This document shows, piece after piece, positions 1 to 64,000 of a stretch of 64,000 bases of DNA. Origin of the DNA: a bacterium (lineage in GTDB: Bacteria > UBA8248). The notes under the pieces are model-generated. The model had not been told where the DNA came from, ran no database searches, and saw only the letters and a list, made by a program, of their open reading frames with translations. Numbering within the stretch: position 1 is the first letter of the stretch; each line of letters starts with the position of its first letter. The DNA lies in assembly GCA_022828125.1 (NCBI GenBank), contig JAJEJD010000008.1, forward strand, positions 310,001 through 374,000, in the 5' to 3' direction. A program made the translations under genes and the position numbers.

Positions 1-975
1 CTCACCCCTGTCGCGCGCGACCCGCGCCAGGCGAATCGCGTCGATGACGACGCCGCCCGAGTTGGGAGAATCCTCCACCGAGAGGCGCGCCTCGATTTCG
101 AGCGGCACGCCGCCGAAGCCCTCCGCCTCGATCCGCAGGAAACAAATCTTGTTGTCGTCCTGCCAGGGCACGTAGTCGGACGGGCCGATGTGGATGTCGT
201 CTGAATCGAGCGGTTCGGGCAACTGACTCTGTACGGCGTCCGTTTTCGAGATTTTCTTGGATTTGAGACGCGAGCGCTCCAGCATGTTCAGAAAATCGGT
301 GTTCCCCCCCGTGTTCAACTGGTAGGTGCGCTTGAGCTTCACGCCCCTGTCGGCGCAAAGCTTTGCGAGCGTGCGGTGCAGGATGGTGGCGCCGAGCTGG
401 GCCTTCACGTCGTCTCCCACCACGGGGATGCCCGCATCGGTGAAGCGGGCCGCCCACTCGGGGTCCGAGACGATAAAGACCGGCATGCAGTTGATGAAGG
501 AAACGCCCGCCGCGAGCGCCGCTTCGGCGTAGTGGCGCGCCGCCTGCTCGGAGCCCACGGGCATGAAGTTCAACAGAATTTCCGCCCCGCTCTCGCGAAG
601 TTCCGCCGCCACGTCGCAGGGTTCGGCCTCGGCCGGCAGAAAAGAGCGATCGGAAGCGTATTCCGCCATGTGGGACGCAACGCCGTCGAGTATGGGGCCC
701 ATCCGCACGTTCACGCCGTAGTCGGGCAGGTTCTCCCAGATGGTTTTCGTGCAGTTGGGCCTGGCGAAGGCCGCGGCGTGCAGCGGCTGGCCCACCTTGC
801 GGACGTCGATGTCGAAAGCCGCGACAACCTCGATGTCCTCCGGCCCATAGCCGCCCAGATCCCGGTGCATGAGGCCCAGTTCTTCCTCGGGATGATGGCG
901 GTAATACTCGATGCCCTGGAGCAGGGAACTCGCGCAGTTCCCCACGCCGGCGATGGCGATGCGAATCGGCGACAT
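1..975 (-). CDS. ino1: Inositol-3-phosphate synthase, C-terminus beyond the window
   Basis: The frame is open from an ATG at 975 leftwards to base 1, giving 325 residues. Relatives have about 360-370, so only a short C-terminal piece is missing. The N-terminus MSPIRIAIAGVGNCASSLLQ carries the NAD-binding glycine-rich loop of the actinobacterial/archaeal-type myo-inositol-1-phosphate synthases. Conserved stretches such as NFMPVGSE, GDDVKAQLGATI and QLNTGGNTDFLNM follow. The enzyme cyclises glucose 6-phosphate to inositol 3-phosphate in the cytosol, a precursor of inositol lipids and solutes. An AGGAAAGGA ribosome site precedes the ATG. The gene appears monocistronic, with a candidate promoter about 150 bases upstream. 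Confidence 0.9.
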   Translation of the reverse strand, partial: MSPIRIAIAGVGNCASSLLQGIEYYRHHPEEELGLMHRDLGGYGPEDIEVVAAFDIDVRKVGQPLHAAAFARPNCTKTIWENLPDYGVNVRMGPILDGVASHMAEYASDRSFLPAEAEPCDVAAELRESGAEILLNFMPVGSEQAARHYAEAALAAGVSFINCMPVFIVSDPEWAARFTDAGIPVVGDDVKAQLGATILHRTLAKLCADRGVKLKRTYQLNTGGNTDFLNMLERSRLKSKKISKTDAVQSQLPEPLDSDDIHIGPSDYVPWQDDNKICFLRIEAEGFGGVPLEIEARLSVEDSPNSGGVVIDAIRLARVARDRGE

Positions 976-1128
976 TTATGCGTTTCCTTTCCTGCCTTCG
1001 CAGTGGCTGCGGCCTCAACGGGCAAATCCGAAGCTGAACCCGGTGGTCAGGATTCTCGCCGTCGGCCACGCGCATACGGATTCAAAATCAGGTCAACCGG
1101 TGCGAACGCTTCCGTCCACAGAAAGGCG

Positions 1129-1158
1129 ACTATATCCCAAAATCCACATTTTCTCCAA
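1129..1158 (-). promoter_or_regulatory. Candidate promoter of the inositol-phosphate synthase gene
   Basis: Read leftwards, TTGGAG (1158-1153) is separated by 18 bases from TATAGT (1134-1129). The start codon at 975 lies about 150 bases downstream. Confidence 0.4.
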
Positions 1159-1206
1159 GAGGAGGAGAGAAAATGATTCGGGGCGGCCTCGGGGCGGGAG
1201 ACGCGG

Positions 1207-2205
<999 letters not shown>

Positions 2206-2259
2206 GGATAACCTCCGGATTGCGGACTAAGCCGAGCAGAACAGGTTAAAAGATAGACG

Positions 2260-2289
2260 ATTATAAGGACTCCGGATTCGGGTTGTCCA
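2260..2289 (-). promoter_or_regulatory. Candidate promoter of the OppD-like gene
   Basis: Leftward TGGACA (2289-2284), an 18-base spacer, then a consensus TATAAT (2265-2260), about 60 bases before the ATG at 2205. Confidence 0.5.
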
Positions 2290-2309
2290 GTCGAATGCGG
2301 AAACCCCGA

Positions 2310-2951
2310 TCACCCGCCTGAAATCACCTCTTGCCCATGAGGGCAGCCTTTCAGTACCGGACAATCCGCACACAGGGGCTTTCTCGCCGAGCAGCAGTTT
2401 CTCCCGTGATGGATCAGGAGCAATGTGACGCGGCCCCACCATTTCTTCGGCACGGCCTCCAGAAGCTGAAACTCGGCCTTCACCGGGTCGCGCGTGGATA
2501 TCCAGCCCAACCGGTTGGCCGTGCGCAGAACGTGCGTATCGACGGCGATGGCGGGTTGTCCGAATACCTCGTTCAGGACGACGTTCGCCGTCTTGCGCCC
2601 CACGCCGGGAAGCGTCACCAGATGCTCCATCTCGGCGGGCACCTCGCCGCCGAATTCATTCACAAGAAGGCGGCAGCACGCGCGGATGGATTTGGCCTTC
2701 TGGCGGTAGAAACCGCACGAATGAATCAACTCTTCGAGTTCGGCAGGCTCGGCCTCCGCAAACGAGGCGGCGTCGGGATAGCGGGCGAAAAGGGCGGGGG
2801 TTACCATGTTCACCCGCTCGTCGGTGCACTGGGCGGAGAGCATCGTCGCGATCAATAGTTCGAGCGGGTTCCGGTAGTCGAGCGCGCAGCGCGCGTCGGG
2901 GTAGGTCTGCTCCAGTATGCGTAGAAGGCGTGCGGGCGAGGATGCGGACAT
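2310..2951 (-). CDS. nth: Endonuclease III
   Basis: A 213-residue DNA glycosylase/AP lyase that removes oxidised pyrimidines in base-excision repair. The helix-hairpin-helix LPGVGRKTANVV contains the catalytic lysine at residue 120, and the catalytic aspartate is at 138 (VDTHV). Both numbers match the E. coli enzyme. The [4Fe-4S] ligands C187, C194, C197 and C203 lie in CCSARKPLCADCPVLKGC with the standard C-x6-C-x2-C-x5-C spacing. All key residues are present, so the enzyme should be active. It is transcribed leftwards and ends 105 bases before the OppD-like start. Confidence 0.97.
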   Translation of the reverse strand: MSASSPARLLRILEQTYPDARCALDYRNPLELLIATMLSAQCTDERVNMVTPALFARYPDAASFAEAEPAELEELIHSCGFYRQKAKSIRACCRLLVNEFGGEVPAEMEHLVTLPGVGRKTANVVLNEVFGQPAIAVDTHVLRTANRLGWISTRDPVKAEFQLLEAVPKKWWGRVTLLLIHHGRNCCSARKPLCADCPVLKGCPHGQEVISGG

Positions 2952-3042
2952 CGGGCTTCCTTTTCATGGGCGGTGATTCGGACTAGAATAGCGAATCGAA
3001 CTCATATCGCCTAACAGCGTCAAGACAAAGGAGAACGAACCG

Positions 3043-3282
3043 ATGGCCGACCCCAAAGTGGCCCAGAAAGCGCCTTACATCTATAAACCGGAAAAGGATG
3101 AAAAAGTCGCCTGGTGCGCGTGCGGCTTGAGCAAAACGCAGCCTTTCTGCGACGGCTCACACAAGGGTTCGGAATTCCGCCCCATCGTCCTCGACGTGCA
3201 GGCGGGCAAGACGTGCGCCTTTTGCGGCTGCAAGCAGACGGGCAACGCGCCCATGTGCGACGGTACGCACTCCATGCTATAG
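3043..3282 (+). CDS. CDGSH iron-sulfur domain protein with two clusters
   Basis: A 79-residue protein with two CDGSH-type [2Fe-2S] motifs, C-x-C-x8-C-x3-H. The first is C25, C27, C36, H40 (CACGLSKTQPFCDGSH). The second is C61, C63, C72, H76 (CGCKQTGNAPMCDGTH). Members of this family bind redox-active clusters with three Cys and one His ligand; the role in bacteria is mostly unknown. The ATG follows AAAGGAG by about 8 bases. A TAGAAT hexamer at 2984-2989 could be its -10 box. It stands alone, just before a tRNA gene. Confidence 0.9.
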   Translation: MADPKVAQKAPYIYKPEKDEKVAWCACGLSKTQPFCDGSHKGSEFRPIVLDVQAGKTCAFCGCKQTGNAPMCDGTHSML

Positions 3283-3312
3283 GGGTGAGGCCTATAACTC
3301 CTTGATGGATAT

Positions 3313-3388
3313 GCGCGTGTAGCTCAGAGGATAGAGCGCCTGCCTCCGGAGCAGGAAGTCGCAGGTTCGACTCCTGCCACGCGCACCA
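3313..3388 (+). tRNA. tRNA-Arg (anticodon CCG)
   Basis: The cloverleaf closes fully. The acceptor GCGCGTG (3313-3319) pairs with CACGCGC (3378-3384). The anticodon stem CCTGC/GCAGG encloses a loop with anticodon CCG at 3346-3348. The T arm is GCAGG-TTCGACT-CCTGC. The discriminator A and a genomically encoded CCA end at 3388. It reads CGG arginine codons. Confidence 0.95.
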
Positions 3389-3548
3389 GAAATCGAGACC
3401 ATGCAAATACCGGGGACGCGCGTCTCCGGCGTTTGTTTCATGGGGTTGCTCCCCGCCCACTACCCCCTGTTTCCACCCTCCCCCTTGACCCCCGAAGTCC
3501 ATGCGGATAGGTTGAGCCTCACAGCATCCAACGAGCGGAGAGGTTCCG

Positions 3549-4442
3549 ATGTTCGGCGAATACATCGACAGCCACAACCACATGCACGCCCTGAACTGGG
3601 ACGAGTGGGAACTGCTCGGCGCGACGGGCATGCGCGCGGCGGTGCTCTCCTGCGGCAACCCCCACCTCTACCGCGAGGTGTGGGACGAGGCGCCGGGCTA
3701 CGACGACATCATGCGCTTCTGGGAGGGGCCGGTCGGGATGGCCCAGGCGCTCGAGGCGCAGCACTTCATCAAAATCCGCTGCGCGGTCGGCATCAGCTCG
3801 ATGACGCGGGTGAACGACTGGGAAAACCTCCTGGAGGAGATTCCCGGCTTTCTCGAAGACGAAAACGTCGTCGCCCTGGGCGAGATCGGCCTCGACCCCA
3901 CGCAGTATTTCTCCCTCACCTGGCCGATGGAAGAGCAGACCGCGTGTCTCGAAGCCCAGGCGGAGCTTGCGAAAAAATACGACAAGCCCATCATCCTGCA
4001 TACGCCGACGCCCAAGAAGAGTAAGGATTTCCTCGGCAACGTCGCCGTGCAGGCCGACGTGCCGCCCGAGCAACTCCGGCTCCACTACATGCAAAAAGAC
4101 CTGGAAATCATCCGCAAGACCGGCTTCGATGAAGCCCGGGTCGCCGTCGATCACACCGACGCCACGACGGTCGAACATATCCACCGCGATACGCGCGCCA
4201 TGTGCGCCATCAGCATCGGCAGCGCGCTCAGGCCCCTCGAACCCGCGCAGGTCATCGAGTGGGTGGAGACGTTCGGCCCCGACCGGATCATGCTCAACTC
4301 CGACCACCTCGGCTACCGGCCCATCGACATCCTCTCGGTTCCCAAGACGCTGCGCGCCATGCGAAACGCGGGGCTGTCGGATGAGGCGATCCGCAAGGTG
4401 TCGTTCGAGAATGCGAGGAAGTTCTACGATCTCTCCCTGTAA
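3549..4442 (+). CDS. TatD/amidohydrolase-like metal-dependent hydrolase
   Basis: A 297-residue TIM-barrel hydrolase. Likely metal ligands are H9 and H11 (DSHNHMH), E112 (GEIGLD), H151 (ILHTP), H202 (DHTD) and D252 (NSDH), the order expected for TatD-like amidohydrolases. The substrate is unknown; true TatD is a DNase, but this sequence is divergent. The ATG follows GGAGAGG. The next gene starts 9 bases after its stop, so the two are probably cotranscribed and may act in one pathway. Confidence 0.75.
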   Translation: MFGEYIDSHNHMHALNWDEWELLGATGMRAAVLSCGNPHLYREVWDEAPGYDDIMRFWEGPVGMAQALEAQHFIKIRCAVGISSMTRVNDWENLLEEIPGFLEDENVVALGEIGLDPTQYFSLTWPMEEQTACLEAQAELAKKYDKPIILHTPTPKKSKDFLGNVAVQADVPPEQLRLHYMQKDLEIIRKTGFDEARVAVDHTDATTVEHIHRDTRAMCAISIGSALRPLEPAQVIEWVETFGPDRIMLNSDHLGYRPIDILSVPKTLRAMRNAGLSDEAIRKVSFENARKFYDLSL

Positions 4443-4451
4443 GGACACGCA

Positions 4452-5483
4452 ATGAACGAAACGCAAGATCCTTTCGAGTATTTCTTCGAGATGCCCTGGT
4501 CGGACGGGCTGCCCGTGGTGACGCCGACGCCTGAGCGCCTCGCCCGGATGCTGGGCGGTACGAGCCGAGACGCAGGCGAAGTTCTGGGAGACATCCCCCC
4601 CTCGCTGAACGCGGCGACGGTGGAGAGCGTCGCCCTTCACGCCCTGATGGCGGGGTGCAAACCCGAATACCTGCCCGTGGTGCTGGGAGCTATCGAGGCC
4701 ATGCTGGTCGAACGCTTCAACCTCGTGGGGATTCAGGCCACCATGTTCACCGGCGGTCCCCTGCTGATACTGAACGGCCCCTACGCCAGGGAGATCGGCG
4801 TCCACGGCGGTTCGGGGTGCTTCGGCCCCGGCTTTCGGGCGAACGCCGCCATCGGCCGGGCGATAAGACTCATCATGATGAACCTGGGCGGCGGCATTCC
4901 GGGCGTCTCGGACATGAGCACGTTCGGCAGCCCTTCGAAATTCACCTACTGTGTCCGCGAGAACGAGGAGCAAAGCCCCTGGGCGCCGATGCCGGGCGAT
5001 TTCGGTTTCGGGAAGGATGAGAACGTCCTCACCGTCTGCAACGCCGAAGCGCCGCGCATGGCGATGGACGACGTGAGCGCCAAGCCCGAAGGCGTCCTCA
5101 CCACGCTCTCGCACACCATGTGCGCGATGGGCGCCACGACGGCCTACACGCAGACGAACTGGGTGATCGTCGTCGCCCCCGATCACGCCGACATCCTGGC
5201 GAGGGGGGGCCTGAGCCGCGCGGACGTGAAGCGAGAACTCTTCGAGCGCGCAAGAATGCCCGTGGGCGTCCTCAAAAAAGGCGGGCGCTACCGGGGTCCC
5301 GAGCTCTCGCGCTGGCCGGAGTGGGTGGACCACGACGACGATGATTCCCTCGCCCCCATGGTGCATGAACCAGAAGACATCCTGCTCATCGTCGCAGGCG
5401 GCATCCCCGGCCCGTCTTGCCTCGTCATACCCGGCTGGAACACCTCGAGCCAGGCCATCACGCAAGCCTACCGCACGGATTGA
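4452..5483 (+). CDS. Conserved protein of unknown function, paralogue of the gene at 25017-26045
   Basis: A 343-residue soluble protein with no recognised catalytic fold. Conserved blocks shared with the second copy in this window are PWSDGLPVVTPT (near residue 16), a central LLILNGPYAR and GCFGPGFRAN-IGRA, and a C-terminal HEPEDILLIVAGG. A single cysteine sits in the GCFGPGF block of both copies. There is no signal peptide and no membrane segment. It is coupled to the TatD-like gene (9-base gap, AAGGA ribosome site). The blocks resemble a family that, from memory, lies near UGSC-type (seleno)proteins in other uncultured bacteria; I could not check this. Confidence 0.65.
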   Translation: MNETQDPFEYFFEMPWSDGLPVVTPTPERLARMLGGTSRDAGEVLGDIPPSLNAATVESVALHALMAGCKPEYLPVVLGAIEAMLVERFNLVGIQATMFTGGPLLILNGPYAREIGVHGGSGCFGPGFRANAAIGRAIRLIMMNLGGGIPGVSDMSTFGSPSKFTYCVRENEEQSPWAPMPGDFGFGKDENVLTVCNAEAPRMAMDDVSAKPEGVLTTLSHTMCAMGATTAYTQTNWVIVVAPDHADILARGGLSRADVKRELFERARMPVGVLKKGGRYRGPELSRWPEWVDHDDDDSLAPMVHEPEDILLIVAGGIPGPSCLVIPGWNTSSQAITQAYRTD

Positions 5484-5559
5484 GACAGCCACTTCCGTTG
5501 TGCTCAGAAACGAACAACACCATCATTGCGGCCTCGATTCCGATGGATAACGGAGAACC

Positions 5560-6882
5560 ATGATGGCAGTCGCAGACTCCGGCGGCGGTGACGCGCATCG
5601 GGAATCCGATATCTCCTGGCGCCGAATGCTCGCCGTATTCTGGCGCATCGGCATCCTCTCATTCGGCGGACCGGCGGCGCAGATAGCGGTCATGCACCGA
5701 ATCCTGGTGGAGGAGGAGAAGTGGCTCGACGAGCCGAGGTTCCTGGGCGCGCTCAGCTTCTGCATGCTGCTCCCCGGCCCCGAGGCCATGCAACTCGCCA
5801 CCTACGCGGGGTGGCAGCTTCGCGGCGTGCGCGGCGGGCTGCTGGCGGGCCTTTTGTTCGTGGTACCGGGCGCTTTGGTGGTGCTCGGGCTGGCGATGCT
5901 CTACATGGCCGTGGGCCACCTGCCGGTCATGGCCGCGCTGTTCCTGGGAATCAAGGGCGCAGTTCTGATCATCGTGATGGAGGCCTTGCTGCGGGTGGCG
6001 AAAAGAGCGCTGCACTCCGCCGTGCACTGGATCATCGCCGGCCTGGCCTTCGTGGCCATCTTCTTTCTCTCGGCCCCGTTCCCCCTCATCATCCTGGCAT
6101 CCGCCCTCGCCGGATTTTTCCTGTTGGGCGGCCAGGACACCGAAAAGGCCGGAACCGGGCATAGTGGCGGGTCGGTCTCCGGCACGGTGAGGACGGTGGC
6201 GATATGGATGATCCTCTGGTGGACGCCGGTGCTGCTGCTGACGGCTCTGGGCGGCTACGAGGTTCTCGTGCAGATCGGCAATTTCTTCTCCCGCCTGGCG
6301 GTGGTCACGTTCGGCGGCGCCTACGCGGTGCTCGCCTATCTGGCGCAGGACGTGGTAACCAACAAAGGCTGGTTGAGCGCCGGTGAAATGATGGACGGCC
6401 TGGGGCTGGCGGAAACCACCCCGGGACCGCTGATCCTGGTCACGGAGTTCGTCGGCTATGTCGCAGGATACCGTGCGGGCGGGGTGAGCATGGGAATCGC
6501 CGGCGCGCTGGTCACGCTCTGGGTCACGTTCGCGCCCTGTTTCCTGTGGATATTCGCGGGCGCGCCCTACATCGAGCAGCTCACGGCCCAGCCGAGGCTG
6601 AAGGGTGCTTTGGAATCGATCACCGCAGCGGTGGTGGGCGTCATTCTCAACCTCTCCATCTGGTTCGGCCTGCACGTCCTGTTCGCCGAGCTGCCGTCGG
6701 TGCAAATCGGCCCGGTCAAACTCCTTGCGCCGGTATGGCACACCCTGGACTGGCGGGTTCTGCTCATCGGCATCGTGAGCGCGGTCATGCTCCTGTGGCG
6801 GCACCAGTCTCTCATGAGGACCCTGGGCGTCGCGGCGCTGATGGGCCTTGGTTTCGCCGCGATGGATCACTTCGCCGGATAG
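5560..6882 (+). CDS. chrA: Chromate transporter, two-domain CHR type
   Basis: A 440-residue membrane protein of the CHR family made of two homologous halves. The first half begins with FGGPAAQIAVMHRILVEEEK (about residues 33-52) and the second with FGGAYAVLAYLAQD (about 252-265). Each is followed by the WL-x-LPGP/TTPGP region typical of the family. Many hydrophobic helices are visible. Characterised members export chromate by proton antiport; other members have unknown substrates. The start could be either ATG of the pair at 5560/5563, both preceded by GGAGA. It appears monocistronic. Confidence 0.88.
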   Translation: MMAVADSGGGDAHRESDISWRRMLAVFWRIGILSFGGPAAQIAVMHRILVEEEKWLDEPRFLGALSFCMLLPGPEAMQLATYAGWQLRGVRGGLLAGLLFVVPGALVVLGLAMLYMAVGHLPVMAALFLGIKGAVLIIVMEALLRVAKRALHSAVHWIIAGLAFVAIFFLSAPFPLIILASALAGFFLLGGQDTEKAGTGHSGGSVSGTVRTVAIWMILWWTPVLLLTALGGYEVLVQIGNFFSRLAVVTFGGAYAVLAYLAQDVVTNKGWLSAGEMMDGLGLAETTPGPLILVTEFVGYVAGYRAGGVSMGIAGALVTLWVTFAPCFLWIFAGAPYIEQLTAQPRLKGALESITAAVVGVILNLSIWFGLHVLFAELPSVQIGPVKLLAPVWHTLDWRVLLIGIVSAVMLLWRHQSLMRTLGVAALMGLGFAAMDHFAG

Positions 6883-7036
6883 CGGAACAAACAGAAGTCC
6901 TCCCGCATCTGGATCACGAGGCGCAAGCCCGTTATAATCGCCGCGTTCATTGGAAAAACCCGAATGAAAATTTTCAGGGCGGCCTTTCGCGCCGCCTGCA
7001 CTCAAACATCTTCGATGAGCCGAGGAGAAAGACCGA

Positions 7037-8791
7037 ATGAGCGATTACAAGACCGAAGACAGAGACGGAATGCGCATCGACTGGGACATGCCCATCCCCA
7101 TGGAAGACGGGATCGTTCTGCGCTGCGACGTCTACCGCCCCCAGGACGATGCGGGGAAATACCCCGTCATCCTGACGTATGGGCCGTATGGAAAATACCT
7201 GCACTTCGAGGACCTGTACGAGACCTGCTGGACGCGCATGGTCGAGCAACACCCCGACGTGCCGGCAGGATCGACCAACAAGTACCAGAACTGGGAGGTC
7301 GTGGACCCCGAGAAATGGGTGCCGGACGGCTACGTCTGCATTCGCGTGGACTCGCGCGGCGCGGGCCGCTCGCCGGGCGTCATCGACATCTGGTCGGCGC
7401 GCGAGGCGCAGGACTTGTACGAGTGCATCGAGTGGGCGGCCGTGCAGTCCTGGAGCACGGGCAAAATCGGCCTGAACGGCATCTCGTATTACGGCATGAA
7501 CCAGTGGCAGGTGGGCGGAATGCAGCCGCCTCACCTCGCCGCCATGTGCGTCTGGGAGGGCGCGGCCGATTTCTACCGGGAAATGGCCCACCACGGCGGC
7601 ATTTTCTGCAACGGCTTCGCGCGCAACTGGTCCGAGATGCAGGTCTACACCGTCCAGCATGGCCTCGGCACGCGCGGCTTCAAGAGCCGCTTCACGGGCG
7701 ACTGGGTGTCCGGCCCCATCACCTTGAGCGAAGAAGAACTCGGCGCCAACCGCCGGGACTTCGGCGAGGACTGTTTTTCCCACAAGCTCGACACCGATGA
7801 ATACTGGCAGTCGCGGATGCCCGATTTCAGCAAGATTCAGGCGCCGCTCTTATCCAATGCCAACTGGGGCGGGCAAGGGCTCCATCCGCGCGGGAACTTC
7901 GAGGGCTTTCTCGAAGCAGGATGCGAGGAAAAATGGCTCGAAGTGCACGGCATCGAGCACTGGACGGAGTTCTATACCGACTACGGCGTCAACATGCAGA
8001 AGAAATTCTTCGGCCACTACCTGAAGGGAGAGGACACCGGCTGGCCGGATCAGCCCCGGGTGCTGCTCCAGGTGCGCCACCCCGGCGAGCGCTTCGTCGA
8101 GCGTCACGAGAACGAATGGCCGCTGGCGCGCACGCAGTGGACGAAATACTACCTGAACGCGCAAACCCATACGCTCGAAAACGCGCCCGTCGCCGAGGCG
8201 GCGACCGCCACCTACGCGGGCTTCAGCGAGGGCGTCACATTCATCACGCCGCCCATATCGGAAGAAACCGAAGTCACCGGCCCCATCGCGGCCAAGCTCT
8301 TCGTGTCGTCGGAAACAAAGGATGCGGATATGTTCCTGGTCGTGCGCGTCTTCACGCCGGACATGGAAGAAGTCGTATTCCAGGGCGCGCTCGACCCGCA
8401 CACCCCCATCGCGCAGGGCTGGTTGAGAGCCTCGCACAGAAAACTCGACCCTGAAAAAACCCTGCCCTACAGGCCATATCACACGCACGACGAGGAGCAG
8501 CCCCTGACGCCGGGCGAGGTGTATGAACTCGACATCGAGGTATGGCCGACCTGCATCGTGATTCCCGAGGGCTACCGGGTCGCCTTCACGGTGCGCGGAA
8601 AGGACTACGTCTACCCCGGCGGGTCGGGCGGCGGCCTCTCCAACATGAAGAACGAGTTCACCGGCTGCGGATGCTTCATCCACAACGACCCCAAGGACAG
8701 GCCGCCCGATGTGTTCGGCAAGAACGTGACCCTCCATTGCGGCGGGGAGCACGAGGCCTACGTGATGCTGCCGGTGATTCCCGAGAAATAG
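7037..8791 (+). CDS. CocE/NonD family alpha/beta hydrolase, copy 1
   Basis: A 584-residue X-Pro dipeptidyl-peptidase-like hydrolase. The N-terminal catalytic domain has the nucleophile S150 in GLNGISYYGMNQ and a likely catalytic His at 308 (VHGIEHWTEFY). The C-terminal jelly-roll domain starts around residue 400 (SEETEVTGPIAAKLFVSSE). The position that is the acid in classical CocE (Gly-Trp-x-Asp) here reads NWGGQGLH, so the usual Asp is absent. Substrates would be esters or amides; the real one is unknown. GAGGAGAAAG precedes the ATG, and a TATAAT at 6933-6938 may be the -10 box. A close paralogue follows 41 bases downstream. Confidence 0.88.
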   Translation: MSDYKTEDRDGMRIDWDMPIPMEDGIVLRCDVYRPQDDAGKYPVILTYGPYGKYLHFEDLYETCWTRMVEQHPDVPAGSTNKYQNWEVVDPEKWVPDGYVCIRVDSRGAGRSPGVIDIWSAREAQDLYECIEWAAVQSWSTGKIGLNGISYYGMNQWQVGGMQPPHLAAMCVWEGAADFYREMAHHGGIFCNGFARNWSEMQVYTVQHGLGTRGFKSRFTGDWVSGPITLSEEELGANRRDFGEDCFSHKLDTDEYWQSRMPDFSKIQAPLLSNANWGGQGLHPRGNFEGFLEAGCEEKWLEVHGIEHWTEFYTDYGVNMQKKFFGHYLKGEDTGWPDQPRVLLQVRHPGERFVERHENEWPLARTQWTKYYLNAQTHTLENAPVAEAATATYAGFSEGVTFITPPISEETEVTGPIAAKLFVSSETKDADMFLVVRVFTPDMEEVVFQGALDPHTPIAQGWLRASHRKLDPEKTLPYRPYHTHDEEQPLTPGEVYELDIEVWPTCIVIPEGYRVAFTVRGKDYVYPGGSGGGLSNMKNEFTGCGCFIHNDPKDRPPDVFGKNVTLHCGGEHEAYVMLPVIPEK

Positions 8792-8832
8792 GCGCGGAAG
8801 ATAGAACTTCCCACTCAAGAGATGAGGTGAAC

Positions 8833-10602
8833 ATGAGCGACATCGACCTGAGCACGGACCCGCAATACCGAACCGAGAAACGGCACGGCTTTCTCATCGA
8901 ATGGGACGTCCCCATCCGGATGGAAGACGGCCTGGTGCTGCGGGCGAACGTCTACCGGCCCGATGACGACGGCGAATACCCCGTCATCCTGAGCTACGGC
9001 CCTTACGCGAAGGATCTCGCGTGGCAGGACGGCTATGAGACGGTGTGGGAGATTTTCTCCAAGGCACACCCCGACGCCGTTGCCGGTTCCTCGAACATCC
9101 ACCAGAGCTGGGAGGTTGTGGACCCGGAGAAATGGGTGCCCGACGGCTACATCTGCGTGCGCGTGGACTCACGCGGCGCGGGCCGCTCGCCGGGCTACAT
9201 CGACCACTTCTCCCCGCGCGAGACGAAGGACTTCGCCATCTGCATCGAATGGGCGGGCGAGCAGCCCTGGTGCAACGGCAAGGTGGGCCTCACGGGAATC
9301 TCGTATTACGCCATCAACCAGTGGCAAGTGGCGGGTCTGCAGCCCAAGTATCTCGAAGCCATGTGCGTCTGGGAAGGTGCGGCCGATTTCTACCGCGACA
9401 TGAGCCACCAGGGCGGCATCCTCACTACGTTCCTCGCCAACTGGTACGACATGCAGGTCAAAAGCGTGCAACACGGCCTGGGGGAAAACGGCCCCAAGAG
9501 CCGGGTCCACGGCGGGCTCGTCTGCGGACCGCCCACCCTGAGCGAAGATGAAATGGAGAAAAACCGCTCGGACTACGGGGGCGACATCCTCGAGCGCCCG
9601 CTGGACGGGGAGTGGTACCGCGACCGCTCCGCCCACTGGGAGAAGATAAAGACGCCCTTCATCTCGGCGGCGAGCTGGGGCGGGCAGGGCCTGCATCCGA
9701 GGGGCAACTACGAGGGCTTCATGCGCGCGGCGTCTGAGGAGAAATGGCTCGAAGTCCATGGCCTCGAGCACTGGACGGAGTTCTACACCCCCTACGGGGA
9801 GAAGCTGCAGAAACAGTTCTTCGGCCACTACCTAAAGGGTGAGGACACCGGCTGGATGGAGAAGCCGCCCGTCATGCTCAAGGTGCGCCACGTGGGGGAG
9901 AAATTCGTCGAGCGCGGCGAGAACGAGTGGCCCCTGGCGCGGACGAAGTGGACGAAGTTCTACCTGAACCCCGCCCAAATGTGCCTCGATTCCGCGCCGC
10001 TCGACACCGATCAGACCATCACCTACGGGGGCTTCAGCGACGGCGTGACCTTCATGCTGCCGCCCTTCGATGAGGAGACGGAGATCACCGGCCCCATGGC
10101 TTCGAAGCTCTTCGTCTCATCCGAAACCCAGGATGCGGACTTGTTCCTCGTCCTGCGCCTGTTCACGCCCGACATGAAGGAGATCACCTTCCAGGGCACA
10201 CTCGACCCGAACACACCTATTGCGCAGGGTTGGCTGAGAGCCTCGCACAGAAAGCTCGTGCCCGAACTCTCGACGGAGTGGAAACCCTACCAGGCGCATG
10301 ACGAGAAGCAATACCTGACACCCGGCGAGATATACGAGCTCGACATCGAGGTCTGGCCCACCTGCATCGTGGTGCCCCCCGGCTACCGGCTGGCGCTCAG
10401 CGTGCGCGGCAAGGACTATGAATACAGCTGCGTCACCACGCACAAGCTCTCGAACATGAAGAACGTGTTCCGGGGCTGCGGGCCGTTTTTGCATGACGAC
10501 CCGGTGGACAGGCCCGAGGAGATTTTCGGGAAGAACGTGACGCTGCACTGCGGACCGGAGCACGCGTCCTACATCATGCTGCCCGTGATTCCGGAGAAGT
10601 AG
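8833..10602 (+). CDS. CocE/NonD family alpha/beta hydrolase, copy 2
   Basis: A 589-residue paralogue of the preceding gene, similar along its whole length. It has the same Ser motif (GLTGISYYAINQ) and the same HGLEHWTEFY histidine. It too lacks the canonical acid (SWGGQGLHPRGN). The ATG at 8833 is chosen over upstream in-frame starts because GAGGTG lies 5 bases before it and homology with copy 1 starts there. The two genes look like a tandem duplication in one transcript, and may handle related substrates. Confidence 0.88.
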   Translation: MSDIDLSTDPQYRTEKRHGFLIEWDVPIRMEDGLVLRANVYRPDDDGEYPVILSYGPYAKDLAWQDGYETVWEIFSKAHPDAVAGSSNIHQSWEVVDPEKWVPDGYICVRVDSRGAGRSPGYIDHFSPRETKDFAICIEWAGEQPWCNGKVGLTGISYYAINQWQVAGLQPKYLEAMCVWEGAADFYRDMSHQGGILTTFLANWYDMQVKSVQHGLGENGPKSRVHGGLVCGPPTLSEDEMEKNRSDYGGDILERPLDGEWYRDRSAHWEKIKTPFISAASWGGQGLHPRGNYEGFMRAASEEKWLEVHGLEHWTEFYTPYGEKLQKQFFGHYLKGEDTGWMEKPPVMLKVRHVGEKFVERGENEWPLARTKWTKFYLNPAQMCLDSAPLDTDQTITYGGFSDGVTFMLPPFDEETEITGPMASKLFVSSETQDADLFLVLRLFTPDMKEITFQGTLDPNTPIAQGWLRASHRKLVPELSTEWKPYQAHDEKQYLTPGEIYELDIEVWPTCIVVPPGYRLALSVRGKDYEYSCVTTHKLSNMKNVFRGCGPFLHDDPVDRPEEIFGKNVTLHCGPEHASYIMLPVIPEK

Positions 10603-10620
10603 ATGTGAGAATCCAAGTCC

Positions 10621-10648
10621 GTAGGGGCCGTTCGCGAACGGCCCCTAC
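10621..10648. repeat. Perfect 28-bp palindrome (GTAGGGRC family)
   Basis: GTAGGGGCCGTTCG is followed directly by its exact reverse complement. It lies 18 bases after the CocE copy 2 stop, so it could act as a transcript-end hairpin, but related palindromes recur across the window. Confidence 0.8.
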
Positions 10649-10689
10649 GGGTTCTGGCATAGGGACGGACTTAAATGCCTGCCCTGCCC

Positions 10690-10719
10690 TTGCCAGAAAA
10701 CCCCGTTTTTGACTAAAAT
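10690..10719 (+). promoter_or_regulatory. Candidate promoter of the racemase-like gene
   Basis: TTGCCA (10690-10695), an 18-base spacer, and TAAAAT (10714-10719), about 60 bases before the ATG at 10778. Confidence 0.5.
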
Positions 10720-10777
10720 CCCGCGTTCGTCGTCATCATTTTTATGCGCCATCTTTTGTAAGGATACGCCCGAACCC

Positions 10778-11503
10778 ATGCCCACCATCATCGGCGTCAT
10801 TCATGCGACCCGCGTCGCGGTATCGCCCATCGAAGCCGCGTTCGAAGAGCATTGGCCCGAAGCCGAAGTCGTCCAGTTCATGGACGAATCACTCATGCGC
10901 GATCTGGACGAAATCGGCCATCTCACGCCCGAGATCAACGAACGCGTGGAGAGCCTCGCGGATTTCGCTTGCAGAGATGGCGCAACGGCGATTCTCTACT
11001 CATGCTCGGCGTTCGGCCCGGCGATAGAGGCCGTCCAGGCGAGGCTCCCGGTTCCCGTCCTGAAACCCAATCAGGCGATGCTCGATGAGGCGCTGGCACT
11101 TGGAGGCCGCATCCGCATCCTCTCCACGTTCAGGCCGTCCGGCCCCTCGATAAGGCGCGAACTCGAAGCGCTGGCCGAGCAAAGAAAACTCGAGGTCGAA
11201 ATCGACGACTCCTACGTGCCGGGCGCGCTCGACGCCCTCCAGGCGGGCGACCCGGACACTCACGACGCGCTCATCGCGGAAGCTGCCGCCGCTGGCTCAC
11301 GAGCCGACGTCATTCTCCTCGCGCAGTTCTCGATGGCGCGGGCGCGGGATGCGGTCTCCCGCCACGTCGATGCGAGAGTGCTCAGCAGCCCCGAGAGCGC
11401 CGTCCTCGCGCTCAGGCGGATGATGGGCGCACCTGTAAACGGGCACGCTCTGGCTGCGAACGGGACGGCGACTGCCATTCCCGCGCAACATCTATCCGCC
11501 TAG
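10778..11503 (+). CDS. Asp/Glu/hydantoin racemase-superfamily protein
   Basis: A 241-residue protein starting MPTIIGVIHATR. The first catalytic-type cysteine is C76 (AILYSCSAFGPA). The position expected to hold the second cysteine reads ILLAQFSMA, with Gln at about 183. A two-base 1,1-proton-transfer racemase needs both cysteines, so this is more likely an isomerase, lyase or decarboxylase of the superfamily, or a different reaction altogether. The ATG at 10778 is preferred over an in-frame ATG at 10709 because the earlier one overlaps the promoter-like sequence and adds a tail unlike the family. It appears monocistronic. Confidence 0.7.
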   Translation: MPTIIGVIHATRVAVSPIEAAFEEHWPEAEVVQFMDESLMRDLDEIGHLTPEINERVESLADFACRDGATAILYSCSAFGPAIEAVQARLPVPVLKPNQAMLDEALALGGRIRILSTFRPSGPSIRRELEALAEQRKLEVEIDDSYVPGALDALQAGDPDTHDALIAEAAAAGSRADVILLAQFSMARARDAVSRHVDARVLSSPESAVLALRRMMGAPVNGHALAANGTATAIPAQHLSA

Positions 11504-11508
11504 TCTGC

Positions 11509-11532
11509 AGGGACAGGTCGCGACCTGTCCCT
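11509..11532. repeat. Perfect 24-bp palindrome (AGGGACAGGTCG family)
   Basis: AGGGACAGGTCG is followed by its exact reverse complement, 5 bases after the racemase-like stop. Near-identical palindromes occur at 30055-30074 and 35751-35777. Confidence 0.8.
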
Positions 11533-11638
11533 ACTTCCTCCTGCAAGAACCATATCTCCCCGCTCAAAACCACTCCCGCCTTGCCCCGCTCTCACCGCCG
11601 GTGGATAATGGCGTTTTCTCTTATCCTGGGTTTTACGC

Positions 11639-12523
11639 TTGCTCGATTCCCTTCATCCCAACCTGATGGCGCTTCTCTCGGCGTTTTTCATCTCGGTCGC
11701 CAGGACGCTCTACCGTGGCGCGCTCATGAGCCTGAGCCCGCTCGTGACGACGGTCATCGCGACCATCATCACGACCATCTTCGCGCTCGGCCTCTATGCG
11801 ATGGGCGAGGGACTGGAGCACTGGCCGCTCTACGGAATCCTGTGGTTCGCGCTCGTGGGCGCGGTCGGCGGACTGGGCGGGCGCTACATGGGGATGATTT
11901 CCATCAAGCTCGTGGGGCTGGCCCGCACGCCCATCCTGACGCAGACGGGCCTCGTCTGGTCCTCGGGGCTGGCTGTCATTCTATTGGGCGAGAGGCTCAC
12001 CCCCCTGGTGACGCTGGGAACGCTGGGCATCATGGCGGGCGGCGTCCTGCTCCTGTACGACAGGAAAGCCACCCAGAGACGAATTCCCCTCACCTACTAC
12101 CTGATCCCCGTGACGGGTGCGGCGTTTGCGAGCATCTCCCACATCGTACGCAAATACGGCTTCGTCCACATCCCCTCGGTCACGCTGGGGATGGGCGTCT
12201 CGAACATGACGACGCTCACACTCCTGCTCGCGAGCGCATTCTTCTTCCCGGCGCTCCAGATGAAAAGCACATCCTACACCCGCCATTCGCTCCTCATCAC
12301 CGCTCTGGGCGCTGCGTGCAACTTTCTGGCCGCGTTCTTCTTCTGGTGGGCGATCAAGGACGGCGAGGTCATTCAGGTGGTTCCCATCAACCGCCTCTCG
12401 ATCCTGATCGTCATCCTCTTCTCCTGGCTGTTCTTCAGGAAACAGGAGCGCGTGAGCGCGCAGGTGATCATCGGCGGGGCCTGCTCGGTGCTGGGCGCAT
12501 GGGCCGTCGTGTGGGGGAAGTGA
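11639..12523 (+). CDS. EamA/DMT-superfamily membrane transporter
   Basis: A 294-residue protein with about ten hydrophobic segments arranged as two EamA repeats (roughly residues 8-140 and 150-290). Typical features are the re-entrant GERLTPLVTLG stretch and the closing LSILIVILFSWLFF-ERVSAQVIIGG block. It would export or import a small metabolite across the inner membrane. The listed start is TTG (MLDSLHPN). An ATG nine codons further in, at 11666, is also possible, and neither has a strong ribosome site. Confidence 0.8.
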   Translation: MLDSLHPNLMALLSAFFISVARTLYRGALMSLSPLVTTVIATIITTIFALGLYAMGEGLEHWPLYGILWFALVGAVGGLGGRYMGMISIKLVGLARTPILTQTGLVWSSGLAVILLGERLTPLVTLGTLGIMAGGVLLLYDRKATQRRIPLTYYLIPVTGAAFASISHIVRKYGFVHIPSVTLGMGVSNMTTLTLLLASAFFFPALQMKSTSYTRHSLLITALGAACNFLAAFFFWWAIKDGEVIQVVPINRLSILIVILFSWLFFRKQERVSAQVIIGGACSVLGAWAVVWGK

Positions 12524-12565
12524 TTTCTCGAGGCGGGCGATGCGCTTCTACACAACCTGACACCC

Positions 12566-13580
12566 TCAGGGCGTTTCCACTTGCGCCCATCTCCCCGCCT
12601 CAGATGACTCCAGCATGGCCGTGAGCAGCGCGACGAGGGCGGCTCCCTCACGCCCGTCGGTGAAAGGAGGCGCGCCATCGCGGATGCTTTCCGCGAAAGA
12701 CGCCATGTGGCGGGCGATCATGTCGGTCTTCTCGACCGCGACGACCTCGGGTGCCTCCTCACCCTGCCTGTGGATGACGAGGGCGGGCGCTGCGGGCGTC
12801 CCCCCTTGCGGGTCGGCGTTCACGTAGAGGTTCGCCTCGGTTCCGAACAGGGAAAACTGGTAGCGGCGCGGCGTCACGAAGCTCGAACTCACCTGGGCGA
12901 TCGGGCCTGAGGCGAACCGGAGCGCGCCCGAGGCGGTATCCGCTATCCGCCCCGACGCCATCTTCCGCTCCAGTACGGCGAATGCTTCTTCGACGGGACC
13001 AAGGAGATATTTCAGTATGTCGAGGAGATGAAAGCCCGGCCCCGTACGGCCCGAGAGGCGATTCTTCGAGGTCGTCGCGCCAGATTTCCCTGCCGTAGTT
13101 GCGGGCGCGCGGATTGCCGAAATGCCCTGCTGCCTGCGTTACCTCGCCGAGCGCGCCCGCATCGAGCAACGATTTCGCCTTCTGGACCGACGCCACCCAT
13201 CGCCAGCAATGCCCGACCATCAAGACGACGCCCGCACGCTCGCACGCCTCCACGCAGGCGCGCGCGTCACTTAATGTGACGGCGATCGGCTTCTCCACGA
13301 AGACGTGCTTCCCGGCCCGGGCCGCCGCGCAGACCTGCTCCTGATGCGCGCTGTGGGGCGTGGTGAGGACGACGGCGTCGATATCCGGGGCTTCGACTAT
13401 GGCCGCATAGTCGGGACAGGGCCGGCATCCGTATTTTCGCGCGAACGCTTCTTTTCTTTCGTCCGACCTCGTATGGCAGGCGGCGATTTCGAGCCCCGGC
13501 GTTTTCCGAACCCCCTCCGCCAGCACGCCGGCCCAGCGGCCCAGCCCGACGCAGGCCAGTCGAATGTTTTCTCGGCTCAT
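12566..13580 (-). pseudogene. Gfo/Idh/MocA family oxidoreductase with a frameshift
   Basis: Translation from the ATG at 13580 gives a Gfo/Idh N-terminus: MSRENIRLACVGLGRWAG with a Rossmann loop, EKPIAV around residue 93, and GHCWRW. The frame then runs SPLGPYGA and leaves the family. One base further along, another frame continues GFHLLDILKYLLGPVEEAF down to a stop at 12566. Removing one base from the G/C run at about 13034-13044 restores a 337-codon gene, the normal family length. Either one base was inserted recently or this is a homopolymer error. Otherwise both halves are intact. It is divergent from the SDR gene at 13692. Confidence 0.8.
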
Positions 13581-13691
13581 GCCGGACAATATACCACCAC
13601 GGCCCCGAAACGATAAAATTCCGCCCTGCGACTGCCCTTCTCGAACCGGATGAATTAGGATGGGGCTTTCACACTCCCGGGAGGCGCGGCT

Positions 13692-14429
13692 TTGTCGCCA
13701 GAAACGATTAAAGGAAAAACCTGCATCGTCACCGGCGCGAGCCGGGGCATCGGGCGCGGATGCGCGGTGGCATTGGGGAGCGCGGGCTGCCGCGTGGCGG
13801 TGAATTACCGCGAGCGCGCGGACGAGGCGGAGGAGACCCGCCGCGAGATAGAAGAGGCGGGCGGTGCGGCCTTCATCTTCCAGGCGGACGTATCGGAGGC
13901 ATCCCAGGCACACCGTCTGGTGGAGGAAACGAGAGAGCGATTCGGCCCAGTCTCCATACTCGTGAACAACGCAGGTATCGCCATCCAGAAGCCCTTTGAC
14001 GAACTCACCGAATCGGACTGGGACGCCACGCTCGACGTGAATCTCAAATCCGCGTTCCTGCTCACCCGGGCCGTCCTGCCCGACATGCGGGCGGCGCGGT
14101 GGGGGAGAATCGTCAACGTCTCATCGAACGCCGCCTTCACGGGCGGGCGCGTCGGGCCGCACTACGCGGCTTCGAAGGCGGGCATGCACGGCCTCACCCA
14201 CGGATATGCCGCAGCCCTGGTGAAGGAAGGAATTACGGTGAACAGCGTGGCGCCCGCCCTCATCGACACCGACATGACGACGCAGGACCTGCGCGGCTCC
14301 ACGCCGAACACGCCGATGGAGCGGTTCGGCACGGTGGAGGAGACGGTCGACGCCGTCATGATGATGGTCCGAAACGCCTTCGTCACGGGCCAGACCCTCC
14401 TGGTGAACGGCGGCAATTACTTCCACTAA
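13692..14429 (+). CDS. Short-chain dehydrogenase/reductase (FabG-like)
   Basis: A 245-residue classical SDR. The cofactor loop TGASRGIG is at 14-21, NNAGIA at 92-97, the catalytic serines at 144-145 (NVSS), and YAASK with Tyr158 and Lys162. The C-terminal TGQTLLVNGGNYFH is FabG-like. It reduces or oxidises a carbonyl/alcohol with NAD(P)(H). The start is TTG with GGGAGG about 8 bases upstream. The ThDP-dependent enzyme starts 37 bases after its stop, so the pair probably works in sequence, the ThDP enzyme making or consuming an aldehyde or 2-hydroxyketone. Confidence 0.9.
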   Translation: MSPETIKGKTCIVTGASRGIGRGCAVALGSAGCRVAVNYRERADEAEETRREIEEAGGAAFIFQADVSEASQAHRLVEETRERFGPVSILVNNAGIAIQKPFDELTESDWDATLDVNLKSAFLLTRAVLPDMRAARWGRIVNVSSNAAFTGGRVGPHYAASKAGMHGLTHGYAAALVKEGITVNSVAPALIDTDMTTQDLRGSTPNTPMERFGTVEETVDAVMMMVRNAFVTGQTLLVNGGNYFH

Positions 14430-14466
14430 TCCATATCATTTCCACAAATACCCAGAGGCCAGAAAG

Positions 14467-16158
14467 ATGAGAAACGCAAACGGCGCAGGCTTGCTGCTCG
14501 AAACCCTGCTCGACGAAGGTGTGACGCACCTGTTCGGGAACCCGGGCACGACGGAGCTTCCCCTGATGGACGCGCTCGTGAACGAGGAGCGGCTCAGGTT
14601 CATCCTCACGCTGCACGAGGGCGTGGCGATCTCGGCAGCCGAGGGATACGGCCTGAGTACGGGGAGGCCCGCCGCCATTAACCTCCACGTCGCGCCCGGC
14701 CTCGGCAACGCGATGGGGCTTCTCTACAACGCCAAGCGCTCGGGCGCGCCCATGCTCGTCACCGCCGGGAACCAGCCCCAGGGCGGACATTTTCAGGAAA
14801 TCATTCTGTATGACGATCTCGCGCGCATGGCGGAGCCGCTCGTGAAGTGGTCGTACGAGGTGCGCCGCATCGAGGACCTGGAGCAAGCCGTGCGCCGCGC
14901 CGTCAAGGTGTCCATGACGCCGCCGACAGGACCCGTGTTCCTCTCCCTGCCGGGCGACGTCATGCTGAGCCCCGCCTCCGGTCTCCAGGAAAAGCCCACG
15001 CGCATCCACACGCGATTCGCCGCTGCGGCGGAATCGGTCGAGGCGGCGGCCGCGCTCATCGCGAAGGCGGAGCAGCCCTGCATCGTTTCGGGCGCGGGCG
15101 TCGCGCACTCGGGCGCGCTGGATGAGGCGGCGTGCTTCGCCGAGCAGATCGGCGCCAAGGCGTTCGAGGAGAACTTCGCCAACGTGATCACGTATCCCAT
15201 GGCGCACCCGCTCTACGCCGGGAAACTCCCCATTCTCGCCGGACCCTTGAGGGAGCGCCTCGCGGAGCACGATCTGGTGTTCCTCATCGGCACGGAGGTA
15301 TTCCTGTTCTCTTACCCCGCCGACGTGCGCCCGCTGCCCGAGGACTGCCGGGTGGTTCACCTCGATCTCAACGCATGGGAGATGGGCAAGAACTTCGGCC
15401 TGGACGCCGCACTCTACGGCGACCCGAAAACCACCCTTCCCGTTTTGACAGAGGCCGTGGCGAGAGCACAGACGGCGGATGAAGCCGCGGGGGCGAAAGC
15501 GCGCGCGGAGCGGATTTCAGGGGAAAACCAGAGCGCGCGCGAGGCCGCCCCGCCCCCGGCGGAGGAGAGCGATTATTCGGAAGGCATGTCCCTTCCCGCC
15601 TTTCACCGCGCGCTCGGCGCGGGCGCGCCAGAAGGGTCCGTCTGGGTGGATGAGGCGCTCACCTCCGCCGGCCCGGGCTTCCGGCGCGCGGTGGGGCGCA
15701 ACGCATCCCAGATTTTCGGGAGAAAGGGCGGCGGCATCGGGAACGGCCTGCCGATGGCGCTGGGGGCGAAGATAGCGACGCCCGACCGCCCCGTCATCTG
15801 CCTCTCGGGCGACGGCTCGGCCATGTACTCCAACCAGACGCTGTGGACGGCTGCGAAATACGGCGTCGGCGCCGTCTTCGTCATCGCGAACAACGGGGCC
15901 TACCATATTCTAAAAGGGCGCGTGCTGGCGCTGGACGGCAAGGCGAAGGAGTTTCACCGCTTCGTCGGCATGGACCTGACGGAACCGAGCCTCGACTTCA
16001 TCAAGCTGGCGGAATCGATGGGCGTGGACGCAGCGCGCGTCCATTCGCCGGATGAACTCGAAGCGTGCCTCGCCGAGGCCGCCCGGGGCGACAAACCCTG
16101 CCTCATCGACGCGGTTGTCAAGCCCGCTCCACTGGGCAGCCCGCCGCAGGAGCTATGA
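14467..16158 (+). CDS. Thiamine-diphosphate enzyme, benzoylformate-decarboxylase-like
   Basis: A 563-residue ThDP enzyme with the three usual domains. The N-terminal domain has GNPGTTELP and the cofactor-activating Glu51 (LHEGVA). His74 in INLHVAPG occupies the place of the active-site His70 of benzoylformate decarboxylase. The C-terminal cofactor motif is SGDGSAMYSNQTLWTAA ending in IANN. The substitution of Thr for Ser in GNPG(S/T) differs from the classical enzyme. Likely reactions are decarboxylation of a 2-oxo acid or a related acyl transfer. It is a two-gene unit with the SDR. Confidence 0.85.
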   Translation: MRNANGAGLLLETLLDEGVTHLFGNPGTTELPLMDALVNEERLRFILTLHEGVAISAAEGYGLSTGRPAAINLHVAPGLGNAMGLLYNAKRSGAPMLVTAGNQPQGGHFQEIILYDDLARMAEPLVKWSYEVRRIEDLEQAVRRAVKVSMTPPTGPVFLSLPGDVMLSPASGLQEKPTRIHTRFAAAAESVEAAAALIAKAEQPCIVSGAGVAHSGALDEAACFAEQIGAKAFEENFANVITYPMAHPLYAGKLPILAGPLRERLAEHDLVFLIGTEVFLFSYPADVRPLPEDCRVVHLDLNAWEMGKNFGLDAALYGDPKTTLPVLTEAVARAQTADEAAGAKARAERISGENQSAREAAPPPAEESDYSEGMSLPAFHRALGAGAPEGSVWVDEALTSAGPGFRRAVGRNASQIFGRKGGGIGNGLPMALGAKIATPDRPVICLSGDGSAMYSNQTLWTAAKYGVGAVFVIANNGAYHILKGRVLALDGKAKEFHRFVGMDLTEPSLDFIKLAESMGVDAARVHSPDELEACLAEAARGDKPCLIDAVVKPAPLGSPPQEL

Positions 16159-16278
16159 GGGACACAACACCCCCCATCCCGAGCAGGTGCGCTTGCGCGC
16201 AGTATCGGGGGCACGAACCCGACTGGTCCTCCAGGAGTTATCGAAAAAGCCCCCGTAGGGGCGGACCTCCACCGCTTC

Positions 16279-16299
16279 AGGGGTTGTCCAACAACCCCT
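16279..16299. terminator. Strong hairpin downstream of the ThDP enzyme
   Basis: AGGGGTTGT-CCA-ACAACCCCT forms a 9-bp stem with a 3-base loop. There is no U-run after it. The rest of the gap 16159-16422 holds a half copy of the CCTGAGTA/CGTATTGAAGG repeat at 16314-16353. Confidence 0.45.
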
Positions 16300-16422
16300 C
16301 ATCAATCGTGTTTGACCTTCAATACGCTGCTTCGCAGTTACTCAGGGTGAGGGAAACGCGGCGGGCGGCTCATGGTGAGAATATGGCGTCGGGCGCGCTA
16401 CAGGAGCTATGAGGAGAAAACC

Positions 16423-17202
16423 TCAGTCCGGTTTCCGGCCCAGGATGGTCAGGCGTTTTCTGACGATGGAGAATTCCGCCCCTTCGCCGCTTTCCTCATA
16501 CCAGCTTCCGCCCTGATCGCGCAGGGCCTCGAACGCGGCTCTCAGTTTCGGGAACACATCGGGCGAAGTCTTGGCGAGGTCCATCCAGTCATCAAACGGC
16601 GTGTCCGTCCTGTCGACCACTTTCTCCTCGACCCGGATGCCTTCCGCGTGAAACAAGCCTTCCATCTCCTTTCCGGACAGATGCCGCGTGATGGTCGGCT
16701 CCCGCACCCGGTCGAGCTCTTCTATCTTCTCTCGTTCTTCGGCTTCGTCGGGATAGTGGTAGTCGATCAGGAAGACGTGGCCGCCGGGACGGACGGCGCG
16801 GGCCATCTCACTGAAAACTTTTTTGGGGTCTTCGAGATGATGGAACGTGTGCCGGCAGATGGCGGCGTCGGCCTGCCCCGCCGCCAGGGGCGCTTCGTGC
16901 GCGTTCGCCATGACGTAGCGGGCGTTCGCTTCAAGCCCCCACTCAGTCAGGCGTTCGCGCCCTCTCTTGGCCATCGCGGGGGTGAGATCCAGCCCCACGA
17001 CGTTCCCGCCCGCCGCCAGAAAGGGCTTCGCGGATGTGCCCGTGCCCATCCCGAAATCGACCAGCCAGGAATCTTCGCCGAAGCCGACCCTCTCGGCCAT
17101 CGCACCCAGGCGCGCCTGTTCCGCGTCGCTGTAATAGCCGCCGTAGGTCTCGGCCATCCGCGTGAAGGTCTCGATGTTCCGCTGTTTCGCCGTATCCATC
17201 AA
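16423..17202 (-). CDS. Class I SAM-dependent methyltransferase
   Basis: A 259-residue Rossmann methyltransferase. Motif I is VDFGMGTGTSAKPF (about 48-61) followed by the acidic VVGLDLTPAM. Motif II/III includes ADAAICRHTFHHLEDP, and the post-I region is RPGGHVFLIDYHYP. The pattern is that of ubiquinone/sterol-type and small-molecule methyltransferases; the substrate is unknown. The start could be either Met of the MM pair. It is divergent from the cupin gene at 17367. Confidence 0.85.
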   Translation of the reverse strand: MMDTAKQRNIETFTRMAETYGGYYSDAEQARLGAMAERVGFGEDSWLVDFGMGTGTSAKPFLAAGGNVVGLDLTPAMAKRGRERLTEWGLEANARYVMANAHEAPLAAGQADAAICRHTFHHLEDPKKVFSEMARAVRPGGHVFLIDYHYPDEAEEREKIEELDRVREPTITRHLSGKEMEGLFHAEGIRVEEKVVDRTDTPFDDWMDLAKTSPDVFPKLRAAFEALRDQGGSWYEESGEGAEFSIVRKRLTILGRKPD

Positions 17203-17295
17203 AAAGCCCCCTTAAGGGAGTTCGCCTTATATGGCTTTGACATTATTACGAATCATACAACGAAACCGGGCAAAGCTCTCTCCCCTCTCAATCGT

Positions 17296-17325
17296 TTTAC
17301 AAAAGGCGCGGGCTGCCGTTAGAAT
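17296..17325 (+). promoter_or_regulatory. Candidate promoter of the cupin gene
   Basis: TTTACA (17296-17301), an 18-base spacer, and TAGAAT (17320-17325). An AAGGAG ribosome site follows, then the ATG at 17367. Confidence 0.55.
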
Positions 17326-17366
17326 AAAAGTCAAAATCAACCTCTCAAATATAAGGAGAGCGCAGC

Positions 17367-17870
17367 ATGGGTGAAATCCTCGATAAATTCGCAGCCGAAT
17401 GCCACGATATCCTGAAAGCCGATTCGAGCAAGGCGGGCCTCCAGAAGGTGAGCGACGCCCTGGAGAAAGTGCTGGTGAACCAGGAGTTCGTGCAGGAGCA
17501 CCTGGGGCCCGACAACGACTCCCCCCGCAAGATGCTCTACAAGGACCCCGAACTCGGCTTTTGCATCTTCGCCCACGTGCATAAGGGCGTTACCGGAAGC
17601 TCTCCGCACGATCACGGCGCTTCGTGGGCCATCTACGGCCAGGCGGTGGGCACCACCACGATGACGGACTACGAGCTCGTCGAGCGGCCCAACGGCGCAG
17701 CGCCCGGCAAGGTGCGCGCCGTCCGCAGCTACGACCTGACGCCGGGCCTCTCCAAGGCCTACGACGTGGGCGAATTCCACTCGCCCAAGCGCGAGGGGGA
17801 GACGCGCCTCGTCCGCATCGAAGGCATCGATCTCGACACCATCACGCGCGACAAGTACGAGGCGGTCTGA
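17367..17870 (+). CDS. Small cupin-fold protein
   Basis: A 167-residue protein with an N-terminal helical part (1-50) and a double-stranded beta-helix. Probable metal ligands are H81 and H83 (SPHDHGASWAIYG) and H138 (GEFHSP). The layout resembles predicted metal-dependent cupins distantly related to cysteine dioxygenase. An oxygenase or isomerase role is possible, but the substrate is unknown. AAGGAG lies 8 bases before the ATG, and a clear promoter sits upstream. Single-gene transcript. Confidence 0.7.
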   Translation: MGEILDKFAAECHDILKADSSKAGLQKVSDALEKVLVNQEFVQEHLGPDNDSPRKMLYKDPELGFCIFAHVHKGVTGSSPHDHGASWAIYGQAVGTTTMTDYELVERPNGAAPGKVRAVRSYDLTPGLSKAYDVGEFHSPKREGETRLVRIEGIDLDTITRDKYEAV

Positions 17871-17926
17871 TATCTGATACCGGCCATCGCAGCGCGCTGA
17901 TTTTGTAGCTGGAAAGCATTTGTTCC

Positions 17927-18100
17927 GACCTGTCGCAGGTGGGCTTTCTCAGTGAAAGCCCGGGAAGCCGGTGAGAATCCGGCGCGGACCCGCCACTGTG
18001 ACCGGGGACGAAAGCGGCTGAAACCACTGGCGCACCCCGCCGGGAAGGAGCCGTGAGTAGGATGATCCGGAAGCCAGGAGACCGACCTGCGGCAATCTTT
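17927..18100 (+). ncRNA. Cobalamin riboswitch, upstream copy
   Basis: The outer stem pairs CGCAGGT (17934-17940) with ACCTGCG (18085-18091). Between them are AGCCGGTGAGAATCCGGC, GCCACTGTGACC, the CGGGAAGG block and AAGCCAGGAGACC, all hallmarks of the B12 riboswitch. It is followed by CCCGT...ACGGG, a possible expression-platform hairpin, and GGGAGGTGG. No substantial gene follows it. Instead there are 120 bases and then the MITE-like insertion, with a second riboswitch beyond. Confidence 0.9.
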
Positions 18101-18226
18101 TGACCCGTCACGTCCTCGCGGAACGGGAGGTGGGTGGTACCTTGCGCATCTTTACACCCCGAATCGAGAGCAACATCCGGAGCGCGTGCCCCACGCCGGC
18201 GCGCGCCTGTTCTTTCGTCATAAGCG

Positions 18227-18485
18227 GGAGTTGTTGAAAAAGATCCCTTATTAGGGGGTAGAGGGGACGCCCCTCTCGAATGGAAAAGCAACCCCCCCTA
18301 CCCCCCCTTGTCAGGGGGGTATAAAAAGGCGATGCCCCTGACTGTAGGGGGCAAAAACAAAGAAGGTCCCCCCGACAGGGGGGAATAAAAAAAGACCCCC
18401 CTGACAAGGGGGGGTAGGGGGGGTTGAATTTATCGGGTTTCCCTTTCAGGGGTCGCCATTACCCTCTCGGAGGTTTTTCAACAGC
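18227..18485. mobile_element. MITE-like insertion with 8-bp direct repeats, between the two riboswitches
   Basis: About 259 bp bounded by TTGTTGAAAAA at the left and TTTTTCAACAG at the right, that is, imperfect terminal inverted repeats. The 8-mer CATAAGCG stands immediately outside both ends (18219-18226 and 18486-18493), as expected for a target-site duplication. Inside lie the C-run arm (18288-18330) and the matching G-run arm (18394-18425) of the family A repeat. No protein is encoded, so it would have been mobilised in trans. Confidence 0.6.
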
Positions 18486-18518
18486 CATAAGCGCGGCGGA
18501 GCAAACCGCCGCTGAAAC

Positions 18519-18665
18519 AGCCGGCAGGTGTACGGGAATCCGGTGCGAATCCGGAGCTGCCCGGCAGCTGTAAGCGACGCGCCTTTCATGCAGTCCACCG
18601 GGTTACACCCGGGAAGGAATGAGAGGCGGCCATCGGCGCGAGCCAGAAGACCGGCCTGCCGGCAT
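18519..18665 (+). ncRNA. Cobalamin riboswitch of btuB, downstream copy
   Basis: The outer stem pairs GCCGGCAGGT (18520-18529) with GGCCTGCCGGC (18652-18662). Core blocks GGGAATCCGGTGCGAATCC, GCTGCCC, GGGAAGGA and GCGAGCCAGAAGACC are present. It ends about 68 bases before the btuB ATG. Cobalamin binding is expected to shut off btuB expression. Confidence 0.92.
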
Positions 18666-18732
18666 CATCTCCAATCAGACCCCGCAAGGGGTCCGTTTCG
18701 AGCGCTTGGGCCGCTCAAGGAGGCGCGCCATC

Positions 18733-20790
18733 ATGCAAGGCGTCGCAAGAAAACCCACCCGATCATCTATCCGCTTCATACGGGCCGTGTCCGCCGTGTG
18801 GCTCGCAGCATTCATCCTCCTGGGAGGTACAGGCATTGCCGGCGCGCAAAACACTGGCGCGGAAGAAGAACTCTACCTCGACCCCATCACCGTCACGGCG
18901 ACGCGCACGCCCGAGCGGCTGAGCGACGTGGCCGATTCGGTGGAGGTGTTCGGCCTCGAGAGAATCGAGAGCCTCCTCCCCGGCGACGCGCTCGATTTCC
19001 TGAGCGAGGGGGCAGGCGTCATCCTCCCCCAGGCGAGCGGCAGAGGCGGGCAGGCCAGCCTTTTCCTGAGGGGGAGCGAGACCAACTTCACCAGCGTCAT
19101 GGTAGACGGCTTCAAGCTCACCTTCCCGGACGGGAGCGCGTATGACTTCGGGCACTTATCGCCCGAGTGGGTGGGCGCAGCCGAAATCCTGAAAGGCCCC
19201 CAAAGCCCGCTTTACGGCTCGGACGCGGCCTCGGGCGTCATGAACTTCCTGCCCGACGTCGGAAAACCCGGAGAAGCGTCCTCCTTCACCGTCCGCGCAA
19301 GGGGCGGCAGCGAGGAGACGTTCGAGGAGACATTCAAGCTGAAGGGCGGAACGGCGAAGAGCGGATACATGGCGAGCCTGAGCCGTCTCGACACGGAGGG
19401 ACACCTGCCGAACGACGGCTACTACCGCACCACCGGCACGGTGGGGCTGGATCATTTCTTATCTGAAAACGCCAGGTTGCGCTTTCTATATCACGTCAAC
19501 CGGAACCGTTACGACATCCCCGGACCGGCGCATCAGCGCTACACCGAACCCAACAAGTACGGGCGCAACACCGAACAGCTCATCGGCGCGCGCGCGCACT
19601 TGAAGCTTTTCCCGTGGCTCGAATACGTCCCGCGCGTCTCCCTCTATCTGCGCGACACCTTGTTCGAGAACAAAGCGGACGCGATCAATCCCGATTCCGA
19701 CAAAACGGACACGAGCGGCACGCGGCTCCTTTTCGACAACCAGGTCAACGTGAGGTTATCGGGGAAAGAAATGGGGTTCAGCGCGCTTCGCCGCTCCATA
19801 TCCACGCTGGGCGTCGAGTGGGAGACGGAGGACATCTCCATCGGGAGCGTCTATGAGAACGCATTCGGTTCCGGCGAAAACAAATACGACAGCGACAGGC
19901 GGGCCACCTCTATATACGCGCAGCAACAGTTTCAATTCCAAAACGGCTTCACCCTTGCAGGCGGGGTGCGCGCCGATAATTTCGACGTCGGTGAAGACGA
20001 GACGACCGGAAAACTCTCCGCCTCCTATAAAATCCCCGGAACCGGCGCCCGGATTCGCGGCGCGGTGGGCGAGGGAATCAAGCGGCCCTCCTTCGCCGAG
20101 TTGCTCGACGTCTACGGCCCCGGCAACCCGAATCTCAAGAGCGAGCGGCAAAAAAGCCGGGAGGTCGGTTTCGATCAGCTTTTTGCGAAGAAAAAACTCA
20201 AATTCAGCGCCACTTATTACGTGAACGATATCGACGACCTGATCGCCTATTCGTTCGCGCCTTTCGAGAACGGCACGAACTACGAGAACATCCAGAAGGC
20301 GCGCGTCAAGGGCGCGGAATTCTCCTTCTCCCTGATTGATTTCAACGACTTCTCAGCCCACGCGAACTTCAACACCATGGATACGGTCGCACTGGAAACA
20401 GAAGGCCTCGGCGCGCCGAACTACGTGGAGGGAGAAGAACTCTTAAGACGCCCGGACTGGTGGTGGAGCGCCTCGGTCAGCTACCACCCCGAGCGACTGA
20501 AAGCGACTCTGCGCGTCAACACGGTGAGCGACAGGTGGGATATCGACGACTCTGCACTCTGGCCCTACCCGAGGGTGGTGAACCCCGGCTTCACGCGGGT
20601 GGACCTCGCGCTCTCTCTCGACGTCGTGAAGGACCGTATTTCGATGTTCGACAAGACGAGGAAATCGAAGGTGAAAGATTTGACGGTCGAGCTCAAGGTG
20701 AACAACGCGCTGGATGAGGAATACGAAGCCGTATACGGCTACACCGCGCCCGGCATCCAGTGGTTCGTTGGCGTAAGGGCGATCTTCTAG
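18733..20790 (+). CDS. btuB: TonB-dependent outer-membrane vitamin B12 receptor
   Basis: A 685-residue receptor. A signal peptide (about 1-38, ending GIAGA) is followed by a TonB box region (ITVTATRTPER), the plug domain (SVEVFGLERIES, RGSETNFTSVMVDG, GPQSPLYGSDAASGVMNF), a 22-strand barrel, and a terminal Phe. It would bind and import cobalamin through the outer membrane using TonB energy. The ATG at 18733 is chosen because AAGGAGG lies 9 bases upstream and the signal peptide starts there. The cobalamin riboswitch directly upstream and btuFCD downstream support B12 rather than a siderophore. Confidence 0.93.
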   Translation: MQGVARKPTRSSIRFIRAVSAVWLAAFILLGGTGIAGAQNTGAEEELYLDPITVTATRTPERLSDVADSVEVFGLERIESLLPGDALDFLSEGAGVILPQASGRGGQASLFLRGSETNFTSVMVDGFKLTFPDGSAYDFGHLSPEWVGAAEILKGPQSPLYGSDAASGVMNFLPDVGKPGEASSFTVRARGGSEETFEETFKLKGGTAKSGYMASLSRLDTEGHLPNDGYYRTTGTVGLDHFLSENARLRFLYHVNRNRYDIPGPAHQRYTEPNKYGRNTEQLIGARAHLKLFPWLEYVPRVSLYLRDTLFENKADAINPDSDKTDTSGTRLLFDNQVNVRLSGKEMGFSALRRSISTLGVEWETEDISIGSVYENAFGSGENKYDSDRRATSIYAQQQFQFQNGFTLAGGVRADNFDVGEDETTGKLSASYKIPGTGARIRGAVGEGIKRPSFAELLDVYGPGNPNLKSERQKSREVGFDQLFAKKKLKFSATYYVNDIDDLIAYSFAPFENGTNYENIQKARVKGAEFSFSLIDFNDFSAHANFNTMDTVALETEGLGAPNYVEGEELLRRPDWWWSASVSYHPERLKATLRVNTVSDRWDIDDSALWPYPRVVNPGFTRVDLALSLDVVKDRISMFDKTRKSKVKDLTVELKVNNALDEEYEAVYGYTAPGIQWFVGVRAIF

Positions 20791-20826
20791 GGGTTGTTGG
20801 AAATGCCCGAGGAGGGAAAATGTGTT

Positions 20827-20910
20827 TGGAGTGTAGGGGTCGCATACATGCGACCCTCCCTGGTTTTTTTCGCCCATTGCAAGGGCCGCATATGTGCGGC
20901 CCCTACACTC
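20827..20910. repeat. Nested inverted repeats of the GTAGGGRC family
   Basis: GAGTGTAGGGG near 20827 pairs with CCCCTACACTC ending at 20910. Each arm also contains its own short palindrome (GGGTCGCATacATGCGACCC and GGGCCGCATATGTGCGGCCC). It could form a long hairpin after btuB. Confidence 0.7.
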
Positions 20911-20971
20911 CCTTCGGAAAGGCGGTATCCCATTGCCATCATTCCGACATTGCGGGGGCTTTTTCAAAGGA

Positions 20972-21085
20972 GCAACCCCCCCTACCCCCCCTTGTCAGGG
21001 GGGTATAAAAAGGCGATGCGCCCCCACCGGGTCGAGGGGTTTTGCTTTTTCTTGCCCCCCTGACAAGGGGGGGTAGGGGGGGTTG
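20972..21085. repeat. Family A C/G-run repeat
   Basis: Left arm ACCCCCCCTACCCCCCCTTG and its inverse at the right end, flanked by TTTTTCAA-type sequence ending near 21153. The flanks match those of the element between the riboswitches, so it is another copy of the same composite repeat, between btuB and btuF. Confidence 0.75.
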
Positions 21086-21230
21086 CTTTTATGGGGTTCC
21101 CTTTCAGGGGGTTGCCACTACCCTCTTAGAGGGTTTTTCAACAAACCCTTGATAGGGGGGTAGAAGCGATGCCCCTGACGAGGATTATTCAACACCCCCC
21201 TGAAGCGGGGCTTTGCGCAAGGGACGGCAG

Positions 21231-22097
21231 ATGCGATTATGGAATAATCTCAAAATTCGCTTCCTGGCGGCGGCTCTATTATGGGCTGCGCTCTCCCCGA
21301 CCCCGGAGGGGGCCGCACCCGCCCGCGCCGCCGGGAAGCCCGAGCGCCTGGTCGCCATGACGCTCGCCACCGCCGAGATGCTCCTCGCTCTCGCGCCCAG
21401 GGAAAGAATCGTCGGCCTCCACAAGCTGGCCGGACATCCGGGATATTCCAACGTCGCCGATAAGGCGCGCGGCATCCCGCTCATCGACAGCGCGCCCGAG
21501 CGCATCATCGCTTTAAGGCCGGACATGGTGTTCGTCGCCTCGTATTCGAGCGCCGCGTTCCTGAACCAACTGCGGGCCGCCGGGGTGCCGGTGTCCAAGT
21601 TCTCCGTCTTCAGCGGCGTTGCCGACGTTTTCGCGAGCATCGAGAAGATGGGCCGCCTGATCGGTGAAGAAGCGAAGGCGCAAAAACTCGTCAAAGATAC
21701 GCAGGAAAGAATCCGCACCATCCGCGCGCGCATCCCGAAAAACCGGACGCCGCCCCGCATCCTCACTCTCGTGCGGGGCGGCTGGGTGACGGGCGAAGGC
21801 ACTTCGCACGATGCGCTTATCCGACTCGCGGGCGGCGTGAACGCCGCTGCCGAACGCGGGGTGCGGGGAGCGCGCAGGGTGTCGGCGGAGCGGGTAATCG
21901 CCTGGAACCCGGACGTCATCATGGTGGGGGCGAACCCGGAATCGGGCGCGGGCATGAAGGACGTCATCCGCGCGAACGGGGTCTACGCCCCCCTGCGCGA
22001 AAAGAAAATCGTCGAGATCCCCTACCCGCGCTTCTCGAGCGTGTCGCAATACATCGCAGGCGCCCTCGACGATCTGGTGAGAGGGCTTTATCCATGA
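21231..22097 (+). CDS. btuF: Periplasmic cobalamin-binding protein of an ABC importer
   Basis: A 288-residue class III (helical-backbone) substrate-binding protein. A signal peptide is followed from about residue 36 by PERLVAMTLATAEMLLALAP, ERIIALRPDMVFVASY and a C-terminal YIAGALDDLVRGLYP. It would deliver B12 from BtuB to BtuCD. The ATG at 21231 is preferred over a TTG six codons upstream because the signal peptide begins there. It overlaps the permease by 4 bases (ATGA). The substrate is inferred from the riboswitch and btuB. Confidence 0.85.
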   Translation: MRLWNNLKIRFLAAALLWAALSPTPEGAAPARAAGKPERLVAMTLATAEMLLALAPRERIVGLHKLAGHPGYSNVADKARGIPLIDSAPERIIALRPDMVFVASYSSAAFLNQLRAAGVPVSKFSVFSGVADVFASIEKMGRLIGEEAKAQKLVKDTQERIRTIRARIPKNRTPPRILTLVRGGWVTGEGTSHDALIRLAGGVNAAAERGVRGARRVSAERVIAWNPDVIMVGANPESGAGMKDVIRANGVYAPLREKKIVEIPYPRFSSVSQYIAGALDDLVRGLYP

Positions 22098-23128
22098 GGA
22101 AATACGCCCTGGCGGCTGCGCTCGTCACCCTCGCCCTGCTACTCACCGCCCTGAGCGTCCGCCTGGGCGTGGCGGACATCGGCGCAGAGAAAATCCTGAA
22201 GATTATCCTGAGCGAACTGGGGCTCATCTCCACCGAGGCGGCGGGCGTCTCCGCGCATGAACGCGCCATCATCTGGCACATCCGCCTCCCACGGACATTG
22301 ACGGGCGCTTTCGTCGGGGCGTCGTTAGCACTTTCGGGCGTGATGCTCCAGGGCCTTTTCCGGAACCCGATGGCGAGCCCCGTCGTCGTCGGGGTCAGCA
22401 CGGGCGGCGCGCTGGGCGCGACGAGCGCCATCGCCCTGGGTCTGGGCGCCGCCTCCATCTGGGCCGTTCCCCTGAGCGCCTTCGGCGGCGCGCTGGCAAC
22501 GGTGTTCCTCGTCTCGCTCGTCGCATCGCATAAAGGACACACGCCGCTGGGCGCGCTCATCCTCTGCGGCATGGCGGTGAACTCGGTCGCGGGCGCGCTG
22601 ACGACGCTCGTGCTCAGCTACAGCGTGAGCGATTTCGAGATCGCGCGCCAGATTCTCTTCTGGCTCATGGGGAGCCTCACGAACCGCACCTGGGAGCACG
22701 TGATCCTCGTCGCACCCTTTTTCGCCGCCTCCGCTGTCGCCGCCGCGTTTTTCGGGCGTGAACTGAACCTCATGATGTCGGGAGAAGAATCCGCCATGGC
22801 GCTCGGCGTGGACACGGCGCGGACGAAGGCGTGGATACTCGTCATCGCCGCCGCCGCGGCCGGGGCGTCGGTGGCCGTGGCGGGCGTGGTCGGTTTCGTG
22901 GGCCTGCTCGTCCCCCACATCGTGCGGATGCTGGCCGGGCCGGACCACAGGAGACTCCTCCCCTTGAGCATGATCGCGGGCGCCGTCTTCGTGACGGGGA
23001 TGGACCTGCTCGCGCGGACGCTCTCCCCGGCCGGCGAGATACGCCTGGGCGTCCTCTCGGCGGGCGTCGGCGGGCCGTTCTTCCTGTACCTCATCGTCAA
23101 GAACCGCGCGCGCGCGGAGATGTTCTGA
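22094..23128 (+). CDS. btuC: FecCD/BtuC-family ABC permease
   Basis: A 344-residue inner-membrane permease with about ten transmembrane helices. Family blocks are RLPRTLTGAFVGASLALSG, GLFRNPMASPVVVGVSTGG, GFVGLLVPHIVRMLAGPDHR and the terminal GGPFFLYLIVK. It forms the dimeric translocation pathway. Its start overlaps the btuF stop and its TGA overlaps the btuD ATG, indicating tight translational coupling. Confidence 0.93.
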   Translation: MRKYALAAALVTLALLLTALSVRLGVADIGAEKILKIILSELGLISTEAAGVSAHERAIIWHIRLPRTLTGAFVGASLALSGVMLQGLFRNPMASPVVVGVSTGGALGATSAIALGLGAASIWAVPLSAFGGALATVFLVSLVASHKGHTPLGALILCGMAVNSVAGALTTLVLSYSVSDFEIARQILFWLMGSLTNRTWEHVILVAPFFAASAVAAAFFGRELNLMMSGEESAMALGVDTARTKAWILVIAAAAAGASVAVAGVVGFVGLLVPHIVRMLAGPDHRRLLPLSMIAGAVFVTGMDLLARTLSPAGEIRLGVLSAGVGGPFFLYLIVKNRARAEMF

Positions 23129-23913
23129 TGCGGCTTAAAGTCGATAACGCACGGGTCGAACTCGGCGGGCGCGACGTCTTGAAGGGCGTGTCGGCCGATT
23201 TCCGCCCCGGTGCGCTCACGGGCGTCATCGGCCCGAACGGCGCGGGCAAGACGACGCTCCTGCGCGCGCTCGCGGGTCTCGTGCCCCTGAAAAGCGGGCG
23301 CATCTCGCTGGACGGCGAACCCATCGACGCTTTCGAGAGAAAAGAGACCGCCCGCCGCGTGGGCTATCTCGCCCAGAAGCACGAACTCGCGTTCCCCTTC
23401 CGATCTGATGAGACGGTGATGATGGGGAGATACCCCCACCAGGGCAGGCTCGCCCCCGAGACCGATGCGGACCGGGAGGCGGTGGCCGCCGCCCTTCGCG
23501 ACGTGGACGCGGGAGACCTGGCGGGCCGCGCGATCAACGAACTCTCGGGCGGGGAGATGAAGCGCGTCCTGATCGCGAGAACCCTCGCCGCGCAGACGCC
23601 CGTCCTGCTGCTCGATGAGCCCTTTGCGAATCTGGACGTGAGACACTGCCTCGACATCCTCGCCATCCTCCGCGCCCAGGCCCGGGAGGGCCGGACCGTG
23701 GTCGTCTCGGTGCACGATCTCAACCTCGCGCACCGCTTCTGCGACGAACTGCTCCTGCTCCACCAGGGAGAAGTCCTCGTCTCCGGGGACCCGCAAAGCG
23801 TCCTGCGGCCCCGGTTCATCGAACAGGCGTTCGAAGTGCGCGCGCAAATACTGCCGGTGAACGGCGGGGAGGAGCGGCATTTCATCCTGCGAACAATGGA
23901 GGGGGAAGAATGA
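23128..23913 (+). CDS. btuD: ABC transporter ATPase for cobalamin import
   Basis: A 261-residue ATPase. Walker A is GPNGAGKTT (about 35-43), the signature NELSGGEMKRV, Walker B VLLLDEPFANLD, and the switch His is in VSVHDLN. The ATG overlaps the btuC stop by one base (CTGATG), which fixes the start. Its stop overlaps the start of the next gene by 4 bases. Confidence 0.92.
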   Translation: MRLKVDNARVELGGRDVLKGVSADFRPGALTGVIGPNGAGKTTLLRALAGLVPLKSGRISLDGEPIDAFERKETARRVGYLAQKHELAFPFRSDETVMMGRYPHQGRLAPETDADREAVAAALRDVDAGDLAGRAINELSGGEMKRVLIARTLAAQTPVLLLDEPFANLDVRHCLDILAILRAQAREGRTVVVSVHDLNLAHRFCDELLLLHQGEVLVSGDPQSVLRPRFIEQAFEVRAQILPVNGGEERHFILRTMEGEE

Positions 23914-24332
23914 GAACGGCCTTTGCCCTCATCGCGCTCGCGTTCTTTATTCTCTCCACCCCTGCGCCGCTTTCCGCGCAGGAGATAGAGACGTCCGTGA
24001 GCGAACCGTCCGAGGCGCCCTCTTTCACCTTCAGGAAGCGCCGCGTGGGAGTGGATGCGGACGCGCGCGTTGCGGCCATCCTCGGGCGAATCAAACGCCA
24101 CCAGCATTATCCCCCGCTCGCGCGCGAATCGGGGGCGGAGGGCGCGGCCACGGTGAGCTTCCGGGTTCTGCCCGACGGGCGGCTGCAAGGCTTAAGAATC
24201 AAGAAGACCTCGGGCAACGCCCATCTCGATGGCGCCTCGCTCGAAGCGGTGCGGAAAGCGGCGCCCCTGCCCTGGCTCGATAAGACACTCGTGCTCACCA
24301 TACGCTATACTCTCACGCGGACGACCGACTGA
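23910..24332 (+). CDS. Short TonB C-terminal domain protein
   Basis: A 140-residue protein. An N-terminal hydrophobic stretch (5-22) ends in LSAQ, which reads like a cleavable signal peptide. After a short linker comes a TonB C-terminal domain (about 55-140), with YPPLARESGAEGAATVSFRVLPDG and SLEAVRKAAPLPW. True TonB has an uncleaved anchor and a long proline-rich spacer, and works with ExbB/ExbD, none of which is seen here. It starts inside the btuD stop (4-base overlap), so it probably serves BtuB. A periplasmic helper role is also possible. Confidence 0.75.
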   Translation: MRTAFALIALAFFILSTPAPLSAQEIETSVSEPSEAPSFTFRKRRVGVDADARVAAILGRIKRHQHYPPLARESGAEGAATVSFRVLPDGRLQGLRIKKTSGNAHLDGASLEAVRKAAPLPWLDKTLVLTIRYTLTRTTD

Positions 24333-24393
24333 CGCTTCAAGAGCCGCCCGGCCCTCGCCACAGGGGCGGCGCGAGCAGCAAACGGGGTATCAC

Positions 24394-24969
24394 ATGAAGA
24401 TAGACGTGGAGTACCGCGAAGAGACAGGCGCGGACGGGAGCCTGCAGTCCGTCTGGGAGTTCCGGCCCGGGCGCGAACTCTTGGAAGCCCTCCTGCGCGA
24501 CCTGTTCGAGAACCACTACGAATCGCTCACTTTCGGCCCCTGCATCCAGGGGGCCGTGTTCGAGTGCCGCGTGAAGGCCCCGCCGCGCAAGATCAGCTAT
24601 CTGGACGGCTACCTCACCGTCGACCTCGGCGACTGGCACTTCCACCTGTGCATCGGCGAGCACCTAGGCGACGCGCGGCACCCCTGCCCGCCCGAGCTGG
24701 CGCGGTGGCGCAGGTGCGCGCGGGCGACGCTGCTGCGCATCTACCAGAACCCACCCGTCGCGGGCCACGCGCCGGTGAGCTATTCGCTGGCGCTCATGAA
24801 CGGGCGCGACGAGCAGATGACGACCTTCTACCTCCCCAACCCGTACTTCGACGCGCGCTACCGCGTCCTGGAATCCCCCGACTGGGGCAAGCTCGCCCTG
24901 TGGAACCACATACGGACGAGCTACCTGGGGCTTCAGGCGGACCCGGGGCCTTTCGCGGACCTCGCGTGA
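24394..24969 (+). CDS. Unrecognised conserved-looking protein at the end of the B12 operon
   Basis: A 191-residue soluble protein starting MKIDVEYREETGADG; the ATG at 24394 lies 61 bases after the TonB-like stop. Blocks likely to matter are GDWHFHLCIGEHLG (about 89-102, with three His and one Cys), CPPELARWRRCARA and FYLPNPYFDARYR. The H-x-H and Cys residues could bind a metal or cofactor. No signal peptide or membrane segment is seen. I do not recognise the family. Position after btuFCD suggests a link to cobalamin handling, but that is inference only. Confidence 0.6.
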   Translation: MKIDVEYREETGADGSLQSVWEFRPGRELLEALLRDLFENHYESLTFGPCIQGAVFECRVKAPPRKISYLDGYLTVDLGDWHFHLCIGEHLGDARHPCPPELARWRRCARATLLRIYQNPPVAGHAPVSYSLALMNGRDEQMTTFYLPNPYFDARYRVLESPDWGKLALWNHIRTSYLGLQADPGPFADLA

Positions 24970-25016
24970 GGGGGATGGAGGAGACGCCCCGCTCGACTGG
25001 AAAACCACCCCCCCAA

Positions 25017-26045
25017 TCACACCGCCTCATACGCCCGGTGCACGGCGCGGCTGGCGCCGTTCCAGCCGGGCATCACGGCGCCGAGCGGCCCGTTCCCGCC
25101 CGCGACGATGAGGTGCAGGTCTTCGGGCTCGTTCACGACGCGGATGAAGAAATCATCGTTATCTCTATCCACCGGGTATTCCCACCGCCCGTTCGGCCTG
25201 TCCGCCCGCCAGGGGCCGCCGCGCTTGAGCTCGCCCACCGTGCGCCCCGCGTTCTCCGAGACGTATGCGTGCACGTCCGCGCGCGAGAAGCCGGCCCGTG
25301 CGCACAGGCGCGCGTGTTCGGGCGAGAGGACGAGCACGGTGTCGGACCTCACCCAGATGGGCCACGAGCCCATCGCCGCCATGTTGTCCATGTGGGAGAC
25401 GAGGAGCCGCTCGGGCTCCCTGTCCACGTCGTTGAAGACGATGTGGGGGTTTTCGACCATGACGGCGGTGATGACGTCCTGGTCCGCGCCGTAGCCGCGC
25501 GATACGGCCAAGGATTCCCAGGGGCTGTCTTCCTCGTTCTCGGCGACGCAGAAGGTGAAGCGCGACGGCTGGCTGTAGATGCTCATGCACGCGACGCGCG
25601 CGATTCCGCCGCCCAGGTTCAGGAGCACGAGCCTGACCGCGCGGCCGATGGTGGCGTTCGCCCGGAAGCCGGGGCCGAAGCAGCCCTGCCCGCCCGTGAC
25701 GCCGATTCGCCTGGCGTAGGGGCCGTTCAGGATGAGCAGCGGCGCCACGCTGTGCATGGTGGCCTGCACGCCGCGCAGGTTGAGCGGCTCCTCCACGATG
25801 AGTTCGAGCGCCGCGATGACGACGGGGAGGTACTCGGGCCTGCACCCCGCCATCACGGCGTGGGCGGCGACGTCGCGCACGGTGGCGACCTCGTCCAGCG
25901 GCGGGACGGGGGTCACGACCTCATCGGGTGCTCTCGACGTGCCCGCCAGCATGCGCTCGATTCGCTCTTCGGTGGGCGTCACCACGGGCAGGCCGTCCGA
26001 CCAGGGTTTCTCCAGAAAGAATTCGAATTCGTCCGTCTCGTTCAT
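25017..26045 (-). CDS. Conserved protein of unknown function, paralogue of the gene at 4452-5483
   Basis: A 342-residue paralogue of the protein at 4452-5483, collinear over its whole length. Shared blocks are PWSDGLPVVTPT, MAGCRPEYLPVVIAALE, LLILNGPYAR, GCFGPGFRANATIGRAVRL and NEPEDLHLIVAGGN. It is a soluble protein without recognised catalytic motifs. Here it stands alone and is convergent with the B12 operon, whose last stop is 47 bases away. GGAGA precedes the ATG. Confidence 0.65.
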   Translation of the reverse strand: MNETDEFEFFLEKPWSDGLPVVTPTEERIERMLAGTSRAPDEVVTPVPPLDEVATVRDVAAHAVMAGCRPEYLPVVIAALELIVEEPLNLRGVQATMHSVAPLLILNGPYARRIGVTGGQGCFGPGFRANATIGRAVRLVLLNLGGGIARVACMSIYSQPSRFTFCVAENEEDSPWESLAVSRGYGADQDVITAVMVENPHIVFNDVDREPERLLVSHMDNMAAMGSWPIWVRSDTVLVLSPEHARLCARAGFSRADVHAYVSENAGRTVGELKRGGPWRADRPNGRWEYPVDRDNDDFFIRVVNEPEDLHLIVAGGNGPLGAVMPGWNGASRAVHRAYEAV

Positions 26046-26150
26046 GGGGCGTTCTCCGGGTGGGTGGTCATGGATTTTTCTTGGCCGTTGATGTGTTCAG
26101 CCTATCACGGCGGGGGTTGATTTGGATCGTCGTTCGGGCGTTGTGTGGCC

Positions 26151-26429
26151 GTAGGGACAGGCCTCCGTGCCTGTCCGAGGTTCCTGTGAACCCTCCCTCC
26201 CCGGTCGGAATTGACCACCGACGTCATTCCGGCCAAAGGCAAAACCTCTCCCCCTCAAGGCAGTAACCCCCCCTACCCCCCTTGACAGGGGGGTAAGAAA
26301 ATTCAAAACCCCTCCACCGGCGAGGGTGCATCGCCTTTTTATACCCCCCTGTCAAGGGGGGGTAGGGGGGGTTGGTTTTTGCCGGATCCACCCCCGCACA
26401 ACCGGACAGGCACGGAGGCCTGTCCCTAC
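26151..26429. repeat. Unit bounded by a 27-bp perfect inverted repeat and containing a family A repeat
   Basis: The 27 bases at 26151-26177 (starting GTAGGGACAGGCCTCCG) are the exact reverse complement of 26403-26429. Inside are a part copy of the GTCATTCCGG repeat (26214-26234) and a family A repeat (26264-26376). The right end overlaps the 3' end of the small CMD-family gene by about 4 bases. This explains the gap 26046-26425. Confidence 0.75.
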
Positions 26430-26815
26430 TCCCCCGCCGCGTTCTTCTCAATCGCGCGCTTGGCCGCGGCGAGGGCGTGGTTCGTCTTCGGGAAGCCGAT
26501 GTAGGGGCAGAGCGAGACGATGCCCTCGATGAGTTCCTCAGGACTCAGGCCCTGGTTCAGCAGGCCGCGCGAGTGAATCTCCACCTCGCCCGTGAGGTCC
26601 TGCCCCGCCGCCGCCGCGACGATCATCATCTCGCGCGTCCTGTTGTCGAGCAGGGGCTGGCTCCAGCAGGTGCCGAAGACGTACTCCACGATGGCGCGGG
26701 TGTGCGTCGGCGCCAGTTCGTTCATCTCGGTGAACGTGCCCGCGAGGCCGTCCTCCCCGTAGATGCCGAGAGATTTCCGGACGGCGAGCCCCCGCTCGTA
26801 GCGTTCCTCGTTCAT
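26426..26815 (-). CDS. Carboxymuconolactone-decarboxylase-family protein
   Basis: A 129-residue all-helical protein of the CMD/AhpD superfamily. The family blocks are RTREMMIVAAAAG, EVEIHSRGLLNQGLSPEELIE and PKTNHALAAAK. It lacks the CxxC of peroxidase-type AhpD, so it belongs with the decarboxylase-like branch, which includes 4-carboxymuconolactone decarboxylase. The true substrate is unknown. AAGGAG lies 8 bases before the ATG. It stands alone between repeats. Confidence 0.8.
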   Translation of the reverse strand: MNEERYERGLAVRKSLGIYGEDGLAGTFTEMNELAPTHTRAIVEYVFGTCWSQPLLDNRTREMMIVAAAAGQDLTGEVEIHSRGLLNQGLSPEELIEGIVSLCPYIGFPKTNHALAAAKRAIEKNAAGE

Positions 26816-26886
26816 GTGGTTTCTCCTTTATATAAGGTGGCGGTGGATGATGATGATGGCCGTAAGGACAGGTCGCGCCCTGAAAG

Positions 26887-27028
26887 GCAACCCCCCCTAC
26901 CCCCCCTTAACAGGGGGGTCTTTTTTTATTCCCCCCTTTCGGGGGGAGCCTTCTTTTTTTTAGTACCCCACCTCGTCGGGGTTTTGCCTTTTCATACCCC
27001 CCTGTTAAGGGGGGGTAGGGGGGGTTGG
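26887..27028. repeat. Family A C/G-run repeat
   Basis: Left arm with CCCCCCCTACCCCCCCTTAA, a central CCCCCCTTTCGGGGGG palindrome, and the inverse arm ending at about 27028. It fills most of the gap between the CMD and DUF454 genes; part of a GTAAGGACAGG palindrome lies just before it. Confidence 0.75.
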
Positions 27029-27035
27029 TTTGGCC

Positions 27036-27425
27036 TCACCCCCCGTCCCCCGGTATCGCGCCGGGCCGCGTGACGATGAAGCAGACCACGCACGCGCAGA
27101 CGGCGGCGAGCAGCGCCTTCGCGTATACCGGCGCGCTCATGAGGTATATCGACGGCCCCGCCAGGAGGACGATGAGCGTAACCGACGTCCACTTCGCCCG
27201 GGGGCGGATGACGCCGTGGCGCTGCCAGTTCGTGATGAGCGGGCCGTAGAGCCTGTGGCCGAGCAGCCATCCATGCAGCTTCTCCGAACTCTTCGAGAAG
27301 GCGAACGCCGCCAGGAGGATGAAGGGCGTCGTCGGCAGGACGGGCAGCAGCAGGCCGATGAAGCCCAGGCCGAGGCAGACGCAGCCCAGCGTCAGGAAAA
27401 ATGGACGAGAAATCTTGCGCCACAT
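27036..27425 (-). CDS. DUF454 (YbaN-like) inner-membrane protein
   Basis: A 129-residue protein. Residues 8-45 give the family signature LGFIGLLLPVLPTTPFILLAAF followed by FSKSSEKLHGWLLGHRLYGP. Two more membrane helices follow near the C-terminus. Function unknown. The ATG at 27425 is chosen because homology begins at MWRKISRPFF; longer in-frame extensions to 27740 run through repeat DNA. Confidence 0.85.
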   Translation of the reverse strand: MWRKISRPFFLTLGCVCLGLGFIGLLLPVLPTTPFILLAAFAFSKSSEKLHGWLLGHRLYGPLITNWQRHGVIRPRAKWTSVTLIVLLAGPSIYLMSAPVYAKALLAAVCACVVCFIVTRPGAIPGDGG

Positions 27426-27603
27426 GAACGCTCGTTCTCCCGGGTGGGGGTTGTCGGGAATGCCGCCTTGGGGAGGATAATGGCAACCCCCTGGAAAGGG
27501 AAACCCCATACGGCAACGCCTCCTTGACAGGGGATAAATGCAACCCCCGTCTTTTTTGTTCCCCCCTGGAGGGGAGTTGTTGAAAAAGTCTTTGTCAAAG
27601 CAG

Positions 27604-27973
27604 TAACCCCCCCTACCCCCCCTTAACAGGGGGGTAAGAAAAGGCAAGCCTCGCAAAAAAAGATCAACTCCCCCCTTGAGGGTTTTGCCAATCAACGAGA
27701 GAAGAATTTCACTCCCCCCTTGAGGGCCAAGCCCGACCAAGTAGAAAAGGGATCAACTCCCCCCTTGAGGGGGAGTCGCAGAAGCCGAGCGGTTTGTGCG
27801 AAGGCTGATGCGGTGGGGGGAGCTTCTATCCGTGGCATGTCCCCCCACCGAATCGCTTGCGGGCTTCGCCCTTAGCTCTTCGACTCCCCCTCAAGGGGGG
27901 AGTTGATTGTTGAGCGTTCTATAAGGGGGTTGCTCTTTCATACCCCCCTGTTAAGGGGGGGTAGGGGGGGTTG
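27604..27973. repeat. Family A repeat arms enclosing a family B element
   Basis: The left C-run arm is at 27604-27640 and the matching G-run arm at 27941-27973, with the family B element at 27755-27904 between them. The flank GTTGTTGAAAAAG (about 27575) matches the other composite copies. These repeats account for the gap 27426-28132, apart from a possible -10 box TAGAAT at 28082-28087 before the M28 gene. Confidence 0.7.
27755..27904. repeat. Family B 150-bp inverted-repeat element, copy 1
   Basis: Ends ACTCCCCCCTTGAGGGGGAG and its inverse. Inside are GGTGGGGGGA and TCCCCCCACC as a second inverted pair. Copies 2 and 3 lie at 36691-36835 and 37006-37153. Confidence 0.8.
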
Positions 27974-28132
27974 CCTTTCGGTGAGGGGGGAGTGAATCCC
28001 TTCTCTACTCGGTCGTGATTCTCCCCCGAAGCGCGCCCCCCCGCAACGCGCGCGGCACTCGGCATTCCGCGGGCGGTGTACTAGAATGGGCGGACGCCAC
28101 CTCTTTATATACCTCTCTCGTATGGAGACGAC

Positions 28133-29839
28133 ATGTCCGTTCGCGAATATGTAGACGCCGATTCCCTGTGGAAAAACTTAGGTCACATCTGCCGCTGGGA
28201 GCGCTACACCGGCACCGAGGGCGAGAACGAGGCCGTGCGCTACGTCGAGGCGGAGCTGTCGGCGCTGGGAATCGACGTCGAGGTGCACGCGTTCGATTCG
28301 CTCATCAGCATACCGGGCGAGACGACGCTCGAGGTGACGGGAGAGGGCGGGGAGACGATCCGCGCCATCAGCGCGGTGTTCGGCGCATCCACGGGCGCGG
28401 CGGGCGTGCGCGGACAGGCGGTCCATGTCGGCGAGGCCGGCCCGCCCGCGACGCCGTTCGGCGATCCTTTATATACGGGCGCAACCGGCGAGGCCCCCGT
28501 GGCGGGTCGCGTCGTCGTGGCCGAGGGGATGGTGAGCCCCGCGCGGTTTTATTATTTCGAGCAAAGAGGCGCCATCGCGCAGGTCTACGTCAACCACGGC
28601 AACGCGCACGAGCTGACCGTCTCGACCATCTGGGGCGCGCCGACGCCCGAGAGCATCGCGCGGCTGCCCGGGACGCCCGTCGTCACGCTCTCGCGCGAAC
28701 AGGGGGCGGGCCTCATCGAGCGGCTCCGGGCGCGGGAGGAGGTCGAGTTGCTCATCCACGTGGAGATGGACACCGCCTGGCGGGAGACGCTCATGCCCGT
28801 GGCGAGCATCACGCCCGATAACGGGGCCGATGATTACGTCCTGGTCGGCGGGCACATCGACTCCTGGCACATCGGGGCGAACGACAACGCGGCGGGCGAC
28901 GCCACGCTCATGGAGCTCGCGCGCGTCGCCCACGAGAGGCGGGGCGAGCTTCGCCGCGGCCTCAAGGTCGCCTGGTGGAACGGGCACTCGCACGGGCGCT
29001 TCTCGGGCTCCACCTGGTACGCGGACCACATGTTCGGCGAGCTGCGCAAAAACTGCGTCGCCTATCTCAACATCGACCAGCCCGGCTGCATCGGCGCCAC
29101 GCTCTACCGGCCCTTCTGCACGGCGGACGTGCGCGACTGGGTGCGGGACGCCATCGCGCGTCTGGGCGGGCAAAGCACGCAGCCCGATCATCCCCGCAAG
29201 ATGGCCGACCAGTCGATGTGGGGGGTGGGGGTTCCCTCGTTCTCCTTCCTGCCCGTCCTCCCGCCCGGCCACCCCGATTTGAGAAAGGATCACCCAGGCG
29301 ACGGCTTCCCCGAGTACTGGCACCACCCCGCCGACACGCTCGACAAGATGGACAAGGACCTCCTCGCCGAGCACTGCCGCCTCTACGCGGACGCGCTTCA
29401 CGAGCTGTGCGCGCTCGAGCGCGCGCCGCTCAACCCCGCCGCGACGGCCGTCGTCGTGAACGAGGAAATCGAGAGGCTCTCCGAATCGGGAGGCGAAGCC
29501 GTGGACCTGGGCGATCTCAGCGAGGCGGGGGCGCGCTTCGCCAGGGCGTGCGAGGCGCTCGGCGAAAAGATAGGAAACATCGACGCCGCCCGCGCCAACC
29601 GCGCCCTCCTCGATATGAGCCACGCCGTCAATCCCGTGCTCTACACGCTGGCGGGGCCGTTCGACCACGACCCGGCGAGCGGCGCGTTCCGGATGCCGGG
29701 GCTCCAGTGCATCGCCCACTACGCCGCGCGCGGGCCAGCGAGCGATGCGGGCAAGGTCATCTACACGCGCGTCCAGCGCGAGAAGAACCGGGTAATCGCG
29801 GGCTTGGGCGCCGCCAGCGCCATCGCGGAGTCGCTGTAG
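28133..29839 (+). CDS. M28-family peptidase-like protein with an altered metal site
   Basis: A 568-residue protein with an inserted PA-like domain (about 90-215) and an M28 alpha/beta core. Expected zinc ligands are visible: H241 (GGHIDSW), D251 (ANDNAAG), D315 (NIDQPG) and a His near 395 (YWHHPADT). In normal M28 enzymes a Glu-Glu pair (catalytic base and zinc ligand) follows the WxxG/A block; here the block reads WWNGHSHGRFSGS, with His285-Ser286 instead. It may use a different metal geometry or be non-peptidolytic. No signal peptide is seen, so it is cytosolic. Monocistronic. Confidence 0.75.
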   Translation: MSVREYVDADSLWKNLGHICRWERYTGTEGENEAVRYVEAELSALGIDVEVHAFDSLISIPGETTLEVTGEGGETIRAISAVFGASTGAAGVRGQAVHVGEAGPPATPFGDPLYTGATGEAPVAGRVVVAEGMVSPARFYYFEQRGAIAQVYVNHGNAHELTVSTIWGAPTPESIARLPGTPVVTLSREQGAGLIERLRAREEVELLIHVEMDTAWRETLMPVASITPDNGADDYVLVGGHIDSWHIGANDNAAGDATLMELARVAHERRGELRRGLKVAWWNGHSHGRFSGSTWYADHMFGELRKNCVAYLNIDQPGCIGATLYRPFCTADVRDWVRDAIARLGGQSTQPDHPRKMADQSMWGVGVPSFSFLPVLPPGHPDLRKDHPGDGFPEYWHHPADTLDKMDKDLLAEHCRLYADALHELCALERAPLNPAATAVVVNEEIERLSESGGEAVDLGDLSEAGARFARACEALGEKIGNIDAARANRALLDMSHAVNPVLYTLAGPFDHDPASGAFRMPGLQCIAHYAARGPASDAGKVIYTRVQREKNRVIAGLGAASAIAESL

Positions 29840-29877
29840 AGGGGCTGTTGAAAAAGCCCTTCCTCAGAGGAAAAAAC

Positions 29878-30032
29878 GAACCCCCCCTACCCCCCCTTAA
29901 CAGGGGGGTAAGAAAAATCAAAACCCCTGCCACCGGCGGTGGGTATTGCCTTTTTCTTTTTTATACCCCCCTGTTAAGGGGGGGTAGGGGGGGTTGCCTT
30001 TATCCCCTGTTAAGGGGGGGTAGGGGGGGTTG
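29878..30032. repeat. Family A repeat with a doubled right arm
   Basis: One left C-run arm and two consecutive G-run arms (29966-29996 and 30003-30032). The doubled arm has four long G-runs within about 55 bases, enough for a G-quadruplex. A palindrome of the AGGTCGCGACCT type follows at 30055-30074. Confidence 0.75.
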
Positions 30033-30106
30033 CCTTTCAAGGCGCGAAAACCTCGGACAGGTCGCGACCTGTCCCTACGGCAGCCTTCCGGAGAGATCGC
30101 AACGCC

Positions 30107-30323
30107 CGTCATTCCGGCCTTGAGCCGGAATCCATTTTCGCCTTTGCCTTTTCGCCTCCTCGTTCGGACGTCTTCACGCCCGGGCGGAGAAAATCGGAAT
30201 CGAACACAAAAACGAAAGGCGAATTCTCCGGATTCCGCATCCGGACGCCGCGCGACAACAAGGCCGTCGCCGCCCCGCCCGGTGAAAAATCAAAATGGAT
30301 TCCGGCTCAAGGCCGGAATGACG
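30107..30323. repeat. 32-bp perfect inverted repeat pair (GTCATTCCGG family)
   Basis: The 32 bases at 30107-30138 (CGTCATTCCGGCCTTGAG...) are the reverse complement of 30292-30323. Each arm also contains a short palindrome CCGG...CCGG. Confidence 0.8.
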
Positions 30324-30385
30324 GCGGTGGTCAATGCCGACCGGGGAGGGAGAGATTGCCCGGAATGACGAACAAAACCACACCG

Positions 30386-30527
30386 CCTCATCCTGAGTAG
30401 GCGCGCAAGCGCCGTATCGAAGGACAAATGCGATTGATGAATGAGCGTTTGCTCTCGCCCGGCGCGAGGCGTTCGACTCCCCTCGCCCTTCGATACGCCG
30501 CCTTCTCGGCGGCTACTCAGGGTGAGG
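30386..30527. repeat. CCTGAGTA/CGTATCGAAGG inverted-repeat pair
   Basis: CCTGAGTAG...CGTATCGAAGG at 30386-30425 faces CCTTCGATACG...CTACTCAGG at 30485-30527. Each arm has its own GC-rich inner hairpin. A half copy is at 16314-16353. Confidence 0.7.
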
Positions 30528-30565
30528 GGTTGGGGGGTTTCGGCAAGAGGCGAACCTGGAAAAAA

Positions 30566-30842
30566 CCAACCCCCCCTACCCCCCCTTAACAGGGGGGTAT
30601 AAAAAGGCAACGCCCCGGCAAGGGGGTATGAAAAAGAAAAAGGCCCCCCTGTCAAGGGGGGTTGGGGGGTTCCGGCAAGGGGCGAACCTGGAAAAAACCA
30701 ACCCCCCCTACCCCCCCTTGTCAGGGGGGTATGAAAAGGCAAAACCCGGCGAGGTGGGGTACTATAAAAAAAAGAAGGCTTCCCCCCGAAAGGGGGGAAC
30801 AACAAAAAGACCCCCCTGACAAGGGGGGGTAGGGGGGGTTGC
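30566..30842. repeat. Two tandem family A repeats
   Basis: Copies at 30566-30672 and 30697-30842. The junction GGCGAACCTGGAAAAAACCA is repeated before each (about 30549 and 30680), so a segment of about 130 bp was duplicated in tandem. Confidence 0.75.
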
Positions 30843-30998
30843 CTTTATCCGCTGACAAGGGGGGCTGTCCTTTCGAGCCACGAAACCCCGGACAGGTCGC
30901 GGCCTGCCCCTGCACACAAACAAATTTTCCCTCTCCGGTTTTCGGCAATCCCCCCTCCCCGCCCGCATTTCACGCCCGGAGCCGATCGAAAACTTACC

Positions 30999-31028
30999 TT
31001 GACAAAAACTTTATAATTCCCGCAATAT
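30999..31028 (+). promoter_or_regulatory. Candidate promoter of tandem unit 1
   Basis: TTGACA (30999-31004), an 18-base spacer, CAATAT (31023-31028). The hairpin CCCGTG-N10-CACGGG (31032-31053) overlaps the expected start point. Confidence 0.45.
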
Positions 31029-31127
31029 GATCCCGTGCGACACAATTCACGGGGTGAAAAGGCTGTGCCTGCCCGCCGTCCACGAGGCGGCCTTCTCCGG
31101 AAGGACGAAACAGGCGGGAAATTCACC

Positions 31128-31157
31128 TTGACAAAGCGCAAACGGCTGTAGCAATAT
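31128..31157 (+). promoter_or_regulatory. Candidate promoter of tandem unit 2
   Basis: TTGACA (31128-31133), an 18-base spacer, CAATAT (31152-31157). It is exactly 129 bases after the first. The perfect hairpin CATGGA-N10-TCCATG (31159-31180) follows. Confidence 0.45.
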
Positions 31158-31436
31158 CATGGATGCGACACATTCCATGAGGTGCAGTCGACTCCGGGCT
31201 GCCTGCTGAATACAAGACGGCCTTCTCCTTTGAAGGCCGAAACAAGCGGGAACCCACCTCAAGAACCTATACCTCGTGGATTGTGTCGCAACCAGCCCGG
31301 ACTGCGACGCGGCCCTGTCCCTGCACTCCGGCGCTGCTCGATGCGATCACAAGCGGCATGGTTGTCGCCCGTATATCAACGAAGAGAGGAGGCTCACCGG
31401 ACGAAGCCGGAAATGCGCTGATAGACCTTTTTGCAC

Positions 31437-31487
31437 CAGAAAGTATGCGGCACGACCCAGAAAATATGCGACACGATTCACGAGGCG
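31437..31487 (+). repeat. Short tandem repeats carrying the ATGCGACACRA motif
   Basis: CCAGAAAGTATGCGGCACGA (31437-31456) is followed at once by CCAGAAAATATGCGACACGA (31457-31476) and then TTCACGAGGCG. Here the hairpin partner is lost. The remaining 270 bases to the lipoprotein ATG hold nothing I recognise. Confidence 0.5.
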
Positions 31488-31759
31488 AAGTCATCTACCG
31501 GGTGACGTCGAAATAAAAAAGACCCCCCCTCCCGATTCCCAGGGCGGGGAACCCACCGGAAGACCAATCCTCCTGAATCGTTTTTGAAACGGACCGGACG
31601 GCGGGGCGCCGATGCCCCCGCTCACCGGCGCGCCAAAGACGAAGAAAAACGAAACCCGAATTCAAGGCCCAGAATAAAGCGAAGGAAAGGAGGTTAATCG
31701 GAGAAAGCCGGAAACTCACGGAAAATCCCTTTTTCTATGTATTCAGGAGGACTCACTAA

Positions 31760-33616
31760 ATGATGTTCAAAGATAAGTATATTCACAAGCTCTACGCTTT
31801 TGCGCTGGCGGCTGTGTTTGCGCTGACGCTGGCCGGCTGCGGCGGCGGCGGCGGAACTGCTGCTGCGCCGGACCCGGAGCCGCCCACCATGCCGGAACCC
31901 ACCCCGCAGGAGATGTGTGAGGGTGACGGCGGCCGGTATAACGCGGACGGGTCGTGCACCTCCGCCGAAGATCTTGCAGCGGAAATGGCCGAAGCGGAAG
32001 CCCTGAAAGGCGCGCAAGACGCCGCGATGGCGGCCTACATGGCGGCGATGGCCGCCGTGGGCGGCGCGAAGGACCCCGTGGCGATGGGCAACGCGCAGCC
32101 GTACGCGGCGATGGCGAAAAGCGCGTCCGACATGGCGGCTGCGGCGGCGACTTCCGCCATGGCCATGGAGCACCAGATGGCGGCCGAGGCGGCCCGCGAC
32201 AAGGCGATGGAAGCGGCCGGCATGCGCGGTCTGGGTCTGACCTCTCTGGCGAACAAGATCACCAACCAGAGCGATATCGACAACGCCGTTCTCGAGGGCA
32301 GGCCTGCCGTCGATCCCGTCTCCAACGCGGGGAGAGTGGGCACGGAGCTGGCCGCGACAGCCGTTCCCGCCGCTGCCGGTGCCACTCCCACTCCAGATGA
32401 AATAGCCGCCGTCGTCACGCACACCACAGTTGATGATACCGGCGATCCTCCCGCCGCTCCTGGCGGAAGCGTTGCTCAAGGCGGAGCGGTCAGCGCAACG
32501 GTGTCTTACGGCGCGAGTGGACCTACAATCACGGTAGCCGGCGTCGGCACCACCGGTTTGCTGCGCGGCGAAAACCCGATGCTGCTGACGACACGCGGGG
32601 GCTGGATGGGCAGAGAATTGGTGGAGGATGATAATACTACTGGTTCCGAGAATATGTCTTACGCCAACGTCTACACGGACATCCAAGCGCCTGTGATGAA
32701 GCAGAATTATGGCGATACCACTGCCGGTACAACTACAGATGGTACGGCCGCACAGACGAATGCACTCGCATTGGCAATAGGCCAAATCATCACCGGCGAT
32801 ATTCCGGGAGACGGAAGCACCTTCACGGGAACGCGTAACGTGTCCGCTACCGACAATGTGCCGATGCAGAACGGGCGGGTCTATTGTGCCCCCAATACAG
32901 TTGGCGGCTGCGCCATAAGCGTCGACGAAGATGGCGAGATCACGTCGCTTGCGGGCTACGGGTGGCAGCCTCAGACATCCGGCACGACCCCCACGACCGA
33001 CGGTGACTATCTGGCCTGGGGCGTCTGGCTGACGGTTCCGGATGCTCCGGCCTCAGCAGCCTCCGCCGGCGCATTCGCGAGCGGCAACGACGCATTCACG
33101 GTCAGGCCCGCACTCAAGGGCACGGCGACGTATAACGGCGTCGCGAGCGGCGTGTATTCGGCGGCCGGCATGGTCGAGTACTTCGACGCGGACGTCAGCC
33201 TGATGGCCAACTTCGGCGGCACCGAAGGGGCCGATTCCACTCCGGCAAGTGGTAACGCAGGCGAAAATGACGGATTGCTCCTGGGCGCCGTCACCGGCTC
33301 CGTCTCCAACATCAGGGCTGGCGGCATGGACGTGGACGGCTCGCTGACGCTCAAGAGGGCGCCCGTCACCAGAGGCACCAACACCGACACTGGAAGCACG
33401 ACCGGCTTCGAGGGCGCCGCTTCGGGCACCCTGGCGGGCCGGGCCATGGCCGGCAGGTGGGGCGGCCAGTTCTACGGTCCCAACAAGGCGAGCGGCAAGG
33501 GGATTGAAACCGAATACCCCACGACCGCAGCCGGCACCTTCGGCGCTTCCGCGCCGGGTAACGTGAATGACCCGGTCAGAATCCTGGGCTCTTTCGGCAC
33601 GTGGAAGGCCGAGTAA
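31760..33616 (+). CDS. Large surface-lipoprotein-like protein, TbpB-type barrel, copy 1
   Basis: A 618-residue lipoprotein. The signal peptide ends with lipobox LAGC (acylated Cys27) and a Gly run. Residues 70-160 are extremely Ala/Met-rich and helical, like a stalk. The C-terminal part from about 440 alternates beta strands and ends RWGGQFYGP...AAGTFGA...LGSFGTWKA, the style of the transferrin-binding-protein-B-like barrels of surface lipoproteins. A ligand-binding or adhesive role outside the cell is likely; the ligand is unknown. CAGGAGG precedes the ATG. A second gene with the same plan follows. Confidence 0.65.
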   Translation: MMFKDKYIHKLYAFALAAVFALTLAGCGGGGGTAAAPDPEPPTMPEPTPQEMCEGDGGRYNADGSCTSAEDLAAEMAEAEALKGAQDAAMAAYMAAMAAVGGAKDPVAMGNAQPYAAMAKSASDMAAAAATSAMAMEHQMAAEAARDKAMEAAGMRGLGLTSLANKITNQSDIDNAVLEGRPAVDPVSNAGRVGTELAATAVPAAAGATPTPDEIAAVVTHTTVDDTGDPPAAPGGSVAQGGAVSATVSYGASGPTITVAGVGTTGLLRGENPMLLTTRGGWMGRELVEDDNTTGSENMSYANVYTDIQAPVMKQNYGDTTAGTTTDGTAAQTNALALAIGQIITGDIPGDGSTFTGTRNVSATDNVPMQNGRVYCAPNTVGGCAISVDEDGEITSLAGYGWQPQTSGTTPTTDGDYLAWGVWLTVPDAPASAASAGAFASGNDAFTVRPALKGTATYNGVASGVYSAAGMVEYFDADVSLMANFGGTEGADSTPASGNAGENDGLLLGAVTGSVSNIRAGGMDVDGSLTLKRAPVTRGTNTDTGSTTGFEGAASGTLAGRAMAGRWGGQFYGPNKASGKGIETEYPTTAAGTFGASAPGNVNDPVRILGSFGTWKAE

Positions 33617-33637
33617 GCAGCAGCGCATGACTCCTCG

Positions 33638-33665
33638 GGCCCCGGGCTGCATCAAGCCCGGGGCC
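33638..33665 (+). terminator. Hairpin after the first lipoprotein gene
   Basis: GGCCCCGGGCT (33638-33648) pairs perfectly with AGCCCGGGGCC (33655-33665) around a 6-base loop. There is no U-run, so it may be an end-stabilising hairpin rather than an intrinsic terminator. A weaker version (35475-35500) follows the second lipoprotein gene. Confidence 0.5.
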
Positions 33666-33774
33666 GGGGGATGGAAAGAGCGTGAGCTTCGGCGCGCGCA
33701 AGCGGTAGATGGAACTCAGTTTTTATCCGTCCGCCCCCTTCCGCTCCAGGAGGGGGGGCAGCCTTAGGGGGCAA

Positions 33775-35457
33775 ATGATGAAAATGCTCAGATATTCAGG
33801 ATTGGCGGTATTTGTCGTGTGCATTGCGGCATTTGCCTCCGGTTGCGGCGGCGGTGGTGGCGGCGGCTCTGCAATGACGCCAGAGGAACCGCCGCCTGTG
33901 ATGGAATGCCCGGAGGGTCAGGTCGGGACGTACCCGGACTGCACGGATCCGGGGCCGACCGATGAGCAGAGGATAGCCTCGGCGAAACAGGAACTTGCAA
34001 GTATCCTTTCAAATGCCCAGGCGCGAGCGGGGGCGGCAAGTTCGGCCGCTGCCTCAATACAAACCAACCCCGACGCCACGGCCGATCAAATCACGGACGC
34101 CATCAGCCACAGCAGCACGGCGCAAAGCGCCCTGGCGCTTATCGTGAGCGCGAATACTGCGGCAACCCTGGCCACTACGCCGGCGGAGGCGATTACCGCG
34201 CTGGAGAACGCGAGAGCGGCTCAAGGCACTCTCAACACAGCCGCATCGGCGATATCGGGCATTCAGGGCGCCGTTCAGGCGGCCGCGAACCAACGCCAAC
34301 AGCGGGAAGCGGACGAGGCCGCCCAGACGGGCGGGTCCTCGCTCATCAAACACTTGAGGGATAACAAAAAAATATCCGATGCGGTTCTGAGCGGACTAGC
34401 GGCCGCTTCCATCGTGGTGGGGCCGACAGGTGCTACTTCAGGCACAGCCACTTATCCGTTCCACAAAGGTGCCACCCCAACGCAATATCCAATACCCAGG
34501 GATACAGACAGAGGCGTGCTGGGAGTAACTGTATCGGTCAATGGGACGGATGTATCATCGGATAGCCAGACGGGCAAAATCTCCGGGTCAGGGCGTCTTT
34601 CCAATGGCTTCGATGTGAAAGACGGCGACAGATTCGCCACTGTCTACACGGATATTACGGTAGCCACAAGGGTAAGGGCGAAAAATGCAGCCGGGGACGA
34701 TGCGGAACCTGACGATACGACAACAGAAGGTATAGACGAGAGATACACGTACGTCGCAGATACCGATTATCTGCTCGCCGGAATCTGGCTCGATGATACA
34801 ACTGCGGGCTCTCCCGTCCTGAGAGCATTTGCTTTCGGGAGTCAGGCTCTCGAAGCGACATACGATTTCTGCACCGCTGCTGATGTAGCTAACACTACTA
34901 CGTTGACCAGGGCATGCGGTAATGCGACCGGTAGAGCCTTTAACACGATAGACGGATTCCTTGACGAAAATGAGAGCACGGAAGCAACTTACCGTGGGGG
35001 TGTGAACGGCGCGTATTTCGCCGGCGGAAAGGCCAGCCATTTCAAGGCGGATGTATCGCTCACGGCTACGTTTGTGCGCGGAAGCGGAACAGATGTTGCT
35101 GGCAGCAAGATTTCAGGAGCAATCACGGGTATCAGCGCCGGTGGAAGTTCTATCACGGGAAGCATCGATTTGAAGGAACAGCCCTTGGCGAGTCCTCTTG
35201 TAGCTTTTGAAGGAGGTGCCGCTGGTGTAATAGAGGGTCACGCCTATACCGGCAGCTGGAAGGGTCAGTTCTTCGGAATGAGAGCCAGGAGACTGACGCC
35301 CGTTACTACCGGAACGGTTGCAAATAACGATCGAACAACAACGACAACCTACACCCCGGACGAACCTGGTTCTGTTGCAGGCTCGTTTTTCGTCGAAAGA
35401 CAGACGGTTGGCGAAGGAGACGCCGCCTTCATCGGGGCGTTCGGGGCGCACAGGTAA
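33775..35457 (+). CDS. Large surface-lipoprotein-like protein, TbpB-type barrel, copy 2
   Basis: A 560-residue lipoprotein with lipobox ASGC (Cys24) and a Gly run, then a short Cys-containing CPEGQVGTYPDC segment. An Ala-rich helical stalk follows (about 60-190). The C-terminal barrel (from about 400) ends SYTGSWKGQFFG-like, GSVAGSFFVERQ and FIGAFGAHR. The plan matches copy 1 but identity is low outside the barrel. The part from about 34430 to 35440 is visibly richer in A/T and Ser/Thr codons than the neighbourhood, which may reflect variable surface evolution or transfer. The ATG pair at 33775/33778 follows TAGGGGG. Confidence 0.65.
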   Translation: MMKMLRYSGLAVFVVCIAAFASGCGGGGGGGSAMTPEEPPPVMECPEGQVGTYPDCTDPGPTDEQRIASAKQELASILSNAQARAGAASSAAASIQTNPDATADQITDAISHSSTAQSALALIVSANTAATLATTPAEAITALENARAAQGTLNTAASAISGIQGAVQAAANQRQQREADEAAQTGGSSLIKHLRDNKKISDAVLSGLAAASIVVGPTGATSGTATYPFHKGATPTQYPIPRDTDRGVLGVTVSVNGTDVSSDSQTGKISGSGRLSNGFDVKDGDRFATVYTDITVATRVRAKNAAGDDAEPDDTTTEGIDERYTYVADTDYLLAGIWLDDTTAGSPVLRAFAFGSQALEATYDFCTAADVANTTTLTRACGNATGRAFNTIDGFLDENESTEATYRGGVNGAYFAGGKASHFKADVSLTATFVRGSGTDVAGSKISGAITGISAGGSSITGSIDLKEQPLASPLVAFEGGAAGVIEGHAYTGSWKGQFFGMRARRLTPVTTGTVANNDRTTTTTYTPDEPGSVAGSFFVERQTVGEGDAAFIGAFGAHR

Positions 35458-35661
35458 GAGATCAGGACGCCTTCGGCCCCGGGGCTTCATGCCCGGAGGC
35501 TGAAAAGGAGAGGAAAAAGGGGGTTGCCCGTTGGTTGCTTCCCTCGTGATGAGCAAATTGTACCGCTCCTGGTTATGAGTTTGAGTCCTCGAGCCGGGAA
35601 CGGGAACAACGGGCAGCCCCTACTCTCCTTATACGACACTCGGACGCGACTGGCAACATGG

Positions 35662-35725
35662 AAAAAGGGACTGCCCCCCTCTCTCAGGGCCGAACGAATC
35701 GAGAGGGCGGGCGGTCCCTTTTTTT
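35662..35725. terminator. Bidirectional intrinsic-terminator-like hairpin
   Basis: AAAAAGGGACTGCCCCCCTC (35662-35681) pairs with GAGAGGGCGGGCGGTCCCTT (35701-35720), and the right arm continues into a run of seven T. A-rich on one side and T-rich on the other, it can stop transcription from both directions. An inverted pair GGTTGCCCGTTG / CAACGGGCAGCCCC lies just before it (35523-35621). Confidence 0.7.
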
Positions 35726-35750
35726 GCGTCCGGGCGAGGGTTCCGTAGTA

Positions 35751-35817
35751 GTAGGGACAGGTCGTGACCTGTCCGGGGCCCCTGTGCCCCTCCGGGGTCG
35801 TGACCCCTCCGGGGCCC
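35751..35817. repeat. Clustered GTAGGGRC-family palindromes
   Basis: AGGGACAGGTCGTGACCTGTCC followed by GGGGTCGTGACCCC, two related palindromes side by side. Confidence 0.7.
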
Positions 35818-35908
35818 TTGATCGAAAGCCAACCCCCGCAAAAAAGGATCAACTCCCCCCTTGAGGGTCGGTCGTCAAACCCTTCTCCCCGCTCGCTCGC
35901 TTCAAAAC

Positions 35909-36092
35909 CAACCCCCCCTACCCCCCCTTGACAGGGGGGTATGAAAAGGCAAACCCCGACAAGGGAGCAAGTCCCCCGACTGGAAAAGCAACACCCCGGC
36001 GAGGTGGGGCAATATAAAAAGAAAAAAGCCTCCCCCCTGCAAGGGGGGAACAACTAAAAGACCCCCCTGTCAAGGGGGGGTAGGGGGGGTTG
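35909..36092. repeat. Family A C/G-run repeat
   Basis: C-run left arm, a central CCCCCCTGCAAGGGGGG palindrome, and the inverse G-run right arm. Confidence 0.75.
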
Positions 36093-36123
36093 CCTTGATC
36101 CTATCCACCACCCGGAACTCGTC

Positions 36124-36153
36124 TTGACGGAACGCGCGGCGGCGCATTAGAGT
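36124..36153 (+). promoter_or_regulatory. Candidate promoter with a structured leader, before the small coiled-coil gene
   Basis: TTGACG (36124-36129), an 18-base spacer, TAGAGT (36148-36153). The 180-base leader contains CCCAC-TAA-CGTGGG near 36165, GCC-GCAA-GCC near 36213 and CTACC-N8-GGTAG (36300-36317), so it may be structured. It matches no riboswitch class I recognise. Confidence 0.4.
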
Positions 36154-36339
36154 GAGGCGTATGAGGACCCACTAACGTGGGGGAAAACCGAGTGACGGAA
36201 TACGAAGCCGCAAGCCTCGCCATACAGGAATCATCCCTCGCGGCGCAGCGATAACGCTATGGATGCCCCGTGTCTGGTCTGCTTTTCAGTACACGCCCTG
36301 CTACCTTCTATATGGTAGCGTTGCCCGGAGGGAAACGTC

Positions 36340-36519
36340 ATGGACAAGGAAACGAAAAAATATCTGGAAGCGATGGAAGATCGGCTCGACTCCCGTTTTC
36401 AAAAAATGCAGAGCGAAAATAACAAGTGGTTTCTCAAAATATACCACCAGGGCACCGGCATCGAAGCGAGGATAGATGCCCTTGAGGAAAGAGTAACGGC
36501 CCTTGAGAAGGGATACTGA
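36340..36519 (+). CDS. Small coiled-coil protein
   Basis: A 59-codon frame starting MDKETKKYLEAMEDRLDSRF. It is very rich in charged residues, with heptad-like spacing of hydrophobics at both ends (LEAMEDRLDSRFQKM and IDALEERVTALEKGY). A CGGAGGG ribosome site lies 6 bases before the ATG, and there is a promoter-like sequence 190 bases upstream. Small proteins of this kind are often found in phage or toxin-related loci, but nothing here shows that. The gene is lower in GC than its surroundings and is isolated within repeat DNA. Confidence 0.5.
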   Translation: MDKETKKYLEAMEDRLDSRFQKMQSENNKWFLKIYHQGTGIEARIDALEERVTALEKGY

Positions 36520-36597
36520 CACGGCGGACAGCCCCATGTGACCGACAAACCCACCCGAGGCCCCTCACCCTGAGTAGCCGCCCCCTGGACCCGAAAA

Positions 36598-36640
36598 GCA
36601 ACCCCCCCTACCCCCCGTGTCAGGGGGGCATGAAAAGGCA
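36598..36640. repeat. Partial family A repeat (left arm)
   Basis: C-run arm with TGTCAGGGGGGCATGAAAAGG. Its partner arm is fragmentary near 36954-36976, after the family B element. Confidence 0.6.
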
Positions 36641-36690
36641 AAACCCCGGCGAAGGTGGATGTTCATGTTTTGCTGACGCCTTTGAATTTC

Positions 36691-36835
36691 ACTCCCCCCT
36701 TGAGGGGGAGTCGAAGAGGCCGAGCCTTGGCGAAGGCCGATTCGGTGGGGGGAGCTTTTCCCTGTGGCATGTCCCCCCACCAGCGCGACTTCGGGCTTCG
36801 CCCTCGTCTTGCTGACTCCCCCTCAAGGGGGGAGT
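36691..36835. repeat. Family B element, copy 2
   Basis: Same ends and same inner GGTGGGGGGA/TCCCCCCACC pair as copy 1 at 27755-27904. Confidence 0.8.
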
Positions 36836-37005
36836 GAATCCCTTCTCTCGTTGATTGGCAAGAACCTCAAGAAGGGAGTGAATCCCTTCTCTGCTCGGTT
36901 GGGTTTGACCCTCAATAAAAAAGCCTCCCCCCGGAAGGGGGGAACAACAAAAAGACCCCCCTGTCAAGGGGGGCATGAAAGAGCCTCGATGAACGAGCAA
37001 GATCA

Positions 37006-37153
37006 ACTCCCCCCTTGAGGGGGAGTCACAGAGGCCGAGCGGTTTATGCGAAGGCCGATGTGGTGGGGGGACGATTCTAAATTAAAACTCCCCCCACCGA
37101 ATCGCTTTCGGGCTTACGCCCTCAGCTCTTCGACTCCCCCTCAAGGGGGGAGT
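37006..37153. repeat. Family B element, copy 3
   Basis: Closest in sequence to copy 1 (shared AGCGGTTTRTGCGAAGGC). The A/T-rich centre between the inner arms is unique. Confidence 0.8.
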
Positions 37154-37254
37154 GGATTGTATATTCCGCGCGTGAAGGGATGACCCTCAAGGGGGGAGTT
37201 GATCCCTTCTCTGCTCGGTCGTCAAACCCTTCTCCCCACTCGCTCGCTTCAAAA

Positions 37255-37507
37255 CCAACCCCCCCTACCTCCCTTGTCAGGGGGGTATGAAAGAGCAACA
37301 CCCCCGACAAGGAAGCAAGCCCCCGACTGGAAAGAGCAACACCCCGGCGGGGTGGGGTAATATCAAAAGAAAAAAGCCTCCCCCCGGAAGGGGAGAACAA
37401 CAAAAAGACCCCCCTGACAAGGGGGGCAAGAAAATCAAAAACCCCTCAACCCGGCGGGGGCGCATCGCCTTTTTATACCCCCCTGTCAAGGGGGGGTAGG
37501 GGGGGTT
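37255..37507. repeat. Family A repeat, long composite copy
   Basis: Left C-run arm, a central CCCCCCGGAAGGGGAG palindrome, and two right-hand pieces ending at about 37507. With the neighbouring elements it accounts for most of 36520-37910. Confidence 0.7.
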
Positions 37508-37509
37508 CC

Positions 37510-37668
37510 GCAGGGGCCGTTCGCGAACCGCCCCTGCACGATAATTGCGAAACGAAACGTAGGGACAACCCCTCCTCGGGGTTGTCCTGCCCTCCGTGGT
37601 TGTCCTTTGTCAGGGCCTCGGACAGGCACAGGGGCCTCGGACAGGCACAGAGGCCTGTCACTACGGAA
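37510..37668. repeat. Three more GTAGGGRC-family palindromes
   Basis: Hairpins at 37510-37537 (near copy of the palindrome at 10621), 37563-37587 (GGACAACCCC/GGGGTTGTCC) and 37617-37668 (a tandem GGACAGGCACAGGGGCCTC piece). From 37670 to 37835 I see nothing; 37836-37877 holds two imperfect A/T-rich 22-bp direct repeats. Confidence 0.65.
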
Positions 37669-37910
37669 ACCGCAAACCCTCATTCACCCGCCGCGCTCCG
37701 TACCTCGCCGCACCGTCCGGATCCGAGCGAAAACCGCGCGCGCATTTTCCCGCATTTGGCGTCATGGGGAGAACGCGGGCGCGTGGCAGGATCCCCGCCC
37801 GGTACCGTGGGCCGCCCTTTTCCGAAAAAGGCGTGAATTTCCGAAAATATCGATAAATTCCCGTAAAATTCGATAAAAAAATAAAATCTATTCTGTTGAT
37901 ATGTAACGGG

Positions 37911-39539
37911 TTATGCCGATATGGCGCCGACGGGGCGCGAAGAAGCCGAAAAGCCGTCTCCGGTTTTTTTCACGAAAACGTTCACCCGCCAGCGCGCGTC
38001 GTCGGGCTCGGGATAGTCCGTCCGGAAGTGCGCGCCGCGGCTCTCCGTCCGCATGAGGGCGGCCTCCACCACCGCCCCCGCGCTCAGGCACATGTTCTCG
38101 GCTTCGACGGCCTCCACCATGCGCGCGGGCTCGCTCCCCCCGCAGTCGGCCAGGCCGCGCTCCGCACCTGCGAGTTCGGCTCTCGCCTCCTCCAGCAGGC
38201 CGCCCTCGCGCACGATGCCGGCGTTCTCCCAGCAAACGCGCTTGATCTCGCGGGCGAGCTCCACCGCGCGGCCCGTCCTCCCCGCCCGCGCCGTGAGGGC
38301 GTCGGCGTGGTGCCGCGCGAGCGCAGTATCGGCCGCCCCCTCCGCGCCGCGCGCATAACCGGCGGCCGCCTTCGCCGCGCGCCAGCCCAGCGCGTGGGCT
38401 TCGGTGAAGGCGTTGTTCGAGAGGCGGTTCGCCCCGTGCGCGCCGGCGCTCGCCTCCCCCGCCGCGTAGAGGCCCGGCATGGCCGTCGCCCCCTGTCCGT
38501 CTATCGGCACCCCGCCCATGAAGAAGTGCGCCTTCGGTGTGACGTAGATGTCGCTGCCGTGGGGCGAGACGCCCCTTCTGGCGAAGAGCTTGAGGTTATC
38601 GGGGGCGAAATGCTCGAGATCGGCCATCGGGATGCCCGAGAGATCCATCTGCACGGCGCCGTCCACCCCGCCGCCGCCCATGAGTTCGAGATAGACCGCC
38701 CGCGCCATCAGGTCGCGCGTGGCGCCGCCGCCGCCGGGCACGTCGCGCAGGATGTCGGCGCCGTCTCGGTTCAAAAAGCGCGCGCCGAGCGGGAACAGCG
38801 TGGGCGCCACCACCATGTTGCTCTCGGGGCGCTTGATGACGGCCGGGTAGAACTGGACGAACTCCATGTCCGAGAGCGCCAGGCCGGCCCGCAGCGCCAT
38901 GCCGAAGGCGTCTCCCGTGATGCCGCCCGCGTTCGTGTTCTCGGCGTATATCTGCCCCGCCCCGCCGGTGGCCAGTATGGTGGCTGCGGCGTGTACCGCG
39001 TAAATCGCGCCGCTTCTGGTGTGAAAGCCGATCACCCCCCGGCAGACGCCGTCCGCCACGAGCAGATCGACCGCCATGACGTGTTCGAGAATGCGCGCCC
39101 CGTCGGCGTCGAGCTTTTTGCGCAGCGGCCTCGCCACCTCCACGCCCCAGTTCCTGACCGGGTAGAGGCCGCGGTCGCGCCTGTGGCCGCCCTGGGGGTG
39201 CAGGTCGAACGTGCCGTCCCCGCGCGTGATGAAGGGGATGCCCCACTCGTACAGGTCGCGAATCCGCGCGGCGGAATCCGCGCACATGGCGTCGGCGACA
39301 TCGGGGTGGTTGAGGTAATCGCCGCCTACGAGAGTGTCTTCGAGGAACAGTGCCGCGCTGTCATCGGGCGCGAAATTGGCCGAATGCCCCGCCCGGGCCA
39401 TGACGATGTTGCCCGAACTGCCCGGAGACTGCTTGCAGACCAGGAGCGCGTCCGCACCGCTCTCCATGGCGGCGATAGTGGCCGTCATCGCGGCGGGTCC
39501 GCCGCCGAGAATCAAAACGTCGCAGGAGAGGTTTTCCAT
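37911..39539 (-). CDS. FAD-dependent oxidoreductase of the fumarate reductase/aspartate oxidase type
   Basis: A 542-residue flavoprotein. The N-terminal dinucleotide-binding fold is VLILGGGPAAMTATIAAM (8-25). An ATGGAGQIYAENTNAG block and PGLYAAGEASAGAHGANRLSNN are typical of succinate dehydrogenase, fumarate reductase and L-aspartate oxidase flavoproteins. The His that holds FAD covalently in respiratory enzymes is absent, so the cofactor is bound non-covalently, as in L-aspartate oxidase or soluble reductases. Catalytic residues for fumarate are not all evident, so the substrate may be another 2-enoate. It is the last gene of the leftward block, 50 bases after the Mo-subunit gene. Confidence 0.8.
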   Translation of the reverse strand: MENLSCDVLILGGGPAAMTATIAAMESGADALLVCKQSPGSSGNIVMARAGHSANFAPDDSAALFLEDTLVGGDYLNHPDVADAMCADSAARIRDLYEWGIPFITRGDGTFDLHPQGGHRRDRGLYPVRNWGVEVARPLRKKLDADGARILEHVMAVDLLVADGVCRGVIGFHTRSGAIYAVHAAATILATGGAGQIYAENTNAGGITGDAFGMALRAGLALSDMEFVQFYPAVIKRPESNMVVAPTLFPLGARFLNRDGADILRDVPGGGGATRDLMARAVYLELMGGGGVDGAVQMDLSGIPMADLEHFAPDNLKLFARRGVSPHGSDIYVTPKAHFFMGGVPIDGQGATAMPGLYAAGEASAGAHGANRLSNNAFTEAHALGWRAAKAAAGYARGAEGAADTALARHHADALTARAGRTGRAVELAREIKRVCWENAGIVREGGLLEEARAELAGAERGLADCGGSEPARMVEAVEAENMCLSAGAVVEAALMRTESRGAHFRTDYPEPDDARWRVNVFVKKTGDGFSASSRPVGAISA

Positions 39540-39589
39540 GAGTCCGCCCGGAGGTTTCAGGGGGAATTACCGATCATTCCCGCGGCCAT

Positions 39590-41860
39590 TCATATCCTTG
39601 CTTCTTCGATCGCCTCGAGCACGCGCTCGGGGGTGACGGGCAGGGTGCGTATCCGCGCGCCGCCCGTCGCGTGGTAGACGGCGTTGCAGATCGCCGCCGT
39701 GATCGGGTTGATCGCCACCTCGGCCAGCCCCTTGGCGCCGTAGGGGCCGTAGGGGTCCATGGACTCGAAGAAATCATGCTCAATCGGCGGGGCGTCCATC
39801 GAGGTCGCGATGAGGTAGTCGTGGAAATTTTTTCCGCGCAGATGGCCCTCCAGCGGCGCGAGACCCTCCATCATCGCGTAGCTCATGCCCTGGACCACGC
39901 CGCCCTCGACCTGGCCCTCCGCGCCCAGCCTGTTGATCACCCGGCCCGGGTCGTGGCCGCAGCAAACCCCCAAGACGGTGACGACGCCCGTCTCCATGTC
40001 CACTTCCACCTCGGCGCCGTGCGTGCTGAAGGAATACGTGGTCGAGGGATTCCCGTATTTCTCCTTATCCAGCACGTCTCCCCCGGCCAGCCACTTGCCC
40101 TCGCCCTCAACCACGCTGCCAACGCGCCTCACGACCTCGCCCACCGCCATCTTCCGCTCCGGCAGGGCCTTCGCGCGGACTTCCCCCTCCACGATTTCGA
40201 GCTCATCCGCCGGGATTTCCATGGCCTCCGCAGCGGCGTCCAGGAGGTTCCTGCGCGCGTCCTCGGCGGCGAGCTTCACGGCGTTTCCGCCGATCAGCGT
40301 GATTCGGCTCGCGAACGCCCCCATCCCGAAGGGCATGTAGCCCGTATCGGTGGGCGGGACCTTGAACCGATCGACCGGAATCCCCATGACCTCGGAGGCG
40401 ATGTAGGCCATCACGCTCGTGGCCCCCTGGCCCAGGTCCGATTCGCCCGACCAGATCTCGACGCCTCCCTCCTCATCCACGCGGACCACGCCGCTCGAGG
40501 GGTCGGTGTCATCGGGGCCAAGCTCCACGGAAAATCCCTTGTTTCCCGAAACGTGGATGCAGCTGGCGAGGCCTATTCCGCGCCCCTTCCCGCCCCGGGC
40601 GCGCTTGGCCTTCCAGTCCATCTCCCTGACTACGTACCTGGTGGCGTCGGCCACGGCGCAACTCGCTATCTTCCAGCCGTGGAGCGAGACGTCGCCTTTT
40701 TCGGTGTAGTTTTTGAGGCGAAGGTCCGCAGGGTCCAGGCCCAGGCCGTCGGCTACGTTGTCAAGGTGGCTCTCCCAGGCGTAGGTCGCCTGCACGTTGC
40801 CGAACCCGCGCATCTGGCCCGAGGGGATGATGTTCGTGTAGACGAGCCTGCCCTGAATCTCGGCGGCGGGCGTCTTGTAGAGGTTGTCCGTCCGGAGCGC
40901 GATGGAACTCATGATGGCGGGCGACAGCGAGCTGTAGGCGCCGTTTTCCGCCACGATCCTGACGCGCTTGCCCGCGAGCGCCCCGTCATTCTTCCAGGCG
41001 GATTCCAGGGAGATGTGCACCGGCATCCTCGGGCGCATGGCGATCAGGTCTTCTTCCAGGCTCATCATGAATTTGACCGGCTTTTCCGCCGCCCGGCTCA
41101 GCATCGCCGCCATGAGGGCCGCCTTCACGTCCAGCTTGCCGCCGAAGGCGCCGCCCGGCTTGGTCTGCGTCACGCGAAAATCATCGGCGGACATGCCCAT
41201 CACCGGCGCCAGCATGAAGGTGCGGATCAGGAACACCGACTGCAGACAGCCCCAGACGGAGATTTTTCCGTCCGGATGCCACTGCGCCGCGCAACCGGTG
41301 GGCTCGATATAGGCCTGGTGCGCGAGATGGGTGTGGAATTCATCCGCGAACGTAGCATCCGCCTTCTCGAACGCCTCGTCTATCGCGCCGCGCTTGATGT
41401 GAAACTCGTTCGCGATGTTGCCGGCGACGGAATCATGAACGAGAGGCGCTCCGGGCTCCAGCGCCGCGAACGGGTCCGCCACCGTGGGCAGAACCTCGTA
41501 TTCCACGCGGATGAGCGAGAGCGCCTCGCGGGCCGTCGCCTCGTCCGCGGCGGCCACGGCGGCGACTTCGTCCCCCACGTAGCGAACCTTCTCGCGGCAA
41601 AACGCAGCTTCATCCTTGTGATTGATGCCGAACGGGGCGTCCGGCGTGTTGTTTTTCGACAGGACGACGGCGACACCCGGCAGGCGCTCCGCGGCCGACG
41701 TGTCGACGTTCAATACCCTCGCATGGGGATGCGGGCTGCGCAGCGCCACCCCCGTGAGCGCGCCCGGAAGCTCCAGATCGTCGATGAATATCGTGGCGCC
41801 CGAGACTTTCTCGGCCGCATCGATGATGGGGTGGGGCCGGCCGACGACGCGCTCGCTCAT
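39590..41860 (-). CDS. Molybdenum hydroxylase large subunit (xanthine dehydrogenase family)
   Basis: A 756-residue molybdopterin-cytosine-dinucleotide-type subunit. Visible are RVVGRPHPIIDAAEKVSGAT at the start, GGAFGGKLDVKAAL (Mo cofactor loop), SGQMRGFGNVQATYAWES, and EGGVVQGMSYAMMEG near the C-terminus, which precedes the active-site Glu region. The CODH signature is not present. It hydroxylates a heterocycle or aldehyde with water as the oxygen source. The ATG at 41860 overlaps the stop of the small subunit by 4 bases. The order FAD-2Fe2S-Mo in the operon is typical. Confidence 0.92.
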   Translation of the reverse strand: MSERVVGRPHPIIDAAEKVSGATIFIDDLELPGALTGVALRSPHPHARVLNVDTSAAERLPGVAVVLSKNNTPDAPFGINHKDEAAFCREKVRYVGDEVAAVAAADEATAREALSLIRVEYEVLPTVADPFAALEPGAPLVHDSVAGNIANEFHIKRGAIDEAFEKADATFADEFHTHLAHQAYIEPTGCAAQWHPDGKISVWGCLQSVFLIRTFMLAPVMGMSADDFRVTQTKPGGAFGGKLDVKAALMAAMLSRAAEKPVKFMMSLEEDLIAMRPRMPVHISLESAWKNDGALAGKRVRIVAENGAYSSLSPAIMSSIALRTDNLYKTPAAEIQGRLVYTNIIPSGQMRGFGNVQATYAWESHLDNVADGLGLDPADLRLKNYTEKGDVSLHGWKIASCAVADATRYVVREMDWKAKRARGGKGRGIGLASCIHVSGNKGFSVELGPDDTDPSSGVVRVDEEGGVEIWSGESDLGQGATSVMAYIASEVMGIPVDRFKVPPTDTGYMPFGMGAFASRITLIGGNAVKLAAEDARRNLLDAAAEAMEIPADELEIVEGEVRAKALPERKMAVGEVVRRVGSVVEGEGKWLAGGDVLDKEKYGNPSTTYSFSTHGAEVEVDMETGVVTVLGVCCGHDPGRVINRLGAEGQVEGGVVQGMSYAMMEGLAPLEGHLRGKNFHDYLIATSMDAPPIEHDFFESMDPYGPYGAKGLAEVAINPITAAICNAVYHATGGARIRTLPVTPERVLEAIEEARI

Positions 41861-42339
41861 GAGTCGCCTCCCTCTTTCATCTGCCGGGCGGCGGCCGAGA
41901 CCGCCTCGAAAATTTTCTTGTACCCCGTGCACCGGCAAAGATTTCCGGCGAGACCGCGTTGTATGTCCTCGCGCGTGGGCTCTGGATTTTCATCCAGGAG
42001 CGCCTTCGCCGACACGACGATTCCCGGCGTGCAGAAACCACACTGCACGCCCCCTTTTTCGATGAGCTGCTCCTGAACCGGGTGGAGGTCGTCTTCCGTT
42101 CCGACGCCGCGCACGGTAGTGATCTCGCAGCCGTCCGCCTGCGCGACGAACACGAGGCAGGCGTTCACCGCCACGCCGTCGAGCAAAACGGCGCACGCGC
42201 CGCAATCGCCGCCCTCGCAGCTGAGCTTCACCTCGACGTAGCCGACCCGCCTGAGCGCGCGCAGGAGCGTCTCCTCCCCCCGCACGGCGAGGATCTCGTC
42301 ATTTCCGTTCACGCTAAATTTTATTTCGTATGTACTCAT
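41857..42339 (-). CDS. Molybdenum hydroxylase 2Fe-2S subunit
   Basis: A 160-residue protein with two clusters. The plant-type ferredoxin cluster uses CEGGDCGACAVLLDG-x-C (about 41-62). The second, in the C-terminal helical domain, uses CGFCTPG (around 100) and CRCTGY (around 135). It relays electrons from the Mo centre to the FAD subunit. It lies 29 bases after the FAD subunit gene and overlaps the large subunit. Confidence 0.95.
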   Translation of the reverse strand: MSTYEIKFSVNGNDEILAVRGEETLLRALRRVGYVEVKLSCEGGDCGACAVLLDGVAVNACLVFVAQADGCEITTVRGVGTEDDLHPVQEQLIEKGGVQCGFCTPGIVVSAKALLDENPEPTREDIQRGLAGNLCRCTGYKKIFEAVSAAARQMKEGGDS

Positions 42340-42368
42340 TTTTTCTCAATTAAAATGCCGAATTTTCA

Positions 42369-43223
42369 TCAAACAGCCGCGGCATGCGGCATTCCCAGCG
42401 CTTTTTTCAGCAGGCGCCGGACCAGCACGCCGCACATTTTCCTGCGGTACGCACCACTCGCCCGCACGTCGTCAATGGGCCGCGCGCCGTCCGCTGCGGC
42501 GGCTGCGGCCGCCTCGATTTCCGCCTCCCCGATTTCCTTACCCCGCAGATGCGCCTCGGCCGCGCTCGCGCGATACGGCACCGCGGCCACCGCACCCATG
42601 CCGATGGCGGCCTGCTCGCAAACGCTTTCTTCCATCCGGAGAACGACCGCCACACCCACGACGGCGATGGCCATCGCACGCCTGAGCTGGAGCTTGTAGT
42701 ACGCGCAACGATCCGCCGTCCCCAGCGGATCGATGACGACGGCCGTCATGAGTTCTTCCGGCCGCGCGGCCGTTTTCCGGTAGTCGAGAAAGAATTCCGA
42801 AAGCGGAAGAACGCGCTCCCCCTCCCCCGAGGCCAATTCGACGACGGCATCCTGCGACAGCAGGGGCGGGGCCAGATCGGCGGCGGGCGAGGCGTCCATG
42901 AGATTGCCCGCCACGCTCGCCCGGTTTCTCACCAGAGGGCCCGCGAATTCAAGGGCGCTCTCGTACAGAGGCGGGGCGGCATCACGTATCAACCTGGAAT
43001 CCAGCAAATCCGTCACCGTCGCCAGTGCTCCGATTCGGATCTTCCCGTCCGCCTCCTCGATGAAGCGAAGCTCATCCAGACGGCTGATGTCCACCGCGCG
43101 CGCTATCTTCTTGCGCCCGAAGAGCACGTCCGGCACGAGATTCGTGCCGCCCGCCACGAAAGCGGCGCCGTCCCCCGCAGCCGCCAATGCCTCATCCACC
43201 GATGCAGCGCGTAAAAATTCCAT
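42369..43223 (-). CDS. Molybdenum hydroxylase FAD subunit
   Basis: A 284-residue CoxM-type protein. The FAD-binding loops are AFVAGGTNLVP (about 21-31) and LVRNRASVAGNLMDASPAADL (about 97-117), both characteristic. The C-terminal domain ends YRRKMCGVLVRRLL. It passes electrons to an acceptor. First gene of the three-subunit set, 70 bases after the selenoprotein. Confidence 0.93.
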   Translation of the reverse strand: MEFLRAASVDEALAAAGDGAAFVAGGTNLVPDVLFGRKKIARAVDISRLDELRFIEEADGKIRIGALATVTDLLDSRLIRDAAPPLYESALEFAGPLVRNRASVAGNLMDASPAADLAPPLLSQDAVVELASGEGERVLPLSEFFLDYRKTAARPEELMTAVVIDPLGTADRCAYYKLQLRRAMAIAVVGVAVVLRMEESVCEQAAIGMGAVAAVPYRASAAEAHLRGKEIGEAEIEAAAAAAADGARPIDDVRASGAYRRKMCGVLVRRLLKKALGMPHAAAV

Positions 43224-43293
43224 GTCCTGTCCTTAAAACGCCATTCGGCCAAGCACCGTGGTCATTCGGTGCTCTCCTGAATCCTTCCACGAA

Positions 43294-44091
43294 TCATGGC
43301 CTGATGTCGGATTCAATCTGCATCCCCGTCGCCAGGGCGTTGAAGCTGTTGTAGTGGTCCACCACCCCGAGAATCTCGAGGATGCGCCCCGGATCCCAGC
43401 CCAGTTTCACCAGATAAGAATGAAAATACCGTATGAAATACCCCGACCCGTTCGTAGCGCTGACGCCGAAACCCACGGCGGCCTTGGCCCCTTTTTCGAG
43501 GACCCCTCCATCGAGCATGAGCTTGTGCTTGTTCCACGTCGATTCGAAATAATGGCGGTTCCGAGCCAGGCAGCGCCAATAGCGCGGAACGCCGTCTCTA
43601 CCCAGGCGCGCCGATTCCACCTCCGCCACTTCGCCCATCAGTTCCCGGACGACAGGGTCGATCTCCTCATCTTCCGCATCAGGCAGAAGGGGCGGCGTAT
43701 CCTCATCTTCCAGCAAAAGCCCGAATGCGACCTTGTTCATCCCCGAGACGTGATCCGTCAGCCCGATCAATTCCGTGATGCCCACCTCATCGACCCCCAG
43801 CCGCATGACCGCGGCGATATGGGAATCGATTCAGTAGTCACACGCATTGACGATGGAAACCGCCGAGGCGACCATCTCCTTGACCAGAGGCGGCACGTCT
43901 CCGCGCTGCATCGTGGCGCGCGAGCGCTCCCAACTCGCCTTCATGTATTCGGGGTGATGGGTCATCGAGCGCCAGATGTTCGAGAGCGAGTCAATGCCGA
44001 ATACGCGCTTCTCGCGCGTCTTGACGCGCTCGACGAGATCGCGCGCCGCCTCAGGCACCTCGTCATCGGCCAACTGGTGGATCGTCGGCAT
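43294..44091 (-). CDS. AhpD-like selenoprotein with a fused degenerate second domain
   Basis: From the ATG at 44091 the frame meets a single TGA (43833-43831) and continues in the same frame to 43294. Reading TGA as selenocysteine gives 265 residues. The TGA falls in E72-x11-C84-x2-U87-x3-H91 (VNACDYUIDSH), the AhpD motif with Sec in place of the second, attacking cysteine. A SECIS-like hairpin follows immediately. A second AhpD-like half (about 170-265) repeats the fold, with TNGSGYFIRYFH where CDYUIDSH would be; it lacks Cys and Sec and is probably structural. Predicted thiol/selenol peroxidase or disulfide reductase. It lies between livK and the Mo-hydroxylase genes. Confidence 0.85.
43789..43830 (-). 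promoter_or_regulatory. Bacterial SECIS-like hairpin for the in-frame TGA
   Basis: Right after the TGA the message can fold in order: ATCGA pairs with TCGAT, TTCCC with GGGGG, an unpaired ATATC lies opposite one U, GCCGC pairs with GCGGC, and the apical loop is GGUCAU. The first loop G is 21 bases after the UGA; in E. coli fdhF the GGUC loop is at 19. Loop sequence, distance and bulge fit what SelB recognises. Confidence 0.8.
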
Positions 44092-44118
44092 GAAACCCTC
44101 AAACTGCCAGGCTCAGGA

Positions 44119-44142
44119 ACACCGCGTCATCCTCAGCGGTGT
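44119..44142 (-). terminator. Hairpin after livK
   Basis: ACACCGC and GCGGTGT form a 7-bp stem with a 10-base loop between the livK stop and the selenoprotein ATG. Without a U-run it may attenuate rather than end transcription. Confidence 0.4.
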
Positions 44143-44162
44143 CCCCGAACCCGGCCGGAAAA

Positions 44163-45371
44163 CTATCTCGGATACCTGAACTTCGCGTTCGCCACGCTCT
44201 TCGGCCCCACCGTCTTGCGTTTTCCGTCCTGCACCTGGAACAAAACGATGGCGCTGGCCGCGTTCATGTTGCGCTTGTCGAATTTTACGGGGCCGAAGAA
44301 AGTTTTCAGATCGGTGTTCGCAATCGCATCACGAACTTTTTTCTTGTCGAGCGTACCGGCCGCTTCGATTGCCTTTTGAGCGACGATACCCGCAGTCGTC
44401 GACGCCGCGGCGACGTAATCCGGCTCCTGCTTGAACTTGGCGCGCCAGATTTTCCCGAAGTCGCGCGCCGTGCCAATGAAGTCGCCCTTATAATCGAGCG
44501 CCTCGCCCCACCATGCGGCGGTCAGGATGTTGTTGGCCGTGGCGCCGAGCGATTCGGTGAACTGCGCATAGACCGGACCCACCATGGTGAACAGGATTTT
44601 GGGCTTCACCCCCAACTCGTTCGCCTGCTTGGTGGCGAGGAGGGTGTCGGGAAGATAGCCGGCCACCATGAGCACGTCGGGATTCTTGCCCTTCACGATC
44701 GTGAGCCAAGTGGACATGTCCTTCGAATCCTTGGGGAACTCGGCGTAGTAGACGTCCGTGAAACCCTGCTTTTTCGCAGCCGACCTGATCGTCTTTGTAA
44801 TGGCGCGCGGGAAGAAGTCGTTGCGCGTCACGAAAGCGATGGTCTTCGGCATCGGCTTTTGCTCTTTCAGGAGCGTAAGGAAGTTGTTCGGCAGATACGA
44901 ATTCGGCGCCAGGAGGCCGAAGAGGTACTTGTAGCCCTGGTCGAAAATCGGCTCGGAACTGGCCACGGGCGCGATGAGGGGAACCTGATAGCGCTCCGTG
45001 ATCGCGGCGACGGATTTCGTCGCTCCGCTTCCGAACGGGCCCAGAAGGAGGTCCACTTTTTCCTTGGTGATGAGCCGCTCGGCGAGCTTGGTGGCCGTCG
45101 GCGTCTTGCTCTCGTAGTCGTAGTAGACGATCTTCACCTTCATCTTCTTGCCGCCTACGTTGATGCCGCCCGCCTTGTTGACGCGCTCGCGCCAGATTTC
45201 ATAGCCCGCCTGCTGCTTTTTCCCCTCGGTGGCGAGCGGACCCGTGAGCGGCAAGGCGGCGCCGAACTTGATCTCCGCCGCCTGGGCGCCGTCCGGACCC
45301 TGCAGGCCCGTTACGCCGAATGCGACAAACAAGACTGCTGCGATGAGAAACAACAAATTCCGCCTTCTCAT
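44163..45371 (-). CDS. livK: Branched-chain amino-acid-type ABC substrate-binding protein
   Basis: A 402-residue periplasmic binding protein of the Leu/Ile/Val-receptor type. A signal peptide (MRRRNLLFLIAAVLFVAFG...AQA, about 1-32) is followed by EIKFGAALPLTGPLATEGKK and KVDLLLGPFGSGATKSVAAI. The ATG at 45371 has GAGGAG 7 bases upstream and is preferred to the ATG five codons earlier. It lies downstream of livF in the same direction. Family substrates include branched amino acids, amides, urea and aromatic acids, so the ligand is uncertain. Confidence 0.9.
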   Translation of the reverse strand: MRRRNLLFLIAAVLFVAFGVTGLQGPDGAQAAEIKFGAALPLTGPLATEGKKQQAGYEIWRERVNKAGGINVGGKKMKVKIVYYDYESKTPTATKLAERLITKEKVDLLLGPFGSGATKSVAAITERYQVPLIAPVASSEPIFDQGYKYLFGLLAPNSYLPNNFLTLLKEQKPMPKTIAFVTRNDFFPRAITKTIRSAAKKQGFTDVYYAEFPKDSKDMSTWLTIVKGKNPDVLMVAGYLPDTLLATKQANELGVKPKILFTMVGPVYAQFTESLGATANNILTAAWWGEALDYKGDFIGTARDFGKIWRAKFKQEPDYVAAASTTAGIVAQKAIEAAGTLDKKKVRDAIANTDLKTFFGPVKFDKRNMNAASAIVLFQVQDGKRKTVGPKSVANAKFRYPR

Positions 45372-45468
45372 GATTCGTCTCCTCATAAAGTGAGTGCTGC
45401 CTCTTCCGTTTACGGTTCTCACACGATATTCGCACAAGTTGATTACAGACAGATTATATGAAAACGGG

Positions 45469-46209
45469 CTACATGCCCAGATACGCCTTTTTCACCTCCG
45501 GATTCGCCAGAAGCTCATCCGACGTGCCGGAGATCGTCACGCGCCCGGTTTCAAAAACATACGCCCGGCTCGCGAGTTCGAACGCGGTGAGCACATCCTG
45601 TTCCACGAGAATGATGGCGACGCCCTCCTCGTTGATCTGCCGGACGAAACCGCACAACTCCTCCACCAGCCTGGGCGCGAGACCCAGGGAAAGCTCATCG
45701 ATCAGGAGCAGCCTCGGACGCGCCATCAGTCCTCGGGCAATCGCGCACATCTGCTGCTCGCCGCCGGACATGCTCCCCGCAAGCTGGGATTTACGTTCCG
45801 CCAGCCTCGGGAAGAACCCGTACACCCTCTCCAGATCCGCCGCCAGTTCGTGATCGGCCATCTTCCGGGCATAAGCGCCCATCAGGAGATTCTCCTCCAC
45901 GCTCATCGCGGCGAAGAGCCTGCGGCCCTCGGGCACGTGGGAAATCCCCTTGGCGACGATGCCCTCCGGCGCCATCCCCCCGATGGACTGACCACCAAGC
46001 GTTATCGTGCCCGCCCGATGAGGGAGAACGCCCGATAGCATACGCAGGAACGTCGATTTTCCGACGCCGTTGCTGCCGACGATGGCGACGATCTCGCCTT
46101 CGTTCACACGCAGATCGATACCCCACAGGACCTGAACGTCGTCGTATCCGCCCGCCAGGCCGCTTACTTCGAGGAGGCTCGCTCCGCCTTGAGATGCGCC
46201 CGTCGCCAC
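45469..46209 (-). CDS. livF: Liv-type ABC transporter ATPase F
   Basis: A 246-residue ATPase. Walker A is GSNGVGKST, the signature GSMSGGEQQMCAIARGL, and Walker B LLLIDELSLGLAP, which is the LivF version. GTG start, 2 bases after the livG stop. Confidence 0.95.
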   Translation of the reverse strand: MATGASQGGASLLEVSGLAGGYDDVQVLWGIDLRVNEGEIVAIVGSNGVGKSTFLRMLSGVLPHRAGTITLGGQSIGGMAPEGIVAKGISHVPEGRRLFAAMSVEENLLMGAYARKMADHELAADLERVYGFFPRLAERKSQLAGSMSGGEQQMCAIARGLMARPRLLLIDELSLGLAPRLVEELCGFVRQINEEGVAIILVEQDVLTAFELASRAYVFETGRVTISGTSDELLANPEVKKAYLGM

Positions 46210-46211
46210 CT

Positions 46212-46979
46212 CTAGGACTCCTCGTCCAGTTTTTTCATCATCGCCACGTATTTCTCGCCCAGATAGGCCTTGATGACCTGCTCGTCACTCGTCACCTCGC
46301 GCGGCAAACCTTCCGCTATCTTCTCCCCGTGGTGCAGAACGATAACGCGGTCCGAGAGGTCCGTGATCACCTTCATCAAGTGCTCGATCACCAGGATGGT
46401 CACGCCCTGCTCTCTCACCTTGTGGATGAGGGAGATGGCGTTCTCGATTTCCATCGTGTTGAGACCCGCATTCACCTCGTCCAGCAGCAACACTTCCGGC
46501 TCGGTGGCGAGGGACTTGGCGAATTCCAGGCGTTTTCTCTCGGCGAGCGTGAGTTGAGAGGCGAGTTGCGCCGACTTATCGCTCAAGCCCACGAACGCCA
46601 GCATTTCATCGGCGAGTTCCTGGGCGCGTTTCACCTCCTTTTTCGACTTCTGGGAGCCGAACAGCGCGCCCATCACGACGTTCTCGCGCACTGCGAGGCC
46701 TGCGAAAGGCTGGACGATCTGAAACGTCCGTGCGACTCCCTTGCGTGTGATGGCGTGGGGTTTCATGGTTTCGATGCGATCACCGCGAAAGAGAATTTCG
46801 CCCTCGTTCGCCGGATCGAGACCCGTGATGCAATTGAGGAGTGTCGTCTTCCCCGCGCCGTTGGGGCCGATGACGCCCAGTATCTCTCCTTTTTGCACGG
46901 TGAAATCCACCGCCGAGACGGCGGTGAGTCCGCCGAAGCGCTTCGTGACGCCCCTGCCTTCTAATAGTGTTTCGCTCAC
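46212..46979 (-). CDS. livG: Liv-type ABC transporter ATPase G
   Basis: A 255-residue ATPase. Walker A is GPNGAGKTT (about 36-44), the signature LTLAERKRLEFAKSL replaces a classical LSGGQ, as in LivG, and Walker B is VLLLDEVNAGLN. The GTG at 46979 overlaps the livM stop (GTGA), which is the reason for this start. Confidence 0.93.
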   Translation of the reverse strand: MSETLLEGRGVTKRFGGLTAVSAVDFTVQKGEILGVIGPNGAGKTTLLNCITGLDPANEGEILFRGDRIETMKPHAITRKGVARTFQIVQPFAGLAVRENVVMGALFGSQKSKKEVKRAQELADEMLAFVGLSDKSAQLASQLTLAERKRLEFAKSLATEPEVLLLDEVNAGLNTMEIENAISLIHKVREQGVTILVIEHLMKVITDLSDRVIVLHHGEKIAEGLPREVTSDEQVIKAYLGEKYVAMMKKLDEES

Positions 46980-47959
46980 ACCTTGAACCTCTGTATGTTG
47001 CTCTTGAGAATCACCCCCAACGACCCCCACCCGCGGCTCTTCACTTCCTGGGAGACAGCCATCAGGCCGCGCGGGAGGAACAAGACGACCAGCACGATGA
47101 TGATTCCCAGGAACGCGCTATGGAATTCCGTGAAGGCTCCCCAGAGGTAATCCGACAGGTATTCCATCATCAACGCGCCCACGAGCGGACCCATCACAGT
47201 CCCCACCCCGCCGAGCATCGACATCACGATTGCCTTGATGGAGAACAAGACGTCGAAAACGTCGATGGGTTCCAGAAACGCGGCGCGGTAGGCGTATACG
47301 CCGCCGCCCATCGCGGGGAAAATGGATGAGAGCACGAAGGCGATGATCTTGTATTTCGTCGTATCCACACCCGTCATGGCCGCCGCGTCCTCGTTCTCGC
47401 GGATGGCGACGAGGCCGTAGCCCAGGCGGTGCCGCGTAACGAAGTACTGCGTCAGGACGGCGAGCACGGCCACCCCGAGCATGGAGAAGTAGAAAAAGCG
47501 CGTGAAGTAATCCGGCCCGCCCGTAATCTGGGGCAGGTTGATGCCGTCTCCCCCGCCGGTGATGCGCAGGTTATCCGCCAGTTCGCGGAAGAATTCCGCC
47601 ACGCCGAAGGTGGCGATGGCGAAGTAGTGCCCCCTCAGCCTCAATATGGGAACGCCCAGGGCGAGCGCCACGAGCGCGCCCAGACAGGCGCCGATACCCA
47701 ACGTGATGAAGAAATTGAACCCCGCGTTCATGAGGATGGCCGTCGTGTACGCCCCCAGCCCGAAAAAAGCGGCCGGCGCGAAGGAGGGATAGCCCGTCAG
47801 GCCGCCGATAAAGTTCCAGCTCGTCGCCAGGATGGCCACCATCAGGATGTCCATCCACTTCCTAATCTCGTCGTTTTCCACGAAAGAGGGCAAGAGGATG
47901 AGGGCGAGCAAGCCCACTCCCATGCCGAACCATTGAATGTGGGACCAGGGTCTGAACAT
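46976..47959 (-). CDS. livM: Liv-type ABC permease M
   Basis: A 327-residue inner-membrane permease with about nine helices. LivM blocks include NFIGGLTGYPSFAPAAFFGLGAY, RLRGHYFAIATFGVAEFF and GTVMGPLVGALMMEYL. I use the ATG at 47959, which has AAAGGG 11 bases upstream and lies just after the livH stop; a TTG at 47968 is also possible. It forms a heterodimer with LivH. Confidence 0.9.
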   Translation of the reverse strand: MFRPWSHIQWFGMGVGLLALILLPSFVENDEIRKWMDILMVAILATSWNFIGGLTGYPSFAPAAFFGLGAYTTAILMNAGFNFFITLGIGACLGALVALALGVPILRLRGHYFAIATFGVAEFFRELADNLRITGGGDGINLPQITGGPDYFTRFFYFSMLGVAVLAVLTQYFVTRHRLGYGLVAIRENEDAAAMTGVDTTKYKIIAFVLSSIFPAMGGGVYAYRAAFLEPIDVFDVLFSIKAIVMSMLGGVGTVMGPLVGALMMEYLSDYLWGAFTEFHSAFLGIIIVLVVLFLPRGLMAVSQEVKSRGWGSLGVILKSNIQRFKV

Positions 47960-47960
47960 G

Positions 47961-48836
47961 CTATTCAAAACCCTTTCTGCCCAGCAGGCCCGACGGCTTG
48001 ATGAAGAGCACGAGAATCAGGAGCACGTAGCCGATGGCGTTCTGCAGGCCTGGACCCAAGTACAACGCCCCGAAATTCTCGGCGAGGCCCAGGATCAGCC
48101 CCCCCGCCAGCGCTCCCGTGATGTTCCCCAATCCCCCGATGGTGCAGATGATGAAAGATTTCGAGAGGAACTCCACGTCGCTCACCGGCGAGATGGCGAA
48201 ACCCACACTCACCAGAGAACCCGACGTGGCAGCCGCCGCCGCGCCGATTCCATACGTGATGGCGTAGATTCTGCCGATGTCGACGCCCATCAGCTGGGCG
48301 GAATCCAAATCCATCCGCGTTGCCCGTATGGCCCGGCCCGTGCGCGTGCGTCCCATGAACCAGAAAAGAATGCTCGTGAGAGCGACGCCCAGCACGAATA
48401 TGGAAATCCGGACGAAGGGGATGGATAGCCCCATGAAGGGGATGGAAAAACCCGCGTAAGAGGGCTGAACCGACCTGAAGTCGCCGGTGAAGAAATATAT
48501 CGCGAGTCTCACGATGAGCAACTGAAGGCCGAAGGTGAGGATCAGGGACATGAACATGGGTGCGCGCACGATCTTGTTGATCAGTCCGCGCTGCACCGCG
48601 TAGCCGGCGCAGAACATGGAGACGGCGGAGAGCGGGAGGGATAAAAACGGGTCCACGCCGTAGAGCTTGAACATCCAGAACGTGACGTAGCCGCCCAGCA
48701 TCAGGAACGTGCCGTGCAGGATGTTGAGGATGTTCATCACGCCCCAGACGAGCGAGAACCCGACCGCGATGCAGGCGTAGATGCCTCCCAGGAGAATGCT
48801 GTTAATCAGAATCTGGCCATAAACCATATATCTCAC
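47961..48836 (-). CDS. livH: Liv-type ABC permease H
   Basis: A 291-residue inner-membrane permease. LivH features are LLGGIYACIAVGFSLVWGVMNILN at the N-terminus, GRAIRATRMDLDSAQLMGVD and GGLGNITGALAGGLILGLAE. Start GTG at 48836 or an ATG three codons later. It lies 22 bases after the cysteine-synthase-like gene, so the transporter genes are probably read from an upstream promoter. Confidence 0.93.
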   Translation of the reverse strand: MRYMVYGQILINSILLGGIYACIAVGFSLVWGVMNILNILHGTFLMLGGYVTFWMFKLYGVDPFLSLPLSAVSMFCAGYAVQRGLINKIVRAPMFMSLILTFGLQLLIVRLAIYFFTGDFRSVQPSYAGFSIPFMGLSIPFVRISIFVLGVALTSILFWFMGRTRTGRAIRATRMDLDSAQLMGVDIGRIYAITYGIGAAAAATSGSLVSVGFAISPVSDVEFLSKSFIICTIGGLGNITGALAGGLILGLAENFGALYLGPGLQNAIGYVLLILVLFIKPSGLLGRKGFE

Positions 48837-48858
48837 TCACGGGTTTTATCGCTCGGCG

Positions 48859-49923
48859 TCAGGTGATGATCTCCCATTCGCTCGAATACCGATCGAGCTG
48901 CGCCGCGCTGTATGGATCCACATGATGCTCGCGTTCCGGGATATCGACGTGTTTTTCCTCTCCGCACAAGGCGGTGGTGAAATAGCGCTGTCCCGTGTCG
49001 TTGATGTTCGTGACGATGTTGGCCAGTTCGGGATGCCTGCGGGCCAGCTTGACGGCGGCCGCCACGTTGCAACCCGAGGAGATGCCGCAGAAAATCCCCT
49101 CCTCGCGCGCGAGGCGCTGCGCCATTTCGACCGACTCATCCGTCGTCGTCGTTACGATGCCGGTGAGCAGCGACAAGTCGAGCGCCCTGGGCACGAAACC
49201 GTCCCCGATGCCCTCGATGCCGTGCGGCCCCCAGCCCCGCTCGCTCAGGAGCGGGCACTCCTGAGGCTCCACGGCGTAGAGCTTCACATCCGGGTTGTCT
49301 TCGCGCAGGAATTTCCCCACGCCGCTCACCCAGCCGCCCGTTCCCTGAGACGCCACGACGGCGTCGACGCGCCCGTCCAGCTGCTCGAAAATCTCGGGCC
49401 CCGTCGTGAGGTAGTGCGCCTCGTTGTTGTCGAGATTGTCGAACTGGGCGGGAACCCAGTATCGCTCGGGTGACGCCGCGCGGATTTCCTCGAGTTTCTC
49501 GAGCGCCAGGTCGACGTCGCTCTCCCCGCCCGGCGTAAACACCAAATCGGCCCCGTAGGCGCGCATGAGCTTTTTGCGCTCATCGCTCATGCCCTCGGGC
49601 ATGACGACGATGCAGGGGTAGCCCTTCACCGCGGATACGAACGCGCAGGCGATGCCTGCGTTGCCGGTGGAGCATTCGAGCACCGTCATGTCGGCCCTCA
49701 GGTCGCCGCGCTCCTCCGCCTTTAGGAGCATGTTGTAGTAGATGCGATCCTTGAGGCTTCCCGAGGGAGAATACCACTCCAGCTTCGCGTAGACCTCGGG
49801 GCCCAAGTCCGCCGCCACCTTGTTCAGGCGAACCAGGGGCGTGCCCCCGATGGCGTCGAAAATGTTTTCCGAATAGCGCCTGTAGGAATCCCAGGCTCTT
49901 TTTTCAATGCCCATTCTTCGCAT
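48859..49923 (-). CDS. PLP-dependent cysteine-synthase/cystathionine-beta-synthase-like enzyme
   Basis: A 354-residue fold-type II PLP enzyme. The Schiff-base lysine is K58 (SPSGSLKDR). The phosphate loops are ECSTGNAGIACAF, ASQGTGGWVSGVG and GISSGCNVAAA. Classical CysK has EPTSGNTG; the ST-for-TS swap and the Ala change suggest a specialised substrate. It could carry out beta-elimination/replacement on a serine derivative, or ammonia release from an amino acid brought in by the Liv system. First gene of the liv transcript, 103 bases from the LLM gene upstream. Confidence 0.85.
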   Translation of the reverse strand: MRRMGIEKRAWDSYRRYSENIFDAIGGTPLVRLNKVAADLGPEVYAKLEWYSPSGSLKDRIYYNMLLKAEERGDLRADMTVLECSTGNAGIACAFVSAVKGYPCIVVMPEGMSDERKKLMRAYGADLVFTPGGESDVDLALEKLEEIRAASPERYWVPAQFDNLDNNEAHYLTTGPEIFEQLDGRVDAVVASQGTGGWVSGVGKFLREDNPDVKLYAVEPQECPLLSERGWGPHGIEGIGDGFVPRALDLSLLTGIVTTTTDESVEMAQRLAREEGIFCGISSGCNVAAAVKLARRHPELANIVTNINDTGQRYFTTALCGEEKHVDIPEREHHVDPYSAAQLDRYSSEWEIIT

Positions 49924-50026
49924 CCTGAACAGGATAAGAAAACCTCACTCGATGATCTCTCATGAGGCCTTGAATCTCTCGAACATCATGCCCCTACTCT
50001 TGTTTGGCGACCTGTGGCTCTTTCCC

Positions 50027-50983
50027 CTACCCCGCTCTCAAACGAGGGATGATTTCTTTCGCCACGATTTCCACCTGCTCCATCTCGTATTTGTAGGGAA
50101 CGAAAATGAGCCGGTCCACACCCGTGTCGATGTGGGCCTGTAGCTGCGCCACGCACTCATCGACGTTCCCCATGATGGCGCTCTCGGCCGTGGACTCGCT
50201 CCAGGAAGCGTAGTCCCATTCGGTGTGGAGCCATTCGTTCATCGGTTCTTCAATCTGCTCACGCGAGTCACCCACCATGATCGGAAGCTGGTTCGTGCTC
50301 TCGAGCGCGGCGGAGTCGCGCCCGGCTTCCTCGGCGAAGCGGCACACCTTCTCCCATGATTTCGTGAAGCTCTCCGGCGTATAGAAGTAGGTGAGCCAGC
50401 CGTCGCCCTTTTCGCCTGCGCGCTTGAGCACGCGATCGACGTATCCCCCGATGAGGATGCTCGGCCTCGGGCTTTGCACAGGCTTGGGGAACATGACGGA
50501 ATTCCTGAGATTATAGGGGCCGTATTCGGCGCGCACCATGTCCTCGGTCCACAGTCTCGTGATGATCTCGATGTTCTGGTCCATGATGTTGCCGCGCTTC
50601 TCGAAAGGAACGCCCACCGCGTCGAACTCGCGCTTGTACCAGCCCGACGCCATGCCGACGATGAGGCGGCCGTTCGATATCTGGTCGATGCTCGAAAGCT
50701 GTTTCGCCACCACGAGCGGGTTCCTGAGCGGCAAGACGAGCACACCCGTGCCGAGCTTGATTCTGTTCGTCCGCGCGGCCACCGCAGTGAGGAGCGTCAG
50801 CGACTCGATGATGGGAAAGTGCGGCTCCACGCCCAGGAGAATGTGATCCCACACCCACAGGGACTCGAAGCCCAACTCCTCCATGGCGACGCCGTATTCG
50901 ATGAGCGCCTCCGGGTCGGGGAGTTCGGGATATGCGGTGAAATTCCGCATGGCGATTCCGTACTTCACGTCTTTTCCTGACAT
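50027..50983 (-). CDS. LLM-class flavin-dependent oxidoreductase (luciferase-like)
   Basis: A 318-residue TIM-barrel flavoenzyme. Family blocks are LGFESLWVWDHILLG, RIKLGTGVLVLPLRNPLVVAKQ, GRLIVGMASGWYKREFDAVGVP and PSILIGGYVDRVLKRAGE. Members use FMN or F420 for monooxygenation or hydride transfer. It starts 16 bases after the M20 stop, in the CoA-transferase/deacylase transcript. Confidence 0.9.
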   Translation of the reverse strand: MSGKDVKYGIAMRNFTAYPELPDPEALIEYGVAMEELGFESLWVWDHILLGVEPHFPIIESLTLLTAVAARTNRIKLGTGVLVLPLRNPLVVAKQLSSIDQISNGRLIVGMASGWYKREFDAVGVPFEKRGNIMDQNIEIITRLWTEDMVRAEYGPYNLRNSVMFPKPVQSPRPSILIGGYVDRVLKRAGEKGDGWLTYFYTPESFTKSWEKVCRFAEEAGRDSAALESTNQLPIMVGDSREQIEEPMNEWLHTEWDYASWSESTAESAIMGNVDECVAQLQAHIDTGVDRLIFVPYKYEMEQVEIVAKEIIPRLRAG

Positions 50984-50999
50984 GTCGTTTCCCTCGGTC

Positions 51000-52268
51000 T
51001 TATTCCGCTCCGCACCAGTCCAGGATGGAGAGCGCCAGCGTTTTCGTCGCGTCGATCACGTCTTCCACCGCCACCCATTCGTTGTTCGCGTGCATCTGGG
51101 TGGTGGGGCCGGGGCCGAAGATCACCGTCGGGATGCCGGCGAAACCGTTCAGAAAGCGCGTATCGGCCGCTCCCTGGCGCCCGGATATCTCAGGGGTATT
51201 GCCCGACACTTCCTGGTAGGCGTTCGCCACCGTCTTGACGATCGGGTGTTCGGCGTCGACCGCGGCCGATTCGGCGTAATACCCCACGAAACGCACCTCG
51301 GGCGGATGATCCTTCATCCAGGGGTCTTCCTTTGCCGCCTGCGCCACCTGATCGACCAGGCTTTGCTTGGCCGCGTCGTGGTCCTCGCCCGGTACGGTGG
51401 CGAGACTCCCCTTTAACACGCAGGTGTCCGGGAAGGCGCTCGGGAAGCTCCCCGCCTCCATCGATCCGACCATGCAGGGGATCGCGTCGATGATTTTCGG
51501 ATAGAGCGGATGGGAGACCGTCTCGAGGCGTTTTTTCTCGAGATCGGCCACCGCCTGGACGATCTTGTAGCCGAGGTCGATGGCGTTCACGCCCTGATAC
51601 CTTCGCTGGATGCCCGCCGCCTTCCCCCGCACGAGTATCTCGAACCAGATTCTTCCGATGCAGCCCGGCTGGATGGCGTTGCCGCTCGTCTCGCAGCATA
51701 CGCCTGCATCCGCCGTGTAGCCGCGCAAAATGGTGTCGAGCGTGCCGTGGCCGCTCAACTCCTCATCCACGACGAAATCGAGAATCACGTCGCCCCTGGG
51801 CTTCAGGCCCGCCGCCATGAAGCATTTCGCCGCCATGATAATGGCCGCCACCCCGCTCTTCATGTCCGAGGCGCCGCGCCCGTAGAGGCGGCCGTCCTCG
51901 ATGTCCGCGGAGAGCGGCCCATGCTCCCAGGCGTCGGGCGGGCCGTTGGGGACGGTGTCGGTGTGGCCGTTCATCAGGAGCGACCTGCCTCCCCCCGATC
52001 CCTTGAGCACGGCGACCACGTTCGGCCTGCCCTCATACCCCCTCGTGACGGGCACGTATTCGGGGTGTTTCTTGAGCTCCTCCCAGTCCGATTCCCAGAC
52101 GTCGACATCCAGATTCATCTCGCGGAGGTAGTCCGCGATGTAGCCCTGAATCTCTCCCTCATCGCCCGTCACGCTCGGTATCTGCACGAGTCTGGTGAGC
52201 AGGGCGACGATCTCGTCGCGGTGGGCGTCGACCTGGGCCAGAATTTTTTCTCTTTGCTCGGTGCTCAT
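51000..52268 (-). CDS. M20-family deacylase/peptidase (ArgE/DapE-like)
   Basis: A 422-residue di-zinc amidohydrolase. H102 and D104 (NGHTDTVP), D135 (GRGASDMKSG) and E169/E170 (VVDEELSG) are the expected metal and catalytic residues. A dimerisation domain lies at about 200-320, and the late His is in TTQMHANNEW. It hydrolyses an N-acyl or peptide-like amide. GGAG lies upstream; it is 15 bases after the CoA-transferase subunit B. Confidence 0.92.
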   Translation of the reverse strand: MSTEQREKILAQVDAHRDEIVALLTRLVQIPSVTGDEGEIQGYIADYLREMNLDVDVWESDWEELKKHPEYVPVTRGYEGRPNVVAVLKGSGGGRSLLMNGHTDTVPNGPPDAWEHGPLSADIEDGRLYGRGASDMKSGVAAIIMAAKCFMAAGLKPRGDVILDFVVDEELSGHGTLDTILRGYTADAGVCCETSGNAIQPGCIGRIWFEILVRGKAAGIQRRYQGVNAIDLGYKIVQAVADLEKKRLETVSHPLYPKIIDAIPCMVGSMEAGSFPSAFPDTCVLKGSLATVPGEDHDAAKQSLVDQVAQAAKEDPWMKDHPPEVRFVGYYAESAAVDAEHPIVKTVANAYQEVSGNTPEISGRQGAADTRFLNGFAGIPTVIFGPGPTTQMHANNEWVAVEDVIDATKTLALSILDWCGAE

Positions 52269-52283
52269 GGTTACTCCATGTGG

Positions 52284-53057
52284 TTATGCGGTGTAGACCT
52301 TGTCCGGATCCAGATGGCGAAGCGCGGCCAGTTCCTCTTCCGTGGGCGGCTCCGTGGTCGAGACGGAGGCGTCGATGATGAGTTCGAAGCCCGTGTTCTC
52401 CTGCGCCTGCTCGGGGGTGACGCCTGGGTGCAAGGCCTCGACGCGCATCCGGCCCGTCTCCTCGTCGAACCCCAGAATCGCGAGATCCGTGACCACGCGG
52501 TACATGCCGCCGGCTATCAGGCCCGAATCGCGCCTCGAGGTTCCGCCCCTGACGTAGCCGGGACTGGTGATGAAATCCACGTTCTCCACGAAGCGGCGTT
52601 TTTCCTGCGGCATCGCGACGATCATCCTGGTGAGGCTCGATATGTCGTTCCCCCCGCCCGTGCCGGGCAGCCTGACCGACGGATCGTCCGCGCTCCCGAT
52701 GAAGGAGCTGTTCAGGTTGCCGTACTGATCGATCTGGGCGCCCCCCATGAAGCCCACGTCCACGTAGCCGCGCTGAAGGAGGAGCAGCACCTCGGTGATG
52801 CTCACCAGCATGTTCGCCTTGCGCGTGCAGCGCTGCTCGTTCGTGGTGGGCGGAAGCTGGCCGGGCACGACGTGCGGGCCGATGGTGCCGCCCTCGAAGA
52901 GAATCGTCACGCCGGGCGCATGGAGGCGCTGGGCCAGCGTGGCGGCCAGAAGCGGAATCCCCACGCCGGCGAAAACCACCTGGCCGTCCTCGAGCGCGCG
53001 GGCGCTCATGACGCACAAAAGCTCCGACGCCGTGAAGTCTTTCGCCTCAATCGTCAT
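52284..53057 (-). CDS. CoA-transferase family I, subunit B
   Basis: A 257-residue subunit resembling glutaconate/3-oxoacid CoA-transferase B. The likely active-site Glu is E55 in TILFEGGTIGP. Other blocks are FMGGAQIDQYGNLN and TSPGYVRGGTSRRDSGL. The ATG at 53057 follows GGGAGGAG and overlaps the end of subunit A by 11 bases. With subunit A it would load a carboxylic acid onto CoA. Confidence 0.9.
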   Translation of the reverse strand: MTIEAKDFTASELLCVMSARALEDGQVVFAGVGIPLLAATLAQRLHAPGVTILFEGGTIGPHVVPGQLPPTTNEQRCTRKANMLVSITEVLLLLQRGYVDVGFMGGAQIDQYGNLNSSFIGSADDPSVRLPGTGGGNDISSLTRMIVAMPQEKRRFVENVDFITSPGYVRGGTSRRDSGLIAGGMYRVVTDLAILGFDEETGRMRVEALHPGVTPEQAQENTGFELIIDASVSTTEPPTEEELAALRHLDPDKVYTA

Positions 53058-54012
53058 AAATGCTCCTCCCCCTGCGAGCCGCATCCAGCAGCTTATCCAG
53101 GCCGATGAGATTCAGATACTCCGTCCAGTTCTCCGGCGCGTAGAAGTATTCATCCAGATACGCCTTCACGCCCTCCATCGGTTCTTTTCTCGTGAGTTCG
53201 GCGTAATAGTCCATGTGCGAGAACAAAGGCTCATAGACGCCGAAGCATTCATGCGGCGCGCAGCCGTAGGGCGCCTCCACCACGGCGTCGACGGTGAAGA
53301 AGGGGATTCTCGTCCGGTCGGGCCTCCTGCGGATCTGATCGTTCGAGATGATGCGCTCGGTCGTGATGATGACGCGGTTCGCCGCCATCGCCATGTCGAT
53401 GTCCATGAACGTCAGGCCGTCGAGCTGCGCGTTGCCGTAGGGGTCGCAACGCTGCACGTGTATCAGGGCGACGTCGGGGTTCAGGGCCGGGACGAGGAGG
53501 ATTTTCTCGCCCGTGAAGGGACAGGTCATCTCTTCGAGGTTATCGAGCTGCGCCGCCACGTCGGAGCCCATCATCGAGCGCATAGGCATGAACGGAACGC
53601 CCATCGCGCCCGCCCTGTAGCGCAGGCCGATGGACATGTGGCTCCACTCCTCGAAGCGCGCCAGCCTGTTCTCGGTAAAATGCCGCATGACGCGCGAGAC
53701 GCCCCAGACGATCCCCTGGCTGAACCAGCTCGTGAGGATGTGGTTCCCGATCCCCGAGGCGAAGATGAGGTCGCCCTCGGTGGAGACGATGCTGCGCGAG
53801 AAGGAGAGGTTTTTCTTCCTCGCGCGAATGAGCGCCCACACCATGGCGAAGGGGGTTCTCGATGCCGTGGAGCCGCCCAGGCTGACGTGCTCGCCGTCGT
53901 TCACGAAACCGCACGCCTCCTCGAGCGTCATCACCTTGTCTCTCAGGCTGCGGTCCCGCGCCTGGGTCTGTTCCCGGAGCGAAAGATAGTCTTGCGTCAC
54001 GTTTTTCTCCAT
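53047..54012 (-). CDS. CoA-transferase family I, subunit A
   Basis: A 321-residue subunit. Blocks are VMTLEEACGFVNDGEHVSLGG near the start, DVALIHVQRCDPYGNAQLDG, and NRVIITTERII. It is the first gene of the leftward block, divergent from the LysR gene. The ATG at 54012 has only a weak ribosome site (GGCGGCCGG); in-frame extensions to 54108 look non-coding. Confidence 0.88.
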   Translation of the reverse strand: MEKNVTQDYLSLREQTQARDRSLRDKVMTLEEACGFVNDGEHVSLGGSTASRTPFAMVWALIRARKKNLSFSRSIVSTEGDLIFASGIGNHILTSWFSQGIVWGVSRVMRHFTENRLARFEEWSHMSIGLRYRAGAMGVPFMPMRSMMGSDVAAQLDNLEEMTCPFTGEKILLVPALNPDVALIHVQRCDPYGNAQLDGLTFMDIDMAMAANRVIITTERIISNDQIRRRPDRTRIPFFTVDAVVEAPYGCAPHECFGVYEPLFSHMDYYAELTRKEPMEGVKAYLDEYFYAPENWTEYLNLIGLDKLLDAARRGRSIYDD

Positions 54013-54148
54013 CCGGCCGCCGGCAAGGGTTCCCCTTGCCCGCAACACGCTGACACTCCCGTATCGGCAGTCGAAAAAACAGATTCCCCATAGGTAGATT
54101 AAACGCAAGACACCGGATTCGCAACGGGGAAAAGAAGAATCGAATCTA

Positions 54149-54178
54149 TTGAATTATTTAATGGATATCCAATATAAT
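54149..54178 (+). promoter_or_regulatory. Candidate promoter and palindrome between the CoA-transferase and LysR genes
   Basis: TTGAAT (54149-54154), an 18-base spacer, TATAAT (54173-54178), pointing to the LysR gene. The perfect palindrome TGGATATCCA (54162-54171) sits in the spacer. It is a reasonable site for LysR binding to control both directions, being 150 bases from each start. Confidence 0.5.
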
Positions 54179-54324
54179 TTCATCACGCATTGAAAGATCG
54201 TTTTTCTGTTTTGTCCGGTTTCCAGAAGATATCCGGCAAAACAAGCCTGCCCGGCCCAACGGGGCAGCATAAAAATCCATAATGGAATGACCGGCGCCTC
54301 GGCGAATGGTGTCATGAGGTTTTC

Positions 54325-55212
54325 ATGTTGAATCTAAGGCAGCTCGAATACTTCTACTACGTGGCGAAACACGGCGGCTTCACCCGCGCGGCGAGGCAGC
54401 TGCCCTTCTCCATTCAGCAGCCCGCCCTTAGCATCCGGGTGAAGGCGCTCGAAGCGGACCTCCGGGTGAAGCTCTACCGGATCGTCGGCCGCAGGTTTCA
54501 ATTAACGCCGAGCGGCGAGTACCTCTTCGACGCCATCAAACCTTTTTTCGAGTCCCTCGATACGGTCGAACGGCACCTGCGCGGGGAGACGCACGGGCGG
54601 CTCGTCGTGGCCGAAGCCGCCCCCATGCTGATACTGAAGGGCCACAGGGCCGCGTTTCTCAGGTTTCGCGAACGCTACCCGAACGTCCAGATATCCGTGC
54701 TGGAGCGGAACTGGACGAATCTGCTCGAACACGTATCGGAGGGGGCGGTCGATTTCGCCTTCGGATCGGCGCCCGAGGCGCGGGGGAATTTCTCCTTCGA
54801 GGAGTGGACGGAAACCGACTATCTCCTCTTCTGTCCCGAGGGGCACGCCGCCCTGAAGGAGAAGAAAATCGCTCTCGAGAGCATCGCGGCGCATCCGCTC
54901 ATCCTGCTCGAACGCGGCACGGCGGATCGCCAGCACATCGGGCAAACCTTCGAGAAGCAGGGGTTGTCCGTCAACGTCGTCTTCGAGACGTCCTCCTACA
55001 CCCTGATCAACGAAACCGTGCTGAACGGGGCGGGCATCGCGGTCGTCAACGCGCTCTGGCCCCGGCCCGAAACCGGAAAGGGGTGGCGAACCATCAACAT
55101 ATCCCACCTGTTCGGGAAAAAGCGCATCGGCCTGTTCCGGCGAAACGACGTCTACCTTCCCCCTTACGCGGGCGATTACCTCGCCATGCTGCGGGAAACT
55201 CTGATGACGTAA
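54325..55212 (+). CDS. LysR-family transcriptional regulator
   Basis: A 295-residue protein. The winged helix-turn-helix is at 1-60 (MLNLRQLEYFYYVAKHGGFT, LSIRVKALEADLRVKLYRI) and the two-lobe effector domain at 90-295. Divergent from the CoA-transferase gene cluster at 54012, the usual position for a LysR regulator of that cluster, and 64 bases upstream of the UbiD gene. It may control both. The inducer is unknown. Confidence 0.9.
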   Translation: MLNLRQLEYFYYVAKHGGFTRAARQLPFSIQQPALSIRVKALEADLRVKLYRIVGRRFQLTPSGEYLFDAIKPFFESLDTVERHLRGETHGRLVVAEAAPMLILKGHRAAFLRFRERYPNVQISVLERNWTNLLEHVSEGAVDFAFGSAPEARGNFSFEEWTETDYLLFCPEGHAALKEKKIALESIAAHPLILLERGTADRQHIGQTFEKQGLSVNVVFETSSYTLINETVLNGAGIAVVNALWPRPETGKGWRTINISHLFGKKRIGLFRRNDVYLPPYAGDYLAMLRETLMT

Positions 55213-55276
55213 TCTAAGCGGCGCGCTTCGCCTCTGCGCTTTTGACGCTCTCCGCACCATTTGCCATCATACGCGC

Positions 55277-56605
55277 ATGAACGCTCACGACCTCAAAACC
55301 TGGCTTGCACGCCTCGATGAGAGAGGATCGCTCAAGCGCGTATCGCGCAGCGTATCGCTCCGGCATGAACTCGCCGCCTTGTCGCAAAAAGCGGACGGCC
55401 AGACCGCCCTTATTTTTGAGCAGACCGACGGCGCGCCGATGCCCGTCGCCGCCAACGTCGCCTGCAAGAGAGATTGGTACGCGGACGCCATGGGGGTCGC
55501 GTCCGGGGAGTTGCTCCGCGAAGTGCAGCGCAGACAGGAAATCAAGATAAAGCCGAACACGGTCGCCGAAGCGCCGTTTTTACGCAACGTCATCACGAAA
55601 GATATCGACGTCCGGAAAATTCTCCCCCTTCCCACCTACCATGAGCTGGACGGCGGCCCCTACATTTCCGCCGGCGTCTTCATCGCGCAGGACCCCGATT
55701 CCGGCGCGGGCAACGTATCGATTCATCGGATGCACGCCCTGGAGCCCGACCTGTTCGGCCTGCTCGTCCTGCCGCGCCACCTGAAGGGGATGATCCGGCG
55801 CGCCGGGGAGCGCGGAGAGCCCCTCAAGGCGGCCGTCTGCGTGGGCCTCGACCCCCTGCTCCTGATGGCGAGCCAACTCGTCCTCGCGCCGGGGGAGGAT
55901 GAACTCGAAGCGGCGGGCGGGCTCAAGGGCCGCGCCGTGGACGTCGCTCCCGCTCCCTGGTCCGGGATTCCCGTTCCCGCGGGCGCTGAAATCGTGATCG
56001 AAGGAGAAATTCCGCCGGATGTGCGCAGGCGCGAGGGCCCCTTCGGCGAGTTTCCGCGCTACTACAGCCCGGCAGCGGAGCGCGAGGTGTTCCGGGTGAA
56101 ATCCATCGCCATGCGCGAGGAGCCCGTCTTCTATTCCATCGTGGCGGCGGGCTACGACCACCTGCTGATGGGCGCGGTGCCGAGGGAGGCGGGACTCTTG
56201 AGAGACCTCCAAAAGGCGGTTCCCTCCGTCACGGACGTCGTGCTCCCCCTCTCAGGCTCAGGCCGTTTTCACTGCGTCGTCCAGATACGGAAAACGAACG
56301 AGGGAGAAGCGAAAAGCGCGCTTATGGCGGCGCTCGCCGCGCACTACGACGTCAAGCACGCCATCTGCGTGGACCACGACATCGACATCCACAACTCGGC
56401 GCAAGTCGATTGGGCGCTGGCGACGCGCTTTCAGGCGGATAAGGATTTGTTCGTCGTTCCCGGCGCGTGGGGCAGCCGTCTCGACCCTTCCGCCAAGGAT
56501 GGCGTCACGGCGAAGATGGGCCTGGACGCCACGGCCCCGCTCGGCGGACTGGAAGGTCATTTCCGCTCTCTCAGGATTCCGGGCGCCGAAGACGCGGAAT
56601 TCTAG
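55277..56605 (+). CDS. UbiD-family decarboxylase, copy 1
   Basis: A 442-residue prenylated-FMN decarboxylase. The catalytic trio is Arg151 (VSIHRMH), Glu253 and Glu258 in RREGPFGEF, the E-x4-E spacing of UbiD/Fdc. GLEGHFRSLRIPG closes the protein. It decarboxylates an aromatic or unsaturated acid, or carboxylates the reverse way. No ubiX-like prenyltransferase gene is present in the window. It follows the LysR gene in the same direction and is convergent with the LLM gene. Confidence 0.9.
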   Translation: MNAHDLKTWLARLDERGSLKRVSRSVSLRHELAALSQKADGQTALIFEQTDGAPMPVAANVACKRDWYADAMGVASGELLREVQRRQEIKIKPNTVAEAPFLRNVITKDIDVRKILPLPTYHELDGGPYISAGVFIAQDPDSGAGNVSIHRMHALEPDLFGLLVLPRHLKGMIRRAGERGEPLKAAVCVGLDPLLLMASQLVLAPGEDELEAAGGLKGRAVDVAPAPWSGIPVPAGAEIVIEGEIPPDVRRREGPFGEFPRYYSPAAEREVFRVKSIAMREEPVFYSIVAAGYDHLLMGAVPREAGLLRDLQKAVPSVTDVVLPLSGSGRFHCVVQIRKTNEGEAKSALMAALAAHYDVKHAICVDHDIDIHNSAQVDWALATRFQADKDLFVVPGAWGSRLDPSAKDGVTAKMGLDATAPLGGLEGHFRSLRIPGAEDAEF

Positions 56606-56638
56606 ACGACTCTACGAAATTTCTCTGAAGGGTCCGAC

Positions 56639-57601
56639 TTATTCCAGATTCAGGTGCGGGAGCACTTCTTTTGTGAAGCGCTCCAACTGGCCCATCTGAT
56701 CCCGGTGGGTGAAGCGCAGGGAGACGTGCTCGGCTCCTGCCTCGATGAAGGCGTTGATGCGCTCTATCAGGTCTTCCGCGGGGCCGTACGTGCCCCATTT
56801 CTCGATGGAATCGCCCCAGAAGGGGGTGTAGTAGTAATCGAGCAAAAATTCCTCGCCGTTTTTCATGGCCGATTCCTTGTCGTCGTCGATGCAGGTGGTC
56901 ATGTACCAGGCGGGCGTACCGGGGTCGCGCCCGTTCTCATTGGCCAGGCGGACGATTTTCCCCCAGGTGTCGCGAAACTCCTCGGGAGTCACGCGGTTGG
57001 GGAACCAGCCGTCTCCAAACTTCGCCACCCTCTGCCACGCGGTGTCCACTGTGGCTGAGGCAATCCACATGGGCACCGTTTTCTGGATGGGCTTGTGCGC
57101 CAGCGTCACGTTTTCCACCTGGTAATACCTGCCCTCAAAGGTCACGTTCTCCTCCGTCCAGAGCCTGCGCATGAGCGTCATGTGCTCCTGCATGTAGAAC
57201 ATGCGCTTTCTGAACGGAACGCCCAGGGTCTCGAACTCGTGCACGCACTCCTGGGGCTTCGGCGGGCCGATGCCGACGCCGAGAATCACGCGGCCGCCCG
57301 AGATGACGTCGAGCGTCGCCACCTGATAGGCGAGGAATACGGGGTCCCTGAGGCAGGGTAAAAAAACGGCGGTGCCGAGCTTCACGCGCTCGGTTCTCAC
57401 AGCTACGGCGGAGAGGACGCTGAGCGCTTCGAGTCTCGGTTTGGCGAGCACCGAATCGCCCACGAACACGGAATCGTAGCCGAGTTCCTCCGCACGCACG
57501 GCCAGGTCGATGATGGGGCCTACTTCAGGCACGCCATCGTTCCAGAGCAGCACCCCGCGCGTGGGGAGAAGCACGCCGAGCTTTACTTTTCTATCTGCCA
57601 C
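56639..57601 (-). CDS. LLM-class flavin-dependent oxidoreductase
   Basis: A 320-residue relative of the LLM enzyme at 50027, distantly similar. Blocks include LGYDSVFVGDSVLAKPRLE, RVKLGTAVFLPCLRDPVFLAYQ, GGRVILGVGIGPPK and QKTVPMWIASATVDTAWQR. Likely FMN or F420 dependent. It starts 8 bases after the second UbiD gene, so it belongs to that leftward transcript. Confidence 0.88.
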   Translation of the reverse strand: MADRKVKLGVLLPTRGVLLWNDGVPEVGPIIDLAVRAEELGYDSVFVGDSVLAKPRLEALSVLSAVAVRTERVKLGTAVFLPCLRDPVFLAYQVATLDVISGGRVILGVGIGPPKPQECVHEFETLGVPFRKRMFYMQEHMTLMRRLWTEENVTFEGRYYQVENVTLAHKPIQKTVPMWIASATVDTAWQRVAKFGDGWFPNRVTPEEFRDTWGKIVRLANENGRDPGTPAWYMTTCIDDDKESAMKNGEEFLLDYYYTPFWGDSIEKWGTYGPAEDLIERINAFIEAGAEHVSLRFTHRDQMGQLERFTKEVLPHLNLE

Positions 57602-57609
57602 TGCAAGGC

Positions 57610-58992
57610 CTAAAGGTGAATGCCCGCGCTCGCGAGAATCCCGCGCACGCGTTCGCGCTGCTCGTCTGGAATATGCAGCCGCTCCGCAAAGTCGCGCCCG
57701 GCGGGTTTGGTGGCGTCGATACCCACCTTCGTGAGGGTGTGAGTCTCGGGGTCCGAAGTCGGGTCCAGGATGGCGCCCATCGCCCCGTGGATGAAGTTGA
57801 TGTCCTTATCCGCCCGCGTCCTCGTGATGACCGCCCAGGCGACGTCTGAGAGATTGAAGATGTCCACGTCCTCATCGACCACGACCACGCACTTGCAGTA
57901 AAACTCGGTTCCGAGCGCCGCCATGATGGCCTGCTGCGGCTGGCCCTCCGCCGTCTTGTTCATCTGGACGATGGCGAGCAGCGCGCCCGCCGTGTTCGAG
58001 GGCACGTGCACGGCGGTGACGCCTGGCAGGTTGCGCCTGAGCGTGTTGAGTATTTCGGCCTCGCGGCTCACGCATGAGATGAGGATGTGATCCGCCGACA
58101 TGCCCGAGGCCACGCTGTGGAGCATGGCGTCTGCGCGCATCTGCACTCGCTTGACGACGAACACGTTCTGCGTGCTGCGGTAGGACGCATAGCCCGTGAA
58201 CTCGCCGAAGGGGCCCTCTTCCTCACGGACTTCGTTCAGAATCTCGCCTTCGAGCACGATCTCCGCACCCTCGGGGGCTTCGAGGTCCGCCGTACCGCAC
58301 CGGGCGACGCGATACGGCTCGCCGAACAGGGCGCCGATGATCTCGTACTTCCGCACTCCCGGCGGGTAGTGATACGCCATCGAGCCCATGTAGTGCACCG
58401 GATGGATGCCGATGACGACCGCCGCCGGCAGGGGCTCGCCGGCGTCCTCGGCCTTTTTGTGAAAATGGTACATCCGGCGGCGCGAATGCAGGGAGACGCC
58501 CAACCTGTTCTTTCCCTTGAGCTGCAGTCGGTGAAAGCCCGTCGTGTCCACGCCTGTTTCGGGGTCTCGCGCCACAATCTGGCCCGCCGTGATGTAGGGG
58601 GCCGCATCTACGGGAAAATGGAAGGGAATGGGCAGCTTGTTTAGATCCACGTCGTCTTCTTCAATAACGACTTCTCGCCAGGGGGCGTCCTCGACCACCT
58701 CCACGGGCAGGTAGTTCTGGCAGCGGTCCTTGTAGACCGTCGGCAGATCGCCCGGCTCCACGTCGAGACACGCCGCGAGGAGGTTGCGGTTGCCCGCGAT
58801 GTTGGTGACGACCGAACCCTCGAAACCCTCCACGCGCTCGAAGATGATGACGGGGTATCTGCCCGCGCGCTCGAACTCGAATACCGTGGGCGTGATGTCC
58901 TCCCTGCCGACGGGTTCTGCGATGCGCACGAGTTCTTCGGGGTGGTTTCGCTCCACCATCTCCAGGAAGCCGCGAAGGCTTTGGTCTACCAT
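57610..58992 (-). CDS. UbiD-family decarboxylase, copy 2
   Basis: A 460-residue UbiD-family protein starting MVDQSLRGFLEMV. TTGFHRLQLKGKNRLG holds the active-site Arg, and EEEGPFGEF the two Glu residues. It is only distantly similar to copy 1. The ATG at 58992 is 10 bases after the cyclase stop and fits the family N-terminus; a longer frame to 59097 overlaps the cyclase gene. Middle gene of cyclase-UbiD-LLM. Confidence 0.9.
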   Translation of the reverse strand: MVDQSLRGFLEMVERNHPEELVRIAEPVGREDITPTVFEFERAGRYPVIIFERVEGFEGSVVTNIAGNRNLLAACLDVEPGDLPTVYKDRCQNYLPVEVVEDAPWREVVIEEDDVDLNKLPIPFHFPVDAAPYITAGQIVARDPETGVDTTGFHRLQLKGKNRLGVSLHSRRRMYHFHKKAEDAGEPLPAAVVIGIHPVHYMGSMAYHYPPGVRKYEIIGALFGEPYRVARCGTADLEAPEGAEIVLEGEILNEVREEEGPFGEFTGYASYRSTQNVFVVKRVQMRADAMLHSVASGMSADHILISCVSREAEILNTLRRNLPGVTAVHVPSNTAGALLAIVQMNKTAEGQPQQAIMAALGTEFYCKCVVVVDEDVDIFNLSDVAWAVITRTRADKDINFIHGAMGAILDPTSDPETHTLTKVGIDATKPAGRDFAERLHIPDEQRERVRGILASAGIHL

Positions 58993-59002
58993 CTCGCGCG
59001 CC

Positions 59003-59794
59003 TTATCTGGCCCAAGAACCGCGATCCGTATAGGGATTCTCAATCGGCGGCAGGGGGGGAGCGCCGTCGCGGGGCGGCTCCTCGTCCCAGAATTCAATGG
59101 CGATGACGCGCGCGGGCGCGCCCTCGGTGTCCTTGAGCTTCACCGCGCCCGTCACGAGCAGGACGCGCTCTTTCCGGATGGCGCCCATGTTCGTGCACCA
59201 CTCGATGAGGCATATCCCGCGCTCCAGGAACTTGATGTGGTTGGGGCTCCAGTTCGGCGCCGGCCACTTGCGCTCCTCGGGGGGATAAAGCGGCGAGTCG
59301 CACGTCATGAAATCCTGGACGAGCGCCTTGATGCCCCTCTCGATGAGCCAGTCGGCCGCATCGGTCGAGAGATAGACCATGTGCTCCCAGAAGTCGCGCG
59401 AGCCCCACATGCGGTCGGTCCATTCCGTGCTGACGATAGCGATGTCGCCGGGGCGCACCTCGACGCCCGTGGCCTCCAGGTCCTCGGCCGTCACGGACTC
59501 GGAATTGCCCTTGCCCGGCACCTTGAGCACGCAGGCGTCGCCGCACACGTGATCGAGCGGCAACTCGTCGTTCTTCAGCCCGTCGTGGAAGAAATGGTAG
59601 GGCGCGTCGTAGTGCGTGTAGCTCTGCGTGGTCGTGGTGAAGCCGAAGTTGCAGATGTGGTCCACGTCCAGCGTCGCGATGGGGGTGATGGTCGTGCCCG
59701 GAGCCGGCTTGTCGTAAATCTCATCGCGCGGAAACTGAACGTAGGTGTCCTCCGGGTCGACGGTGAGCGAGAGATCGACAAAGCGGTACGGCAT
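59003..59794 (-). CDS. Cyclase-family (kynurenine-formamidase-like) hydrolase
   Basis: A 263-residue protein of the cyclase/KynB family. The signature is normally H-x-G-T-H-x-D-x-P-x-H. Here it reads Q57-SYT-H61-YD63-APYH67, so the first metal His is Gln and the Gly is Tyr, while the remaining His and Asp ligands are kept. It may act on a cyclic amide or ester, or have changed metal binding. It lies between the TRAP genes and UbiD copy 2. Confidence 0.8.
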   Translation of the reverse strand: MPYRFVDLSLTVDPEDTYVQFPRDEIYDKPAPGTTITPIATLDVDHICNFGFTTTTQSYTHYDAPYHFFHDGLKNDELPLDHVCGDACVLKVPGKGNSESVTAEDLEATGVEVRPGDIAIVSTEWTDRMWGSRDFWEHMVYLSTDAADWLIERGIKALVQDFMTCDSPLYPPEERKWPAPNWSPNHIKFLERGICLIEWCTNMGAIRKERVLLVTGAVKLKDTEGAPARVIAIEFWDEEPPRDGAPPLPPIENPYTDRGSWAR

Positions 59795-59835
59795 GGCTTT
59801 CCCCTTGTTGAAGCAAACGGTTTTTGAAATGGAAG

Positions 59836-59869
59836 CTCCCGCCGTCCATCGAAAGACAGACGGCGGGAG
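59836..59869 (-). terminator. Hairpin between the TRAP binding protein and the cyclase
   Basis: CTCCCGCCGTC (59836-59846) pairs perfectly with GACGGCGGGAG (59859-59869), loop 12 bases. On the minus strand it follows the TRAP genes and is trailed by a weak T-rich stretch, so part of the transcripts may stop here. Confidence 0.55.
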
Positions 59870-59954
59870 TCGAACCTTGGTTCATGAAGCGATATCTAAA
59901 CTCGCTACCAGCCTGTACAGGCGGCGAAACACCTCCCGCCGCTTGAACCATCAA

Positions 59955-60932
59955 CTAACTCCAGCCCTTCTCCTTGCAGTAGCGGGCAGCACCGTCGTGA
60001 AACGGCACGCCCATATGCGATCTCTTGCAGCCCGTCTTGGCCGGGTCGAAGTTTCTGAGACCCTTGTGCCCCGCCCGCAGGTCCTTCACGTTATCGAGCA
60101 GCGTCTTCACGATATTGTACGCCGCCTTGTTGCTCAGGGCGGTGGAGGCGATGACCACGGTAGTGAAGCCGAACGTCTTCTTGGGCTCCTTCTGCCCCGG
60201 GAAGGTGTTCGCCGGCATGGTGGCTTTCAGGAAGCCGATGCCCGTGAGCTTGTTGCGGAACTCATCGGCAACGCTTAAGAATTTCAGTTTTTTCTGGATC
60301 GCGATCGAGGTGAGCGCCGGGTGACCCGCGTTCACGGTGTGGCTCAGCATGTCGGCCTGGCCGTCCTTCATCCGGCTCTTGATGGCGCCGAAGCCGGTGT
60401 GCGTGACCGAACCGCCCATCTTCTTGATGCCTTCATAAGTGACGCCGTGCGCTCCGAGCATGGCGCGCGTGGCCCACTGGCCCATCCCGCCACGCGGAAC
60501 CGTCACATAGTTCACGGGCACTTTCTTCAAGTCCAGGATGCCGTTCACCTTGGGGTTCGTGGTGACGATGCCCAGGAAGTACTGATCCAGACCGGCGACA
60601 AGCCCGCGCAGGTTCTTGTAGGGCTTCTTGTAGGCAAATTTACCCTCTGACGCCCAGGCCGCCGCTATGCTGAAGGTGAGCGCCATGTTGAACTTGCCGG
60701 TTCCGACGAGCTTGGGGTTGCCCACGCCGCCGCCTTTGGAGAGGGCGTCGATCTGAACGCCCACTTTCGCGTTGTTCACGATGTTCGCCATGGTGGCCGT
60801 GTACACGTGCCAGCCGCTGCCTTTTCTCCAGCTACCCATCGTGAGCCTGTCGGCCGCCTCGGCATGAGCGGCCAGGAAGGCGCCGATGACCACCGCGAGT
60901 ACGAAACCCATTTTCCAGGATGTGCGCTTCAT
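59955..60932 (-). CDS. TAXI-family TRAP transporter solute-binding protein
   Basis: A 325-residue periplasmic protein. The signal peptide ends AHAEA (about residue 27). RLTMGSWRKGSGWHVYTATM and DQYFLGIVTTNP follow the TAXI layout. GAGGAG lies 8 bases before the ATG. With the permease upstream it forms a complete TRAP system driven by ion gradients; many family members bind organic acids or amino acids, and this ligand is not predictable. Confidence 0.9.
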   Translation of the reverse strand: MKRTSWKMGFVLAVVIGAFLAAHAEAADRLTMGSWRKGSGWHVYTATMANIVNNAKVGVQIDALSKGGGVGNPKLVGTGKFNMALTFSIAAAWASEGKFAYKKPYKNLRGLVAGLDQYFLGIVTTNPKVNGILDLKKVPVNYVTVPRGGMGQWATRAMLGAHGVTYEGIKKMGGSVTHTGFGAIKSRMKDGQADMLSHTVNAGHPALTSIAIQKKLKFLSVADEFRNKLTGIGFLKATMPANTFPGQKEPKKTFGFTTVVIASTALSNKAAYNIVKTLLDNVKDLRAGHKGLRNFDPAKTGCKRSHMGVPFHDGAARYCKEKGWS

Positions 60933-61000
60933 GTCGAAAACTCCTCTGTTGGAAATACCACGAATTGTTCCGCCTATAATGCGTTTTTCACTAATTTTCA

Positions 61001-62872
61001 CTAAGAGGCCGGACCCGCCGAATCCACGGCGAGGGCGCTTTTCTTGGCGCGCGTCATATGGCGCCAGAAAACGATGACCAGCAACACGGAGCCGATGACG
61101 TCCGTCATCTTCTCGGGAACGATCAGCCCCAGACAACAGATGAAGAAAACAGCCCGCTCCCATCCCGCCAGGGGGAGCGAAATGTGCCCGGTGATCGCCG
61201 CCGCCAGGGCCGCCACGCCGATGATACAGGTGATCGACACCCAGAGCGTCTCGCCGAGCGGACCGATGAAAAGCATGGATGGATTATATACGAACGCGAA
61301 GGGAATGAGAAATCCCGCCAAAGAGAGCTGAAACGCCTTCCAGCCCGTGGCGGTCAGGTCCGACTCGGCCACGCCCGAGGCGACGTAGGCCGAAAGCGCC
61401 ACCGGCGGCGTCAGCATCGAGAGAATGGCGAAATAGTAGATGAACATGTGCGCCGCCAGAACGGGGAGGCCGAGCTTGAAAAGCGCCGGACCCAGAAGCG
61501 TTCCCGCCATGATGTAGGCGGCGGCGGTCGGCATTCCCATGCCCATGATCACACAGCCGATGAGCGTCAGGCCAAGCGCGGGCAGGATCATCCCGCCCGA
61601 GATGTTGACGATGAGGCCCGAGAACTTGAGGCCGATGCCCGTATCGTCCACCACGCCGACCACGACGCCGGCGATGGCGCAGGGAACCGCGACGGGGACC
61701 GTCATGCGACCGGCCTTCTCGAGCGCTTCGATTATCTTCTCGAACCCCATGCGGGTCCCCCTGCGCACCCAACTGAGCACCACCACGCCGAGGGCCGCCG
61801 AGGTGGCCGACCACATCAAGGTGAAACCGGCGATCATGTAGCCCAGGAGCAGGATGATCGGAAAGAGCAGAAGGCCGCGCTCCAGGAGGATGCTCTTGAG
61901 TTCCGGCATCTCCTCTTTGCTCAGACCCTTCAGGTTCAGCTTCTTCGCTTCGAGGTCGACCATGAAGAAGAGCGAGACGTAGTAGATGACGGCCGGAATG
62001 GCCGCCGCGCCCGCCACCCTCAAATACGGGGTGCCCGTCATGTCGGCCAGGATGAAGGCCCCGGCCCCCATGATGGGCGGCATGAGCTGTCCGCCCGTGG
62101 AGGCCACCGCCTCCACCGCGCCCGCGTAATGGGGAGCGAAGCCCAGGCGCTTCATCAGCGGGATGGTGAAGATGCCGGTTCCCACGACGTTCGCCGTAGC
62201 GCTCCCGCTGATGGTCCCCATGAGGCTGCTGCTCACGATCGCCGCCTTGGCCGGACCGCCCCGGAACGAACCGGTGAGCCGGATGGCCAGGTCGATGAAC
62301 ATGCGTCCGCCGCCCGAGACTTCGAGCGCCGCCGAGAAGAGCACGAAATAAAACACCACCTCCGCGCTCACGCCCAGCGGAACGCCGAGCAGGCCCTCGA
62401 CGCCCAGGATCTGGAACTCGATGAACTCGGTCAGCAGGATGAAGCGGTGCCCCAGGGCGCCCGGGATCAGGTGGCCGAGAAAATTATAGGCCAGCGCCAC
62501 GACGGCGACCGAGGTGACGCCCCAGCCGAGATAACGACGCGACGCCTCGACGGTCAGGAGGATGTATGCGAGCCCCAAGTAGACATAGCGTGTGGGCACC
62601 TCATCCACGTCGCGGATGCGCTCGTTCAGGAAGTTCCACTCCCACAGATAGAGCAGCGCGATGACCATGGCGATGACGGTCAGGACGTAATCGACGGGGC
62701 CGACGCGGCCTTCCTTTCGGAACGGTTTTGTTAAAAAGACGATGCCCAGCGCGAAGCTCAGGTGAAGCGGCCTGGAAGTAAAGACGTGAAGCATCCCGAA
62801 AAAGGCCCAGTATAGCTGGATAACGGACCAGACGATGGCCAGCAGCGCGACCGGATTCAGGAATCGCTTCAT
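61001..62872 (-). CDS. TRAP transporter fused permease (4TM-12TM)
   Basis: A 623-residue inner-membrane protein, with a small DctQ-like part (residues 1-130) fused to a large DctM-like part. The signature regions are SSLMGTISGSATANVVGTG, EAVASTGGQLMPPIMGAGAF and GMGMPTAAAYIMAGTLLGP. This is the standard fused partner of TAXI binding proteins, and it sits 68 bases before that gene. ATG at 62872 with GGGGA upstream. Confidence 0.95.
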   Translation of the reverse strand: MKRFLNPVALLAIVWSVIQLYWAFFGMLHVFTSRPLHLSFALGIVFLTKPFRKEGRVGPVDYVLTVIAMVIALLYLWEWNFLNERIRDVDEVPTRYVYLGLAYILLTVEASRRYLGWGVTSVAVVALAYNFLGHLIPGALGHRFILLTEFIEFQILGVEGLLGVPLGVSAEVVFYFVLFSAALEVSGGGRMFIDLAIRLTGSFRGGPAKAAIVSSSLMGTISGSATANVVGTGIFTIPLMKRLGFAPHYAGAVEAVASTGGQLMPPIMGAGAFILADMTGTPYLRVAGAAAIPAVIYYVSLFFMVDLEAKKLNLKGLSKEEMPELKSILLERGLLLFPIILLLGYMIAGFTLMWSATSAALGVVVLSWVRRGTRMGFEKIIEALEKAGRMTVPVAVPCAIAGVVVGVVDDTGIGLKFSGLIVNISGGMILPALGLTLIGCVIMGMGMPTAAAYIMAGTLLGPALFKLGLPVLAAHMFIYYFAILSMLTPPVALSAYVASGVAESDLTATGWKAFQLSLAGFLIPFAFVYNPSMLFIGPLGETLWVSITCIIGVAALAAAITGHISLPLAGWERAVFFICCLGLIVPEKMTDVIGSVLLVIVFWRHMTRAKKSALAVDSAGPAS

Positions 62873-63024
62873 GGAAATTCCGTCCCCTTCATGAGGCGTT
62901 TTCGCGACCAAACGCCAGACGCATCAGGAAGCGTCTCACATGAAAATTACAAGCGTATTAAGAGCGCATCGAAACTTATTCCCGCTTATCCGGCGATTCA
63001 ATTCCCGGACATGCAGCGCCTGAC

Positions 63025-64000
63025 TCACTCCGCCCACGGACGCGTGGTGGTCGTCGTGAGGAGTTCGCATCCATCATCCGTCACGAGAACCATCTGCTCG
63101 ATGTTCGTGCCCCCCACCTCGGGCAGCACGAACTGCGGCTCCACACAGAGCACCATGTTGCGCTCTAGCGCCATCTCATTATCCGGCCGGATGATGGGCG
63201 CCTCCACGGTCTCCAGGCCAATGCCGTGCCCCGCCATCGGGAAGAGGTACTGCCCCGCCCCGTTCGCGTTGTCGTCCAGAAACCGGCTCGCCGCCGCATG
63301 AACGTCCGAAGCCCTGGCGCCCGCGCGAACCGCGTCCATCGACGCTTCCGAGGTCGCGATGGTCAACTCCAGCATCTCCTCCACGCTTTTTACGAGTTTT
63401 TTGCCGGGAACCACGGCGGTTCGGTTGACGTCGAACCCATAGCCCTCCACCGCGCCCACGTAGTCGAAGCGAATCAGGTCGCCCGCCTCCAGTTTCCTCT
63501 GCGTCGCCTGCGGCCAGCGCGAACCCCAGCTCGCCCACGGGCCGCTGTGGACGCGGACATAGCGCACGAAATCGGCCCCCGCCCGCATCCCCGCCGCATG
63601 GCCCTCGGCGCACAAGTCGCTCTCGCTCACGCCGGGGCGAACCGCATCGAAAATGGCGGCGTAGCCCGCCTCGACGATCTCCGCCGCGCGCTTGAGGTAA
63701 GCGACCTCGGTTTCGCTCTTCCTCGCGCGAAGCTGCTCCACCAGGGCGTTCGCGTTCGAGAATTGCGCCTCGGGGAGTGCTGTGGTCAAGTCGATGTACA
63801 TCGTGGCCGGCATGATGTCCTCTCCGGCGATTCCCACCCGCGCGCTCCCGGCTCCCAGGCGCTTGAGCTGATTCACCAGGCCTGCGGAGATGTTCGCCTC
63901 CACCCGGACGTTCTCAACGTGCACCATCTCTGCGCGATAGTTTCTATGATCCACGAAGAGAAGCGGCTCTTCCTCAATCGGCAGGACGAGCACGCCGTGG
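63025..64000 (-). CDS. M24-family metallopeptidase (Xaa-Pro peptidase-like), N-terminus beyond the window
   Basis: The frame is open to the right edge, so the beginning of the protein is missing; about 325 residues are visible. It has a creatinase-type N-terminal domain and then the pita-bread catalytic domain. Metal ligands are visible in the usual order: two Asp in IRFDYVGAVEGYGFDVNRT, His in AGHGIGLE, Glu in CVEPQFV and Glu in GTNIEQMVLVTDDG. It may cleave an imido- or amide bond in the compound taken up by the TRAP system. It lies 152 bases upstream of the permease gene. Confidence 0.9.
   Translation of the reverse strand, partial: HGVLVLPIEEEPLLFVDHRNYRAEMVHVENVRVEANISAGLVNQLKRLGAGSARVGIAGEDIMPATMYIDLTTALPEAQFSNANALVEQLRARKSETEVAYLKRAAEIVEAGYAAIFDAVRPGVSESDLCAEGHAAGMRAGADFVRYVRVHSGPWASWGSRWPQATQRKLEAGDLIRFDYVGAVEGYGFDVNRTAVVPGKKLVKSVEEMLELTIATSEASMDAVRAGARASDVHAAASRFLDDNANGAGQYLFPMAGHGIGLETVEAPIIRPDNEMALERNMVLCVEPQFVLPEVGGTNIEQMVLVTDDGCELLTTTTTRPWAE

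Follow-up and report, generated by a model that had tools for sequence, protein, structure and literature searches.

We propose that a gene on the minus strand of the window, the 64,000-nucleotide stretch of a bacterial contig analyzed here, encodes a two-domain AhpD/CMD oxidoreductase that is decoded with selenocysteine (Sec) and serves the catabolic module of its operon, a reading to which we assign a probability of about 0.85. Comparison with related genomes supports Sec recoding and shows an AhpD-type catalytic spacing, the degeneration of one of the two domains, and conservation of the operon, and on this evidence the recoding of UGA codon 87 as Sec is nearly certain. Selenoproteins of this general kind, AhpD/CMD proteins with a CxxU motif, have been known since 2005. 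Coordinates of the gene, its parts and its neighbors are collected in Table 1.

Table 1 Features of the candidate selenoprotein locus, in window coordinates
Feature	Position	Strand	Basis or remark
Predicted selenoprotein gene, two-domain AhpD/CMD	43294..44091	minus	265 aa through one TGA (+ TGA stop)
In-frame TGA, predicted Sec87	43831..43833	minus	second CxxC position (C84-D-Y-U87-I-D-S-H91)
bSECIS-like stem-loop directly 3' of TGA	43789..43830	minus	fold, codon freezing, stem covariation
Apical stem, guanosines in loop (GGUCAU)	43815-43800	minus	
N-terminal CMD domain, PF02627, residues 47-122, with E72, C84, U87, H91	43726..43953	minus	profile match
Second, degenerate CMD-like domain, about residues 134-264	43300..43692	minus	CxxC cysteines replaced
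Cysteine-synthase-like (CysK-like) PLP enzyme	48859..49923	minus	first gene of conserved cluster
LIV-type ABC transporter	45469..48836	minus	two permeases and two ATPases
LIV permeases	47961-48836, 46976-47968	minus	
LIV ATPases	46212-47030, 45469-46209	minus	
LIV-type periplasmic binding protein (livK)	44163..45374	minus	71 bp upstream of selenoprotein gene
Molybdenum hydroxylase	39590..43223	minus	three genes
Mo hydroxylase, FAD subunit	42369-43223	minus	70 bp after selenoprotein gene
Mo hydroxylase, 2Fe-2S subunit	41857-42339	minus	
Mo hydroxylase, Mo subunit	39590-41860	minus	
Fumarate-reductase/L-aspartate-oxidase-like flavoprotein	37911..39539	minus	

Reading frame and conservation of the in-frame TGA

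Translated from 44091 to 43294 with TGA read as U, the gene yields 265 residues (MPTIHQ...NACDYUIDSHIAAV...SDIRP), and codon 87 is the sole internal TGA. The sequence-only reading had placed this TGA at the second cysteine of an AhpD motif, with coding sequence in one frame on both sides, and had claimed that a standard gene caller would split the gene. All three claims held: the spacing E72-x11-C84-D-Y-U87-x3-H91 is exact in the translated frame, protein conservation among orthologues flanks the TGA on both sides of the 265-residue read-through, and translation with table 11 returns pieces of 86 aa (44091–43831) and 170 aa (43806–43294). We take E-x11-C-x2-C-x3-H to be the catalytic spacing of AhpD. 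The PF02627 profile spans the TGA with 56.7 bits (gathering cut-off, 23), which places the protein in the CMD/AhpD superfamily and means that a stop at this codon would cut the domain midway. When every crude candidate for TGA read-through across the window was compared, this gene ranked first for coding bias on either side of the TGA and for stability of the fold downstream, and it alone carried a CxxU/AhpD motif; the remaining candidates, without motif or folding support, were rejected. A promoter scan gave no signal above chance.

Orthologues with 77–97% protein identity were found in 11 of the 18 genomes of the window's phylum, distributed over two genera, and all 11, from independent MAGs, have TGA at the same codon, with E72, C84 and H91 likewise invariant. 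When 33 more distant relatives were added, the TGA together with E72, C84, Y86 and H91 was present in 44/44 aligned full-length two-domain proteins, a set from which one sequence (L082) was left out as its frame could not be assigned automatically. Homologues continue past the TGA position, and in the solved homologues 2ouw (CSYCAHSH) and 3c1l (CYYCLTAH) the aligned residue is Cys, placing the in-frame UGA where homologues have Cys or Sec.

Downstream hairpin and selenocysteine machinery

The TGA is followed directly by a stem-loop with guanosines in its apical loop, as in a bacterial SECIS. For the 60 bases that begin with GACUAC, the predicted folding energy is −34.2 kcal/mol (z = −5.5 relative to dinucleotide-shuffled sequences). 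In the codon alignment of the 11 orthologues, codons 92–97 (ATC GCC GCG GTC ATG CGG), those of the apical hairpin, show no nucleotide variation, and the codons flanking them vary synonymously. These are the most synonymously frozen six consecutive codons of the gene (permutation P = 4 × 10−5, an indicative value given that the 11 sequences are related and that the stretch was picked from the fold). Across distant relatives, stem pair 27–38 changes between C-G, A-U and U-A, a compensatory substitution, and the covariation score of the stem exceeds those of all 500 shuffles and of every slid control. Two sequences of the sister genus form a weak hairpin over its full length (z = −0.2 and −0.8) but retain the apical stem.

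The sequence-only reading had left Sec insertion as an inference, which comparative sequence evidence now supports, and the machinery whose absence would have spoken against it is encoded in the genome. The assembly (3.9 Mb, 97% complete) contains a tRNA-Sec with anticodon TCA (UCA) that scores above the Rfam cut-off (75.9 bits), together with matches to SelA (576 bits), SelB (385 bits) and SelD (335 bits), the genes expected in the host of a bacterial selenoprotein. The SelD gene (L019; G000:C30:4116–5078, minus strand) appears to encode a selenoprotein itself, with its own in-frame TGA within KAGGUGSK, at the catalytic position that holds Sec or Cys in this family. SelB is present in 15 of the 18 genomes of the window's small phylum, and Sec decoding is therefore general in this phylum. 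SelA and SelB have been reported as enriched in sponge symbionts (PMC5649159), and 63 selenoproteins have been predicted in one Methylomirabilota MAG, according to a recent review (PMC13188914).

These data bear on three other accounts of the TGA. If it were a true stop, the locus would encode two separate proteins of 86 and 170 aa, the second starting from the ATG that the downstream frame offers at 43806. We consider this very improbable: the conserved hairpin contains that ATG, which has no Shine-Dalgarno-like sequence ahead of it, the residues between the TGA and the ATG, including active-site His91, are conserved, and the CMD domain would be severed. It is just as hard to credit that a reassigned code or a suppressor inserts a residue other than Sec, since TGA works as a normal stop at the end of this same gene, the catalytic Cys of homologues aligns with this codon, tRNA-Sec and SelA, SelB and SelD are present, and SelD is recoded likewise at its known Sec position. 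A sequencing or assembly error or a pseudogene, in which TGA stands for a TGC or TGT that is a single base away, is excluded for practical purposes by the recurrence of the TGA in 11 MAGs from two genera, the protein being conserved to either side, and in 33 further relatives from several lineages, by the synonymously frozen hairpin, and by the complete Sec machinery.

Domain architecture and relatives

The protein scores above the cut-off of the AhpD core model TIGR00778 (41.1 versus 27.8 bits). Four narrower models were rejected on score as the family of the protein: full-length AhpD (TIGR00777; 28.3 versus 191.95 bits), AhpD-related (seleno)protein CFYUT (NF041238; 23.2 versus 175 bits), peroxidase-related (TIGR01926; 39.1 versus 81.8 bits), and the GSU3128 family (NF041047), for which no match was listed at E up to 1. 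The last three share a distant likeness in the AhpD core, some with Sec at CxxU, but the protein falls far below their cut-offs. PcaC (4-carboxymuconolactone decarboxylase, TIGR02425) was absent among the matches at E up to 1, and no NCBIfam equivalog model scored above its cut-off. Since table 11 breaks the gene in two and no such model captures it, many MAGs probably misannotate the family.

In the C-terminal half, which can be aligned to CMD proteins of one domain, the CxxC positions are occupied across the 44 two-domain proteins by Ser (rarely Cys) and by Gly or Phe. Having lost its redox motif, this second domain most likely functions in oligomerization or substrate binding. An AlphaFold model of moderate confidence (pLDDT 78.6, with residues 26–42 below 50) is all-helical and two-domain; its best structural match is a CMD structure, followed by AhpD. 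That best whole-chain match, the two-domain CMD protein 2q0t from Burkholderia xenovorans (E = 2 × 10−4, 249–258 residues), has 16% identity, and its listing does not describe it as a selenoprotein. The best sequence match of the N-terminal domain, the AhpD core of Rhodospirillum rubrum (2ouw, E = 6 × 10−14), differs in having a single domain and CxxC. AhpD of Mycobacterium tuberculosis (1gu9, 1knc) shares the fold and the E-x11-C-x2-C-x3-H spacing but has Cys instead of Sec and about 15% identity, and the gene cluster studied here is without AhpC. We do not call the protein AhpD because its cluster lacks AhpC/peroxiredoxin and because it fails the full-length AhpD profile (28 versus 192 bits). 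In a domain tree, the N- and C-terminal domains of the window's clade grouped together with weak support (87/77) where long branches meet. The tree is compatible with one fusion or with two, and the two halves may even have arisen by independent duplication in the window's phylum, in which case the same asymmetric design evolved twice.

Profile searches recovered the same two-domain layout in other lineages (G065, G115, G379 and G388) and matches in 38 genomes of another, 95-genome phylum, many of them two-domain relatives. No full-length two-domain Cys version was found in the genomes searched, with a profile that was neutral (X) at the Sec column. Among single-domain relatives, L045 and L050 have CxxC and L047 has CxxU; the last of these (G075:C1:14805–15188), with CEYUITVH, is a CMD protein encoded in an unrelated genome. 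A scan of genome contigs returned close orthologues only. Plasmid matches by tblastn were single-domain Cys proteins and were discarded as two-domain Cys versions, including a match of 82% coverage (Granulicella) that proved to be a 404-bp CDS matched twice. Two genomes (G463 and G472) have three to four family matches each, suggesting expansion of the family, and in one fragmented assembly (G388) an apparently single gene for a two-domain selenoprotein is divided between two contigs (L072 and L073). One orthologue (L041; MPNJ01 bin107) comes from the sponge Aplysina aerophoba (PMC5649159).

CxxU AhpD/CMD selenoproteins were reported from the Sargasso Sea in 2005 (PMC1088965), AhpD-like 1 and 2 selenoproteins from GOS in 2008 (PMC2398784), and a CMD-like PF02627 selenoprotein, exemplified by MBW1767730.1, in a 2026 review (PMC13188914). 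The present protein shares with these the PF02627/AhpD core, the CxxU position, and a bacterial SECIS directly downstream; it differs in its two CMD domains, the second without a redox motif, in having Sec in every aligned member, and in its operon, shared with LIV transporter and molybdenum hydroxylase genes. In the literature searched we found no description of this two-domain design and operon, MBW1767730.1 being known to us from its listing alone. The less described aspects are thus the redox-dead second domain, the conserved operon, and the lack of both an NCBIfam model that reaches its cut-off and, in the searched genomes, a two-domain Cys counterpart. The sequence-only reading mentioned neither the hairpin, the degenerate domain and the operon nor the earlier reports of CxxU relatives. 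As a tentative generalization, which we hold to be somewhat doubtful, the AhpD/CMD selenoproteins that pair a Sec-active domain with a redox-dead one could form an unannotated, possibly obligately Sec-dependent class in several uncultured phyla, associated with LIV import and molybdenum hydroxylases. The 44 aligned sequences could serve directly to train a profile and a SECIS model.

Gene neighborhood and possible function

The order CysK-like gene, livHMGFK, selenoprotein gene, and FAD, FeS and Mo subunits of the molybdenum hydroxylase is kept in 9/9 orthologous loci over the stretch that each contig covers; the exception is the sister-genus locus L044 (6022–9234), where tblastn found no FAD or 2Fe-2S subunit and the Mo subunit directly follows the selenoprotein gene. 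With neither an AhpC nor a peroxiredoxin gene in the conserved cluster, the genomic context lends no support to a peroxidase role.

Among the other relatives the neighbors differ, and the association with LIV and molybdenum hydroxylase genes is firm in the window's phylum only. At one locus of another phylum (L104; G492:C50), two selenoprotein genes (6283–7065 and 11753–12532) lie about 5 kb apart, with LIV genes before them and CoxL/M/S-like genes after them, all within about 16 kb. Because such genomes can be rich in members of the LIV and CoxL families, this co-location could be due to chance.

The likeliest role is that of a Cys/Sec redox enzyme serving the LIV/molybdenum-hydroxylase catabolic module, with a substrate and reductant that we infer. 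UGA codon 87 would be decoded as Sec by SelB and tRNA-Sec with help from the adjacent downstream stem-loop, giving an N-terminal domain in which Cys84 and Sec87, spaced with Glu72 and His91 as in AhpD, would form a redox pair. In AhpD, the second Cys of the motif attacks the substrate and the first resolves. By analogy, the Sec87 selenolate may attack an oxidized substrate, such as a peroxide, and Cys84 may resolve the adduct to a selenenyl sulfide that is then re-reduced by a dithiol; we give this exact catalytic role about even odds. Conservation of the operon suggests that the substrate arises during the import of a small organic compound and its oxidation by the molybdenum hydroxylase.

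Alternatively, the selenoprotein may be no peroxidase and may instead reductively cleave the imported compound, for example by dehalogenation, the type of reaction that the CMD-fold debrominase Bmp8 performs. Iodothyronine deiodinases, which use Sec, provide a model for such chemistry. The gene lies within an operon for import and molybdenum-dependent hydroxylation, Bmp8 (6ohi) is among the weak fold matches, and the sponge that yielded one orthologue, Aplysina aerophoba, is known for brominated metabolites. However, the Bmp8 match is weak (E about 1) and common to the whole superfamily, and the relatives are apparently not all derived from sponges (L042 and L043), and we regard this alternative as unlikely. 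For the preferred reading, a Cys/Sec oxidoreductase of the catabolic module, the conserved operon offers a testable physiological setting of import coupled with molybdenum-dependent oxidation for this selenoprotein family. In the window's genus, the molybdenum hydroxylase genes are followed by the fumarate-reductase/L-aspartate-oxidase-like flavoprotein gene, which the sister genus lacks at the collinear place.
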